This document shows, piece by piece, positions 1-50,316 of a stretch of 50,316 nt of DNA (within the stretch, counting starts at the first letter, position 1; each line of letters starts with the position of its first letter). The notes beneath the pieces were generated by a model, which did not search any database, was not told the DNA's origin, and saw only the letters and a list, made by a program, of their open reading frames with translations. A program made the translations under genes and the position numbers. The DNA comes from Myxococcaceae bacterium (lineage in GTDB: Bacteria; Myxococcota; Myxococcia; Myxococcales; Myxococcaceae), in the NCBI GenBank assembly GCA_019694575.1, contig JAIBBR010000020.1, positions 1 to 50,316 of the forward strand. Direction: 5' to 3'.

Positions 1-2
1 AT

Positions 3-752
3 GCACAAGGCCAGGTGCTGTCGTCGTGCGAAACATTTCGTACCGAAAGCCAAGTCGGTAACGCGCATGGGCACGCCTACGCGATTGCGTCGGTCTTCAC
101 CGAGTCAACACTGCGAGGGCAAGGCCACGCCACCGCGCTCGTTGACGCGCTGTGTGACACCTTAAAGCAACGGCCCCGGGCGCAAGTGTGCGTGTTGTTT
201 TCTGAAGTCGGCGCGTCGCTCTATGAGAGCAGCCACTTTCTCGAGCTGCCCTCGTTCGACTGGGTGGCGCCTGCGCAAGATGTGCCGCTCGAGGCCCGCG
301 TCACGCTGCTAAAAAGTGCGCCCCCGTCGTTCTCGAAACACCCCGACACCTTGCCGGCGGGCCACCTGTCTATCAACGCCTGTTTGAATCAGCTCGAATG
401 GCATTGGGCCCGCGAGCAGTTCTACGCCAAGGCGCTGAAGCGGCCTTCACTCACCGGGCGAGGCATGCAATGCGGGGCAGTCGAAGCCGTGTGGATGGAA
501 TACGCCAAGACGCGCGAGCTCTTGGTGTTGTGGACCAACGCCCGCACCGCAGCCGAGGCCACGGTGGTGCTCAAAGCCGGGCAAAAGGTGGCCTTCGACG
601 CCGGGTTGCAGCAAGTGCGCCTGTGGGAAACCGCGCCCCTCAAAATCACCGTCGGCAAGCGGGTGAGCCGCGACGAAGAGCTGCCCATGTACCGCTCTTT
701 GGGGCCGGCCATTACCGAATGGGTCGACGTGCAGCGCGTGCATTGGGTTTAG
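3..752 (+). CDS. GNAT-like acetyltransferase, 5'-truncated by the window edge
   Basis: The frame is open from the first bases of the window, so the N-terminus is missing. A GTG at 15 is probably an internal codon. The visible 249 residues begin inside a GNAT fold: the stretch STLRGQGHATALVDAL matches the acetyl-CoA-binding R/Q-x-x-G-x-G/A loop and following helix of that family. The second half (about residue 110 on) is a separate C-terminal extension, reminiscent of fungal LYC1-type lysine acetyltransferases, but I cannot confirm this. The substrate is unknown. It ends 31 nt before the receiver gene on the same strand and may share its transcript. The family call is fairly safe; the specific function is not. 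Confidence 0.6.
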   Translation, partial: AQGQVLSSCETFRTESQVGNAHGHAYAIASVFTESTLRGQGHATALVDALCDTLKQRPRAQVCVLFSEVGASLYESSHFLELPSFDWVAPAQDVPLEARVTLLKSAPPSFSKHPDTLPAGHLSINACLNQLEWHWAREQFYAKALKRPSLTGRGMQCGAVEAVWMEYAKTRELLVLWTNARTAAEATVVLKAGQKVAFDAGLQQVRLWETAPLKITVGKRVSRDEELPMYRSLGPAITEWVDVQRVHWV

Positions 753-783
753 CCGCGGGCTGTATTGCGCTAAGTAATGCGGT

Positions 784-1152
784 GTGACGTACCGGTTACT
801 CTTCGCAGGTTTGAGTGAGCCCGAAGCCCGGCGCCTCGAGGCAATGGCTGACCCCCTGGGGCTTGCCATTACCAATGAAAGTTTAAGCAAAGCCGTTGAC
901 CGGGCGCGCCAAGACAAGCCGCACTTGGTGGTGCTCGACGTCTCTGATTCGGCAATGGCGATGGAGGTGCTGGGCCACCTGAAAACGCATGCCAAGACTC
1001 GCGACATGCAGGTGGTGGTGTTGGCGGCCCGAGAAGACTCTGAAGAGCGCGACATCGCGCTCGACTTGGGAGCGGCCGGTTACATCACCAAACCCATTAC
1101 CCCAGACTTCTTGGCGAAGTTGTCGGCCTTTCTCAGCGGCCAGGGTGATTGA
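784..1152 (+). CDS. Stand-alone receiver-domain protein, degenerate
   Basis: This 122-residue protein has the length and alpha/beta pattern of a single response-regulator receiver domain with no output domain. The candidate phospho-acceptor Asp is in HLVVLDVSDS and the conserved Lys is in YITKPITPDF. Two usual features are missing. The acidic pair after beta-1 is absent (LLFAGLSEPE instead of a DD motif), and the Thr/Ser at the end of beta-4 is Ala (VVVLAA). It may therefore bind partners without normal phosphotransfer. The start is GTG with no clear ribosome site. Its stop overlaps the next start (TGATG at 1150-1154), linking it to the SiaC-like and SiaB-like genes that follow. I infer it feeds a signal into that module. 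Confidence 0.75.
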   Translation: MTYRLLFAGLSEPEARRLEAMADPLGLAITNESLSKAVDRARQDKPHLVVLDVSDSAMAMEVLGHLKTHAKTRDMQVVVLAAREDSEERDIALDLGAAGYITKPITPDFLAKLSAFLSGQGD

Positions 1153-1541
1153 TGAATGAGCTGCGCCATGGAGCCTTGTTTCTGAAAGTAACCGAGCGGG
1201 CAGACCCGGCGCTGCTCAGCGTGCTGTGGGAGGGCAAGAGCGCCGACCGTGACCCCGCCGCGGTGTTGAAGCCGTTCTTCGACAGTTTACTGACGCGCAC
1301 CAAGCTGGCCCACGCCGCTCTGGACATGCACTTCGAAAAGCTCGAGCACTTCAATTCGTCGACCATTGCGGTGTTGATTCAGCTCATCAACGCCGCCACC
1401 GAGCAGCGCATCGCGCTCACTTTTTTTTATGACCCGAGCGCGCGCTGGCAAGCGCTGTCATTCGACGCCATTCAGCGGGCCTTGAAGCCCTTCGGGGGAG
1501 CGAGCCCTGTCACCGTCAATTTCGTCGCGGTGAAGCCATGA
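1152..1541 (+). CDS. SiaC/STAS-like phosphoacceptor protein (copy 1)
   Basis: This 129-residue protein resembles the SiaC (DUF1987) type of STAS-like protein. It has an N-terminal beta-rich part, a region resembling the SiaC FFxPLLxWL helix (VLKPFFDSLL), and a beta strand followed by the phosphoacceptor-type motif EHFNSSTIAVLI. In SiaC a Thr in the equivalent N-T-S motif is phosphorylated by SiaB and dephosphorylated by SiaA; here that position is Ser. The start is ATG at 1152, overlapping the receiver stop; an in-frame TTG at 1149 is less likely. Its own stop overlaps the next start (ATGA at 1538-1541), which is a SiaB-like kinase, so the pair is probably made in fixed ratio. A paralogue lies at 4867-5235. 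The role as switch protein is inferred from family and context. Confidence 0.65.
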   Translation: MNELRHGALFLKVTERADPALLSVLWEGKSADRDPAAVLKPFFDSLLTRTKLAHAALDMHFEKLEHFNSSTIAVLIQLINAATEQRIALTFFYDPSARWQALSFDAIQRALKPFGGASPVTVNFVAVKP

Positions 1542-2047
1542 ACCGAGAGCGGGTGCGCCTTGAAATGGTGCTCCGCCAAGAATGGCAGTCGATTGAAGAC
1601 GTGCGCGAAGCCGCGGTGGCGTGCCTGAAAATGGCTTACCCCGACCGGAGCGCCGGTGAAGTGTTGGCCATGGTGGTAAGCGAGCTCGCCGAAAACGCGG
1701 TGAAGTACAGCTGCTGGAACGAAAGCGGCTTTCCCGTTTTGAAAGTGGTGGGTTACGACGAGCACATCGACGTCACGGTAGAGCACCCCACTTCGCCCGA
1801 CGCGCCGCTTTCGCGGCTGTTTGACACCCTGCAGCGCATTCGTTCAGCCCCGTCGCGCGAGCAGGCGTACGTCGAGATGATGCGCGAAGTGGCCACCCAC
1901 GCCGAGACCACGGGCGGCCTGGGCTTGGCCCGCATTGCCCACGAAGCGGCTTGTGAATTGTCTGCCCGCCTGACGCCGGCCGGCACGTTAGAGGTGACTG
2001 CCCGCTCCACGCTCTTCAGTTTGCCCAGGCTCCGGCCGAGTACATGA
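1538..2047 (+). CDS. SiaB/RsbW-like HATPase serine/threonine kinase (copy 1)
   Basis: This is a 169-residue cytoplasmic protein with an anti-sigma-kinase-type GHKL ATPase fold. The N-box is visible as SELAENAVKYS (Glu and Asn binding Mg-ATP) and the later glycine motif as GGLGLARIAHEA. The length and lack of other domains fit the SiaB family, which phosphorylates the SiaC-type partner. The start overlaps the stop of the SiaC-like gene by 4 nt. It ends 9 nt from the convergent phosphatase gene, leaving no room for an ordinary terminator between them. The alternative is a generic RsbW-type anti-sigma factor, but no sigma factor gene is in the window. The paralogue is at 5240-5746. Confidence 0.7.
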   Translation: MNRERVRLEMVLRQEWQSIEDVREAAVACLKMAYPDRSAGEVLAMVVSELAENAVKYSCWNESGFPVLKVVGYDEHIDVTVEHPTSPDAPLSRLFDTLQRIRSAPSREQAYVEMMREVATHAETTGGLGLARIAHEAACELSARLTPAGTLEVTARSTLFSLPRLRPST

Positions 2048-2056
2048 AGCGAGCCC

Positions 2057-3463
2057 TTACGGCGCTGATTTGCGCAGCACCATCACCGTAATGTCGTCGT
2101 CTTGTTGAGCGGCGAAAGTTTTCACCCGCGCAACCAGTTGCCCAATGGCGGCGTCGAGCGGCTGGGCGGCAAGCTCGGCGAGCGCGGTCTTCAAGCGCTC
2201 TTGGCCAAACATTTCACCGTCGAGAGAGGTGGCTTCGGTGACGCCGTCAGAGAAGAGCAGCACCACGTCGCCTGCGTTCAATGAAATGGTGACGTCGCGC
2301 ACGTGGCTCTGGGTGTCGGGTACCACGCCTATCCAGCAGCCGTCGGTGGGGTGCTCTTCGACGGTGCGTGAAGCGGCGCGGTAAATCAGCAAGTCTTGGT
2401 GTTTGCCGGCCACGGTGATGCCGTCTTTTTCGAGCCGCACCAGGTTCAAAGTCATGTACCGGGTGGTGCCGAGCCGGGCGATGTTGTGGCGCAACACGCG
2501 GTTGATTGACCGGTACGCCGCGCTGGGGGTTTGCCCCGGCCTGTCATTCAGCGTTGAAACGAAGCTGGTCTGGGTCATCATCATCACCAGGCCTGATTCG
2601 ACGCCGTGGCCCGAGACGTCTCCAATCGCTACCCAGTGCTCGCCCGCGTTTGAGGTGAGCATGTCGTAATAGTCGCCCCCCACTTCGGCGGCGGGCAGCA
2701 TCAGCGCCGAAGCCTCGAAACCGCCCAGGCTCTGGTTGCGCGGCAAGAGCGCGGTCTGAATGCGCTGGGCGACTTCCATCTCGCTCCACAGCGCGTCGCG
2801 GGCGGCTTTCAATTCAGCGCGCGAGAGGCTTAGGTTTTCGTTCGCGTCGAGCAGCTCTTCGCGCAGCTTGAATTCTTGCTCGATGAGCCGGTGCTTCGAA
2901 TAGCTGATGGCCACGCAGATAATGACGGTGGCGACGAGAAAGTAGAGGTTGTTGATGAGAATGGGAGGCGAAAAGCTGCCGCCCCACAGCCCGTTGGCCA
3001 GGGCGTACATGCCCACAATCATCAAGCCATTCACCGCCGAATGAATCGCCTTCCACGGCAGCAGCAGGTTCACCGCAATCATCACCAGGTTGAGGCCGGC
3101 GTAATAGGCAGAATTGAAACCGCCCAAGTCGACGGTCATCTGCGTAATCATCACCCCGACGATGATGGTGAAGGCGTACCCGTGCAGGTACGAGTACTTG
3201 CCAGGTTTGGTGCGCCGCACAATCAGCGCCTGCACCATGGTGAAGAGCGTGGCCGCGGCCCGGTAGAGGCCAAATTGCTTCAGCTTGTCTTCGGGCATGG
3301 TGACGCTGTCGAGCACGAAGAAGAGCGGAATCAGGCAAAACCCGAGCGCCGTCAGAATGCGCAGCCACGAGTGGAGCAACCCGTTGCGGTACTCATCGAA
3401 GCTCACGCGAAGGCGCTGGGCGTGAGAAACGGTGGCTTCGGCTGGCCGAATGTCAGAAGACAT
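2057..3463 (-). CDS. Membrane SpoIIE/PP2C-type phosphatase (SiaA/RsbU-like)
   Basis: A 468-residue protein. About the first 190 residues contain roughly six hydrophobic segments (for example ILTALGFCLIPLFFVLDSV and LYFLVATVIICVAISY). A coiled-coil linker follows (HRLIEQEFKLREELLDANEN), then a PP2C/SpoIIE phosphatase domain. Metal-binding landmarks are VGGDYYDM, AIGDVSGHG, LFSDGVTEA and DDDITVMVL. It should dephosphorylate a phosphorylated SiaC/STAS-like protein in response to a membrane signal. The ATG at 3463 is chosen because the upstream gene stops 4 nt before it; a TTG at 3487 would add eight residues and overlap. It is the only phosphatase for two kinase/substrate pairs here and the last gene of the minus-strand operon 5746-2057. 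Confidence 0.85.
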   Translation of the reverse strand: MSSDIRPAEATVSHAQRLRVSFDEYRNGLLHSWLRILTALGFCLIPLFFVLDSVTMPEDKLKQFGLYRAAATLFTMVQALIVRRTKPGKYSYLHGYAFTIIVGVMITQMTVDLGGFNSAYYAGLNLVMIAVNLLLPWKAIHSAVNGLMIVGMYALANGLWGGSFSPPILINNLYFLVATVIICVAISYSKHRLIEQEFKLREELLDANENLSLSRAELKAARDALWSEMEVAQRIQTALLPRNQSLGGFEASALMLPAAEVGGDYYDMLTSNAGEHWVAIGDVSGHGVESGLVMMMTQTSFVSTLNDRPGQTPSAAYRSINRVLRHNIARLGTTRYMTLNLVRLEKDGITVAGKHQDLLIYRAASRTVEEHPTDGCWIGVVPDTQSHVRDVTISLNAGDVVLLFSDGVTEATSLDGEMFGQERLKTALAELAAQPLDAAIGQLVARVKTFAAQQDDDITVMVLRKSAP

Positions 3464-3467
3464 GGGG

Positions 3468-4877
3468 TTAGGCAGCGGGTTTTTCAAGCACCAGAAACAT
3501 CTGGCAACGGCTTTCGTCGAACGTCAAAGATAATTTCGCCCCCAGGCCTGACCCCAGCTCGAGAAATTCTTCTTCGCTGCGGTAGTAAAGTACCCAGTCC
3601 ATCCAATAGGCCATGTACCAGCGGGTGGGCGTGGCCACGTGGTAGTTGCCGATGACCGCGCAGCCTCCAGGGTTGACCAGGGCGTATATTTTTTGCAGCA
3701 GCGCGCGGGCCACGGGTGGAGTGAGGTAGTCGAACAGACCCATTGAATAGATGAAGTGGTAGCGGCCGAAGCGGCCTACCAAGTCGCTTTCACGCAACAT
3801 GGTGCGCACCGACTCGTTGTGAAAAACCGCCCGCACTTTGGCGTCGCGGGCCGACTCGATGCGGCGCAGGCCTTCTTTGGCGGTGTCGAGCGCGTGGGTG
3901 TCTTGGTCGAGCAGGCTGACTTCGATGCGCCGAAAATCGTCGGGCGTCATCAATAAGTCTTGCAGCTCCCAGGCGGGGCCACAGGCGACCGAAAGCACGC
4001 GCAAGTCAGGTGACAGGCTGGCGGGAAAACGCGCGAAAGTGTCGCGCATGACTTTGGGCACCAGGCGGCGTCGGTTGCGCACCGCTTGCGCCGCGGCTGA
4101 CTCAATGGGGTGTTTGTGCAGCAGTTTGTTGAAGACGTAATTGCCGACGTAGCGGTTTTCGTACGTCATCATCATCATCTCGGCGTCGCCGGCATAGCCG
4201 CGTGGCTTCAAGTTGGTGCGCTTCAAGAAGGCCGAGGCGATGAGGTATTCCCACAGTTGGCGGCGCAAATAGAAGCCGTGCTTTTCGTGTTCTTCTTTCG
4301 AAAAGTCTTTCACCTGCTCGTCGAGCTTTTTCATTTGCCCGTCGAGAAAGCCCATGAAGGCGCGGCCTTCGCTGTGCAAAATGGCTTCTTGGCCTGCTTG
4401 CGCCACTTGCGCCGGCTCGTTGGCGAGAATGCGGTCTTGCTCGTTGAAGAAGCGTTTGTAGACACTCAAGTCGTACGTGAGGTCTGCGACGTACTGGCGA
4501 AACGCGGGGCGAATGTCGTTCTTTTGCCCCACCACCAAAGGCAGGTTGCGAAAGTACGTCTTCAAGTTCACGACTTTGCCTTCGAACATCAGGCTCTTGC
4601 AGTCGTAAATGTCTTCTAAGAAAGCGAGCCGGCCGTTGTCGCCGCGACGGGTGTATTCGACAATCAGCTTGCAGCTCGAGAGGGTGACGGGGCCGCCCGG
4701 CGTCGAAAGGGTCAGCGCGCGAAAGACAGTGCCATCGGGAAAGCCGGCGTCAGACAGAAACGACACCCACAGTGAAGTGCGCGAGGCGTAGCCCAACCGC
4801 ACGGGCACCTCGGCTTCTTCGTGTTGAAGGTGGCCCGACAACAGCAGCTCAGCATTTTCAGGAACGTTATCGTGCAC
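3468..4877 (-). CDS. Class I SAM methyltransferase with beta-rich N-terminal domain (PhcB-like family)
   Basis: A 469-residue cytoplasmic protein. Residues 1-110 are beta-rich and PilZ-like in size, but I see no RxxxR/DxSxxG c-di-GMP motif. The middle is helical and contains KPRGYAGDAEMMMMTYENRY, a stretch typical of methyltransferases annotated as 3-hydroxypalmitate methyl ester (PhcB-type) enzymes. From about residue 292 there is a Rossmann methyltransferase with motif I VLSVACGPAWE, the acidic post-I strand SLLDQD, and motif IV-like FIYSMGLFDYL. The start is GTG and overlaps the SiaC-like gene by 11 nt; the end is 4 nt before the phosphatase. It sits inside the partner-switch operon, so it may be an output that makes or modifies a lipid-like or diffusible signal. 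That output role is inference; the substrate cannot be read from sequence. Confidence 0.7.
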   Translation of the reverse strand: MHDNVPENAELLLSGHLQHEEAEVPVRLGYASRTSLWVSFLSDAGFPDGTVFRALTLSTPGGPVTLSSCKLIVEYTRRGDNGRLAFLEDIYDCKSLMFEGKVVNLKTYFRNLPLVVGQKNDIRPAFRQYVADLTYDLSVYKRFFNEQDRILANEPAQVAQAGQEAILHSEGRAFMGFLDGQMKKLDEQVKDFSKEEHEKHGFYLRRQLWEYLIASAFLKRTNLKPRGYAGDAEMMMMTYENRYVGNYVFNKLLHKHPIESAAAQAVRNRRRLVPKVMRDTFARFPASLSPDLRVLSVACGPAWELQDLLMTPDDFRRIEVSLLDQDTHALDTAKEGLRRIESARDAKVRAVFHNESVRTMLRESDLVGRFGRYHFIYSMGLFDYLTPPVARALLQKIYALVNPGGCAVIGNYHVATPTRWYMAYWMDWVLYYRSEEEFLELGSGLGAKLSLTFDESRCQMFLVLEKPAA

Positions 4878-5235
4878 GAATGGTGATTCGCCCGTCAGAG
4901 GTCTCGAAGGCCTTCAGCGCTGAAAAGCTCAGCTCTTGCCACTTGCGACTCTTTGAATACTCGATAATCACCTTGCAAGAGCCCTTGGCGGCCTCATCGA
5001 GAAACTTCACCAGCGGGCTGACGGTCGACGAATTCATGTAGTCGAGGGCGGTGAAGTCGAGCCGCAAGCGCTTGTCGGGGGCGTTGCTCAACTGCAGTGC
5101 GCGGGTGAGCAGCGGCATGAGAAACCGGCCCGGCTCGCGGTCGTGGCTCTTGCCTTTCCACGAGAGCACCACCTCGCCCTCGCTGTCGCTCAAGTCGACG
5201 GTGAGGTTTTTGTCGGTGTGGGTCTCATGGGTCAT
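4867..5235 (-). CDS. SiaC/STAS-like phosphoacceptor protein (copy 2)
   Basis: A 122-residue paralogue of the protein at 1152-1541. Shared features are the RFLMPLLTRAL helix, LRLDFTALDYMNSSTVSPLV with the NSST phosphoacceptor-type motif, and a C-terminal KWQELSFSALKAF segment that aligns with RWQALSFDAIQRA of copy 1. An AAGGGG purine stretch precedes the ATG on the minus strand. The gene starts 4 nt after the SiaB-like gene stops and overlaps the methyltransferase start by 11 nt. It is predicted to be phosphorylated by the adjacent kinase (5240-5746) and dephosphorylated by the phosphatase at 2057-3463. Whether the two pairs cross-talk is unknown. Confidence 0.7.
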   Translation of the reverse strand: MTHETHTDKNLTVDLSDSEGEVVLSWKGKSHDREPGRFLMPLLTRALQLSNAPDKRLRLDFTALDYMNSSTVSPLVKFLDEAAKGSCKVIIEYSKSRKWQELSFSALKAFETSDGRITIRAR

Positions 5236-5239
5236 GGGG

Positions 5240-5746
5240 TCACCCCTTCGCGTGTTGCGGTTCGGCAGAGTGGTAAACGGCTGAAATCGAAAGCGACGAC
5301 GCGTCGTCGACGAAAAAGTCTAAAATGCAGCGGCCTTCGTAGGCCACGCGCGCCAGGCCCAAGCCGCTTTCGCCTGCCACAAAAGGCTGCGCTGACACTT
5401 CTTTTAGTTTCTCGACGTACGCTTCGAAGGGGCTTTGGTAGCCGCGAATCCACTGAATGGTGTCGTCGAGTTTTTTCAACGAGAGTGGGTTGGCGTGGGT
5501 GGGGCTTAAGACTTGAATGGTGACGTCAGGGCCTTTGACGTCGATGGTGAGCTCGATGGTGGGCCGCGTCGGGTCAAACGAGCCGTACTTCACCGCGTTT
5601 TCGAGCAATTCTTGCGCCGTCATGCACAGCGCGTAGCTCTCGTCTTGGCTCCAACCCGACGAAGTGAAGAATTGCATGCACGGTTCCCACACTTCTTTGA
5701 CCCGGTCCCAGTCTGCGTTCAGTCGTCGCAAAAATCGGGCGTGCAC
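5240..5746 (-). CDS. SiaB/RsbW-like HATPase kinase (copy 2)
   Basis: A 168-residue GHKL-type kinase and paralogue of 1538-2047. The N-box is QELLENAVKYGSF and the glycine motif is ESGLGLARVAYEG. The start is GTG at 5746, supported by AAAGGA about 8 nt upstream on the minus strand. That site lies directly beside a 10-bp hairpin (5760-5786). It is the first gene of the minus-strand operon kinase - SiaC-like - methyltransferase - phosphatase. In the SiaABC scheme it would phosphorylate the downstream NSST protein. Divergence between the two kinases is clear outside the motifs, suggesting separate inputs rather than a recent duplication. Confidence 0.7.
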   Translation of the reverse strand: MHARFLRRLNADWDRVKEVWEPCMQFFTSSGWSQDESYALCMTAQELLENAVKYGSFDPTRPTIELTIDVKGPDVTIQVLSPTHANPLSLKKLDDTIQWIRGYQSPFEAYVEKLKEVSAQPFVAGESGLGLARVAYEGRCILDFFVDDASSLSISAVYHSAEPQHAKG

Positions 5747-5759
5747 GTGGAAAGTCCTT

Positions 5760-5786
5760 TGGAGAAAGCAGCCAATGCTTTCTCCA
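5760..5786 (-). promoter_or_regulatory. 10-bp hairpin or operator ahead of the partner-switch operon
   Basis: TGGAGAAAGC and GCTTTCTCCA form a perfect 10-bp inverted repeat around a 7-nt spacer. On the minus strand the 3' arm runs straight into the AAAGGA ribosome site of the GTG at 5746. It could be an RNA hairpin controlling translation or a repressor site. It has no T-run and faces the 5' end of a gene, so a terminator is unlikely. Confidence 0.5.
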
Positions 5787-5881
5787 GGCGGCCGCCGTTT
5801 TCAAGCAAAGTCGTACCCCAGAGGCGGGGTGATGGGAGTCAAGCCTTGACGTCAGCGTCACGAAGGCGCCAAACCCTTCGT

Positions 5882-7213
5882 ATGGCTCATAAAACAATTG
5901 GCCTGTTTCTTGTTGTGGTGGGCGTGGGTTGTGCCACGCCGCAGAGCAAGCCCGTTGATGCACGCGTTGGCGGGCTGCATTTCATCGAAGACGACTTTCC
6001 CGCGGCGCTGAAGCTGGCGCAGCAAACCAAGCGCCCGCTCTTCGTCGACACCTGGGCCCCGTGGTGCCACTCGTGTTTGGCGCTCAAAGAGCACGTCTTT
6101 ACCCAGGGCGCGTTGGCCAAGTACCAAGACCGGTTCGTCTTCGTCGCCATCAACACCGAGCTCGAAAGGAGCGCTGCGTTTTTAGAGAAATACCCGGTAG
6201 AAAATTGGCCCACCCTGTTCGTCATCGACGCGACGAGCGGCGCGGTGGCACTGAAGTGGGCCGGCACCGGCACCGTGGAGCAAATGGAAAAGTTGTTTCT
6301 CGACGGGCAGCGCGCGCTGGCCAACCAAGCGCCTGACGCTTCGGCGCAGGCGTTGGCGCAGGCTGACCGGCTATATGGAGAAGGCAAGGCGCTCGAAGCG
6401 ATTGCCGCCTACCGCGCGATTTTGAAAGACGCGCCCTCGACGTGGGAACGCCGCCCCCGCGCGGTGGAGTCGCTGCTGTACGCGCTCTTCGCCAACCGGG
6501 AGGTGAGGGCATGCGCTGACCTGGCGGTGGCCGAAGCCACGGGTCTGCCGAAAGGGCCTTCGTTTGCCAACGCGGTGGTGTGGGGTTTGACGTGCGCCAG
6601 CGTCATCGAGGGTGACGAAGCCAAGAAAAAGCAGGTGACGGCTGCCTTAGAGCCCATGGCGCAAGAAGCTTTGCAGCTCGACGGGCTGCTCGCCGACGAC
6701 CGTTCGGGCTTGTACGAGCTGTTGGTCGACGTGCGGTCTGAGCAAGGTGACGACAAGGGCGCGCGGGCGCTGGCGCAAGAGTGGCTCGCCTTTCTCGAAA
6801 ATGAAGCAGGCAAGGCGACGACAGCGGGGGCGCGGGCGTCGTTTGACCCGCACCGGGTGGGCGCCGCGATTGCTTCGGGCCAACCGTTGCGTGCGGTGGC
6901 CGCGTTGGAGCTGACCGAAAAAGAATTTCCCGCTGACTACAACCCCGCGGCGCGTTTGGCGTTGTTGTATGAAGCGGCAGGCCGTTACGACGAAGCGTTG
7001 ACGGCCATCGAGCGCGCCGAGGCCAAGGTGTACGGCCCGCGCAGCATTCGTATTTACGAAATAAAAGCCGGCATTTTCGCCAAGCGGGGTGACCAAAGAG
7101 CGCAGCGGCAAGCGTTGGAAAAAGCGGTGGCGTTCGCCAAGGCGCTCCCTGTTTCGCAGCGGCCTGACAAGACTGTTCAGCGGTTGGAAGTCGAGCTGTC
7201 GAAGTTGCCGTAA
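5882..7213 (+). CDS. Thioredoxin-fold lipoprotein with TPR-like C-terminal half
   Basis: A 443-residue exported protein. The signal peptide ends in a lipobox (VVGVGC, Cys17). A thioredoxin domain follows at about residues 35-140, with the active site WAPWCHSC (Cys62, Cys65) and the cis-Pro region ENWPTLFVID. The remaining about 300 residues are helical and TPR-like (for example YGEGKALEAIAAYRAILKDAP and LALLYEAAGRYDEALTAIERA). It is a likely periplasmic thiol-disulfide protein held in a membrane. The frame is open as far back as 5513, but that part is antisense to the kinase gene, so the ATG at 5882, which gives a proper signal peptide, is preferred. No strong ribosome site is seen. The function beyond redox chemistry is unknown. 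Confidence 0.8.
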   Translation: MAHKTIGLFLVVVGVGCATPQSKPVDARVGGLHFIEDDFPAALKLAQQTKRPLFVDTWAPWCHSCLALKEHVFTQGALAKYQDRFVFVAINTELERSAAFLEKYPVENWPTLFVIDATSGAVALKWAGTGTVEQMEKLFLDGQRALANQAPDASAQALAQADRLYGEGKALEAIAAYRAILKDAPSTWERRPRAVESLLYALFANREVRACADLAVAEATGLPKGPSFANAVVWGLTCASVIEGDEAKKKQVTAALEPMAQEALQLDGLLADDRSGLYELLVDVRSEQGDDKGARALAQEWLAFLENEAGKATTAGARASFDPHRVGAAIASGQPLRAVAALELTEKEFPADYNPAARLALLYEAAGRYDEALTAIERAEAKVYGPRSIRIYEIKAGIFAKRGDQRAQRQALEKAVAFAKALPVSQRPDKTVQRLEVELSKLP

Positions 7214-7228
7214 GGGCCCGCCACAAAA
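7211..7228 (+). repeat. Copy of palindrome-end sequence AGGGCCCGCCACAAAA
   Basis: The 16 bases AGGGCCCGCCACAAAA here are identical to the left end of the palindromic element at 39821-39988. In both places TAA-GGGCCCGCC begins at a gene's stop codon (5882-7213 here, the rhomboid gene there). A shorter palindrome follows (CCACAAA ... TTTGTGG, 7221-7270). Confidence 0.55.
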
Positions 7229-7258
7229 AAACGGCCGCCGAAGTTGCCCTCGACGGCC
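7225..7258 (-). terminator. Rho-independent terminator of the beta-propeller gene
   Basis: Read on the minus strand, CGGCCGTCGA and TCGGCGGCCG pair as a 10-bp G+C-rich stem (one G-T pair) with an 8-nt loop. Seven T residues follow. It lies 36 nt after the stop of the minus-strand gene 7294-9411. It is not a good plus-strand terminator because no T-run follows in that direction. Confidence 0.8.
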
Positions 7259-7293
7259 GCCTGCTTTGTGGAGTGACAGCGTGGAACAGCGGC

Positions 7294-9411
7294 TTACTTT
7301 TCGACGAACTTGTCGAACTGCACGGTGGCCAGCGGCGCGGCCAGGTTGGTCACATTCGCGGCGCGAATGCCGGCGTCAGAAATGGCGTACACGAAATCGT
7401 CAGCCATCACGCTGCGGCGCACGTACGGTTGCCAGTAATAGGTCCACGTCTGGTTGTCCCAGTTGTAGGTGTACGACTGGTACATGTCTGAAAGCGAGAG
7501 CACGCCTTTGGGGGTGAAGCCGGTGAGCGCGTCGACGCCGTACACCTTCAGCTCCGAGCGAAAATAGCTCCAATAGTCGTTGCCGGTTTGGGTGGAGTCC
7601 CAATCAGAGAAGGGAATCGCGAGCAGCTTCTTGGCGGCGAAATAGTTGAAGGCTTTGTGCTCGTACTGCGCTTCGCTCCAACCGTAAGCGGTGCCCACCA
7701 GCTGTACGTGGGTTTGCTTGGGGTTCGACAAATCGCTCACATCGAAAATGGCGAGCTGCAGCGCACGTTGCCGCCAGTCTTGGGTTTGGCCATTCACCGG
7801 CTCGGGCACATAAGTGCCAATGGTGAGCAGGTGGTTCTCGTCGAGCGGGTGCATGTACGTCGAGAAGCCGGGAACTTTCAGCTCGCCCATTTTCTTGGGG
7901 TGGGTGGGGTCAGACAAGTCGAACGTGAAGAGCGGGTCGACTTGGCGGTACGTCACCACGAAGCCCTTGTCGCCGACGATGCGGCTGCTCATCACCCGCT
8001 CGCCCGGAGCCAGGTTGTCAGAGTGGCCAATCACCTCGAGGGCACCGGTATTTTCGGCCATCACCGACAGCTTGCTGTAGGTCTCGATGCGGCCCCAGGT
8101 GTTCTGCGGGTTCATCACGTCAGGCACGCGCTCATTCACCGTGGTGACGACGCGAAAATAACCTTTGTCGCTTTCGTCCATTGAGAATTGGTCGACGATG
8201 CTGCCTTCGAGCACGCCCGAGGCCACGTAGACGGCTTGGTCAGCCTGGCTGATGTCGAACTTGTGCAGGTACGTGGTGTCTTTTTGACCCGGCTGCGGCC
8301 ACCACCACCAGTGTTGGGTGGCGACGTAAAGGTTGTTCGCCGAAGCGTAAATTTCGCCCGGTTCGGCCATCACCACGCTCTGGGTGAGCTGCGTCGGGTT
8401 GGCCAAGTTCAACGTGACGATGCCCACCGTGCCCAAATGGGTGGCGGCGTTGACGCGGCTGAAGCTGTGGCAGTCGAAGGGCAGTTCAGTCGTCACGCCG
8501 TTGGCGGTGAGCTTGGCCGGAGGCAGCCAGTCAGCCAGCGTTTGGTCGCGAATCAGCTTCTCGTTCTTGTCGATGAGCGCATTGAAGAGCGAAACCCGTA
8601 GGGCCTTGTCTTCCCACCAGTTGCCCGCTTGGTTGTCAGGCCAGTACTGCACCAGTGGAGGCATTTGAAAATGGCTCGAGAGCACCGCGCGAATCGAGTC
8701 GCCCACCCGGCGCGAATTGTTGTACGCGCCTGGCAAGGCATATTCGTACGTCACTTTCGGCGCCGCCAAGTCGCTGTAGTCGACGACGGTGATTTTGGCG
8801 GTGTTTGAATACCAATAGCCGCAATAGCGCGCGGAGCAGTCGACGGCTTGCGCATCGAGCGGGTACTGACGCCACACCGTCGAGAAGACCACCACCCGGT
8901 TGTGCTCATCTAAAAACATTTCGCGTGGCCAACCTTCGATTTCGAGCTTGCTCTGAATCGACAAGTCAGCGGCCGGCCAGCTCTTCGAGGCGTACAGCGT
9001 GTTGCCCGAGAGCGCGAAAATGCGCGTGCCGTCATTCTTCACGAAGTCGGCTTCGTCGACGCCTGCCACTTGGGTGTTGGTGGTGGTGTAGTCGGTGGGC
9101 GTGGTTTTCGCGGCGCCCGCTGCCGAGGGAGCACCCGCGGCGTCTTCAGCGAACAAAGGGCCGCCCCGGCCCCAGTAGCTGTACGTTTCATCGCGGTACG
9201 ATTCTAAGGTGTTGCGCATGTCGCGCACCGCGGTGTCTTCAATGTACTGCTCCAAGTCTTGGCAAGCGTTGGTTCCGGTGAAGGCGAGCAGCTGCACCCG
9301 CGAATTCACCGCGGGAGGTTGCGGCTTGTTGTCTGCACCGCACCCAATGCCTGCCAAGCCCAGCCCTGTCAGCGCGGCGTAAAGTCGCCAGCGGTTCGTT
9401 CTGATGTTCAT
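7294..9411 (-). CDS. Secreted lipoprotein with C-terminal beta-propeller domain
   Basis: A 705-residue protein. The signal peptide has lipobox LAGIGC (Cys24). The family hallmark of secreted beta-propeller proteins (Beta_propel, distantly WD40-like) is visible as TNTQVAGVDEADFVKNDG, followed by repeated blade-like strands to the end (for example GDKGFVVTYRQVDPLFTFDL and YMHPLDENHLLTIGTY). The start is ATG at 9411, with AGAAGGA 8 nt upstream on the minus strand; the longer GTG frame to 9453 lacks this support. It stands alone, with a terminator at 7225-7258 and a divergent FHA gene. Function is unknown; the family contains no well-defined enzyme. Confidence 0.85.
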   Translation of the reverse strand: MNIRTNRWRLYAALTGLGLAGIGCGADNKPQPPAVNSRVQLLAFTGTNACQDLEQYIEDTAVRDMRNTLESYRDETYSYWGRGGPLFAEDAAGAPSAAGAAKTTPTDYTTTNTQVAGVDEADFVKNDGTRIFALSGNTLYASKSWPAADLSIQSKLEIEGWPREMFLDEHNRVVVFSTVWRQYPLDAQAVDCSARYCGYWYSNTAKITVVDYSDLAAPKVTYEYALPGAYNNSRRVGDSIRAVLSSHFQMPPLVQYWPDNQAGNWWEDKALRVSLFNALIDKNEKLIRDQTLADWLPPAKLTANGVTTELPFDCHSFSRVNAATHLGTVGIVTLNLANPTQLTQSVVMAEPGEIYASANNLYVATQHWWWWPQPGQKDTTYLHKFDISQADQAVYVASGVLEGSIVDQFSMDESDKGYFRVVTTVNERVPDVMNPQNTWGRIETYSKLSVMAENTGALEVIGHSDNLAPGERVMSSRIVGDKGFVVTYRQVDPLFTFDLSDPTHPKKMGELKVPGFSTYMHPLDENHLLTIGTYVPEPVNGQTQDWRQRALQLAIFDVSDLSNPKQTHVQLVGTAYGWSEAQYEHKAFNYFAAKKLLAIPFSDWDSTQTGNDYWSYFRSELKVYGVDALTGFTPKGVLSLSDMYQSYTYNWDNQTWTYYWQPYVRRSVMADDFVYAISDAGIRAANVTNLAAPLATVQFDKFVEK

Positions 9412-9612
9412 GGTCAAATTCCTTCTGGTGAGAGGCCCATTACCTCTTGCCAACCCCTTGCCAGAGTAAATGCTTTTTAAAACAAATGGTTAACAGCGGC
9501 CCCCTCTCAGAAACCTGAGGGCTGGCGGCTTTGGGCACGTGAAAAACAAAGGTGGGCAGTCACCCTGCGATGAAGTGTCGACAGTACAAATGGGCGATGT
9601 ATCTTGCGCGGC
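9412..9612. other. Divergent intergenic region
   Basis: This 201-nt gap separates the divergent beta-propeller and FHA genes. It must hold both promoters. It contains an A/T-rich patch near 9470-9490 but no motif I can name with confidence. Confidence 0.4.
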
Positions 9613-10380
9613 ATGAGTGATTCAGCTCGGCCAGTCTCGCTTCCCGCGCATTTGTGGGAGGCGCTTGATGCCATGTCGCAAGAAATGGGTGTTCCCCGTG
9701 ACGGGTTAATTAGCCAAGCCGTGTTCATGCTCGGCCGGTTGAATGGCTACGTCATTCCCGGAAAGGCGAGCGCCACCGCAGACGCGAAGCCTGCTGCCAA
9801 CAGCGCGATTCCGGTGTTGAAGCCGTCGACCGGTCGCCCCACGGGAATGATGCCCAAGCCGCCCGTCGCTTCGACGCCGATGGGCCGCAAAGTGGCTGAC
9901 CCCATTGAAGACGAGCCACTGCCCGAAGAAAACCCACCCGACGAAGGGGGCCTGCCGCCTGATGAAGAAGGCAACCCGTTCGAAGACTCCAATGCAGACC
10001 CGGCTCCGTCGGGTGAAGAGCCGGTGCCTCCACAAGAAGAAGAAGAGCCCGAGCTGTCGCCTCCTCCGGCGCGCAAGGCGCCCAGCGCTCCGCAATTGAC
10101 GTTGATGATGGTGGGCCGCGACCCGTACCGCGTGCCGGGCGACACCATGGTCATCGGCCGCGGCAAGCACTGCGACTTCGTCATCGAGTCGAACCGCGTT
10201 TCGCGCGAGCACGCCCGTCTGTCTCGTGACGGCAACGAGTGGACCTTGGAAGACTTGAATTCTTCGAACGGCACTTTCTTTGGCACCAGCAAAGAAAAAG
10301 TGACGCGCCGAAAAATCAAAGACGGCGACGAGTTCACCTTCGGTACCGAGAAGGTGAAGATGAGCCTGCGAGCCCGGTAG
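9613..10380 (+). CDS. FHA-domain protein with short N-terminal helical domain
   Basis: A 255-residue cytoplasmic protein in three parts. Residues 1-45 (VSLPAHLWEALDAMSQEMGV... ISQAVFML) look like a small ribbon-helix-helix or similar dimerisation domain. Residues 45-155 are a low-complexity Pro/Glu-rich linker. The C-terminal about 95 residues are an FHA domain with MVIGRGKHCDFVI, SNRVSREHARLS and LNSSNGTF, the expected phosphothreonine-binding loop residues. FHA domains read Ser/Thr kinase output. The start is ATG at 9613; a TTG at 9604 is possible. The gene ends 3 nt before the TonB-receptor gene, so the two are almost certainly co-transcribed. Confidence 0.85.
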   Translation: MSDSARPVSLPAHLWEALDAMSQEMGVPRDGLISQAVFMLGRLNGYVIPGKASATADAKPAANSAIPVLKPSTGRPTGMMPKPPVASTPMGRKVADPIEDEPLPEENPPDEGGLPPDEEGNPFEDSNADPAPSGEEPVPPQEEEEPELSPPPARKAPSAPQLTLMMVGRDPYRVPGDTMVIGRGKHCDFVIESNRVSREHARLSRDGNEWTLEDLNSSNGTFFGTSKEKVTRRKIKDGDEFTFGTEKVKMSLRAR

Positions 10381-10383
10381 CGC

Positions 10384-13242
10384 ATGCATCGCCCTTGGGC
10401 GCGGGGTTTAGGGTGGGTGTTGCTGGCTGCTTTCTTGGCCGCGCCATGGCCCGCGCTCGCTGACAACACCGCCGACGAAGCCGACATCGCGTTTCGTTTG
10501 GGCAACGAAGCCTTCGGCAAGCGCAACTACGAGAAGGCGCTGGCGTCGTATTTTCTGTCGTACCGGTTGGTGGCCAACCGCAACGTGCTCTTCAACATCG
10601 CCCGTTGCTACGAGGCGCTGAAGGAGTTTGACCAGGCCTACCGCTATTACAACGACGTGCTGGGGCAGAAAGACTTGCCCGCTGACGACAAGCGCGACGT
10701 GCAAAGGGCGTTGGCGCAGCTGGGGCCGCGTGTCGCGTTGCTCAAAATCGACAGCAAGCCGCAGGGGGCTGACGTTTTCATCGACCGTGAAGACTTGGGC
10801 TCGCGGGGAAAAACGCCCCTTACCGTGGCGCTGACGCCGGGTGGGCACGAAGTGAAGGTGCGGTTGCAGGGCCACCACCCCTCGCAGGCCAATGTGACGC
10901 TCTTCAAAGGCCGCGAGGTGAAGCGCAGTTACGAGTTGAAACAGGTGGTGGGCAGCGTCGATGTGCAGGGCAGCCCCGCCGGGGCGGTGATTCGCGAGAC
11001 CGACGACGGCCCCGAGTTGGGGCGGGTGCCCAGCGTGCTGATGCTGACCCCGGGCAAGCACGTGCTGGTGGTGACGGCCAAGGGTTTTGCGCCCGGGCAA
11101 TATTTGGTTGAAGCCAAGCCCGACGAGAGCACGGTGGTGAAAGTGACGTTGACGGAGCTCGCCAAAGCGTTAGGCAAGCTCATTGTCACCGCGAACCGCG
11201 AAGGCGCCACGGTGCGAGTGAATGGCAAAGACTCAGGTTTCACACCCACCGTGCTTTCGTTGCCGGTGGGCGAATACGACGTCGAAGTGGCGATGAAGGA
11301 GCTGCGCACCTACCGCGAAAAGGTGACGGTGAAGAGCGAGCAAGAAGTGCGAGTTGCCGCCGACCTTCGCTACGCGCCTCCCGACATTCGCGCCGCGTCG
11401 AAGTCGTTGCTGTCTGTCGACGAAGCGCCAGCTTCGATTACCGTGTTGACCAGCGAAGAAATTCGCTCCTTCGGTTACCAAACGTTGGCTGAAGCGCTGC
11501 AGGCGGTGCGCGGGTTTTATCTCACCGATGACCGTATTTATACCTATGTGGGTGTGCGCGGTTTCACGCCTCCCGGTGACTTGAATACGCGCGTGCTGAT
11601 TTTGTGGGACGGCCACCCGATGAACGACGTGTGGGCGGGCCAGGGTTACGCGGGCACTGATTTAGATGTCGATTTGACCGAAGTTGAACGCATTGAAGTG
11701 GTGCGTGGCCCCGGTTCGGCGCTCTACGGCACAGGCGCTTTCTTCGCGGTCATCAACGTGGTGCCGCGCGAGACGCTGGCGGCTCGAAATGTCGAAGGCA
11801 CCCTCGGCGCGGGAGGCCAGCGTGGGCTCAAAGCGCGGCTGGCGGGCGGTTTGGCGGGAGAAAAAGGCTCGGTGCTCGTCTCGGCCGGCGGGTTGCTGAC
11901 GCAAGGCGCAGAGCTGACCGTGATTGACGACGAGCACACCGTGCTTGGGCTCGATGGCGAGCGGGTGTTGAACGCCAGCGTGCGCGCGAAGTGGGGTGGT
12001 TTTTCGGTGCACGGGCATTTGAATCAGCGGCGCAAGCAGATACCCACCGAGCCGCTGGGCTCGCTGCTCGGAATACCGGGTACGAATTTTCTCGACGCGC
12101 GGGGGTTTGCCGAAGCGCGCTACGAGGGCGGCAGCGAGCGCGTGAATTTCATGGGGCGGGTTTATTACGACGCGTCTCGTTATGAAGGCACGTACGCGGC
12201 AGAGCAGCTGCCCGACGAGTCAATTCGTTACGAGCGTGAATTCGGTGGCGCCGACTGGTTCGGAGTGGAAGCGAAGGGCCGCTTCACACTGTTGACGCAC
12301 AACCAACTTTCGGTGGGCCTCGAAGGCCAGGGGCAATTCGTGGCGCAACAGGCGCGCAACTTGTCGTCAGCCGAAAGGCGCCAGCGCTTTTTGCTTTCGG
12401 CCTATTTGCTTGACGAGTGGCGGGTGACGTCGTGGTTCATGCTCACCGCGGGTTTGCGCATCGACAAATATTTAGACTTGAGCGACTTGCCGGTGACGCC
12501 GCGCCTGGGGTTGGTGTTTCGGCCTTACCGGGGAGGCTTGCTCAAGGTGGTGGGTGGCCAAGCGTTTCGCGCGCCCAACACCTACGAATTGTACTTTAGC
12601 GACGGCTTTGCTTCGGTGCGGCCTCCGGGGCTGCTTTCGCCCGAGACCATCACCACCCTTGAGCTCGAGCACACCCACGACATCACCGAAGAGCTGCGGC
12701 TCACCGTGGGGGGGTATTTCAACATGATTGACCGGCTGCTCGAGTTGGCGCCTGACCAAGCGCCGACGCCGCAGTGTGGCGTGCCATTGGGCAGCGAGCA
12801 GTGTGTTTATTTTCGCAATTCGGCGAGCCGCATTTTCGCGGTAGGGGCCGAAACGGCGTTGCGCTGGCAGCCGGGCCGTTTCACCTTGGTTGAGTTCAGT
12901 TATGCGTACGTGCAGCTGCGTGGCAGCGATGACATTTCGCGCATGACGCCGTCGCATGTTTTCGTGGCGCGGGCGTTGGTGCCCCTGGCCGAGGCGAGTG
13001 TGCGGTTGTCAGGACAAGCGGTGTTTCAGTCGTCGCGGGGTACTGACGTGGGGGCGGGCGCGGGTGAAGCGTTGTTGCTCAATTTTGGGCTCGCGGGTGA
13101 CGTGGGTCGGCTGCGCTATTTTGCCGGCGTGAAAAACCTGCTCGACATTCAGTACCGCGTGCCGGTGGCGACCGATATTTCGTCGACCAGTGCGCAGCAA
13201 TATGGGCGCAGCTTCATGGTGGAAGCGGCGCTGAGTTATTAG
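10384..13242 (+). CDS. TonB-dependent receptor fused to TPR and PEGA domains
   Basis: A 952-residue outer-membrane protein. Domains in order: signal peptide 1-26 (PALA/DN), TPR repeats about 30-115, three PEGA-type beta domains about 118-335 (VALLKIDSKPQGADVFIDRE, GSVDVQGSPAGAVI, GKLIVTANREGATVRVNGK), plug about 342-465 (DEAPASITVLTSEEIRSFGY, VRGFTPPGDLNTRVLILWDG, VERIEVVRGPGSALYGTGAF), then the barrel, ending in an aromatic residue (ALSY). The plug and barrel are typical of TonB receptors. The roughly 340-residue periplasmic extension is unusual: it could bind peptidoglycan or a partner, or sense substrate. No TonB box can be picked out. The gene sits 3 nt after an FHA gene, suggesting phospho-signalling linked to its expression or assembly. 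The substrate is unknown. Confidence 0.9.
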   Translation: MHRPWARGLGWVLLAAFLAAPWPALADNTADEADIAFRLGNEAFGKRNYEKALASYFLSYRLVANRNVLFNIARCYEALKEFDQAYRYYNDVLGQKDLPADDKRDVQRALAQLGPRVALLKIDSKPQGADVFIDREDLGSRGKTPLTVALTPGGHEVKVRLQGHHPSQANVTLFKGREVKRSYELKQVVGSVDVQGSPAGAVIRETDDGPELGRVPSVLMLTPGKHVLVVTAKGFAPGQYLVEAKPDESTVVKVTLTELAKALGKLIVTANREGATVRVNGKDSGFTPTVLSLPVGEYDVEVAMKELRTYREKVTVKSEQEVRVAADLRYAPPDIRAASKSLLSVDEAPASITVLTSEEIRSFGYQTLAEALQAVRGFYLTDDRIYTYVGVRGFTPPGDLNTRVLILWDGHPMNDVWAGQGYAGTDLDVDLTEVERIEVVRGPGSALYGTGAFFAVINVVPRETLAARNVEGTLGAGGQRGLKARLAGGLAGEKGSVLVSAGGLLTQGAELTVIDDEHTVLGLDGERVLNASVRAKWGGFSVHGHLNQRRKQIPTEPLGSLLGIPGTNFLDARGFAEARYEGGSERVNFMGRVYYDASRYEGTYAAEQLPDESIRYEREFGGADWFGVEAKGRFTLLTHNQLSVGLEGQGQFVAQQARNLSSAERRQRFLLSAYLLDEWRVTSWFMLTAGLRIDKYLDLSDLPVTPRLGLVFRPYRGGLLKVVGGQAFRAPNTYELYFSDGFASVRPPGLLSPETITTLELEHTHDITEELRLTVGGYFNMIDRLLELAPDQAPTPQCGVPLGSEQCVYFRNSASRIFAVGAETALRWQPGRFTLVEFSYAYVQLRGSDDISRMTPSHVFVARALVPLAEASVRLSGQAVFQSSRGTDVGAGAGEALLLNFGLAGDVGRLRYFAGVKNLLDIQYRVPVATDISSTSAQQYGRSFMVEAALSY

Positions 13243-13285
13243 CAGGGTGCTTGGTATGCGCTTGGGCACCAGCCAGGAGCGTTGA

Positions 13286-13650
13286 ATGCGTCAATCAGCA
13301 CTCGCCGCCAGCATCAGTCGCTTCGAGGCGCTGGCATTTCTCGTCGGTTTTCTTCTTTCTGTGGGTGCGCACGCCGATGAGCGCCCCGAGGCGCGTGTCT
13401 TCGAGCCGGTGCGCCGGTTGTCCGCTCGGGCACAGGCTGCACGCAATAGACGGGCGCCGCCTGGGAAAAGACACAGTGCCCCGCCAAGCCATCGCAGACG
13501 CACGCTCGGAAACTGACCGACGGCGAGGTGAAGCGCCTCGGTCGACTTCCGGGTGAATGTCTCTCGGCGACGCTCGTTTCGACGGCGACGGCCGACTATT
13601 TGCTTTGCGGTGCTGCGGGAGTCGTGCTGGTTCGGCCGAGAACGGGTTGA
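13286..13650 (+). pseudogene. Likely frameshifted gene for a small secreted protein
   Basis: AGGAG lies 7 nt before the ATG at 13286. The first frame begins with a good signal peptide (ALAFLVGFLLSVGAHA/DERPEA) but runs into low-quality sequence and stops at 13516. A second frame, open from 13450 to the TGA at 13650, looks protein-like and Cys-containing (CPAKPSQTHARKLTDGEVKR ... DYLLCGAAGVVLVRPRTG). I infer one gene broken by one or more indels near 13430-13450. The alternative is a genuine 76-residue secreted protein followed by noncoding DNA. No family is recognised. Confidence 0.4.
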
Positions 13651-13683
13651 AACGAACGCGTTGCCGAGGTGCCGCCAAAGCAC

Positions 13684-13851
13684 CTAGCCCGCATATGTCA
13701 CCGGTCTCACGACTGCGACTGACGGTCTGTGGCACCTTCGCGGCGTGCTCGCTGAAGCGCACCGACAAGTGCGCCTTCGCTGTGCGCCACCACGAATCTG
13801 CCGACAGCCTGCCAGTCTCGTTACGAGAGACCGGTGACATATGCGGGCCAG
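13684..13851. repeat. 168-bp long palindromic (MITE-like) element A
   Basis: The outer 22 bases (GCCCGCATATGTCACCGG plus TCTC) at 13687-13708 are repeated perfectly inverted at 13827-13848. Pairing extends to 25 bp with one mismatch. The inside is also self-complementary with many mismatches, and the centre is a 6-bp palindrome (GCGCAC/GTGCGC, 13757-13774). It has no coding potential of its own and no clear target-site duplication. It sits after the decayed gene and 55 nt past the esterase gene end. Confidence 0.7.
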
Positions 13852-13906
13852 CCAAGTACGGAGGAAATTGTCAGTGATGTGGTAGCGCCCTTGGCGAGCA
13901 GTTGGC

Positions 13907-14908
13907 TTAGAGAAAATCGGGAGCTTGCGCTCGATGAGCCCATAGTGACGCTCGAGGGTGCGAAGGTACCCACCGCGAGTGCCGCTGAAAAAACCGCCAC
14001 AACGCTTCGCTGGCGGCGAAATCGCGCGACGTCTTGCCAATCGATTCTTCCGTCAAATACTGCCAACCGCCCGGCCAGGTGTGCCCGCCGCCTTCGACGC
14101 TGAAGAGCACTGCTTCGCTGCCTTCATTGCAATTCGCCTGCGTCAACACCCGCGTGTGCGTGCCGTCGTCGGGCAGTTTGTCAGCAACCTCTGTCACCGT
14201 TGGCTCACCTTCGCACCCGTTGCGCTGCGCCCAAAACTGAAACGAGGCATCGGCCGAGAGCACCTTGCCGCCGGTCATCGCGATGTCTCCGCCTGCGTAC
14301 GGCACCAGCGGGTCAGCCGTGCCCAACACCATCGCCGCTGAAATCGGTTTCGATGGCGCGCACCTTTCAACCAACGCTTGCGGCACATTGCCTGTCACCG
14401 AACCGAACGCGGCGAATCGCTCTGCGTGCGCGCAGGCCAAAGTGTGCGCCATCATGCCTCCGTTCGACATGCCCATTAAGTACACGCGCTTCGTATCGAC
14501 GCCGTGCTGCGCCATGAAGTGCGCCGTCAACGCGTCGAGAAAGGCCACATCGTCGATGTTTTTTCGCGCCGCAGGGCCCACGTGCCGTGCGTCGTGCCAC
14601 GACATGTCCACTCCGTCGGGCAGCAAGAGAAAAAAGCCTTCAGCACGCGACAGCTCAGCGGTGGGGCCGAGCTGCTCCTGGCCCTCGCCGGTACCCCAGC
14701 GGCCATGCAGCGCCACCACCAAGGGAGCCGGCGCTACCACTGAAAGCGGTCGCACGAAGCGATAGGTTCGCTCCCGGCCTTGAAAAATGAAAGCGCCTTG
14801 CTCGAGCAGCTCAGGCTTGCCCAGGCCACGCGAGCGCACGTGACAAGCGCCGACCGAAAGCCCGAGCACCACCCACGTCACCCACACGCGTGCGGAAAGC
14901 GCGCTCAT
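13907..14908 (-). CDS. CE1/LpqC-type esterase lipoprotein (PHB-depolymerase/feruloyl-esterase family)
   Basis: A 333-residue exported alpha/beta hydrolase. The lipobox is SVGAC (Cys22). Catalytic signatures are: nucleophile elbow LMGMSNGGMMAH (Ser), acid GTADPLVPY (Asp) and histidine EGGGHTWPGG. The oxyanion region is VALHGRWGTG. It probably cleaves ester bonds of a polysaccharide substituent or polyester outside the cytoplasm. The ATG at 14908 is chosen because it overlaps the upstream stop (ATGA) and starts the signal peptide; a longer frame to 14938 exists. It is the last gene of the operon 23343-13907. The last about 25 residues, after FFQRHSR, look non-conserved, which may mean the original stop was lost. 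Confidence 0.85.
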   Translation of the reverse strand: MSALSARVWVTWVVLGLSVGACHVRSRGLGKPELLEQGAFIFQGRERTYRFVRPLSVVAPAPLVVALHGRWGTGEGQEQLGPTAELSRAEGFFLLLPDGVDMSWHDARHVGPAARKNIDDVAFLDALTAHFMAQHGVDTKRVYLMGMSNGGMMAHTLACAHAERFAAFGSVTGNVPQALVERCAPSKPISAAMVLGTADPLVPYAGGDIAMTGGKVLSADASFQFWAQRNGCEGEPTVTEVADKLPDDGTHTRVLTQANCNEGSEAVLFSVEGGGHTWPGGWQYLTEESIGKTSRDFAASEALWRFFQRHSRWVPSHPRASLWAHRAQAPDFL

Positions 14909-15885
14909 TTCTTCGAATACGGGTGTGCTTTGCGCCACGCCCAGCTGAACACCGAAGCGAGCGAAAGCGAGTTGTCGACGGCGACTTGGTTCGCCTCACC
15001 AAACACCTGGCGGTCGAAAAAGAAGTCAGCCCGGCGCGTTTTGGGTTTGGCTGAGGTGTCGTCCCATGGAGCCTTCTGCGCCGCGCTCGGCTCTTCGCCC
15101 AATTCTTTCGCTTCGATGACCTGTGCGAGTGCATTCTGCAGCGCGCGCGACTGCGACATTTTGCCGGCTTCGGCGTGTTGCTGAATTTCAACCAGCGTGG
15201 CAACGGGCAAATAGAGCGAAATCATCGCCAAGTTGTCACCCACGTCATGGGGCCAACCGTTGGGTGCGAGAAAGAACAGCTCATTGGGGTACTCGAAGAA
15301 CCACCGGCCAGGAACGCCGCATTCTTCAGCCAGCGCGGTGAGCGCATATTGCGCACCTTGGGCCTTGGTGAGCTGCGTGTCGGTGAGCTCGCCGTTCAAC
15401 CACTGCAAATACGCCGGGTCATCACGCCAGCGGTACAGCACGCTGCTCGTCTTTTGCCCGCTTGCGAAACGCCACACCGCTTCGCCTTCGAAAGTCAGCG
15501 CGTGTTCTGCACCCGGGTGCAACCACGTGATGGCCTGTTCAACCTGCGGTTTCTTGCTCAAGGCCAACGCGAGGGCGTTGAGACGCTGCATCGTCGGCGC
15601 CAGTTTTTCAGCAGGAGCCACCGCAACCCAATAGCCCTTGGGCGTTTGAAAAAACGCGTAGCTCGTTTCGCCCGCTTCGCTCTTGAGCTGCGTCAAAAAA
15701 TAACCGTCGAGCATCGCCAGCACGTCGCCCTTCACCGGCGGTGCCCCCGCGACTTTTATCAGCAACCCCGAGACCTCGTTCGCCCGGCGCCACGACTCGA
15801 GCGCTTCTGTCGTCACCGCGCGCGGGGCTTTTTCGGCCCCCGCGGCTGCGGCCCACAACCACGCTCCGACCCAGAGCGCTTTCAC
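14905..15885 (-). CDS. Secreted protein of unknown function
   Basis: A 326-residue protein with a signal peptide (MKALWVGAWLWAAAAGA) and no lipobox. I do not recognise a family. The body is mixed alpha/beta with a Trp-rich centre (YRWRDDPAYLQWLNGEL), one Cys (Cys in EECGVPGRWFFEYP) and a basic C-terminus. A GTG at 15885 overlaps the upstream stop as GTGA; the longer GTG frame at 15894 would put MGAV before it. It is coupled by 4-nt overlaps both to the transglutaminase gene before it and the esterase after it, so it probably acts in the same cell-envelope process. Confidence 0.7.
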   Translation of the reverse strand: MKALWVGAWLWAAAAGAEKAPRAVTTEALESWRRANEVSGLLIKVAGAPPVKGDVLAMLDGYFLTQLKSEAGETSYAFFQTPKGYWVAVAPAEKLAPTMQRLNALALALSKKPQVEQAITWLHPGAEHALTFEGEAVWRFASGQKTSSVLYRWRDDPAYLQWLNGELTDTQLTKAQGAQYALTALAEECGVPGRWFFEYPNELFFLAPNGWPHDVGDNLAMISLYLPVATLVEIQQHAEAGKMSQSRALQNALAQVIEAKELGEEPSAAQKAPWDDTSAKPKTRRADFFFDRQVFGEANQVAVDNSLSLASVFSWAWRKAHPYSKK

Positions 15886-18800
15886 CGCACCCACTCCGCC
15901 GTCTGTGCACCGACTTTGCGCACCGTCAATTTGCGCGAGAAGGCTTCGTCGACGCTGAGCAGCCAGGCGCGAAAAGCGGCGTAGTCTTGGGTGCTGATGC
16001 GCGCGCGGGTCATCGACATCATCACGTCGCAGGTGAGCGCCCCGTCGACAACTGCGGTGGTGAGCTTCACGCTGCCGAAGGGCGAGTCGAGCGTGGTGGG
16101 CCCGGGTAACTGCTCAGGTGAAAAACCGTCAGGCAGCGTGTAGCGAAACTGCAGCGTGTTTTTCCACACGCCGGGAAAAACGAGGTCATGTTTGCGCTCG
16201 GGCAGCGCGGCCATTACCTGTGAAAACGAGCGGCCCGCGCCGAAAGGAAAGAAGCGCAGCGTACCGGGCAACACTTCGGCATAACGCGGCACCTGCATTT
16301 TGAAATGGGTGCGCAATGGCTCTTCGAGCTTGGTGACGTCGCTCACTTCTATTTGGCTTACCTGTAACCCGGGAAAAGACTGTGCCCACGCTTGCTCGAA
16401 AGTGGCTTTGCGCGTGGTGACGGCTTGGTACGCGCGCCGTTGCTCGGGAGCCCCCTGGCCCTGCACCTGCGTTTGCCCCGACAGTTCAGCGCTGCCGTCG
16501 GCTTTCAAGTTCACCGCGATGGTGACCTGGGTGAGGTTGTCGTCGGCTTTGCCTTCGGGCGTGGTGAGCGCTCGGCTGGGGCCGTCGGGCTCGACAATCA
16601 ACACATTGGCGACGCGGTCGGCAGGCGGCAGCTCCATTGAGCCGTGAAATTCAGCCGTGCCGTCTAAAAACAAGTTCAACTTCGGCACGTACGCGATGGC
16701 GTGGTTGAAGGCCGCCAGCGACGCGGGCTGCACTGGCAGCTGCCCCAAGTGCCGCATGCGCAGCAGCACCATGCGTGCGTCGACACCTGCATATTTGAGC
16801 ATCGCGGTGATGAGCGCCGCTTTGTCTTTGCAGTCTCCAAAGCGCCGCGCGAGCACCCGGTCGACCCGGTACGGCTTGTAGCCGTGAATGCCGAACTCCA
16901 ATGCCACGTAGCGGGTGTTGGTGACGACGAAGCCGTAAATCAGCTGCACCACTTTGCGCTCGTCTTTGCGATTTACCCCGGCGAGCAACTTGTCAGTGGT
17001 GCGCTTCAACTCTTCGCTGGGCACCAGCTGGTCTCTCACCAAGCCCCAGTAATAGCGGCCCACGTCTTCCCATGTTTTGTAGGTCGAAATGTGCAACGTG
17101 GCCGACACCTCAGCCAGGCCCGGCATCGCTGGTTCAGGCACCAATTTGGGCACCTTCACGGCTTCAAAGCGGTAGTCCAGCTTGCCGTCGTCGGCCTTGG
17201 TGAAGGTCGGCTTGAGCCAGGGCGGCAGTTGCTCCTGGTTCCAATACAGCGGGCGGCCGGGCGGCATGTGCACCCAATAGCGGTAGTGCAGCTTGGGGTA
17301 ATAATTCTGCACCGACTCAACGTCGCCCCAATAGTCAGAGAGCAAATTGTCGCTCGCGGTGTCTTCGAGTCGCCACTGCAGCTCGAGCACGTCGCCCGGC
17401 GCCAGCGCGGGAAAAGAAAGAATGCGCGCGCGCACGTCGTAATACATGCCGGTCCACGGCTCGTTGAGGTTGCGGTCAGAGTCATTGAAGCTGTCGATGA
17501 TTGAGCCGTCGGGCTTGGTGATGCGCGCCTTCAACACCCGCACTTCTTGCCGGTCGGGCGAATACGAAATGGGAAATTGGCGAAACGATTCAACGCCGCG
17601 CGTCGACAGCACTTTCACCGCCAGCTGCGAAAAGCGCGCCGATAACCCGGTGGCTTGCACGCGAATGTCTTGCACGTCGGCGAGAATCACCGCGTCTTCG
17701 CCCAGGTTGTTTTGGGCTTCGGCGATGAGGGGCCCGAGCGGCAAGGCGCTGTCGGCCGAGCGCGAGCTGTCTTCGCCCTGCAGGGTGCGCAACATTTCTT
17801 TTAAGGTGGCGTTTTGCGGTCGCAGGGTCAGTGAGCGCGTGAATGACGCCAGCGCTTCTTCTTTGTGGCTGGCGTTGAGCAGGGCGCGGCCTTCGCGCTC
17901 GTGCACTTCGGCGTCGTCGGGCGCGAAGCGCTTCGCCTCGGTGAACACAGCCTTGCCGGCATCGAAGCGGCCATTGGCCATGAGCAGTTCAGCCAAACGC
18001 AGGCGCGAACCGTTGTCATATGGGTCTAACGATAAAATGCGGCGAAATTGTTCTACCGCACTGTCTAATTGCTCTAAATCTGCGAGCAAATTGGCCAAAG
18101 TGCGGCGTGTTTGGGTGTCGTCGAAGCGCAGCGCCAAGGCCATGCGGGCGCGGCCCACCGCTTCGTCCCACCGGTCCATTCGTCGAGAGATGCCGACTGA
18201 CTCCCGCGCCACCAACGGCGAGTGGTTGAGCGTTTCAAAAGCGGCTTCGATTTCACGCAGCGCCAAAGCCTTGTCGCCCAGCGCGTCGAGGGCGCGGGCC
18301 TTGAGCAAGCGGGCCGGCGCAAAGAGCGGAAAACGCGCGAGCAATTCGTTGCTCAAGGCGAGGGTGAGGTGCGGGTGTTCGGCTTCGAGCTCCAAGCGGG
18401 CCAAGTCGAGGGTGAGCCAATCGCGCGTGGTGGACCGAGGGGCTCCCGTGACGGGGGGAAAAGGCGCATCGGCCAAACCGAGGCTAACGAAACGGCGGCG
18501 CTGATTGTGGTCATCGGCCAAGTTCGCGGCGGTGAGCAAAATGTCAGCGCGGGCGGGGTTTTTCTCGCTGGCTTCGGCGGCCCGTTCTGCTTCGTGCAAG
18601 GCAGTGCGGTCTTTCTCGTCGTACGCACGGTACCAGGCGAGCACGGTGGCATAGTCGGCCCGCAGCGCGGCGTCGTGCGGAGCCGCCTTCACCAACTGCG
18701 CAAACGTATCGACGAGCGTGGGCATGGGCTGCGGGCGAGGCGGCGCGCCACGCTCCAACGGCGGCGCTTTGTCGGGCAGCACGGCCTGCACGTTGACGGG

Positions 18801-19577
18801 CCGGTCGCCGCGTTCCCACCGCAGGTAAAAGCCGAGTGGGCCGCTTTCTTGGCAAACTTTCAAGAGCACGCGGTTCAACCCTTTGCGCAGCGTGACTTGC
18901 ACCTTGGCCTGATCTAACCGAGGCAAGTGATACCGGTTGTCAGAAGACACTTTGACGCCGTTGATGAACAGCCGGTACGCGCCCGAGGTGCCGAGCGACA
19001 AATTGACGCGGGTTTCCTGCTCTGCTTTTAAAAAAGTGGCTGCGTACGCCACTGCTTCGTTGTTCGGTTTGAGCAAGGTAGACAAGTCGACGTAGCCATC
19101 GACGCTGCGGGCGGGGGTTTTTTGCCAGGTCACCTCGCGCGTTTTCGCTGCGTACTTGGCGCTCCAGTCGAGATTCGCCGCTTCAGGCCCAAAATCAGTG
19201 TCGCAGCCCGACTTGCCCTCGTTGTCGAAGCTGCCCACCGCGTAGAAGTCTTGAATGAAGCCCATGGGCTCCAACATCTCGGCGGCTTTGGTGGTGCGTC
19301 CCCGCGAGCGCTCGACGTCGGCGTAAAAAATGCGCGCCAAGGTGCGTACGCGCGGCTCGGTGATTCCCCGGTAGAGCAGGTTGGCGTAAGGCTCGGCGAG
19401 CAGGTTCAGGTCATCGACGTCATCGATGAGCGCGTGCAAGCGAAACAGGTAAGCGGCGCCACGCACGGTGTGGCCGGTTTGCTTGGCCTTGAGGGCCAGC
19501 ATTTCAGCGCGGTCGGTAACCGGGCTTTCTAAAGGCGCGGCAAGAAGAGCGGTGATGAGCAGTGAAGAGGCAAGCAC
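15882..19577 (-). CDS. Giant DUF3857/transglutaminase-core protein with TPR repeats (paralogue 1)
   Basis: A 1231-residue exported protein with signal peptide (MLASSLLITALLAAPLES). A beta-sandwich-like region lies about 110-270 and TPR repeats about 330-600 (for example AVEQFRRILSLDPYDNGSRL). A DUF3857-type domain lies about 620-800 (ILSFPALAPGDVLELQWRLE), then a transglutaminase core with RRFGDCKDKAAL (Cys916), FNHAIAYVP (His959) and LDGTAE (Asp972). The complete triad suggests an active papain-like or transglutaminase-like enzyme in the periplasm. The start is GTG at 19577, 52 nt after the paralogue upstream, with no clear ribosome site. The same architecture appears in 19630-23343, so this is a tandem duplication. 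The substrate is unknown. Confidence 0.85.
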   Translation of the reverse strand: MLASSLLITALLAAPLESPVTDRAEMLALKAKQTGHTVRGAAYLFRLHALIDDVDDLNLLAEPYANLLYRGITEPRVRTLARIFYADVERSRGRTTKAAEMLEPMGFIQDFYAVGSFDNEGKSGCDTDFGPEAANLDWSAKYAAKTREVTWQKTPARSVDGYVDLSTLLKPNNEAVAYAATFLKAEQETRVNLSLGTSGAYRLFINGVKVSSDNRYHLPRLDQAKVQVTLRKGLNRVLLKVCQESGPLGFYLRWERGDRPVNVQAVLPDKAPPLERGAPPRPQPMPTLVDTFAQLVKAAPHDAALRADYATVLAWYRAYDEKDRTALHEAERAAEASEKNPARADILLTAANLADDHNQRRRFVSLGLADAPFPPVTGAPRSTTRDWLTLDLARLELEAEHPHLTLALSNELLARFPLFAPARLLKARALDALGDKALALREIEAAFETLNHSPLVARESVGISRRMDRWDEAVGRARMALALRFDDTQTRRTLANLLADLEQLDSAVEQFRRILSLDPYDNGSRLRLAELLMANGRFDAGKAVFTEAKRFAPDDAEVHEREGRALLNASHKEEALASFTRSLTLRPQNATLKEMLRTLQGEDSSRSADSALPLGPLIAEAQNNLGEDAVILADVQDIRVQATGLSARFSQLAVKVLSTRGVESFRQFPISYSPDRQEVRVLKARITKPDGSIIDSFNDSDRNLNEPWTGMYYDVRARILSFPALAPGDVLELQWRLEDTASDNLLSDYWGDVESVQNYYPKLHYRYWVHMPPGRPLYWNQEQLPPWLKPTFTKADDGKLDYRFEAVKVPKLVPEPAMPGLAEVSATLHISTYKTWEDVGRYYWGLVRDQLVPSEELKRTTDKLLAGVNRKDERKVVQLIYGFVVTNTRYVALEFGIHGYKPYRVDRVLARRFGDCKDKAALITAMLKYAGVDARMVLLRMRHLGQLPVQPASLAAFNHAIAYVPKLNLFLDGTAEFHGSMELPPADRVANVLIVEPDGPSRALTTPEGKADDNLTQVTIAVNLKADGSAELSGQTQVQGQGAPEQRRAYQAVTTRKATFEQAWAQSFPGLQVSQIEVSDVTKLEEPLRTHFKMQVPRYAEVLPGTLRFFPFGAGRSFSQVMAALPERKHDLVFPGVWKNTLQFRYTLPDGFSPEQLPGPTTLDSPFGSVKLTTAVVDGALTCDVMMSMTRARISTQDYAAFRAWLLSVDEAFSRKLTVRKVGAQTAEWVR

Positions 19578-19629
19578 GGCGCGACTATGACACCGTTATG
19601 GCCCGAGAGAACCTCCTTCGGTGCCCCAG

Positions 19630-22600
19630 TCAACGCACTGGACTCTTCGTCTTGGCTTTGCTGGGCATCATCACCAGCTCTTCTTCTTGCATTTTGCTGA
19701 TGGCGTCGGCCTGCGCGCGGTACTGCGCGTACTCTTCGGCCGAAATGCGCTCACACAACATCTGCACGGTCTGCTCCATTTGAAAAACCTGGCCCGAGAA
19801 GCCGGTTTTGCGGGTGAATGAGAGGCAGCGCGACTTCAATTCTCCCGACGAAGGCAGCGTCTTCGGCTGGTAGCCGTCGGGCAGGGTGACTGAAAAGCGA
19901 AACGTCGTTTGACTCGGAGTGCCCAACACCAACGGCTGCTTGCGTGTCGCGAGGGCGAACAGTGAGCGCGGCGACCAATCATTGGGCACCCGCAGGCGCA
20001 GCGTGTCGCCTTCTTTGCGCGTGGCGGTTTTGCTCTCGGTTTCGGCGGTCACCACGGCGGGCACGGTCAAATCTTTCACTTCCCACGCGGTGGCTTCTTG
20101 TGTGACGGAGCCGGGCAAGAGCGCTCCCGACACCCGCTGCAAAAGCTGCGACAACAAATCGCTGTTGCGCGACAAACGGCGAAAGAAAGAACCGTTTTTG
20201 CCCTGTGCCTTGAGCACCAACTGCCCCTTGGCCACCCCGTCGGCCGCGAGCTTTATTTTCAGCTCGGTGTCGTCGGCGTTGACGCCCGGCGCCTGAAAGG
20301 GAATGTCGCGCCAGCTGTGGTTGCCGGTGGTGGGGTCATAAACGAGTGAATGGGTGCCCACGTCGTCATGGCGCACCGCTTCGACGTCGAGCAATTCAGC
20401 GGTGGGGTCGAAAAACCGCCCTTCGGGGTACCCCTCTTGCTTCGGCACATAGACGATGGCGTGGTTGAACTGCTGCATCGGCACGTCGGCGTTGGCCGGG
20501 CCCATGTCGCGGGTGCGCACCAAGGCGAAATGCGCGTCAATGCCCATGCGCTTGGCCAAGGTGATGAAGAGCACCGCTTTGTCTTTGCAGTCGCCGTATT
20601 TGCGCTCGAGCACCATGGGAGCCGGGTGCGGTTTCACGCCGGCGATGAAGCTCTCGTAGTCTTGCTGGTAGCGAATCTCTTCCATCAGGTACTGGTGAAT
20701 GCGCTTCAGCTTGCCGTCGACTGATGGCGCTTCGCTTTGCAACTGCGAGGCGAGCGCTTCGATTTCGGGGCTGTCGCGAAACACGCCTTCGAGGAGCGAT
20801 TTTTCCCACGAGAGCCACGTCGCCCAGTCGGGCACGGTAGAGAGGCGAATGTTGGCCGCCAATTCGCGCACCGTGGGCATCGAAGGTTCGGTGCTGAGCG
20901 GGGCCATGTTGCTGGCGTTCCACTGCACGCGCATTTGCTCGCCATGCACCGAGCTGGTGCGTTCTACGGTGCCGGTGCCGTCTTCATGCAGTTGGGTGTT
21001 GAGCGGCATCCACAACGAGAGCTGACTTTTCACGCGAAAGTCGTTGGTGCCTTGAAAGCTCCAGTCTTCGGTGAAGTAGCGCGCGAGGTAGCCCGAGGCC
21101 GCGGCGTCGACGCGGTACTGCAACACGGTGGTGCTGCCCACTTGCAGGTTGCGAAAGAAAACTTGGCGGCCGCGCTCTGACGACGCCTCGGTGCGGTTGC
21201 CGTTGGGGTCTATCGCGTAGCTGTGCAGCATGCGTTGGCGACCTGCGCTTTGCATGGTTTGCCGCGTCATGCGGTCGCGGCCCGCGGGGTTGAGCGCGTG
21301 TTGAATTTGCGTCACCACCCGGCTGGTGCTGCCGTCGCTGTTGAGCAAAATGACTTCGTGGTCCAGCAAGAAGGCGATTTCAGCGGTCGATTTCGGCAGT
21401 GGTTGCTTGCGCATCAACAATGCGTGCTCGATGTCGGCCTCATCGGGAATGTCTTGTGCCCAGGGCCCTGTGCTGGCGGGAGCGACGAAGTCTAAATGGT
21501 TGGCCAACCGCTCGTCGTCGGGGTTCAAGTCGAGCGACTTTTGCCAGTGGCTGACGGCGGTGGGCATGTCTTTCGCTTCGTAGGCCAGGCTGCCGAGCTG
21601 CGCGTGCGCCCAAGCTGACTGCGGGCAAATGGCGAGCATTTTTTCGTATTCCGCCTTGGCTTTTTCTGTCTCGTTCAGCCGTCGATAGAGCAAGGCGAGT
21701 TGCGAATGGGGCCGCAAATCATTGGGCGACGCCTCGATACGTTTTTGCTGCAGCGCAATGGCGCGTCTTAAGTCGGTTTCATCGAGTGCGCGCTCGGCGG
21801 CGCGGGTGAGGGCGTCGTCGTGAAAGGGTTGTGATTCCAACACGTGTTGAAACGCCTGGTCGGCTTCGGCCCGTCGCCCCAGCCGCGCGAGGAGCGAGCC
21901 ATAGCGGGTGTACCCCGACGCCTTGGGAGGAAAAAGCCGCAGCATGTCTTCGCGGGTGGCGAGCTCGTCTTCGGTCCAGTTTTCGTCTTCATACAAGTCA
22001 GCCAGCTGCTCGTAGGTTTCGCGAATGTCGGGGCGGGCGCGTTGCAACGCGAGCAGCGCCGCGCGGTCTTTGGCCTTCAAGCGTTGCTGGGCCCAAAATT
22101 GGGCTTGCCAGAGACGAATGAAGGGCAGCGTGTCTCCGGTTTCTTTGTCGAGCGCGGCGAGCGAGTCGGCGGTGCGGCCGCGCTCTTGGTTGAACCACAG
22201 CGCTTGCACCAGCATCAGCCGGGCGTAAATGCTTTGAGGAAAAGCGCGCACGAAAGCGTCAGCGGCTTTCACCGCGTGGTTGCCGCCGGCAATGAGCTGC
22301 GCCCACACGGCCTGGTAATACGCGCGGCGGGCGGGCGAGTGAATGGCAGAGACCCGAGCACGAATGGCCGAGTCTACGTCGGTGACTGCCTCGGCTTCAG
22401 CGCAAGGAACCACGCGGCCGCCAAGCAACCAATCGCCTTCGCGGTGCGCGCTCTTTATCAAAATGACGTGCGCGCCTTTTTGCAGCGTGAGGGGAATTTG
22501 CAGGTGCTCGAAAACTTCGCGCTCGAGCAGCGCCGCGGCGAACACGGGTTTGCCGTCGACCCACACTTTCAAAGGGTCAGTGGTGGTGAGACGCAAGCTG

Positions 22601-23343
22601 TAGCTGCCGTCAGCGGGCGCTTCGAAAGTCGACTGCGCAAAAGCCACCGACCAGCGGGTGGGCGAAAACGCGTTGCCCAAGTACACGTTGCCGAACGGGT
22701 CTACCGGAGCGTTTTGACGCCAGCCCGTTTGCCCAAAGCGTGCGTCGTAGGTTTCGTTGAGGCCGGGTTTGTTTTCGGGCTCCAGAATTTGCTCGAAGCC
22801 TTTGCCTTGCTCGTTGTCCCACGTGCCGGCGATGGCAAAGGTCAACTGACCGGGAATTGAGGCCAACATCGCGTCGCGTTGGGCGAAGTCGCCGGCGTTG
22901 TGAAAGAGGCGCGCGGCGTAGTGGGCCGCGGCGGCGCGCACGTCTAAGTCAGCGTGGTTCTTCGCCAGCGCTTCGAAGAGACTCAAGGTGAGCCGCCGTT
23001 GCTCGAGGCTGGCCGGTTTTTCCCACAGCTCGTGCACCCCCATCAGCGCCATGGCGTTGTCGGTGCGCGACAGACTTTGTAGCCGGTGCGCGTTGCCTAA
23101 GGCTTCACGCACTTCGAGCTCGCTCAATTCAGCGGCCAATTCATGAAAGACGGCGCTGTCGGGCCCGGCGCGTTCGGCGTCGGCCACTGCTTGGCGCAAA
23201 CCGTCGACTGAAGCAGCCTGAAAGAAAGCTTCGGCGGCGCGCTCCAAGGCGGGGGCGTCGGCCGGGGGCGCAGCGCGCAGCACCGTTTTGGGCAAGGTGG
23301 CGCAGCCCCAAAAACACAGGGCGAAGAGCAGGGGTTTTCGCAT
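19630..23343 (-). CDS. Giant DUF3857/transglutaminase-core lipoprotein with TPR repeats (paralogue 2)
   Basis: A 1237-residue paralogue of the downstream gene. The signal peptide has a lipobox (LCFWGC). A helical N-terminal region is followed by a beta domain (about 170-330) and several TPR repeats (for example EYEKMLAICPQSAWAHAQLG). Next come a DUF3857-like region (RVVTQIQHALNPAGRDRM) and a transglutaminase core with KYGDCKDKAVLF (Cys919), FNHAIVYVP (His961) and RFFDPTAE (Asp979). Both copies keep the triad. The third in-frame Met (23343) gives the best signal peptide; ATGs at 23352 and 23361 are alternatives. It is probably the first gene of the four-gene operon. The two products differ in anchoring (lipoprotein versus soluble). 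Confidence 0.85.
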   Translation of the reverse strand: MRKPLLFALCFWGCATLPKTVLRAAPPADAPALERAAEAFFQAASVDGLRQAVADAERAGPDSAVFHELAAELSELEVREALGNAHRLQSLSRTDNAMALMGVHELWEKPASLEQRRLTLSLFEALAKNHADLDVRAAAAHYAARLFHNAGDFAQRDAMLASIPGQLTFAIAGTWDNEQGKGFEQILEPENKPGLNETYDARFGQTGWRQNAPVDPFGNVYLGNAFSPTRWSVAFAQSTFEAPADGSYSLRLTTTDPLKVWVDGKPVFAAALLEREVFEHLQIPLTLQKGAHVILIKSAHREGDWLLGGRVVPCAEAEAVTDVDSAIRARVSAIHSPARRAYYQAVWAQLIAGGNHAVKAADAFVRAFPQSIYARLMLVQALWFNQERGRTADSLAALDKETGDTLPFIRLWQAQFWAQQRLKAKDRAALLALQRARPDIRETYEQLADLYEDENWTEDELATREDMLRLFPPKASGYTRYGSLLARLGRRAEADQAFQHVLESQPFHDDALTRAAERALDETDLRRAIALQQKRIEASPNDLRPHSQLALLYRRLNETEKAKAEYEKMLAICPQSAWAHAQLGSLAYEAKDMPTAVSHWQKSLDLNPDDERLANHLDFVAPASTGPWAQDIPDEADIEHALLMRKQPLPKSTAEIAFLLDHEVILLNSDGSTSRVVTQIQHALNPAGRDRMTRQTMQSAGRQRMLHSYAIDPNGNRTEASSERGRQVFFRNLQVGSTTVLQYRVDAAASGYLARYFTEDWSFQGTNDFRVKSQLSLWMPLNTQLHEDGTGTVERTSSVHGEQMRVQWNASNMAPLSTEPSMPTVRELAANIRLSTVPDWATWLSWEKSLLEGVFRDSPEIEALASQLQSEAPSVDGKLKRIHQYLMEEIRYQQDYESFIAGVKPHPAPMVLERKYGDCKDKAVLFITLAKRMGIDAHFALVRTRDMGPANADVPMQQFNHAIVYVPKQEGYPEGRFFDPTAELLDVEAVRHDDVGTHSLVYDPTTGNHSWRDIPFQAPGVNADDTELKIKLAADGVAKGQLVLKAQGKNGSFFRRLSRNSDLLSQLLQRVSGALLPGSVTQEATAWEVKDLTVPAVVTAETESKTATRKEGDTLRLRVPNDWSPRSLFALATRKQPLVLGTPSQTTFRFSVTLPDGYQPKTLPSSGELKSRCLSFTRKTGFSGQVFQMEQTVQMLCERISAEEYAQYRAQADAISKMQEEELVMMPSKAKTKSPVR

Positions 23344-23415
23344 GGCCGGCATGATGGGCATGCACGCGGGCTTTCGTCGAGTGCGCTGTTGGAGCTATGC
23401 GTGCGGTTTTCAACC

Positions 23416-24549
23416 ATGAAATCAAGGCGTGTCTTCAGCTGTTGGGTGACCGTGGTGGGTGCCGCGTTGACTGCATGCGGAGCAGAGCCGCTCCAACGTC
23501 ACGCTGACGAATCAACCCAGGCGGTGCTCGGCGGCCAAGTGGCGATGAACGACTGGGCGGTGGTGGGTATTGGCTTCAAGCAGCAGGGTATTTACACCTC
23601 GTACTGCACCGGCACGTTGATTGGCCCGAAGACAGTGCTGTCGGCGGCACACTGCGCAAACCAGGGCATTCATTTTGGCACTGGGCCGAATGATCACCCC
23701 TACGCCATTTTCGCCACCTATGAAAACCAGCCACACTTCGTGGTGAAGGTGGTGCGCGAAGTCGCCAACCCGGCCCGCGTACCCATGTCGCGCGATGACT
23801 TTTCGGTCATGGAACTGGCTGAAGAAGTCACCGGGGTGGCTCCGCTCAAGCTCAATGATGCGCCGTTTTCACAAGCCGACGTGGGCAAAATGTTTCGTCA
23901 CGTCGGCTTTGGCCTCGACAACCCCAACGCCGAAACCGGCATTGGCACCAAGCGTGAAGTCACCCACGCCATCACCGGTGTCAGCGAGTACCTGCTCCAG
24001 TCGGGTGACATGTTTCGCGCCACCTGCGGAGGCGATTCAGGTGGCCCTTCGCTGATGGTGACGCCCGGCAGCACCGAAGAGCGCGTGGTGGGCGTGGTGA
24101 GCTGGGGCCAAGGCGTGTGCGGCAACGGGTGGGACGGCCGCGTCGACCAAGCGCTTGACTGGGTAAGAACGACCATGGCGCAGTGGGAAACGCCGCGCTG
24201 CGAGGCTGATGATTTGTGCAAGAAAGACTGCCTCACGCCTGACCCTGACTGCCGCGAGCTCTTGCAGGCCTGCAGCGGCGTCAACCAGTGTCTCACCGGC
24301 GTTTGCTACCAAGAGCCGGCGGGCAGTTACTGCTCGAACATGTGCGCTTCTGACGCGCAGTGCCCGCTGGCGGCCAGCTGTCAGGCGGGCTGGTGTTTGA
24401 GGCGCAGCGTTCCTAAACCGGTTGAAGCGCAGCCGCTCACCTCATTTAGCGCCCCCACACCCCAAGGTTGTGCGAGTGCGCCTTGGGGCTGGAGCGTGTT
24501 GGCGCTGGCGGCTTGGCTTGCCGCGCGTCGCCGTGTCGTCAGTGCTTGA
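23416..24549 (+). CDS. Trypsin-like serine protease with MYXO-CTERM-type tail
   Basis: A 377-residue exported S1-family protease. A signal peptide with Cys at TACGAE is followed by a propeptide and an activation-like site (QAVLGGQ). The triad is TVLSAAHCA (His), RDDFSVMEL (Asp) and CGGDSGGPS (Ser). A Cys-rich region follows about 260-340, which may be an EGF-like or disulfide module. The end is a tripartite tail: Gly-Cys-Ala, a hydrophobic helix (APWGWSVLALAAWLAA), then Arg-Arg-Arg. That tail is the MYXO-CTERM sorting pattern known from Myxococcota and suggests surface anchoring after cleavage. The ATG at 23416 is chosen over the frame start at 23389. Its 3' end overlaps the convergent gene by 11 nt. 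Confidence 0.9.
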   Translation: MKSRRVFSCWVTVVGAALTACGAEPLQRHADESTQAVLGGQVAMNDWAVVGIGFKQQGIYTSYCTGTLIGPKTVLSAAHCANQGIHFGTGPNDHPYAIFATYENQPHFVVKVVREVANPARVPMSRDDFSVMELAEEVTGVAPLKLNDAPFSQADVGKMFRHVGFGLDNPNAETGIGTKREVTHAITGVSEYLLQSGDMFRATCGGDSGGPSLMVTPGSTEERVVGVVSWGQGVCGNGWDGRVDQALDWVRTTMAQWETPRCEADDLCKKDCLTPDPDCRELLQACSGVNQCLTGVCYQEPAGSYCSNMCASDAQCPLAASCQAGWCLRRSVPKPVEAQPLTSFSAPTPQGCASAPWGWSVLALAAWLAARRRVVSA

Positions 24550-24925
24550 GTGGCTGGTGCGTGGCTTGCGGGTCCATGCCGTGAGACATGACGAAATGGT
24601 ACATCGCGTAGGTTTCGTTCTTGGGGCCGCCCACCACTTCAAAAAGCCACTGGCCGCTCTGGCCGCCTTCGACGTCGGGGCTGGCCTTCACGCTCTGAAT
24701 CTCTTGTCGCTCTAAAATCAACTCGCCCACCGGGTGCTTGCCCTTGAGCATTTGCACGATGGCGCGGCCGTCTTCTTCTTCCACGAAAGCCCAGTGAAAT
24801 TCGTCTGAATCGAAGAGCACGGCGTCATAGGTGCCAGCACGCACGATGCAGTTGGGGTGCTCAATCAGCCACCGCCAGAAGCGCTCGAAGGGAACAGTGG
24901 CAGCAGAGGTCTCGGTTATGCTCAT
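24539..24925 (-). CDS. Conserved-looking small protein of unknown function
   Basis: A 128-residue soluble protein with no signal peptide or membrane segment. I recognise no family. It is a mixed alpha/beta protein with many aromatic residues (FERFWRWLIEHPNCIVRAG). It is the last gene of the minus-strand operon site-2 protease - zinc-ribbon membrane protein - this gene, and its ATG overlaps the preceding stop (ATGA). It overlaps the protease gene tail-to-tail by 11 nt. Confidence 0.65.
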   Translation of the reverse strand: MSITETSAATVPFERFWRWLIEHPNCIVRAGTYDAVLFDSDEFHWAFVEEEDGRAIVQMLKGKHPVGELILERQEIQSVKASPDVEGGQSGQWLFEVVGGPKNETYAMYHFVMSHGMDPQATHQPLKH

Positions 24926-25959
24926 TGCAACGGCTTAACCGAATTGTCGGCGGGAGGCGCCTCTTTCGGTGGAATCAACTCTGCTCCGCTGGGAAGAGGC
25001 TCGTTCTTGTGCTCTTCGCCAGGAGGTATCAGCTCGGCGCCGCTGGGCAACGGCGGAGCAGCCTCGGCGGGGGCTTCGGCCGAACTTGAGGGCATGGGAG
25101 CGCGGCCACCCAAGAAAGTGCGCGCCATGTAAAAAATGGCTACCAAGCACGCCGCCACCACCAAAAATGCCATCACGTATTGCCATGCCGGTGTCTTGGG
25201 GGCTTCACGCGGTACCGCGGCGGCCACCAATTGCGGCACGACAGCCAAGCGCAACACTTCGTCGCGGCCGCGCAGGGCAAAGGGGTCTTGCGGCACCGAC
25301 GCCAAACGCAGCCGGTACAAACGGCCCACCTGCGCGAGCTCGTCTTTGGTGGCTGCTTGCTTCATCACTTCGGCATGGGCCGTTTCGTCGCCCCAGCGGG
25401 TGAGCAGCGCTTTCCAGGTGCTGGCCAGCCACTCGCTTGGGCCCACGCTCGAGGGCTCGAATTTGTCGAAGGTCAGGCCGCACTGTGCGCAGGCGGGAGC
25501 TCCTTCGGGTTTCGGGGTGATGCACTTGGGGCAGAAGCCGGCGGGTACGGCGAAAGGGTCGCCCTGCGCTGCTTCGTTGGCTTTGGTTTGGGCCTCTGAC
25601 GCCGCGGTGGCGAGGGCGATTTCGGTGCCGCCAGAAGACGATTCGACGGTTGAAAGGGTGGGCGTTTCGGTGATGTCGAGCGAAATGTCGCCGGTCGGTT
25701 TGGGTTTGGGCTTGGCGGGAAAATAAATGACCGGCACCTTGCCTGGTGAGGTTCGAATCATCGGCTCGGTGGGTGGAGTGAGCGCAGCCACCGGGCGCGG
25801 CGGGGTGCGCAAGACCGTGCCGGTAATCACCTCTTCAGAGACAGGGTCTACCCGGGTGACGGCCTTGCACTCTTGGCAGTCGACGACCAGCACTGCGCCT
25901 TCCATGTAGAAGGAAAGCAGCTCGAGCGTCCGCTCGCACGATGGGCAGATGAATTTCAC
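24922..25959 (-). CDS. Double zinc-ribbon, single-pass membrane protein
   Basis: A 345-residue protein. An N-terminal zinc ribbon has two Cys pairs (Cys5/Cys8 and Cys28/Cys31). A Pro/Thr-rich linker is followed by a second ribbon-like element (FCPKC ... CAQCG, about 143-160), a helical region and one transmembrane segment (YVMAFLVVAACLVAIFYMA). The C-terminal tail carries the repeat PLPSGAELIPP twice. The N-terminal half should be cytoplasmic and the tail periplasmic. The start is GTG at 25959, directly after the site-2 protease stop. Membrane position and gene order make it a possible substrate or partner of that protease, which is inference only. Confidence 0.7.
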   Translation of the reverse strand: MKFICPSCERTLELLSFYMEGAVLVVDCQECKAVTRVDPVSEEVITGTVLRTPPRPVAALTPPTEPMIRTSPGKVPVIYFPAKPKPKPTGDISLDITETPTLSTVESSSGGTEIALATAASEAQTKANEAAQGDPFAVPAGFCPKCITPKPEGAPACAQCGLTFDKFEPSSVGPSEWLASTWKALLTRWGDETAHAEVMKQAATKDELAQVGRLYRLRLASVPQDPFALRGRDEVLRLAVVPQLVAAAVPREAPKTPAWQYVMAFLVVAACLVAIFYMARTFLGGRAPMPSSSAEAPAEAAPPLPSGAELIPPGEEHKNEPLPSGAELIPPKEAPPADNSVKPLQ

Positions 25960-26955
25960 TTAAAGCACCGCTTGGGTGACCGGAGACGGCAGGAGGCAAA
26001 GCAGCAGGAACAGAAAACTGATTGCGCAGATGAGTTTACGACCCAAAGACACTGGGCTTTGAGGAAAAACGACGTCGGGGTGACGAAAACCAATGAGTTT
26101 TGCGGTGACGAATAACCACACCAACCATGAAGCACTGAAGAATACCGCGAAGAGCGCCATTAGCCAGGCCATGCACTTGCCGATGAAAACAGCCTTCTCT
26201 CCGAAGAGCGCGTAGGTGAGATGCCCACCATCGAGTTGGCCAATGGGCACCAGGTTCAGCATGGTCATCAACAGCCCGAACCATGCTGCGAGAAACACCG
26301 GGTGCACATACAGCTCGTAACCGGGCTGTAGCGGCCCGTGCACCAAGCGGGTGGCGGCCTGGGTGAGCAGACTGTCACCGAAAATGGTGATGACCTGTGT
26401 GCCTTCAATCACCGGAGCGGGAATGTTGAACAGCCATTCGCGCAACAGCCAGTAGAGCTCGGGTAGCAACGCCCACAGACTGGTCGCTCCGGGAAAATTG
26501 TCGTGAAGAGTGGGTGCTGGTGCGACGTGCGACCAGTGGGTGCCTAAAAAGAGAAGGGGAACGGCCACGGCGAGGCCCGCAAGAGGCCCTGCGGCGCCAA
26601 TGTCGACCAACGCATTGCGGTGAGGTATGCGGTCGCGAATGCGAATCACCGCGCCCATGGTGCCGAACAGGCCGATAGGTGGCGGCAGGGGTATGAAGTA
26701 CGGCAGCGAGCTGTCGACGCCGTGAATGCGCGCCAACACGTAGTGCCCCATTTCGTGCGCGGTCAAAATCGCCATCACCGTGGCGCCAAAGCCAATGGTT
26801 TGCCCCCACAGCGTGCTGCCCGGTGTGGGTGTCGCGGCGGCGTAACCGGCGAAGAGCGTGGTGCCGAGCGTGCAGAGAAAGAGCAGCGCGTTCAGCCACG
26901 GTCTGTCTCGCGTCGAAAAAAGCGGTCGCTTCAGGTTGGGTGCGTCACCACTCAT
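25960..26955 (-). CDS. Site-2-type M50 intramembrane metalloprotease
   Basis: A 331-residue polytopic membrane protein. The zinc motif is ILTAHEMGHYV (His67, Glu68, His71). The second M50 motif, NLVPIGQLDGGHLTYAL, supplies the metal-binding Asp. No PDZ domain is seen, unlike RseP; the arrangement is closer to the EGY1-like/group III site-2 proteases. It should cut a transmembrane substrate, releasing a signalling fragment. The ATG at 26955 is preferred over a GTG at 26967. The gene is followed without a gap by the zinc-ribbon membrane protein. Confidence 0.85.
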   Translation of the reverse strand: MSGDAPNLKRPLFSTRDRPWLNALLFLCTLGTTLFAGYAAATPTPGSTLWGQTIGFGATVMAILTAHEMGHYVLARIHGVDSSLPYFIPLPPPIGLFGTMGAVIRIRDRIPHRNALVDIGAAGPLAGLAVAVPLLFLGTHWSHVAPAPTLHDNFPGATSLWALLPELYWLLREWLFNIPAPVIEGTQVITIFGDSLLTQAATRLVHGPLQPGYELYVHPVFLAAWFGLLMTMLNLVPIGQLDGGHLTYALFGEKAVFIGKCMAWLMALFAVFFSASWLVWLFVTAKLIGFRHPDVVFPQSPVSLGRKLICAISFLFLLLCLLPSPVTQAVL

Positions 26956-26992
26956 GGTGAAGCCCACTGGCTAGCACGGGTGGTGACGTTGT

Positions 26993-27013
26993 TATATCCC
27001 TAAATTGGGTATA
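26993..27013. promoter_or_regulatory. A/T-rich inverted repeat before the antitoxin-like gene
   Basis: TATATCCC and GGGTATA form an imperfect inverted repeat around TAAATT, the most A/T-rich patch locally. A TTGTTA at 26989 and TATACC at 27010 could serve as promoter boxes, with a short 15-bp spacer. It is probably the autoregulatory operator of 27043-27366. Confidence 0.4.
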
Positions 27014-27042
27014 CCGTGCGGGTGCCGGCAGGAGGAGCAGAA

Positions 27043-27366
27043 ATGAAGACCAAGGATTACGTGGTGAGTAGCGGAAACGTGTTCGCAGATCTCAAGGTCT
27101 CGAACCCCGAAGAAGCGTTGCTGAAGGCCCGCTTGGCGGTGGCCATCACGAAGGTCGTCAAGGCCCGTAGGTTGACTCAGAAAGAAGCAGGCAAGTTGAT
27201 GGGTCTCAAGCAGCCGAAGGTCTGCGACATCTTGGCAGGGCGCCTCACCGGTTATTCCATTGAGCGACTGATGCGTTTTTTAACCTTGCTCGGCCAAGAC
27301 GTTGAAGTGACCGTTCGACCTCACCGAGCCAGGGGGCCTGCGCATCTGCAGTTCGTCATGGCGTGA
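27043..27366 (+). CDS. XRE/HTH_37-family regulator, antitoxin-like, no toxin partner
   Basis: A 107-residue DNA-binding protein. After a short N-terminal segment (SSGNVFADLKVSNPEEALLKARL, with NVFADL typical of this family) comes a helix-turn-helix of the XRE type (LTQKEAGKLMGLKQPKVCDIL). Such proteins are usually antitoxins of HigB/RelE-like or Gp49-like toxins. No toxin gene precedes or follows it here, so it is an orphan or a chromosomal regulator. GGAGGAG ends about 5 nt before the ATG at 27043, a strong ribosome site that decides the start over the frame at 27016. Confidence 0.8.
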   Translation: MKTKDYVVSSGNVFADLKVSNPEEALLKARLAVAITKVVKARRLTQKEAGKLMGLKQPKVCDILAGRLTGYSIERLMRFLTLLGQDVEVTVRPHRARGPAHLQFVMA

Positions 27367-27520
27367 CTACCTGTGAAGTCATCCACCCCCGAATGGCCGT
27401 GGAGCCCGTGGAAGCTTCGTTGACTTGGTGTTTTGCACGCACTACGACGCCGGGTGTCACAGGGAGGGGGCCTTCTTCAAAAGCCCTCGAAACCAACATT
27501 TTTCTGGGAGCGTAAAGCGA

Positions 27521-27895
27521 ATGAAGAAGTTCATGATGGTGGCCTTGGCAGCGTGCGCGGTCGGTTGCACCAGCGTTGAATCAGCGACGGTTTCGAGCGC
27601 TGATATCGCCAGCAATGGTGAGGCTGTAGCGGTGATTCAGACCACGTCGCTTGGTTTCACTGCAATTTTCCACATTTTCGACATTGTGCAGAGCGACCTC
27701 GAAGTGTCGGTTAACAAGCTGCTCGTCTCAGAAGCGAAGGGCATGGGCGCCAACAAGGTGGAGCTCAAGGACTTCCACACGACGCCGCGTCACGGCATTT
27801 TCGCGGTGTTCGCTACCGCTCCGTTCGTTCCGGTGCCGTACCTCAATATTCTCGGCTTTCCGACATCGTCGGCGACCGGCGTGGCTGTGAAGTAA
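27521..27895 (+). CDS. Small lipoprotein of unknown function
   Basis: A 124-residue lipoprotein. The signal peptide ends in ACAVGC (Cys18). The mature part contains VSVNKLLVSEAKGMGANKVE, which resembles the YdgH/RcsF-like or 'heavy-metal-binding YbjQ-like' pattern of small envelope lipoproteins. I cannot assign it firmly. The start is ATG at 27521 with GGAG about 12 nt upstream; an upstream in-frame extension to 27425 lacks coding character. A strong terminator follows. Confidence 0.7.
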   Translation: MKKFMMVALAACAVGCTSVESATVSSADIASNGEAVAVIQTTSLGFTAIFHIFDIVQSDLEVSVNKLLVSEAKGMGANKVELKDFHTTPRHGIFAVFATAPFVPVPYLNILGFPTSSATGVAVK

Positions 27896-27920
27896 TCGCC
27901 GCTCGCTATTTTTTTCTCGA

Positions 27921-27953
27921 AGGGCTTCCTCGTCGTTTTGAGGAAGCCCTTTG
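27921..27953 (+). terminator. Rho-independent terminator after the small lipoprotein gene
   Basis: AGGGCTTCCTC (27921-27931) and GAGGAAGCCCT (27940-27950) form a perfect 11-bp stem with an 8-nt loop, followed by TTTGTCTT. It lies 26 nt after the stop at 27895. An upstream T-run (27909-27915) is present as well. Confidence 0.8.
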
Positions 27954-27972
27954 TCTTCAAGGAGTCTTTTGC

Positions 27973-28761
27973 GTGAAGCGCGCTTTACTGCTCGGAGCGG
28001 TGTTGGCAGTAGGCTGCGCCGGCAAATGTGGCTTACCCGCTCCTGCTTCTTCTGGCGTTTCATTGATGAGCGAAGTGCGCGAGAAGCTGGGCCAGCGCGA
28101 TGCGAAGTTGAAGAGCTACGCGGTGGAATCAGAAGCCGAAGAGAATGGAGCCAAAGCCAAGTATCGGTTTTGGTACCGCGCCCCGCAGCGCATGAAGGGC
28201 GAAATCTTGGAGCCGCAAGCGCTCTCGATGAGCTTCGACGGTCAGAAGCTGTACCAACTCAATGCGGCACAAAAGTCGCTGGTTGTTTTCGAAGTGAAGC
28301 TGTCGAAAGAGAAGGCGGCGCTGGTGCTGACGCAGAATTTCGCGCCCTTCGTGCCTGAAGGTTACCGGGTGCCGCTCTTTCCCAATTCGGGAACACAGGT
28401 GATGAAGACGGCGCATGCCAAGGCGGCCGACGCGGTGAAGTTAACGGTGGCGACGAAAGATGAAACAGGCGCCGCCATCAGCGTTGAATACGTGCTGCGT
28501 TGGCCCTCGATGGATTTTTTAGAGAAGACGACCAAGGTCGACGGCAAGGCCACCACGCTGCGGGTTGATGAAGAGCAGTGCGCTGAAGCGCTGAAGCTGT
28601 GCGTGCCCAAGGCGCTCTCGCAATGGAACGAAGGCGCGGCGGCGGGCACTACGCGCTTCACCTCGATTTCGCTCAATGCGCCGGTGCCGAACGATGACTT
28701 CGTGCTCACCGCGCCCGCGGGGTTCAGCACCACGGCGAAAGAATTGGTCGATAGTCTCTAG
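27973..28761 (+). CDS. LolA/LolB-like fold lipoprotein
   Basis: A 262-residue lipoprotein. The lipobox is LAVGC. The mature part has the pattern of outer-membrane lipoprotein-sorting (LolA-like, DUF4292-like) half-barrels: KLKSYAVESEAEENGAKAKY, RFWYRAPQRMKGEI, SFDGQKLYQLNAAQKSLVVF. The start is GTG at 27973, with AAGGAG 9 nt upstream. It stands between a terminator and the AAA_14 gene. It may handle hydrophobic cargo in the periplasm; the exact role is not readable. Confidence 0.65.
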   Translation: MKRALLLGAVLAVGCAGKCGLPAPASSGVSLMSEVREKLGQRDAKLKSYAVESEAEENGAKAKYRFWYRAPQRMKGEILEPQALSMSFDGQKLYQLNAAQKSLVVFEVKLSKEKAALVLTQNFAPFVPEGYRVPLFPNSGTQVMKTAHAKAADAVKLTVATKDETGAAISVEYVLRWPSMDFLEKTTKVDGKATTLRVDEEQCAEALKLCVPKALSQWNEGAAAGTTRFTSISLNAPVPNDDFVLTAPAGFSTTAKELVDSL

Positions 28762-28771
28762 GCTAGACTGC

Positions 28772-28810
28772 GTTCCATAAAATGGTCTAAAAAATGGAGT
28801 ATGTTCCATA
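28772..28810. promoter_or_regulatory. Operator-like repeat cluster before the AAA_14 gene
   Basis: GTTCCATA occurs directly repeated at 28772 and 28803 (31 bp apart, about three helical turns). AAAATGG occurs at 28779 and 28791. ATGGA and TCCAT form an inverted repeat across the start codon (28794-28809). This looks like a multi-site repressor region overlapping the translation start. Confidence 0.45.
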
Positions 28811-29949
28811 GGCTCATAAAGCCAAGTTTTTCCAATAGCTTCTTTCTGTTTGGAGCGCGCGGTACTGGCAAAACGACCTGGCTCGAGGGTCATTTGCCCG
28901 GCGCCCATGTCATCGACTTGCTCGAAGACCGGTGGGAGACTCGGTATCAGCGGTCGGCTGACCAACTCAAAGCCGATTTGGAGGCCCTGCACCCCCGGCC
29001 CGAGTGGGTGGTCATCGACGAAGTGCAGAAGGTGCCCAAACTTCTCGATACCGTGCATCAACTCATCGAAAAGAAGCGCTGGCGCTTTGCGTTGACGGGG
29101 TCGAGCGCTCGAAAGCTCAAGCGGGGCGGCGCCAACCTGCTCGCGGGCCGGGCCTTCGAGTACCGGCTCTTTCCCCTGACGTCAGTCGAGCTGGGGAAGA
29201 ACTTCGTACTCGACGACGTGCTGAACTGGGGCAGCTTGCCAAAAATATTTTCGCTCGATGCTTTAGACCGCGCCGACTTTCTGCGCGCGTATGCCAGCAC
29301 GTATCTGCGCGAAGAAATTCTGCAGGAACAGCTGGTGCGCAACGGTGTCGCGTTTCGGCAGTTTCTCGAAGTGGCTGCGCAAGAAAACGGCAAGACGCTC
29401 AACTTCACCAAAATTGGGCGCGACGTGGGAGTCGACGTCAAGACAGCGCAAACCTTCTTTCAAATTCTCGAAGACACTTTGGTGGGCTTCTTCTTGCCTG
29501 CCTTTCATCGCTCCACACGAAAGTCAGTTCGGCAGCAGCCCAAGTTCTATCTTTTTGATTTGGGCGTGAAGCGGGCGCTGCAGTCAGCGCTCAATGAACA
29601 GCTCACGCCGCGCACGTCGGGCTATGGCGACGCTTTCGAGCACTTCGTCATTGGTGAAGTGCTGCGGCTCAACCACTACGCCCGCAGTGATTGGAACCTC
29701 TTTTACTACCAGACCCATGCCGGCGGAGCGCTCGACTTGGTGCTGCACCGCGGCAAGCGAACCGTGGCCGTGGAAATTAAATCGACCGACCGAGTCGATG
29801 AAGTCGAAGTGCGCCGCATGGCCCGAGTCGCCGAAGGCATTCGCTCAACCCAGCGATTTTTCGTCTCTAACGACACGGTGGCGAGCGAACGCGAAGGCGT
29901 GCGCTGCGTACACTGGCGCAGTTTTCTAGAGTGGTTGCGCGCTGCGTAA
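28801..29949 (+). CDS. AAA_14/DUF4143-type ATPase (1)
   Basis: A 382-residue cytoplasmic ATPase. Walker A is FGARGTGKTTWL and Walker B is EWVVIDEVQKVP; the sensor region is RFALTGSSARKL. These are typical of the AAA_14 domain. The C-terminal DUF4143 part (about 210-380) ends in a restriction-endonuclease-like core: an Asp in GALDLVLHRG followed by VAVEIKSTD, a D...ExK pattern. The family is very common and its biological role is unsettled. The start is ATG at 28801, with GGAG 4 nt upstream, inside a cluster of repeats. A second, divergent member is at 45587-46759. Confidence 0.85.
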   Translation: MFHRLIKPSFSNSFFLFGARGTGKTTWLEGHLPGAHVIDLLEDRWETRYQRSADQLKADLEALHPRPEWVVIDEVQKVPKLLDTVHQLIEKKRWRFALTGSSARKLKRGGANLLAGRAFEYRLFPLTSVELGKNFVLDDVLNWGSLPKIFSLDALDRADFLRAYASTYLREEILQEQLVRNGVAFRQFLEVAAQENGKTLNFTKIGRDVGVDVKTAQTFFQILEDTLVGFFLPAFHRSTRKSVRQQPKFYLFDLGVKRALQSALNEQLTPRTSGYGDAFEHFVIGEVLRLNHYARSDWNLFYYQTHAGGALDLVLHRGKRTVAVEIKSTDRVDEVEVRRMARVAEGIRSTQRFFVSNDTVASEREGVRCVHWRSFLEWLRAA

Positions 29950-29959
29950 ACAGCAACGC

Positions 29960-31015
29960 TCACGTCATCATTTTCAGCCGGTGCTCGTAGGGCTCGGCAG
30001 GTCCGCTCTGCTTGGCTTCAGCCTGCTTGAGCAGCTTCCAAATTTGTGCGCCCAACACGTCGAGCTCGCTCGAGGTCCACTTCTCGCCGCCGAAGCGCTG
30101 CATCGTTTCGGTCTGCGCCGCGAGAATGCGCGCGTCTTGTGAAAAAATGTGCTCGCCCACCGGCGCCACGAAAGGCTTCACCAAAATGCCCGGCAGCGGC
30201 AGCTTGAAACAGATGACCGCGTCGACCCGGGTGAGAAAATCTTCTACCGGAGTCATCACCGACGTGGTGCACAAGTAGCTATCGCCCAGCCGGTATTCTA
30301 CCTGCGCGGTAGAAGGCAGAAAAAAACTGTCGACATGTTGCACCACGCCGCCCGAAGGCGAGAGCAGCTTGCCCACCAAACCTTCAGGCCGCGGCTCGCC
30401 GATGAATTCAGCTTCGGCCCGGTCTTGAAAACGTCGCACCACCACTTCCACCGCGTTCTTTTTCTTCGCGGTGCGAAATAACCCACCGTGCAGAAACGCG
30501 GTGTGGGGCACGTCGAGCGTGTTTTCGAGCGCCATGAGCAACGACGCCTTCACCAGGTACGTGCGCCGCAGCGAGGTGTAGCCCGGTTCTCGGTAGTGGG
30601 GAAAAGCCCTGGGCCGGTGGGTGGGTTGGGAACCCGCGGTTGAGCAGACCCACACGTAACCTTCTTGCTCGCAGGTGGCGAAGGCCTCTGCTCGGCGCGA
30701 AGGCAGCGAAATAGAGGCGCCTTGTACCAGCCCCGGTACCGCTTGGCATTCACCCGCGCCGTCGAAACACCAACCATGGTAGCGGCACTGCAACTGGCCA
30801 TTCACCACCGCACCCAGCGAGAGCGGCGCGTTGCGATGTGGGCAGCGGTCTAACAATGCGTGGGCGCGCCCATCGCTGTCGCGAAAAGCCACCAGAGGTA
30901 CGCCCTGGAGCGTGAAGGGCAATACCTGCTTGGGCTTCAGCGCTTCACTTGTACAGGCGATGAACCAAGCGTCGGGCAGCTTCACCACGCTCGGCGCGTG
31001 CACTGCAGGGCTCAC
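29960..31015 (-). CDS. Rieske-type non-haem iron oxygenase
   Basis: A 351-residue soluble oxygenase. The N-terminal Rieske [2Fe-2S] domain has DRCPHRNAPL (Cys58, His60) and QCRYHGW (Cys77, His80). The catalytic domain has the mononuclear iron triad region ENTLDVPHTAFLH (Asn165, Asp168, His171, His176). Overall it resembles the PaO/LLS1-like or vanillate-demethylase-like single-component group. The substrate is unknown and no reductase is adjacent. The start GTG at 31015 overlaps the EI stop as GTGA, so translation is coupled to the PTS gene, which is an odd partnership. Confidence 0.85.
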   Translation of the reverse strand: MSPAVHAPSVVKLPDAWFIACTSEALKPKQVLPFTLQGVPLVAFRDSDGRAHALLDRCPHRNAPLSLGAVVNGQLQCRYHGWCFDGAGECQAVPGLVQGASISLPSRRAEAFATCEQEGYVWVCSTAGSQPTHRPRAFPHYREPGYTSLRRTYLVKASLLMALENTLDVPHTAFLHGGLFRTAKKKNAVEVVVRRFQDRAEAEFIGEPRPEGLVGKLLSPSGGVVQHVDSFFLPSTAQVEYRLGDSYLCTTSVMTPVEDFLTRVDAVICFKLPLPGILVKPFVAPVGEHIFSQDARILAAQTETMQRFGGEKWTSSELDVLGAQIWKLLKQAEAKQSGPAEPYEHRLKMMT

Positions 31016-32784
31016 GTCTCCTCGAGGGTGGCAAAGCGGCGCTCCATTTCGGCGCGTACGAAGCGCTCCACTTCTTCGGCGGTTGAAAACGCCATCGCTT
31101 TTTCGAGCAAGGCCTGCGCGTCGGCGCGCGAGACGGCCCGCACAATGCGCTTCACCGAAGCGAGCTGGCCCGCGGTCATCGACAACTCGTCGAGCCCCAA
31201 TGCGAGCAGCACCAGCGTGACGTTGGGGTCGCCCGCCATTTCACCGCACATCGCCACGGGAATTTGCGCCGCCTTCGCGGCCTGCACGATGTTCTGCAGC
31301 GAGCGCAGCACCGCCAAGTGCAGCGGGCGGTACAGGTACGCCACGTCGCGGTTTTGACGGTCGATGGCCAGCGAATACTGAATCAAGTCATTGGTGCCGA
31401 TAGAAAAAAAGTCAGCTTCTTGCGCCAAGCGGTCGGCGATGAGCGCGGCCGACGGTGTTTCGACCATGATGCCCACCGGCGTGCGGCGGCCCACGGGCAT
31501 GCCGGCGCGGCCCAATTCAGAGCGGCACGCTTCGAGCTGGCTGCGGGCTTCGCGCAATTCAGCCAGGCCCGAAATCAGGGGAAACATGATGCGCAAAGGC
31601 CCGTGCACCGACGCCCGGAGCAGCGCCCGCAACTGCACTTTGAACAGCTCTTGGTGCTGCAAGCAGTAGCGAATGGCGCGCAAGCCCATGGCGGGGTTGG
31701 TTTCGCGCTCGTGTTTTTTGCCCGGCACTTTGTCGCCGCCCAAGTCGAGCGTGCGAATGGTGACGGTGCGGCCGCCCATCGACTCGAGCACCTGTTTGTA
31801 GCAGCGGTAATGGTCTTCTTCGCTCGGCGGAGCCACCTGGTTCAGAAACAAAAATTCGGTGCGGTAAAGGCCAATGCCTTCAGCGCCGTGGGCGAGGAGC
31901 GACGGAATTTCTTCGGGAAATTCCATATTGCCGTTGAGCCGCAGCCGGTAACCGTCGGTGGTGACTGCTTGCAGGTCAGCCGTTTTGAGCGCCGAGGCTT
32001 CGAAAGCCTGGTGGCGCCGAATCGACTCTTGAAAGAGCGACAGCTGCGCGCTGGTGGGGTTCACCAGCACCATGCCGCTGTTGCCGTCGACGGCAATCAT
32101 GTCGCCCGAGCGAATGGCTTCAGAGGCGCGACCCAAACCGACGACGGCGGGCGTTTCTCTCGCCCGGGCCACGATGGCGGTGTGGCTGGTGACGCCGCCC
32201 AAGTCGGTGACGAAGCCCGCCACCCGGCCGGTCTTCACCATCATCGCGGCTTCAGCGGGAGAAATGTCGTGGGCCACCACGATGGCGTCGACGGGTACCG
32301 CCACCTCTTCGTCGACGGCCTGGCCCATTAAATTGCGCACCACCCGGTCGGCCACGAAGTCGACGTCGGCGCGGCGCTCGCGAAAATACTCGTCATCTAA
32401 ATTGTCGAACTGGTGCTTGATGCGGCGCGACACCCGGCGCGCGGCCCATTCGGCGTTAATGGCTTCTTCGCGAATCAGCCGCTGCACTTCGTAGTCGAAC
32501 ATCGGGTCGTGCAGCATCAACCGGTGCGCTTCTAAAATCAGCGCGTGGTCTTGGCCTTGCTGACCCTCGGGCAAAAGCTTTTCTTTCAAGTCTGACAGCT
32601 GCCGGTCGGCGAGCGCGATGGCGGTCTTGAAACGCAGAATCTCGGCGGCGGTTTCTTGCGGAGTGAGCTTTACTTTCGGTGTGCGCAGCTTCTTTTGGTC
32701 CAACACGAAGGCATGGCCGATGGCCACGCCCGGGCTGGCGCCAATGCCGTGAAATGAAAGGGGAGCGCTAATTGGGCTCTCCAA
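31012..32784 (-). CDS. ptsI: PTS enzyme I (phosphoenolpyruvate-protein phosphotransferase)
   Basis: A 590-residue cytoplasmic enzyme of normal EI length. It takes phosphate from phosphoenolpyruvate and passes it to HPr. The active-site His is in GGVTSHTAIVAR. PEP-site motifs are NPAMGLRAIRYCL, RTLDLGGDKVPGK and AMCGEMAGDP (Cys). The start is a TTG at 32784, overlapping the HPr gene by 17 nt. The N-terminal sequence SFHGIGASPGVAIGHAFVL is the standard EI opening, so the start is reasonable although the codon is weak. The last PTS gene of the operon, it is followed by the coupled Rieske gene. Confidence 0.95.
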   Translation of the reverse strand: MESPISAPLSFHGIGASPGVAIGHAFVLDQKKLRTPKVKLTPQETAAEILRFKTAIALADRQLSDLKEKLLPEGQQGQDHALILEAHRLMLHDPMFDYEVQRLIREEAINAEWAARRVSRRIKHQFDNLDDEYFRERRADVDFVADRVVRNLMGQAVDEEVAVPVDAIVVAHDISPAEAAMMVKTGRVAGFVTDLGGVTSHTAIVARARETPAVVGLGRASEAIRSGDMIAVDGNSGMVLVNPTSAQLSLFQESIRRHQAFEASALKTADLQAVTTDGYRLRLNGNMEFPEEIPSLLAHGAEGIGLYRTEFLFLNQVAPPSEEDHYRCYKQVLESMGGRTVTIRTLDLGGDKVPGKKHERETNPAMGLRAIRYCLQHQELFKVQLRALLRASVHGPLRIMFPLISGLAELREARSQLEACRSELGRAGMPVGRRTPVGIMVETPSAALIADRLAQEADFFSIGTNDLIQYSLAIDRQNRDVAYLYRPLHLAVLRSLQNIVQAAKAAQIPVAMCGEMAGDPNVTLVLLALGLDELSMTAGQLASVKRIVRAVSRADAQALLEKAMAFSTAEEVERFVRAEMERRFATLEET

Positions 32785-33046
32785 ACAAGCCGTTGAAGAG
32801 CGCGCCGATTTCGTCGAGGCACTGCGCCGCGCCTTCGCCCGAGCAGCTCACGCTCACCTGCATGCCTTGCGCCGCGGCCAACATTAAAACGCCCATAATC
32901 GATTTGCCGTTGACGGTTTGACCTTCACATTCCAGCGACACGTCGCATTTATAACGGTTGGCGACCTTCACCAACTGCGCCGCGGCGCGTGCGTGCAGGC
33001 CCAAGGTATTCAACACCTGAAAATCTTTTTCGGCCGTCGTCGTCAC
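32768..33046 (-). CDS. ptsH: HPr phosphocarrier protein
   Basis: A 92-residue HPr. It carries phosphate from EI on the His in TLGLHARAAA (His18 here, His15 in the classical numbering). It has the regulatory serine in GKSIMGVLML (Ser49, classical Ser46), the target of HPr kinase; hprK is in the same cluster. The start is not certain: GTG at 33046 or TTG at 33055 are supported by AGAGGG upstream. The longer frame to 33106 would overlap IID and adds a non-HPr extension. Confidence 0.92.
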   Translation of the reverse strand: MTTTAEKDFQVLNTLGLHARAAAQLVKVANRYKCDVSLECEGQTVNGKSIMGVLMLAAAQGMQVSVSCSGEGAAQCLDEIGALFNGLFGEPN

Positions 33047-33065
33047 TTCGTTCAATACCCTCTTT

Positions 33066-33827
33066 TTAAAGCCATGCGCCGGCGCTGCCCGCCAAAAGCG
33101 CCGCACAGTAGAGCACGAGATAGGGGTTGATGGCGCGGGTCACCAATGTATAGGCCGCTCCACCGGTGGCGAGGCAAGCGCCGACCAACACCGGAGCCGC
33201 CCAGTCACTTTCTACCGAGCCGAAACGAATGGCTGCCCAAGCGGCCAACCCGCCCGCGCAGCCCGCGGCCAAAGCGCGCAACCGTTGACCCCACGCAGCC
33301 ACATTGATTTTCGACAGTTTTTCAACCACGCCGTCGCCGTAGCGGTAACCCTGAACGAAGAGCCACGCCCGTGTTGAAAGATGTACCAGGTTGTAAAGCC
33401 CGATGAAGAGCGCCGCTGACCAGGCGCCCAGCCAGGGCACCGTCACCACGCTGAGCGCACCCACGGCCGGTTTGAGTGAAAGCCAAAAAAAGCCGTCGCC
33501 CAGAGCCGCGAGCGGGCCCATCAGCGAAGACTTGAAAGAAACCACCGTCTCGGGAGCCTCCTTGCCCAGCGCGACTTGTTCTTCATGAAAAAGAATGCCG
33601 CCCACGATGGCCGCCGCCACGTAAGGGTGGGTGTTGAAGGTGGCGAGGTGGCGTTTCACCGCCGCCGCTTGCTCTTCGGGCTTGGGGTAGAGCACCTGCA
33701 GCGCGGGGTAGAGCGCGTACAGCAGCCCCAAGTTCTGCATGCCTTCGGGGTTGAAGCTGGCCTGAATGAAGAGCGAGCGCATGAAAATGCGCAGGCGCAC
33801 CCAGCTGCTCAAAGCGCGCGGCGTCAT
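33066..33827 (-). CDS. PTS mannose/fructose/sorbose-family IID component
   Basis: A 253-residue membrane protein. The family opening ASFNPEGMQNLGLLYALYPAL and the segments FNTHPYVAAAIVGGI and KSSLMGPLAALGDGFFW match the IID family. Two or three hydrophobic segments lie in the C-terminal half. It forms the sugar channel together with IIC. The ATG at 33827 overlaps the IIC stop (ATGA); the longer frame to 33974 is antisense noise. Confidence 0.9.
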   Translation of the reverse strand: MTPRALSSWVRLRIFMRSLFIQASFNPEGMQNLGLLYALYPALQVLYPKPEEQAAAVKRHLATFNTHPYVAAAIVGGILFHEEQVALGKEAPETVVSFKSSLMGPLAALGDGFFWLSLKPAVGALSVVTVPWLGAWSAALFIGLYNLVHLSTRAWLFVQGYRYGDGVVEKLSKINVAAWGQRLRALAAGCAGGLAAWAAIRFGSVESDWAAPVLVGACLATGGAAYTLVTRAINPYLVLYCAALLAGSAGAWL

Positions 33828-34630
33828 GAAGGGGCTCCGCGCATGAAAAGCACGTGGGAGCCAATGCCGAGCGCCACCAAGGCGCCCAGGGCGGCGTAGC
33901 GAAATGCGAAGCGGGCGTTGCTGCCGCGCACCGCCACCGCGGCGGCGACAGAGCACAGGGGGGGGTAGGTCCACGCCAGGGCCTTCACCACTTTCAAGGG
34001 CAGTTGGTTTTCAAAGGGCGCCAGCGCGTGCCCGACATATGCCGCGGCGCCGCACAGCAGCGCCGAGCCGAAGAAGTGCGGCCACATGCCCCATAAATTT
34101 TGTCGGGCCGCGCGGCGCAAGTTGCCCGCCGCGGCTGACGCTTCGGCTTTGCCTGAGAGGCGGGTGGCCCGGTCGTCGAGCTGCTCCTCGAGGACGCGGC
34201 CGATGCGGCCGAAGGGGGCGAAGAGTAAAATGCAGGCTGCCCAAATGGTGGGCGTGCCCGGAGCACCACTGGCCGCAGCGAGCGTGGCTGATGAAGCGGT
34301 GGCCATCACCGCGGGCAACATTTCGTGGTCAGGGTGCCGGCCGCCAAGTGACGCGCCGCCCAAGTAAAAGAGCTCGAAGAAGAAGCCCACCGCCAGGCCC
34401 GAAGGCACGTCTTGCAAGAGCAGCCCGGTGCCGACCGCGGCGACGAGCGGGCGCGAGAACATTGCTTGCAAAACGGCGCTGCGCTCGAGTGCGAGCAAGC
34501 CTCCCCATAAGGCCGCGATGGCGACGAAGTTCCACTGTCCCAAGAGGGGGGCAACTTCACCCCTCTTAAGAAGCAAAAGCGAGGAAGTTGCTGGTGCGGT
34601 GGTGAGATTTCGGGCGAGTGCAGGTACCAT
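33824..34630 (-). CDS. PTS mannose/fructose/sorbose-family IIC component
   Basis: A polytopic membrane protein of up to 268 residues. The family core is visible as MFSRPLVAAVGTGLLLQDVPSGLAVGFFFELFYLGG. The ATG at 34630 gives about 30 non-conserved N-terminal residues, and its start lies only 8 nt from the divergent start at 34639. A TTG at 34543 would remove them and leave room for regulatory sequence, including an AAGAGGGG/CCCCTCTT inverted repeat at 34542-34567. It is translationally coupled to IID. The IIB gene that would normally precede it is 832 nt upstream, beyond an antiparallel cassette. Confidence 0.85.
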   Translation of the reverse strand: MVPALARNLTTAPATSSLLLLKRGEVAPLLGQWNFVAIAALWGGLLALERSAVLQAMFSRPLVAAVGTGLLLQDVPSGLAVGFFFELFYLGGASLGGRHPDHEMLPAVMATASSATLAAASGAPGTPTIWAACILLFAPFGRIGRVLEEQLDDRATRLSGKAEASAAAGNLRRAARQNLWGMWPHFFGSALLCGAAAYVGHALAPFENQLPLKVVKALAWTYPPLCSVAAAVAVRGSNARFAFRYAALGALVALGIGSHVLFMRGAPS

Positions 34631-34638
34631 TGGCCGTG

Positions 34639-34884
34639 ATGCTGCCCCTCGATGTCACGCCTGAACAGCAAGCCCGGCACGATGCCTTGTGGCGAAAGCT
34701 CAATGAGCCGCAGCGCGCCGCCTTGGTGGCGGGGTTGTGGGCAACAGGACGTCAGCTGGCCGAAGCGGGCGTACGCGCACGCAACCCCCTGGCCAGTGAA
34801 GCGCTGGTGCGGTGGCTTTTGACCGCGGTGATTTACGACGAGGCGACTGCGCAACGACTCCACGGGCCGAGACCATTGGCGTGA
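34639..34884 (+). CDS. Small helical partner of a nucleotidyltransferase
   Basis: An 81-residue soluble protein with an all-helical look (LNEPQRAALVAGLWATGRQLAEAGVRARNP) and a second half SEALVRWLLTAVIYDE. Short proteins like this are often found directly before DUF6036-type nucleotidyltransferase genes, so I treat the pair as a unit, possibly toxin-antitoxin-like. The ATG at 34639 is preferred; GTGs at 34618 and 34636 are possible. Its stop overlaps the next start (GTGA, 34881-34884). It lies opposite in strand inside the PTS operon. Confidence 0.65.
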   Translation: MLPLDVTPEQQARHDALWRKLNEPQRAALVAGLWATGRQLAEAGVRARNPLASEALVRWLLTAVIYDEATAQRLHGPRPLA

Positions 34885-35450
34885 CTCCGCTTCAGGTGGC
34901 GATTGCCGTGGCCCGTGCGTTCGAAGCGATTGGGGTGGGCTATTTCTTGGGTGGCTCGATGGCGAGCTCGTTTCAAGGGCAACCACGGCTCACCAATGAC
35001 TTGGACTTCGTGGTGCGGCTACGTGCAGACGATGTTGAATCGCTAAAAGGTGCATTGGGGCCCGACTTCGACGTCGATGAAGTTGCTTTGCTCGACGCCA
35101 TCAAACGGCGTGGCAGTTGGAACATCTTTCATCTGCCCACTGTCACCCGTGTCGATCTATTTCTCGTCAAAGAGGGTGAATATGACGCTGAAGAATTCGC
35201 CCGTCGTCAGTCTTTCGAGGTGTCGCCGGGAGAGCGCATTTTTTTGAAGTCCGCTGAAGACTCTGTTCTTCGCAAGTTGTGGTGGTTTCGGGCCGGAGGC
35301 GAAAGCAGCACTCAGCAACTATGGGACGTGGTTGAAGTGTTGCGCTCGCAGCAAGGCCGATTGGACGAAGCGTACGTGCGTACGTGGGCTGCCAAACTTG
35401 GCTTGGGAGATTTGCTTGACCGTGCCCGAGGGCTGGTGAAGACAGCGTGA
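34881..35450 (+). CDS. MNT/DUF6036-like nucleotidyltransferase
   Basis: A 189-residue protein with the nucleotidyltransferase-fold signature FLGGSMASSFQGQPRLTNDLDF: Gly-Gly-Ser, then Asp-x-Asp with Asp-Leu-Asp metal ligands. A third acidic strand (TRVDLFLVKEG) follows, then KSAEDSVLRKLWWFR. The family includes antitoxins and AMP/UMP-transferring toxins (AbiEii, MNT). The GTG at 34881 overlaps the preceding stop. It converges on the IIB gene with a 12-nt gap. Its insertion between IIB and IIC looks like a later acquisition. The activity is not established by sequence alone. Confidence 0.75.
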   Translation: MTPLQVAIAVARAFEAIGVGYFLGGSMASSFQGQPRLTNDLDFVVRLRADDVESLKGALGPDFDVDEVALLDAIKRRGSWNIFHLPTVTRVDLFLVKEGEYDAEEFARRQSFEVSPGERIFLKSAEDSVLRKLWWFRAGGESSTQQLWDVVEVLRSQQGRLDEAYVRTWAAKLGLGDLLDRARGLVKTA

Positions 35451-35462
35451 CCCACTGCGCAG

Positions 35463-35918
35463 CTACGCGAATGTCACCGCCGCTTCGCCGGGGGTCGCCT
35501 GGCTCTGAATCTGCGCTCCCTGCGCCGCGAGGTTCTTTAAGGCCGCACGGTCGGCATCGTCTAAAAAAACCGAACGGGTCACCGGCACCCGCCCCAAGCC
35601 CGCATGCAGGTTGCCCAAATTGAGCGGGCCGGTCGGCCAGCCAGACGTGCGCGCCCGCATGGCCGTCGTCACGTCGCGAAAGAGCAGCAAGGTGCGCGCC
35701 GCGTCGCTCGCCAAAGCGGCGTAGTCAACGAGGGCCACCTTTTCCATACGCAAGTCGATTTCGCCCGGCACTGCCATGCGCATCGCCGCGCGCAGAAGGG
35801 TGTTGTCGGCGGCTTCGTCGTCGGCCACCACCACGCGCGAAATTTTCAGGTACGGCACCCAGCCTTCGATGACTTGGCCGTGAATCAAACGGTTGTCGAT
35901 GCGAGTGAGGGTAATCAT
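35463..35918 (-). CDS. PTS mannose/fructose/sorbose-family IIB component
   Basis: A 151-residue cytoplasmic protein. The family opening is TLTRIDNRLIHGQVIEGWVP, with the phosphorylated His13 in RLIHGQV. It accepts phosphate from IIA and passes it to sugar or, in regulatory systems, simply reports PTS state. It starts 7 nt after the IIA gene. The next operon gene (IIC) is separated by the opposite-strand cassette 34639-35450. Confidence 0.92.
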   Translation of the reverse strand: MITLTRIDNRLIHGQVIEGWVPYLKISRVVVADDEAADNTLLRAAMRMAVPGEIDLRMEKVALVDYAALASDAARTLLLFRDVTTAMRARTSGWPTGPLNLGNLHAGLGRVPVTRSVFLDDADRAALKNLAAQGAQIQSQATPGEAAVTFA

Positions 35919-35925
35919 CTTTGGG

Positions 35926-36351
35926 TTAACGCGACCCAGTGCCTTCTGCGGCAGAGCGAAAGAGCGTCGACGCGCAGGTGATGTTCTTTTGAGCGTAAGC
36001 GGCGAGCTCGAGCGCCAACTGCGTCAGCGATGTGGCCGAGTCACGCATCGAGTTGGCTTTGAGCAGCATCGGCAGATTGACTCCCGTGAGCACCTCGACG
36101 TGGTGGTCTTTGCAGAGTGACAACGACTCGTTGCAGGGTGTTCCTCCCAGCAAGTCGGCCAGCACCAGCACCCCTTCGGGAGATTCGACATCGTCTACGG
36201 CGTGCGCAATGAGCCCCCGAATTTCGCTGGGCGACGACCCCGGCTGCACGGCACACGTCGTCACCTGGGGCAGGGGGCCCACGATTTCTTCGGCGGTCGA
36301 CACCAGCGCTTGCGCCAGGCGGCCGTGAGTGGCGACGACGATTCCAATCAT
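35926..36351 (-). CDS. PTS mannose-family IIA component
   Basis: A 141-residue cytoplasmic protein. MIGIVVATHGRLAQAL holds the active-site His9, and LVLADLLGGTPCNES is the second family motif. It receives phosphate from HPr. The ATG at 36351 is chosen because it begins the conserved sequence; the frame to 36390 adds 13 non-conserved residues. It lies 57 nt after rapZ. Confidence 0.92.
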   Translation of the reverse strand: MIGIVVATHGRLAQALVSTAEEIVGPLPQVTTCAVQPGSSPSEIRGLIAHAVDDVESPEGVLVLADLLGGTPCNESLSLCKDHHVEVLTGVNLPMLLKANSMRDSATSLTQLALELAAYAQKNITCASTLFRSAAEGTGSR

Positions 36352-36408
36352 GGGTTTTAAGTCACTAGCGCCGTCTCTTGCGGCGCGCAACGTTCAGGCC
36401 CTAAGTAC

Positions 36409-37278
36409 TTACTCTTTCTGAATGTCTCGGTCCCACAGCTGAGCAGAAACGCCGTTGTCGGCCAGCCGTTTTTGCAGCGCCTGGGCCACTGCCACCGAGC
36501 GGTGCTTGCCTCCGGTGCAGCCAATGGCCACCGTCAGGTAAGCCTTGCCTTCCTTTTGGTACCGGGGCAGCAAAAAGTGCAGCAAGTCGTACACGTGGTC
36601 CAAAAACTCCCAGGTTTCGGGCCGGTCCAACACGTAAGAGGCGACCTTGCCGTCTTTGCCGGTGAGTGGCTTCAAGTCGGGCACGAAGAACGGGTTGGGC
36701 AAAAACCGCACGTCGAAAACCAAGTCGGCTTGCGAAGGCACTCCGTAGCGAAAACCAAATGACATCAAAGTCACCGCCAGGTGGCTGGCGTTTTGTCCGT
36801 CAGAAAAGCGCGCGTGCACCAGGCGCTTCAATTCGTGCACTGTCATCGTCGACGTGTCGAGCACGTGCTGCGACTGCTCGCGCAATTCGCGCAAGGCGGT
36901 GCGCTCTTTGGCGATGCCCTCGGCCACTCCGGCGTTGCCTGAGAGTGGGTGTCGCCGCCGCGTCTCGCTGTACCGGCGAATCAGCGCCTCGTCGTTAGAG
37001 TCGAGAAACAACACATCGACTTTGTGCCCAGAGCGGCGCGCTTCTTCGAGCGCCTTGGGTGCGTCTTCTAAGTACTTGCCCTCGCGCACGTCGATGACGA
37101 AGGCCAACTTCTGGGTGTCGCCGCCCAGGCCTGACAGCTCGGTGACTTTGAGCAGCAGTGGGGCTGGCAAATTGTCGATGCAAAAGAAACCGATGTCTTC
37201 GAGCGCCCGTACCGCGGTTGACTTGCCCGAGCCGGACATGCCGGTGATGACGACGATGTGCTTATTGGGGTTGGTCAT
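36409..37278 (-). CDS. rapZ: RapZ-family RNase adapter / nucleotide-binding protein
   Basis: A 289-residue cytoplasmic protein. The Walker A is VVITGMSGSGKST, with FFCIDNLPAPLL and LFLDSNDEALIRRYSETRRRHPL following. The C-terminal RapZ domain includes VAIGCTGGKHRSVAVA. In enterobacteria RapZ binds small RNAs and controls glmS; elsewhere its role is less clear. It is standard next to hprK and PTS genes. The ATG at 37278 starts the family sequence; the frame to 37320 overlaps hprK. Confidence 0.93.
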   Translation of the reverse strand: MTNPNKHIVVITGMSGSGKSTAVRALEDIGFFCIDNLPAPLLLKVTELSGLGGDTQKLAFVIDVREGKYLEDAPKALEEARRSGHKVDVLFLDSNDEALIRRYSETRRRHPLSGNAGVAEGIAKERTALRELREQSQHVLDTSTMTVHELKRLVHARFSDGQNASHLAVTLMSFGFRYGVPSQADLVFDVRFLPNPFFVPDLKPLTGKDGKVASYVLDRPETWEFLDHVYDLLHFLLPRYQKEGKAYLTVAIGCTGGKHRSVAVAQALQKRLADNGVSAQLWDRDIQKE

Positions 37279-37300
37279 GCGTGTTGACGGCAGCGCTAGC

Positions 37301-38290
37301 TTACTCGACTTCTTCGTCACGGTTTGAATCGGTGCTGCGGGCAGGTGGCGTTCCCGCGCCTCGCGAAATGGCGTCTTTGATGCGCTGCGCGAATTCTTCG
37401 GCCGAATGGTGGCCTTGCAACTTGAGCAAATGGTTGCGCGCGGCGACTTCGACGATGGTCGTCATGTTGCGGCCAGGGCGCACGGGCACCACCGCGTGCG
37501 GCAAGTCGACGCCCACCAGGTTGAAGAAGTCGCGCTCCACGCCCAGCCGGTCATATTCATGCGCGGGGTCCCATTCGGTGAGCTCGATGAGCAGCTCGAT
37601 TTTCTTGCGTTCGCGCACGGCGGCGACGCCGAAGAGGTCTTTGATGTTGATGATGCCGAGGCCCCGAATTTCCATATGGTGCTCGAGCAACTCGCTGGCG
37701 TGGCCATAGACGTCGCCTTCTTTGCGCCGGGTGACGTGCACGATGTCGTCGGCCACCAAACGGTGCCCGCGCATCACCAAGTCGAGCGCCACTTCGCTCT
37801 TGCCGATGCCGCTCTTGCCGGTGAGCAACACACCCACGCCGAAAACGTCGACCAACACGCCGTGCAAACTGCCGGTGGCGGTGAGCGCTTCTTCAAGAAA
37901 AGCTTGCAGCTGCGAAATGAAGGCCGAAGACGCGAGCGGCGTTTTCATCAACGCCAGCTTGGCGGTTTCGCACCCGTCGATGAGCGCCGAGGGCACGTCT
38001 AAGTCTTTGGTCACCACCACGCAGGCCAGCGGCGAATCAAAGAGCTTCGAGAGCACCGCCCGTTGGTCAGGGTGCGACAGCGTGCGCAGGTAGCTGATTT
38101 CGGTGTTGCCAAAGACTTGCACCCGCTCGACGTGCAGATGCTCGGTGAAGCCGGTGAGCGCGAGGCCTGGCTTCTGAATCTTCGAGCTCGAGATGAGCCG
38201 GTCGAGCCCCTCTTGGCCAGCCACCAGCTCGAGCTTCAAGTCGTAGGTATTCTCTTCGAGCAGTCGGGAAATTTTGATGCTGGTGGTCAT
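37301..38290 (-). CDS. hprK: HPr kinase/phosphorylase
   Basis: A 329-residue enzyme. It phosphorylates and dephosphorylates the regulatory serine of HPr. The Walker A is VLLTGKSGIGKSEVAL, the HprK signature is EIRGLGIINIKDLFG, and VADDIVHV and RLGVERDFFNLVGVDLPHAVVPVRPGR complete the domain. The N-terminal about 125 residues are the usual regulatory domain. The ATG at 38290 is chosen over the frame at 38329. It is the first gene of the PTS operon, divergent from the glycosyltransferase by 60 nt. Confidence 0.95.
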   Translation of the reverse strand: MTTSIKISRLLEENTYDLKLELVAGQEGLDRLISSSKIQKPGLALTGFTEHLHVERVQVFGNTEISYLRTLSHPDQRAVLSKLFDSPLACVVVTKDLDVPSALIDGCETAKLALMKTPLASSAFISQLQAFLEEALTATGSLHGVLVDVFGVGVLLTGKSGIGKSEVALDLVMRGHRLVADDIVHVTRRKEGDVYGHASELLEHHMEIRGLGIINIKDLFGVAAVRERKKIELLIELTEWDPAHEYDRLGVERDFFNLVGVDLPHAVVPVRPGRNMTTIVEVAARNHLLKLQGHHSAEEFAQRIKDAISRGAGTPPARSTDSNRDEEVE

Positions 38291-38350
38291 GGCGCCCAGG
38301 GTTCTTCTACCTCGCCATTCCCAACACAAGAAAGGATATGTCCTCGCCTC

Positions 38351-39790
38351 ATGGGGTCAGCGCAAAGGGCGCGCTTTGCGCTCATCGGCATCGTGGGGTT
38401 AGGGGCCTGGTTGAGGCTCTGGGTGGCCTTTACCGATGAAGGCATTTACTGGCCCGACGAAATTTACCAGTCGTTCGAGCCGGCGCACCGGCTGGTCTTC
38501 GGCTACGGCATGGTGGCGTGGGAATTCGTCGACGGCGCGCGCAATTGGGCGCTGCCGGGGTGGGTGGCGCTGTGGCTCAAGGTGTTCGCTACCTTAGGGC
38601 TCGATGCGCCCGCCCAGTACATTCACGGAGTGAAAGCGGTGTTCGCGCTGATGGGCGCGGGTACGGCGTGGGGCGTTTATAAACTGGCGCGCAACGTGGG
38701 CGCCCCGCGGCATTGGGCGTTGCTCGGCGCGGCGGGTTTTGCGCTGACCGCGGTGCCGCTCTATTTCGGTGCGCGGGCGATGAGCGAGAGCGCGGCGGCG
38801 CTGCCGGCAGTGTGGGGGTTGGCGCTGTTGCTCAAGAGCCCTCCGTCGCGCCGGGGCTTGCTCGCAGGTGCCTCGCTGCTCGGTCTGGCGGTGCTCTTTC
38901 GCCTGCAAATGGGGCTTTTCTGCGCGGGCATTTTGCTGCTCTTCGCGCTGCGGCGGCAGTGGCGGGTGATGGCGCAGGTGGGGGGCGTGCTGTTGGTGTG
39001 GGCGTTCATTTTCGGTTTGCTCGACCGGTTGACGTGGCACGACGTGCCGGGTGCCGCGTTCGGAGGCTGGTTCGAGTCGGCGGTGAAGTACCTGCGGTTC
39101 AACCTGATTGAAGGCAAAGCGGCGGGGTGGGGTACCTCGCCTTGGTATTTCTATCTGGGCCGGTTGTTCACCGCGATGCCGGCGGTGGCGGTGCCGATGT
39201 TCGTCGGGGCGGCTTTGTCGTATCGCCGCGCCGGGGCGTTGCTCGCTTTGGCCTTTGTTTTCTTCGCGTTGCATTCGTGGGTGCCGCACAAAGAGCTGCG
39301 CTTCATGGTGCCGGTGTTGCCGCTGCTGTTTGCCTGCATGGCGGTAGGAGGCGCGGCGTTGGAGTCGAAGCTGTCGACCTGGCTTTTTGCGCCTGGGGTG
39401 GCGGTGACGGTGCTCATCTCGCTGGTGTCCACACCGCAGCTCACCATGGGGCAATTGGGTATTTATTTAGAGCGTCGCACAGACAGCGCGTGGAACGACT
39501 TTGGCGCGGTAAACCGGTTGATGCTGGCGGCGAATGCACAGCCAGACTTGTGTGGGTTGCGGGTCGACGCCGCGCACCTGGCGTGGACCGGCGGGTACAC
39601 CTATTTGCACCGCAATGTGCCGCTGTATCACTTGGGGCAACCCCCTTTGGAAAGCCGGTATTTCAACTACGTGGTGACGCGCGCGGGCTCGGGCGGGCAG
39701 GTGGTGGCGAGGGAAGGCGCGCTTGAATTGGTGAAGTTGCCGTGGGCCCAATGCCAGCGAGATGCCGCGTATTCTTGGCGGTTGCCGTGA
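38351..39790 (+). CDS. GT22-like polytopic mannosyltransferase-type protein
   Basis: A 479-residue membrane glycosyltransferase with about nine to ten hydrophobic segments. Family markers are the acidic first loop DEGIYWPDEIYQSFEPAHRL (Asp-Glu) and HKELRFMVPVLPLL, the HKE-RF-P pattern of the ALG9/PIG-B-like GT22 family. It would transfer a sugar from a lipid-phosphate donor on the periplasmic face. The ATG at 38351 lies in frame; AAAGGA 14 nt upstream is the only ribosome-like site. It runs toward the rhomboid gene, with the palindromic element B in between. Confidence 0.75.
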   Translation: MGSAQRARFALIGIVGLGAWLRLWVAFTDEGIYWPDEIYQSFEPAHRLVFGYGMVAWEFVDGARNWALPGWVALWLKVFATLGLDAPAQYIHGVKAVFALMGAGTAWGVYKLARNVGAPRHWALLGAAGFALTAVPLYFGARAMSESAAALPAVWGLALLLKSPPSRRGLLAGASLLGLAVLFRLQMGLFCAGILLLFALRRQWRVMAQVGGVLLVWAFIFGLLDRLTWHDVPGAAFGGWFESAVKYLRFNLIEGKAAGWGTSPWYFYLGRLFTAMPAVAVPMFVGAALSYRRAGALLALAFVFFALHSWVPHKELRFMVPVLPLLFACMAVGGAALESKLSTWLFAPGVAVTVLISLVSTPQLTMGQLGIYLERRTDSAWNDFGAVNRLMLAANAQPDLCGLRVDAAHLAWTGGYTYLHRNVPLYHLGQPPLESRYFNYVVTRAGSGGQVVAREGALELVKLPWAQCQRDAAYSWRLP

Positions 39791-39820
39791 GGGCATAAGG
39801 CGTGTTCTGCGGTCACTCAC

Positions 39821-39988
39821 CGTTAGGGCCCGCCACAAAATAAACGCTCCATATCAGCGCCGATCCATCCCGGCTGTCCGCGTTGCGCTCCCTGCGACTT
39901 ACCACTGGTAAGTCTTAGGTCGCGCGCCTCGCCATCCGGGCGCCTCGGCGCAGATCTCGGACCGTTTATTTTGCGGCGGGCCCTTACG
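39821..39988. repeat. 168-bp long palindromic (MITE-like) element B
   Basis: The left end AGGGCCCGCCACAAAA plus TAAACG (to 39846) is repeated inverted at the right end (39963-39986) with two mismatches in 24. The arms remain complementary inward with more divergence. The centre GACTTACCA-C-TGGTAAGTC (39896-39914) is a perfect 9-bp palindrome. The right end overlaps the TAA stop of the rhomboid gene. The same 16-bp end occurs at 7213-7228. It lies between two convergent genes and could act as a bidirectional terminator as well as a mobile repeat. Confidence 0.75.
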
Positions 39989-41891
39989 CGGCGCCGTAGA
40001 TACTTTGCATCCACGCGTCGAGGTTTGGGTGCACCGGCAAGTCGCCCGTGTGCAGCGCTTGCGTGTCAGGCAGCCCCGTCGCTCCTGAACGAATTTGCGC
40101 TTCACTGGCGAATTGCGAAAAGAGCCGCCGCCCTTGCAGCGCGGGAAACAGCGATGCAAGCCCGCTGTCGTTGCCTTCGAGCCGCACGATGGCCGCGGGG
40201 TTCTGCGCGTCTCCCCAGTGAATAACCAGGTCTACCAGGTAATTGTTGTCGACTTGCCCCGCCGCGATTCCCAAGATTTTTTTCCACGGCAGCGACTGTG
40301 TTTGGCCCGACGCTGATTTCACTGCCAAACCGTCGTCGCTCATTGCGGTAATGACGACGCGCATGATTTTGGGTTGAGGCCGCACCGGGCGTGCAGCGAC
40401 CGTGTTGAGCTCGAGCCCACTGACGACGGCTGGCGCTTCGGCCTCGGTGGGAACGCGTGCCGCGAGCGCGGTGAGCTTGGCCCGGTGCTCGTGCAAAAGG
40501 TCTGGCCGCGCTTCAAGCCGGGTGACGTACGGGCGGCCCAAAGCCAGGTTGTCTTGCGAGTCAATGCGCAATTCCAAGGCGCGCAGCAGTGCTTTGGCTC
40601 CCACCAAACCCGGCTCGTCGCCCGCGCGCACATAGAGCGCTTCGGCCACGTCGCGCAGGTTGGCCGTCTCGAAGGCGCGCGCGACTTGAAAAGCGAGCGC
40701 CGGCTTCAAGTCGCTCGGTTTCATCGCCGGCCAACAGAAAAGAAAGGCTTCGGGCAAGTAATACGTTTCGTTCGCCTTGAGCAGCCGTACCAGCAGTCGC
40801 TCGAGTTGGTTGAGCGCGTTGGCCCGGTGTGGGCTTTGCAGCCCGAGCCGAATCAACCCGGCCTCGGCCCGCACGTGGTGGGGGTTGGTTTTGAGAATCG
40901 CGACGAATTTCGCTTTCGCCACTTCGAAGTTGCCGTTGAGCAGCGCCGCCTGCGCTTCGCCAAGCGCGTCGTCACGGGTGCTGAGCTCAGAATGTGCTTC
41001 GCTGATAGAAACCAGCGTCTTGTCCATGCCGGCGGCTTGCATGCCCAAAGCGAGCACCGCGCCGAACGCGAAACCACCGACGTGCGCCATCACCGCCACG
41101 CCTTCGGTGTTGCCGTTCAAAAGGCTCATCACTTCGAAGAAGAACCACACGCCGCCGCAGATCCACGCGGGTATTTTCCATGTGCCGGTGAAAAAACGAA
41201 TGAAGAGAAAGATGATGTACATCAACGAAATTTTGCGCCGCGCGAAACGCACCGTGAAGGCGCCCATGCAAGCGGCCACCGCGCCCGAAGCGCCGGCCAT
41301 CACTTCATAGCTGCCGCGCACCATCATGAAGTGGGCGAAGGCGGCGACCAGGCCCCCGACGACGAAGAAGGCAGCGAAACGCGCGCGGCCCCAGGCGTCT
41401 TCGAGCAGCGGCGCCACGATATAGAAGAACAGCATGTTGCCGATGAGGTGCAGCCACCCAAAGTGCAGAAACATGTGGGTGAACCAACCGACCTGCGCAA
41501 AACCCCGGGCGCCCACCAAACCATAGCGGCGCATGGGGCCGTGGTCGGCCTGCTGCACCAACTGCTCGAGCTTGGCGGTGAAGGCGCGCTGCTCTTCTTC
41601 ACGCTCTTCGGGCAGAGGGTTTTTTTCTGCTTCGCGCCTGAGCGCTTCGATTTTCTCGCGGCCTGACTGGCGAATGAAGTGCTCGAGAAAACTCTGCGGC
41701 ATCTCGAGGTACGGGTGCTGTTGCCAATAGGTGTACACCTCTTCCAGCTCCCGGTTGGAAATGCCCATTGGCCTTTCCGGCAGCAGGTAAGTGGTGGTGA
41801 AACCGAAAAGGCACAGCAGCAAAATGCCGAGCGACACCAAAGGCAGGCGTACGTGCGCCCCTTCGACTCCGACCGGCAGCAGAAAAAACAT
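39984..41891 (-). CDS. Rhomboid intramembrane serine protease with TPR-like C-terminus
   Basis: A 635-residue protein. The first helix is residues 15-37; a charged loop (45-115) precedes the rhomboid core. Landmarks are WFTHMFLHFGWLHLIGNMLFFY, the catalytic MAGASGAVAA (Ser202) and VAVMAHVGGFAFG (His270). A TPR-like helical region lies about 300-480 and a further beta-rich domain about 490-610 (SLPWKKILGIAAGQVDNNY), extra to the usual rhomboid. It cuts transmembrane substrates. The ATG at 41891 lies 3 nt after the giant lipoprotein gene's stop, so the two are coupled. Its TAA overlaps element B. Confidence 0.9.
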   Translation of the reverse strand: MFFLLPVGVEGAHVRLPLVSLGILLLCLFGFTTTYLLPERPMGISNRELEEVYTYWQQHPYLEMPQSFLEHFIRQSGREKIEALRREAEKNPLPEEREEEQRAFTAKLEQLVQQADHGPMRRYGLVGARGFAQVGWFTHMFLHFGWLHLIGNMLFFYIVAPLLEDAWGRARFAAFFVVGGLVAAFAHFMMVRGSYEVMAGASGAVAACMGAFTVRFARRKISLMYIIFLFIRFFTGTWKIPAWICGGVWFFFEVMSLLNGNTEGVAVMAHVGGFAFGAVLALGMQAAGMDKTLVSISEAHSELSTRDDALGEAQAALLNGNFEVAKAKFVAILKTNPHHVRAEAGLIRLGLQSPHRANALNQLERLLVRLLKANETYYLPEAFLFCWPAMKPSDLKPALAFQVARAFETANLRDVAEALYVRAGDEPGLVGAKALLRALELRIDSQDNLALGRPYVTRLEARPDLLHEHRAKLTALAARVPTEAEAPAVVSGLELNTVAARPVRPQPKIMRVVITAMSDDGLAVKSASGQTQSLPWKKILGIAAGQVDNNYLVDLVIHWGDAQNPAAIVRLEGNDSGLASLFPALQGRRLFSQFASEAQIRSGATGLPDTQALHTGDLPVHPNLDAWMQSIYGAA

Positions 41892-41894
41892 GGG

Positions 41895-44800
41895 TTAGTA
41901 CATTTTCGACAGCCGCACTTCCCAGTTGTTGGCGCTGCACAGCTCTTGCCACGTCACCCACAAGCCGTCTGCCCGGGCTGACATTTCGGGGCGCGTTGCC
42001 GTGCACGACGGGCTGTTGTTCCACGACGAGCCGCCACTTGGCCCGCTGACGATAGAAAAGCCTGGCGCCGCAGCAGCCAAGTCAATCATTTTGACGCGCA
42101 CTTGGCCTGCGACTGAATAGGCCACCCACACCGTGCTGCCGCGCGACACCACGTCGAAGCCGTCTGACGGCACGCTTTGCGCCACGTCGGGGTAGCTTGA
42201 CCAGTCGGTGGCGGTGCGTGTCAGGCAGCTCAAGGTGCGGTTGCCGCTGACGTCGTGTGTCATGCACACCACTGCCGTGGCCCCTGCGTACGCCGAGCGC
42301 ATCGCCGCCACGCCGACAGTCGGTTGCGCTTGGGTGAGTGAAGCCCAGGGCCCGTTGTTGACGCTTTCGAAAATGCGCAAGGAGCCGTTGGTGAGCGCGA
42401 TGCCCGTAACGAGCCGGCGCGCGCCCGCCATGGCGCCTGACGCCCCTTCGTTGGTGGCCAAGTACTGCACCGTGTTGTCGACCGTCGAGCTGGGGCCGTT
42501 GATGAAGGTGTTGTTCACCGCGGTGCGCCAGGTCAGCTCGGGGTTGGCCGCCGAGGGTATGAGCGCGCTCGCCAGCGCCGAGCCGTCGGTGACCAATGCG
42601 CCTAACGCGCTGGTGCCGTCGTACGTGTCCACGGAGGCCACGGTATCGAGATACAGAAATGACGGAGGCCCCAAGCCTAAAAACCCGTACACGTCATTGC
42701 CCACGGCCACCGCGCGGCGCTGCGTCACCGGGAAAGACAGACATGACGCTGAATTCGGGGCGGTAAAATACTCCGCCAAAGACCCTCGGGTGTTGACGCT
42801 GTCGACGTAAAAGAGCGCGGGGTCTTGCATGGCGAAATCTGCGCAGAAGCCACCGGGTTTGCGCCCCAACACCCACGTTCGGGCGAAAGTCACCGCCACC
42901 GCGGGCCGGGGCTCGACAGCATAGGTGCCGGGCGACACCCAGCTGTCATACAGCGGCGCCCGCACGTTGAATAAAATCGACTTACGGGGGAAAGGGTTTT
43001 TTTGTGCCGAAGCGTCGGTGACCCCGTTGATGAGCAGCTCGTAGGTGTGGCCCACGGTGAGCGGCGCGTGGGGCACCACGGTGAGCCGCTTGGTGGCTGC
43101 CTGCCATTCGACGTCGGCCGGCACCGCCACCTGGTTGTCACGAATTTGCGCTGACGCCGTGGTGACGCTGGCGGGCTCGAGGGCTTCGTCGAACGCTGCC
43201 CACACGCTGAAGGGTGAAGCGACCGAAGCTGACGCGTCAATCGGCTCGCTCGCCAAGAGCACGGGTGGCTGGTTGTCGACCACGAAGACCGTGACTTGCG
43301 CCGAAGCATGAGAATCGCCTTGCAGCACGTCGACGGTGAACGTCAGTTGTTGCTCGGTGGCGGGCGCGACAAACGCGGCTGAGTCAGTCTGGTCGCCAAT
43401 GAGGGGCAAAGGTGTACCGCTGGTTTGGGTCCACTGGTAGGTGAGCTGAAGACCGCTCTGTGGGTCTGCGCCGCTGACGGTTGCGCTCAACGTCACCGTG
43501 GCGCCAGGGCTGGAAAACAGCACCGGGTTGACGGCGACTTTCAACAAACCACCGAGGGGGTTTTGCTGTACCAACACCGGTACGTGAAAAGGTTCTGAGC
43601 TGAGTAACCCGTTTGAAACGCGCAGCGTGACTTCACCCCCGCCTTCATTGGGAGACGAGCGCAGCATCACCTGAGCCGCTTGCAAGTTGCTGTTGGGCAG
43701 TGCCTCTAAAGTAAGAGGCCCGGCCGTGACGCTCCATTGATACGTGAGTTGAGAGCCGGTGGTGTCGTCACTCATGGTGCCGTCGAGCACCACGCCGGCG
43801 TCAGGCAGCATCACCACCTGCGCGGGGTGCACCAGGGCCACGGGTGGGTCGACAATTTCAACCACCAAATTGACGGGAGCGCTGTCGAGCCCCTGCTCGT
43901 TCGTCACCACCAAGCTGAAGTGCAATTGCACGGGCGTCGAAGGAGCGGTGAAAGTCGGGGTGCTCGCGAGCAGCGAATGGTTGGCCGAGAGCGCAACGGT
44001 GGGCTCGCCCAGCGCCGGCACTTGTGTCCACTGGTAGACCAGTGAGCCTCCGGTGGGGTTGGTTGAGCGCGAGCCGTCGAGGCGCACGGTTTTGCCCACC
44101 GCGCCCACGCTGTGCAGGGGCGCCAGCGCCACGGGAGCGCTCCCGGCGATGAGGGTGCCGCCGTCGCTGAGCGTGCCTCCGTCGGTGGGTGAGGTCGGCA
44201 AGTCGTTGCCAGTGGCCAGCGCGATGTCGCCCACGTCGGTGGTCTCGTTCGCGTTGACGAGCAGGTTGTTGATGCGCGCGGTGCGAAAGGAGTCTTTCGA
44301 AATGGTCAGCTCGTAGAGGCCCGCCGCGAGCCCATTGAATGAGAACGTGCCGTCGGCCGCCAGGTTGATGGGTGTGATTTGGCCCGAGAGCGCGCGCAGG
44401 TTGACGCCAACGGTGGTGACGTCGCCCTCTTGCAGCAACACCACCTTGCCTTTCAGAGAGCCTGGCGTGGGCATGCTCGCCGGCGCGGCCTGCAGCGAGA
44501 GCGTTTTCAAGGTCAGCTCTTGGCCAGAAGAGAGGTTGATGGTGTCGAGACCGACTGTCTCATAGCCCTGGCGGTACACGCCGATGCGCACTTCGCCTTC
44601 GGGCAATTCACCGAGCAAGAAGCTGCCGTCGTCGGCAGTGATGCTGGCGAAAGGGCTTTCGGGCACGAAGACGACCGAGCCCGCGTGGCCGGTGCCGGTG
44701 GTGACATCGGCGCGCAACGCTTTGCCGCGCAGCTGCGCGTTTTCGCCGAGCAGCACTTCGCCCAGGTTGATGTTGCGGCCTGGGCCGGCTTTCAGCGCCT

Positions 44801-45128
44801 GCAGGGTGAGCGATTTTTGTTTTTCGAATTGGCCGTCGCCGTCGCCATCGAAGCGCAACAGCACCGTGCCTGCTTCTTTGGTGATGCCCTCGACGAGAAA
44901 ATTGCCGTTGTCGTCGGCCAGCGTGCCCGCGCTGCTGGCGAGCAGTTGCACCACCGCTTTCGCCGCGGGGCTGCGGGTGCTGGTGCCGGGCTGGGCGATG
45001 ACCAGGCGGCCTTGCAAGGTGCCAGGGGTGGGCGGCCCGGGCGGGTCTGGCAGTTCCAAGTTGCGCGAACAGTTGAAGGCGAACAGAGAGACAGCGACCA
45101 GGGCGCGGGCTTTCCATACGGGAGTCAT
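41895..45128 (-). CDS. Giant lipoprotein with carboxypeptidase-regulatory, PKD and Ig-like domains
   Basis: A 1077-residue exported protein. The signal peptide ends in a lipobox-like LFAFNC. Several CarboxypepD_reg-like domains come first (LQGRLVIAQPGT, LRGKALRADVTTG, LKGKVVLLQEGD). Then there are about three PKD-type domains (for example YQWTQVPALGEPTVALSAN and YQWSVTAGPL), and a Big_5-like domain (PPVLLASEPIDASASV). The C-terminal about 300 residues form an unnamed, propeller-like region. It is probably a surface-exposed adhesive or scaffold protein. The ATG at 45128 is chosen for its signal peptide; the frame to 45269 extends into the divergent HIT gene region. Confidence 0.8.
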   Translation of the reverse strand: MTPVWKARALVAVSLFAFNCSRNLELPDPPGPPTPGTLQGRLVIAQPGTSTRSPAAKAVVQLLASSAGTLADDNGNFLVEGITKEAGTVLLRFDGDGDGQFEKQKSLTLQALKAGPGRNINLGEVLLGENAQLRGKALRADVTTGTGHAGSVVFVPESPFASITADDGSFLLGELPEGEVRIGVYRQGYETVGLDTINLSSGQELTLKTLSLQAAPASMPTPGSLKGKVVLLQEGDVTTVGVNLRALSGQITPINLAADGTFSFNGLAAGLYELTISKDSFRTARINNLLVNANETTDVGDIALATGNDLPTSPTDGGTLSDGGTLIAGSAPVALAPLHSVGAVGKTVRLDGSRSTNPTGGSLVYQWTQVPALGEPTVALSANHSLLASTPTFTAPSTPVQLHFSLVVTNEQGLDSAPVNLVVEIVDPPVALVHPAQVVMLPDAGVVLDGTMSDDTTGSQLTYQWSVTAGPLTLEALPNSNLQAAQVMLRSSPNEGGGEVTLRVSNGLLSSEPFHVPVLVQQNPLGGLLKVAVNPVLFSSPGATVTLSATVSGADPQSGLQLTYQWTQTSGTPLPLIGDQTDSAAFVAPATEQQLTFTVDVLQGDSHASAQVTVFVVDNQPPVLLASEPIDASASVASPFSVWAAFDEALEPASVTTASAQIRDNQVAVPADVEWQAATKRLTVVPHAPLTVGHTYELLINGVTDASAQKNPFPRKSILFNVRAPLYDSWVSPGTYAVEPRPAVAVTFARTWVLGRKPGGFCADFAMQDPALFYVDSVNTRGSLAEYFTAPNSASCLSFPVTQRRAVAVGNDVYGFLGLGPPSFLYLDTVASVDTYDGTSALGALVTDGSALASALIPSAANPELTWRTAVNNTFINGPSSTVDNTVQYLATNEGASGAMAGARRLVTGIALTNGSLRIFESVNNGPWASLTQAQPTVGVAAMRSAYAGATAVVCMTHDVSGNRTLSCLTRTATDWSSYPDVAQSVPSDGFDVVSRGSTVWVAYSVAGQVRVKMIDLAAAAPGFSIVSGPSGGSSWNNSPSCTATRPEMSARADGLWVTWQELCSANNWEVRLSKMY

Positions 45129-45197
45129 GGGTGGCGCAAGGTTAGCAAAGCTTAGGTGACACCTGGCTTTTGGGTTCAGCCGTGATACGTGCAGCCC

Positions 45198-45542
45198 ATG
45201 CCTGACTGCCTGTTTTGCAAAATCATCGAAGGCAAAATTCCCGCCACGGTGGTACATAAAGACGAGCACTGCCTCGGTTTTTTAGACATCAACCCTCAGG
45301 CGCCGCTGCACGCGCTCTTCGTGCCCTTCAAGCATGTGGCGACGCTGAATGACGCCACGGTTGAAGACCGCGAGATGCTTGGTCATTTGATGTTCGCCGC
45401 CGCGAAAGTGGCCCGTGAGAAGGGCTTTGCCGATACCGGGTACCGCACGGTGATGAACTGCAACCGTGAAGCGGGGCAGACGGTGTTTCACGTGCATTTG
45501 CACCTGCTGGCGGGCCGGCCGATGTCGTGGCCGCCGGGGTAG
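45198..45542 (+). CDS. HIT-family (HINT-like) nucleotide hydrolase
   Basis: A 114-residue cytoplasmic protein. The zinc-binding-type opening MPDCLFCKIIEGKIP and the histidine triad VFHVHLHLLAGR near the C-terminus are diagnostic. HINT proteins hydrolyse purine nucleoside phosphoramidates. The ATG at 45198 is the standard start; a GTG at 45189 is possible. It is divergent from the giant lipoprotein by 69 nt. Confidence 0.95.
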   Translation: MPDCLFCKIIEGKIPATVVHKDEHCLGFLDINPQAPLHALFVPFKHVATLNDATVEDREMLGHLMFAAAKVAREKGFADTGYRTVMNCNREAGQTVFHVHLHLLAGRPMSWPPG

Positions 45543-45586
45543 AGGCTTGGGGGTTGGGGTCGTCGCTGACGTCAGCTGCCCAAAAA

Positions 45587-46759
45587 TCACGCGCGAAGAC
45601 CGCTCGCTCTCAGAAACGTTTCCAGGCCTTGGGCGCTGACGCCCGCGGTAACCACTTCGGTACCTGGCCCGGTCTTGGGAGAACGATGAACCACGATGCC
45701 TTGTGCTCGCTCCCCACCCATCACCCGCTGCAATTCTTTCATCGACTTTGCATCAACCGGCATCACCGTCTTTGCCCACTTCACTTCCAAAAGCCGCAGT
45801 TTGCCTCCCGGCGCGGGCTCGACGAAGTCGACCTCGAGGCCTCGCTCATCACGAAAGTAATAGAGCTCCCGGCGGCGCCCTAAGTTGATTTGATTCTTAA
45901 TCAACTCGGCGGCCACAAAGCCTTCGAACACTGGCCCTAGAAAAGGCGAGCGCTCGAGCTGCCCAGGTGTCGATATTCCGAGCAGGTGACACACCAGGCC
46001 TGAGTCGAGCCAATAGAGCTTGGGTGACTTGGTCAGTCTTTTTCCGAAATTTTCAAAGTAGGGGGGAATCAACGCAATCAACCCAGTGACTTCTAAAGTC
46101 GATAGCCACTGCGAGACGGTCGGCACAGAAATACCCAGGGGCGCAGCCAAGTCTGAGCGGTTGAGCACCTGGCCATGGCGGCTGGCAACGAGCGAGACGA
46201 AGCGCCTAAAAGTCAGCAAGTCTTTCACCGCGTGCACCTGGCGTACGTCGCGCTCGACATATGTTTGCAGGTAAGACTCGAACCAGGTGGCGGCGGCCGA
46301 TGGCCGAAGCCAGACTTCGGGGTAACTTCCACGCAGCAGGTTCCATCTTCCGAGCTCGCGGAAAGAAAGCGGCAGAAGCTGAAAAACCGCGGCGCGGCTT
46401 GCCATTGATTCGGTGGCATTCGCCATCAGCGAATAGTCGTGCGACCCAGTCAATAACCAGCGCCCGGTGGCCCGAGGCTGTGCGTCGATGAAGCTTCGTA
46501 TCCACGGGAAGAGCTCAGGGGCGTTTTGAACTTCGTCAACAATGGCCGGTAGCGCGAGCGACTCGAGCCAACCCCGAGGGTCTTCTTTAACGCGGGCCAA
46601 GACGTCGGGTGATTCCAACAGGTGGTAGGAGGCTCTGGGAAAACAGTGGCGCAGCAAGTGGGTTTTGCCGGCCCGTCTCGGCCCGGTGAGAATAACCGCC
46701 GAAAATTGACGCGCCGCCTTGCGCAGCCTGGAACTCAATTCTCTTTTGAATTTTCCCAT
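45587..46759 (-). CDS. AAA_14/DUF4143-type ATPase (2)
   Basis: A 390-residue cytoplasmic ATPase. Walker A is LTGPRRAGKTHLL, Walker B is ALPAIVDEVQNAPE, and WLLTGSHDYSL is the sensor region. The C-terminal DUF4143 part includes a winged-helix-like stretch (LAAPLGISVPTVSQWLSTLE) and a restriction-endonuclease-like core (GLEVDFVEP ... LRLLEVKWAK, D...ExK). It is only distantly similar to 28801-29949. A perfect 13-bp inverted repeat lies 2 nt before the ATG, suggesting autoregulation. The family's function is not settled. Confidence 0.88.
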   Translation of the reverse strand: MGKFKRELSSRLRKAARQFSAVILTGPRRAGKTHLLRHCFPRASYHLLESPDVLARVKEDPRGWLESLALPAIVDEVQNAPELFPWIRSFIDAQPRATGRWLLTGSHDYSLMANATESMASRAAVFQLLPLSFRELGRWNLLRGSYPEVWLRPSAAATWFESYLQTYVERDVRQVHAVKDLLTFRRFVSLVASRHGQVLNRSDLAAPLGISVPTVSQWLSTLEVTGLIALIPPYFENFGKRLTKSPKLYWLDSGLVCHLLGISTPGQLERSPFLGPVFEGFVAAELIKNQINLGRRRELYYFRDERGLEVDFVEPAPGGKLRLLEVKWAKTVMPVDAKSMKELQRVMGGERAQGIVVHRSPKTGPGTEVVTAGVSAQGLETFLRASGLRA

Positions 46760-46761
46760 TG

Positions 46762-46796
46762 TGGTGTTTTTTAATTCACGACTTTAAAAAACACCA
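46762..46796. promoter_or_regulatory. Perfect 13-bp inverted repeat before the AAA_14 gene (2)
   Basis: TGGTGTTTTTTAA (46762-46774) and TTAAAAAACACCA (46784-46796) are exact reverse complements separated by 9 nt. The left arm ends 2 nt before the ATG at 46759. This is most simply a repressor operator covering the promoter or start; an RNA hairpin is also possible. Confidence 0.55.
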
Positions 46797-46880
46797 ATGT
46801 CATAAGATGGCGACGAAGGGGCGATTTCGAAATGGCCCATCGCGTCGGGCCGTCGGCTTGGCTACACTGGGTGGCCTTAA

Positions 46881-47804
46881 GTGAATAAACCCCGACACAT
46901 TCTGAGCGCCGCGCTCTGCTCTGTGCTTGTTGCCCAAGCCGCCCCTATCAAGGCAGAAGATTTCGAACTCACCCATGCCGGCGATGTTTCTGGCAAGAGT
47001 GGCATCGGCGACTTGAATGACTTGGGCCAAGAGCTCGAAGCGCGCGGTTGGTATGTTTCGGCGAATTGCACCGACTATTGCTCGATGACCATCGTTGACG
47101 CCCCGTTCGGTCGCTCGGGCAAGGTGCTGCGTTACGAATACCGCTCAGACCAAGACAACGAGCCGGTTCCCCAACAAGACGCGCACAATGCCAATCTCAT
47201 TTGGAGCTTCAGCCCACCTCGGAGCGAGTTGTGGGCGCGGTACTATTTCGCCACCGATGTCGCGACGGCTGAATCGAACGCCACCTTGTCGCAATATTTC
47301 AATTCGGGCACCAAGCTCCACTACATCAAACCGGTGGGAGCCGGTCCTTCGTATGTGACAGGCCAGCCTTACACCACGCCGCACGGCGCCTTCAGTATCT
47401 ACGCGACGCAAGAAATGGCGGTCTGCCCGAGTGGAGGCACGCCCACGTTCAAGGGTGGCGGTGGCTGCAGCAATAACCTTTCGAATGGCGCGGTGCTCAT
47501 CGACGACAAGCGCTGGTACTGCGTGGAATACCATTTCAAGTTGAACAGCGACTATGCCCAGAGTGATGGTGCGCTCGAGGTGTGGGTCGACGGTACGCCG
47601 GTACAGTCATTGATGAATTTGAAAATGGTCGATGGCCACTTCACGCTGGCCGATGCGCGTATCGGCTCCATTGAAGTTTACCGGCAGCATTCGAACCACA
47701 TGCTGCGCTACGAAGACGACTTGGTGTGGAGCGACACGCGGGTGGGTTGCCTTTCCGGCGATACCCTTTCGCCCGGTCAGCCCATGAATTTGCTGGTGCA
47801 ATGA
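46881..47804 (+). CDS. Secreted concanavalin-like (polysaccharide-lyase-like) protein
   Basis: A 307-residue exported protein. The signal peptide is MNKPRHILSAALCSVLVAQA. The mature part is beta-rich: an opening FELTHAGDVSGKSGIGD, ELWARYYFATDVATAESNA, a Cys-containing loop, YCVEYHFKLNSD and GALEVWVDGTPVQSL. This is the pattern of ConA-like lectin/glucanase-fold proteins related to alginate/heparin lyases. No catalytic residues can be assigned safely. The start is GTG at 46881, 121 nt from the divergent AAA_14 gene. It may bind or degrade a polysaccharide. Confidence 0.6.
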   Translation: MNKPRHILSAALCSVLVAQAAPIKAEDFELTHAGDVSGKSGIGDLNDLGQELEARGWYVSANCTDYCSMTIVDAPFGRSGKVLRYEYRSDQDNEPVPQQDAHNANLIWSFSPPRSELWARYYFATDVATAESNATLSQYFNSGTKLHYIKPVGAGPSYVTGQPYTTPHGAFSIYATQEMAVCPSGGTPTFKGGGGCSNNLSNGAVLIDDKRWYCVEYHFKLNSDYAQSDGALEVWVDGTPVQSLMNLKMVDGHFTLADARIGSIEVYRQHSNHMLRYEDDLVWSDTRVGCLSGDTLSPGQPMNLLVQ

Positions 47805-48080
47805 GCGCTTCTCGCGGGGCAGGTTCGCATGTCTGCCGCAGGTCGTTGCGGTCAATTTCCCACCCGGCGCGGCGTGGGCAGGGCCGGTCTTTTCGCGGGA
47901 AATAACGGTTCACCTCGAGAAACGCGTCGCGCGCCAGCCCATGCAGTTCAGGTTTGGGGTTCGGCACGCCTTCGAGAAGAACAAGAAAAACAAACTGCAA
48001 AGCTGACCGCCCCGATATTTTGCACGATGTGCTGGGGTCGGCTCCGAAGTAGCGACGCTGGCCCGACTGCTGAAGCATGA
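47805..48080. other. Intergenic stretch without a supported gene
   Basis: This roughly 280-nt stretch lies between the ConA-like gene and the inverted repeat at 48081. Minus-strand frames here look partly protein-like (GLARDAFLEVNRYFPRKDRP) but run antisense into the ConA-like gene and match no family I know. It could be a remnant; I see nothing firm. Confidence 0.35.
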
Positions 48081-48114
48081 GAATGCCAAACAAGCGCCGA
48101 CTTGTGGCGCATTC
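48081..48114. promoter_or_regulatory. Imperfect 14-bp palindrome right before the kinase operon
   Basis: GAATGC-N4-CAAG (48081-48094) and CTTG-N4-GCATTC (48101-48114) are mirror arms around 6 nt; the outer 6 and inner 4 bases pair perfectly. It ends 6 nt before the ATG at 48121, where a ribosome site would be. It is likely an operator for an autoregulated operon, or a hairpin that hides the start. Confidence 0.45.
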
Positions 48115-48120
48115 TGCGGC

Positions 48121-48450
48121 ATGTTGCCATCAACGCATGATTCACGTTCCAGGTGGACCCAGTTGACGCCGGCCGAATCGGAAACGGCACTGACCGAATT
48201 CGTGAAGAGCTCCGTGCTCAACAAGAGCGAGCTTGCATGCCTGAAGAAGGGTGGAAAAGCGCTGGCTACCGACTCCGTCGTCGAAGGTGTCAGCTCGCCG
48301 AGCTTCGTTACTTCCACAGCATGGCTGAGGTGGCCGCCGCGGGTGGCTGGAAGGCTTAAAACGCTCACCTCCTTCGACGCAATCGCACCGGCCCCGACCT
48401 GTCTCGGGACGCTCTTGTTCGAACCCACCACCGGTACACGATCTTCATGA
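48121..48450 (+). CDS. Small protein of unknown function, first gene of the kinase operon
   Basis: A 109-residue protein without signal peptide or membrane segment. I recognise no family. It has a Ser/Thr-rich N-terminus (LTPAESETALTEFVKSSVL), so it could be a kinase substrate, and a Pro/Trp segment (TAWLRWPPRVAGRLK) in the middle. Codon use looks coding (G+C-rich third positions). The stop overlaps the kinase ATG (ATGA, 48447-48450). No ribosome site is visible before the ATG; the palindrome 48081-48114 is adjacent. Confidence 0.6.
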   Translation: MLPSTHDSRSRWTQLTPAESETALTEFVKSSVLNKSELACLKKGGKALATDSVVEGVSSPSFVTSTAWLRWPPRVAGRLKTLTSFDAIAPAPTCLGTLLFEPTTGTRSS

Positions 48451-49637
48451 GCCGCATCGTTCACGCAGTCACGGGGCCAAACCGAGCGTCGAGGCCAAGT
48501 CGCGTCACTGACCTCAGCAACGCATCCATCCGCCTCGAAAAGCAACTGGGCCAAGGCTATTTTTCAACCGCGTACCTGGCTTCCGGCCCTTGGGGGAAAC
48601 CGGTGGTGATCAAAGTTCCCAACAAGGGTCGAGCCACCTTCGAGACTTTCGCCAAAGAAGCCGAGGTTCTGGCGAAATTCGACAACAGCCGACGGTTACC
48701 GCACCTCGTCGCGCAAATACTGCCGAGCCAATCGAGCGTGGTACCTGACGGCGCGCTGGTGATGGAGGTGGTGCAAGGGGTGCCCCTCAAGGCGATGGGT
48801 GGAATCTCGGAGCAGCGCGCGATCGATCTCACCGTGAACTTTCTGGAAGGAGACCTCTCGTCGTTGCATCAACGACACTTGGTTCACCGCGACATCGCAC
48901 CGCAAAATGTGCTCATCGACGGGCAGAAAATGAAGTTGGTCGACTTCGGGTCTGCCGATTGGGTGGAAAAAGATACCGGGCGCGTCTCGCATGGGCGCGG
49001 GCGTCAGCTTGGCTCCCCGCCTTATACGGACCCCGAGCAGAGGGTGAACGAACAAATTGATCAGAGCGTCGACCTCTACGCAACCGCCGGGCTGCTCTTC
49101 AAAATGCTGACCGGGCAGTCACCCGACCCGAATGTGGTGGCGAAACTTCCCGAGGGTCGGCTGAAAACTGTCATCGACCAGTTTCGTGCGACCGACGCCT
49201 CGTTGCGCCCATCGTTGAGTCAAGCCGCCGCCGCGGTGCGTTCACTAAATCCCAACGACCTCAAAGCAGCGCGAACCCTGCGCTTTGCTACCCTTTATGG
49301 CCACGAGTCCGAGGCGCTTCAGTCCCTCGGAGAGAATGTCGGAGCGCATAGAAATTGGGCAAATGAAGTCGGCCTTACCACCGCGGCGAACGAGCTTCGG
49401 CGGAAGGTAGACTCTGTCTTTTTTCAGCCCAACGCTTCGAATCGCAAGACGGCGCTGGCAACATACTATGCCGACTTCTGCCTGAGGGCGAACGAGCTCG
49501 GCCTCAACCTCGGCGAGTACCGCAACAGCCCGCATCACGCAGACCATTTGAACTGGGCGATGAGCGTGCCTTTGGCCGAGGTTAGAAACGAAGTGTTCGC
49601 CCGTCTCGAGGTCATCGAGAAGTGGGCGGCGCCGTGA
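48447..49637 (+). CDS. Ser/Thr protein kinase with C-terminal helical domain
   Basis: A 396-residue cytoplasmic kinase of the Hanks type. Residues 28-280 hold the kinase domain: glycine loop LGQGYFSTAYLA (34-45), VVIKVPN (Lys56), Glu71 in helix C, catalytic loop VHRDIAPQN (Asp149, Asn154), DFG at 166-168, and SPPYTDPEQ in the P+1 loop. All key residues are present, so it should be active. The C-terminal about 115 residues form a separate helical domain (NWANEVGLTTAANELRRKVD, HHADHLNWAMSVPLAEVRNE) with no known match. No transmembrane segment is seen. It is linked to the flanking genes by ATGA and GTGA overlaps. Confidence 0.85.
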   Translation: MSRIVHAVTGPNRASRPSRVTDLSNASIRLEKQLGQGYFSTAYLASGPWGKPVVIKVPNKGRATFETFAKEAEVLAKFDNSRRLPHLVAQILPSQSSVVPDGALVMEVVQGVPLKAMGGISEQRAIDLTVNFLEGDLSSLHQRHLVHRDIAPQNVLIDGQKMKLVDFGSADWVEKDTGRVSHGRGRQLGSPPYTDPEQRVNEQIDQSVDLYATAGLLFKMLTGQSPDPNVVAKLPEGRLKTVIDQFRATDASLRPSLSQAAAAVRSLNPNDLKAARTLRFATLYGHESEALQSLGENVGAHRNWANEVGLTTAANELRRKVDSVFFQPNASNRKTALATYYADFCLRANELGLNLGEYRNSPHHADHLNWAMSVPLAEVRNEVFARLEVIEKWAAP

Positions 49638-50089
49638 GCACGCTGCTCGCTCAGGCGACTGCATGGTTCAAGTCGCAGGGCTGGCCGGCCGAAGTTCTCA
49701 AGAAAGGCGCCGTCGTTCGTCTCTTTGTCTCAACCCCGACGCGGCAATGGCAGGCGTTGGCGCAAGTGTTTGAGAAGGAGACCCTTTTCGTCTTCCTGAC
49801 CATCGTCGCGCGCAGCGTGCCTCGGCACCGAGAAGCCGCGGTGTTGGAATGGGTCAACCAGATCAACACCAAGCTGTGGCTGGGTAACTTTCAGCTCGAA
49901 GCTACCGATGGAGTTGTTCTGTTTAGAACGTCACTCGACAGTCGGGGAAAATCAGTGGCGGCGGAAGCGTTCGGGAGCACTTGTCTGCAGAACTTGGCAA
50001 CGGCAGAACGCTTCGCGGGAAGTCTTGAACAAGTCCTGGCGGGCGGCGAGCCGCAAGCGGCGGTCGAGGCGACACTGCGCAAGCGTTAA
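49634..50089 (+). CDS. YbjN-like domain protein
   Basis: A 151-residue soluble protein. The middle part, WVNQINTKLWLGNFQLEATDGVVLFRTS, is the hallmark of YbjN/type-III-chaperone-like proteins, followed by LATAERFAGSLEQVLAGG. These small alpha/beta proteins act as chaperones or adaptors in several contexts. The GTG at 49634 overlaps the kinase stop (GTGA). It is the last gene of the three-gene operon. Serving as adaptor or substrate of the kinase is inference from the coupling. Confidence 0.65.
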   Translation: MSTLLAQATAWFKSQGWPAEVLKKGAVVRLFVSTPTRQWQALAQVFEKETLFVFLTIVARSVPRHREAAVLEWVNQINTKLWLGNFQLEATDGVVLFRTSLDSRGKSVAAEAFGSTCLQNLATAERFAGSLEQVLAGGEPQAAVEATLRKR

Positions 50090-50210
50090 GCAGATCCGAG
50101 GGCCGGCGTGGCGTACGAGCGGGCCAGGCGCTCGGTAAGTCGTTGCATTCGGGCCCATGGGCGACCGTAATCCCTTCAGAAGGTTCGCCTTGCCCACTGG
50201 ATGCGGATCC

Positions 50211-50316
50211 ATGGAAACAGTTGTAATTACTGTTGATCTCGCGCTTACGCAGCCGGCATTCAACCCGCAGATGATGCCGAGGTTCGGCAGCTCACCGCAG
50301 CAAGTCTGTTTGCCGC
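50211..50316 (+). CDS. Possible 5' end of a gene cut by the window edge
   Basis: An ATG at 50211 opens a frame with no stop to the window end (35 codons, beginning METVVITVDLALTQPAF). The first part is not clearly coding and no good ribosome site precedes it. The 121 nt between the YbjN-like gene and this ATG hold no motif I can name. Too short to identify. Confidence 0.2.
   Translation, partial: METVVITVDLALTQPAFNPQMMPRFGSSPQQVCLP

Follow-up and report, generated by a model that had tools for sequence, protein, structure and literature searches.

A candidate Phc-type signalling cassette with a phosphatase receptor and a partner-switch output in a Myxococcaceae genome

Phc signalling is known from Betaproteobacteria, in which it works with histidine-kinase receptors; PhcB is an established signal-making methyltransferase, and the signal of the PhcBSRQ system is a methyl 3-hydroxy fatty acid. 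The slr1658/slr1659 pair of Synechocystis is uncharacterised, and a literature search found no published function for it. In the SiaC protein of Pseudomonas, Thr68 directly follows an Asn in the segment LLYLNTSSIK (PMC7647112).

The locus and its protein families

The DNA analysed here is a stretch of 50,316 nt from a Myxococcaceae genome, hereafter the window, in which the locus under study occupies 784-5746. It contains seven genes in two operons that converge with stop codons exactly 9 nt apart. All seven are open frames at the positions below, and both these positions and the 9-nt convergence agree with a preliminary description of this DNA.

784..1152, plus strand: stand-alone receiver-like domain, 122 aa (PF00072, 1.9e-9 over 32-111)
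1152..1541, plus strand: NSSTa, STAS-like switch protein of the NSST-2 paralogue group (slr1659_superfam, 7.5e-6)
1356-1358, plus strand: predicted phospho-acceptor Ser69 of NSSTa (from alignment)
1538..2047, plus strand: kinase A, GHKL-type protein kinase (slr1658_superfam, 3.4e-7; SiaB family, 0.0041)
2057..3463, minus strand: putative receptor phosphatase, six-helix membrane domain and SpoIIE/PP2C domain, ATG start (PF07228, 3.2e-35)
3468..4877, minus strand: class I SAM methyltransferase (MT), candidate signal synthase (hhalign to PhcB)
4867..5235, minus strand: NSSTb, STAS-like switch protein of the in-operon group (slr1659_superfam, 1.2e-8)
5029-5031, minus strand: predicted phospho-acceptor Ser69 of NSSTb (from alignment)
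5240..5746, minus strand: kinase B, protein kinase of GHKL type that opens the conserved operon (slr1658_superfam, 6.9e-7)

The genes are tightly packed, with overlaps between the receiver stop and the NSSTa start, between NSSTa and kinase A, and between NSSTb and the MT start. Because the receiver lacks the N-terminal acidic pair (the sequence there is LLFAGLSE), it is probably a pseudo-receiver that is not phosphorylated in the standard way. Pfam searches found no cyclase domain among the seven proteins, as had been noted from the sequence. Within 784-5746 there are also no PhcR/PhcQ-type receiver genes and no histidine kinase output, the sensor being fused to a SpoIIE domain. Elsewhere in the window we observed a beta-propeller protein with a lipoprotein-like start (7294-9453; PF09826, 1e-130) and two AAA_14/DUF4143 ATPases (28801-29949 and 45587-46759).

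Both kinases retain the N box (ELxENAxKY; ELAENAVKY in kinase A) and the GLGL box, kinase A scoring 137 bits against the family profile and lying on a long branch of the kinase tree. The NSST motif reported for both small proteins indeed falls at codons 68-71 in each, with TCG as codon 69 in each. Ser69, which follows Asn68, is invariant in 62 NSST proteins, and in NSSTa and NSSTb it aligns with T68 of SiaC (PMC7647112). The two pairs had been described as SiaB/SiaC-type, of which distant kinship survives the profile check; direct membership was rejected as the Pfam scores fall below the cut-offs. The NSST proteins reach 17.0 and 20.9 bits with PF09345 (SiaC; cut-off 24.5), kinase A reaches 16.8 bits with DUF6272 (PF19788, SiaB; cut-off 26.6), which does not match kinase B, and 3 of 62 NSST relatives reach 0.01 with the SiaC equivalog. 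In the paired test with NF047703 and NF047705, slr1658_superfam was matched by all 53 kinases and slr1659_superfam by 59 of the 62 NSST proteins, the window's own kinases and NSST proteins scoring 26-35 bits on these models, under the curated cut-off of 100. Judged by these profiles, the kinases and NSST proteins are distant kin of SiaB/SiaC that stand nearer to NCBI's slr1658/slr1659 superfamilies. A profile search of solved structures with the NSST family finds TM1442 and SpoIIAA; a single-sequence search with NSSTb gave no match there, where profile searches succeeded. The family matches thus bear out the earlier picture of two kinase-NSST pairs around a single SpoIIE-type membrane phosphatase, and the genetically linked SpoIIE phosphatase, GHKL kinase and STAS-like protein with a conserved acceptor are predicted to form a partner-switching gene set.

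The membrane part of the phosphatase comprises six helices within about 22-200, the last of which continues as a long coiled helix to 238 (AlphaFold pLDDT 92). Its catalytic domain (122 bits to SpoIIE) keeps the metal-site motifs GGDYYD, GDVSGHG, SDGVTEA and DDD, which agrees with the acidic residues given for SiaA (PMC7647112), and its nearest folds in a Foldseek search are RssB and SiaA-PP2C. The protein scores 69.7 bits against 700 for the SiaA equivalog, and its sensor domain is unlike that of SiaA. No named Pfam domain matched the N-terminus, and residues 1-205 align with the N-terminus of PhcS over 194 columns (hhalign E 9.5e-17), with control comparisons using reversed profiles or wrong domains giving E > 0.3. 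On this profile evidence the six-helix membrane domain is homologous to that of PhcS.

By the same kind of comparison the MT is a full-length homologue of PhcB, aligning with the Burkholderiales PhcB orthologues over 457 columns (hhalign E 3.5e-62); since the identity in this alignment is about 20%, its product may differ from that of PhcB. The AlphaFold model (pLDDT 94) has a beta-rich N-terminal domain at 13-86, for which PilZ was considered and no Pfam PilZ match obtained. The SAM-site region is kept (SVACGPA and LLDQD), and in its structure the MT comes closest to methyltransferases acting on small molecules and to 3ocj, which is uncharacterised, a second structural comparison covering mainly the catalytic part (122-468 at most).

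The four-gene unit and the other outputs of its sensor

Among 60 relatives a long MT match is present in seven, with kinase B, NSST and phosphatase in the same order, save that for two of the seven (G004 and G035) this applies to kinase and phosphatase. When about 85,000 species genomes were scanned with the MT alignment, 58 loci were recovered, and in 52 of these kinase, NSST, MT and phosphatase all lie within 4.2 kb; as the retrieval patterns were derived from the window's MT clade, this proportion describes that clade and not all PhcB relatives. Of the six other loci, two are truncated at a contig end. Kinase B orthologues occur in 54 of the 58 loci, and the NSST gene lies directly before the MT in most loci and is missing from the operon in five; the NSSTb orthologues, located between kinase and MT, are 37-51% identical. 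The recurrence of the four-gene operon is far beyond chance. It is spread over about eight phyla, namely Myxococcota, Spirochaetota (in whose Leptospiraceae the phosphatase precedes the MT), Thermodesulfobacteriota, Fidelibacterota, Calditrichota, Pseudomonadota, SAR324 and, in one MAG, Bacteroidota. Most carriers are MAGs, the named strains being Natronospirillum operosum and Saccharospirillum sp. MSK14-1. Conservation of the whole layout, which the preliminary description had put forward as a check, accordingly holds for the four-gene B operon and was not seen for kinase A and the receiver, which were found only in the window's genome; the MT, whose presence along with the receiver had been correctly noted, is a PhcB homologue that belongs to the unit as a constant component, not the bystander it was taken for.

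Several loci of this collection show further peculiarities. In L052, L055, L057-L059, L062, L065-L067, L069, L070, L074, L078, L087 and L088, which come mostly from Desulfobacterales and Neomarinimicrobiota, an extra SpoIIE-domain gene (matched over ~200 aa) directly follows that of the sensor phosphatase. Kinase and MT are in one frame with no NSST between them at L087:8671-10050, which may be a natural fusion or a deletion or assembly fault. Immediately downstream of the unit, at L099:13019-15062 (the same as L031), lie two additional, distant NSST genes (MNSSG) and two tandem kinase genes.

Relatives of the MT and the sensor domain also occur together with other kinds of output. In all 14 Burkholderiales loci the genes encode, in order, an MT, a six-helix histidine kinase, a receiver joined to a histidine kinase, and a receiver, which is the gene order of phcBSRQ (PMC10653808). 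Their identity as phc operons rests on this order and on published residue positions: an Arg corresponds to R22 of PhcB in 15/15 sequences, 14 of which have it at residue 22 itself, the kinase His lies at 229-236 in the Phc-type sensors (His230 in PhcS), and the residue 69 positions before it is Leu or Ile (L161 in PhcS) (PMC6989110, PMC11960443). A plasmid of Paraburkholderia graminis carries an MT, a six-helix histidine kinase and two receivers. Distant MTs from the same taxonomic order as the window's genome adjoin hybrid histidine kinases; the membrane portion at the N-terminus of these kinases scores 83-98 bits against the phosphatase profile, over its residues ~12-192. At L040:8488-11247 a PhcB-like MT lies beside a class III adenylate/guanylate cyclase that carries the same six-helix domain (63 bits).

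Kinase and NSST genes were detected at none of the 20 kinase- or cyclase-type loci (14 Phc and 6 myxobacterial) and were found only with the phosphatase form of the MT-sensor pair. The MT tree and the sensor tree each require one change for the SpoIIE output and one for the Phc output, and the distances in the two trees are correlated (rho 0.87, 0/1000 permutations), also within groups. As MT and sensor persist with other outputs in the absence of the kinase and NSST genes, the fixed partner of the MT is the sensor and not the NSST protein. Hence the MT goes together with the sensor and the kinase/NSST pair with the phosphatase output, and a synthase-sensor pair with an exchangeable output is strongly suggested. 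The pairing is not obligatory, since an MT is found without kinase or NSST in L079 and L086, and kinase, sensor phosphatase and a convergent NSST-2 gene are found without MT at L183:6716-9434 (G039). The latter arrangement is possibly a receiver-only (eavesdropping) form.

The second switch protein

In the NSST tree NSSTa groups (100/99) with the NSST genes that flank the module in L045, L047, L048, L051, L063, L093 and L097, and this NSST-2 group stands apart from the in-operon NSSTb group. The first five of these loci have no in-operon NSST; their NSST-2 gene is convergent with the phosphatase, an arrangement shared with the window, and an additional divergent NSST-2 is present in four of the five. 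Both kinds of NSST are found side by side in the window, L093 and L097. An NSST-2 gene is located at the 3' end of the phosphatase in at least seven loci, including the window and L183, and the G005 contig starts inside such a sensor phosphatase and continues with two NSST-2 genes. When the 60 relatives were searched with an NSST-2 profile, strong matches were recovered in 4 of the 7 module genomes versus 2 of the 53 others (Fisher p 0.001), and in both of the latter a sensor phosphatase adjoins the NSST-2 gene. In view of this repeated linkage and co-occurrence, NSST-2 is probably a substrate of the sensor phosphatase.

The earlier proposal had tied NSSTa to the phosphatase of the locus in a two-substrate branch, and the linkage of its NSST-2 relatives to the same phosphatase family in other loci lends this branch support; that the two substrates compete for the one phosphatase is possible. 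At the other NSST-2 loci no counterpart of kinase A and the receiver was found. The window's genome encodes three kinase-NSST pairs and three SpoIIE proteins. The third pair (L157:5654-8231, contig 75) has the motif FMNSTG and converges on a PAS-like SpoIIE phosphatase, so that the convergent layout occurs twice in this genome; as this pair has a phosphatase of its own, that enzyme might in principle act for pair A as well.

Proposed mechanism, alternatives and relation to known systems

Taken together, these observations lead us to favour, with some reserve, the reading that the locus is a Phc-type cell-cell signalling cassette whose receptor, with a phosphatase output, has been rewired to a partner switch. 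The PhcB-like MT would produce a methylated small molecule as signal, perhaps the methyl ester of a fatty acid. This would be sensed by the PhcS-like six-helix domain of the phosphatase, and the sensing would set how active the SpoIIE domain joined to it is. Kinase B would keep NSSTb phosphorylated on Ser69, the phosphatase would remove this phosphate upon a change of signal state, and one of the two forms of NSSTb would bind a target. NSSTa, kinase A and the degenerate receiver might constitute a second branch, specific to this lineage, that the same phosphatase reads.

Two other readings assign the MT a different role, and we regard each as improbable. In a CheR-like adaptation loop it would methylate the receptor or an NSST protein, and the sensor would read an environmental cue instead of a self-made signal. 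CheR is matched weakly by 29 of 54 MT members (best 1e-5) and is among the weak profile matches to solved structures, and the sensor-phosphatase locus L183 has no MT, all of which would fit such a loop; it is opposed by the full-length homology of the MT to PhcB, by its best structural neighbours and by the unit itself, among whose genes Pfam found no CheB methylesterase. A plain SiaABC-like stress or nutrient switch would instead make the MT an output enzyme bound and regulated by NSSTb, in the place of SiaD. The position of the NSST gene immediately before the MT in most loci agrees with this, as do the likeness of the phosphatase domain to RssB and SiaA and the binding and activation of SiaD by SiaC in Pseudomonas (PMC8457831). 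The five loci without an in-operon NSST speak against it, as does the continued pairing of MT and sensor at loci that have a histidine kinase or cyclase output and no kinase/NSST genes.

The second branch of the favoured cassette has its own competitor, namely that pair A is an independent module that landed beside the operon and is served by another SpoIIE protein of the genome. We think this unlikely, if less so than the two preceding readings. It draws on the three kinase-NSST pairs and three SpoIIE proteins of the genome, on the long branch of kinase A and the failure to find its operon elsewhere, and on G010 and G023, in which the NSST-2 gene lies apart from the module. Against these points stands the position of NSST-2 at the 3' end of this very phosphatase in at least seven loci, in five of which it is the sole NSST.

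On the general claim we are evenly balanced: these loci may define a distinct, widespread kind of quorum sensing that uses a protein phosphatase as autoinducer receptor and the kinase/NSST switch as output, and in which some myxobacteria have added or exchanged a second switch protein such that one signal would feed two outputs. If this is true, a phosphatase with a kinase/substrate switch can serve to read quorum-type signals, signalling by MT-made molecules extends to myxobacteria, spirochaetes, Desulfobacterales and others, and kinases and switch proteins of the slr1658/slr1659 type gain an input. The swap of output domains on a conserved synthase-sensor pair offers a clean test case for receptor rewiring. 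We found no report of a Phc-type MT and sensor combined with a phosphatase and switch in the open-licence literature.

Among described systems, the unit shares the logic of phosphatase, kinase and STAS antagonist with the RsbU/SpoIIE, RsbW/SpoIIAB and RsbV/SpoIIAA switches, but encodes no sigma factor and has no known anti-sigma activity. The slr1658/slr1659 superfamily models are matched by its kinases and nearly all its NSST proteins, the window's proteins scoring under the 100-bit cut-off. It resembles SiaABCD of Pseudomonas aeruginosa in having a membrane SpoIIE/PP2C phosphatase, a GHKL-type kinase and a STAS-like substrate with the acceptor right after an Asn, and differs from it in missing the SiaB/SiaC cut-offs, in lacking a diguanylate cyclase, in its sensor domain and in the added MT. 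With PhcBSRQ of Ralstonia and Cupriavidus it shares a PhcB-homologous MT adjoining a six-helix sensor homologous to the PhcS N-terminus, whereas its output consists of a SpoIIE phosphatase, a GHKL kinase and an NSST protein in place of a histidine kinase, PhcR and PhcQ.
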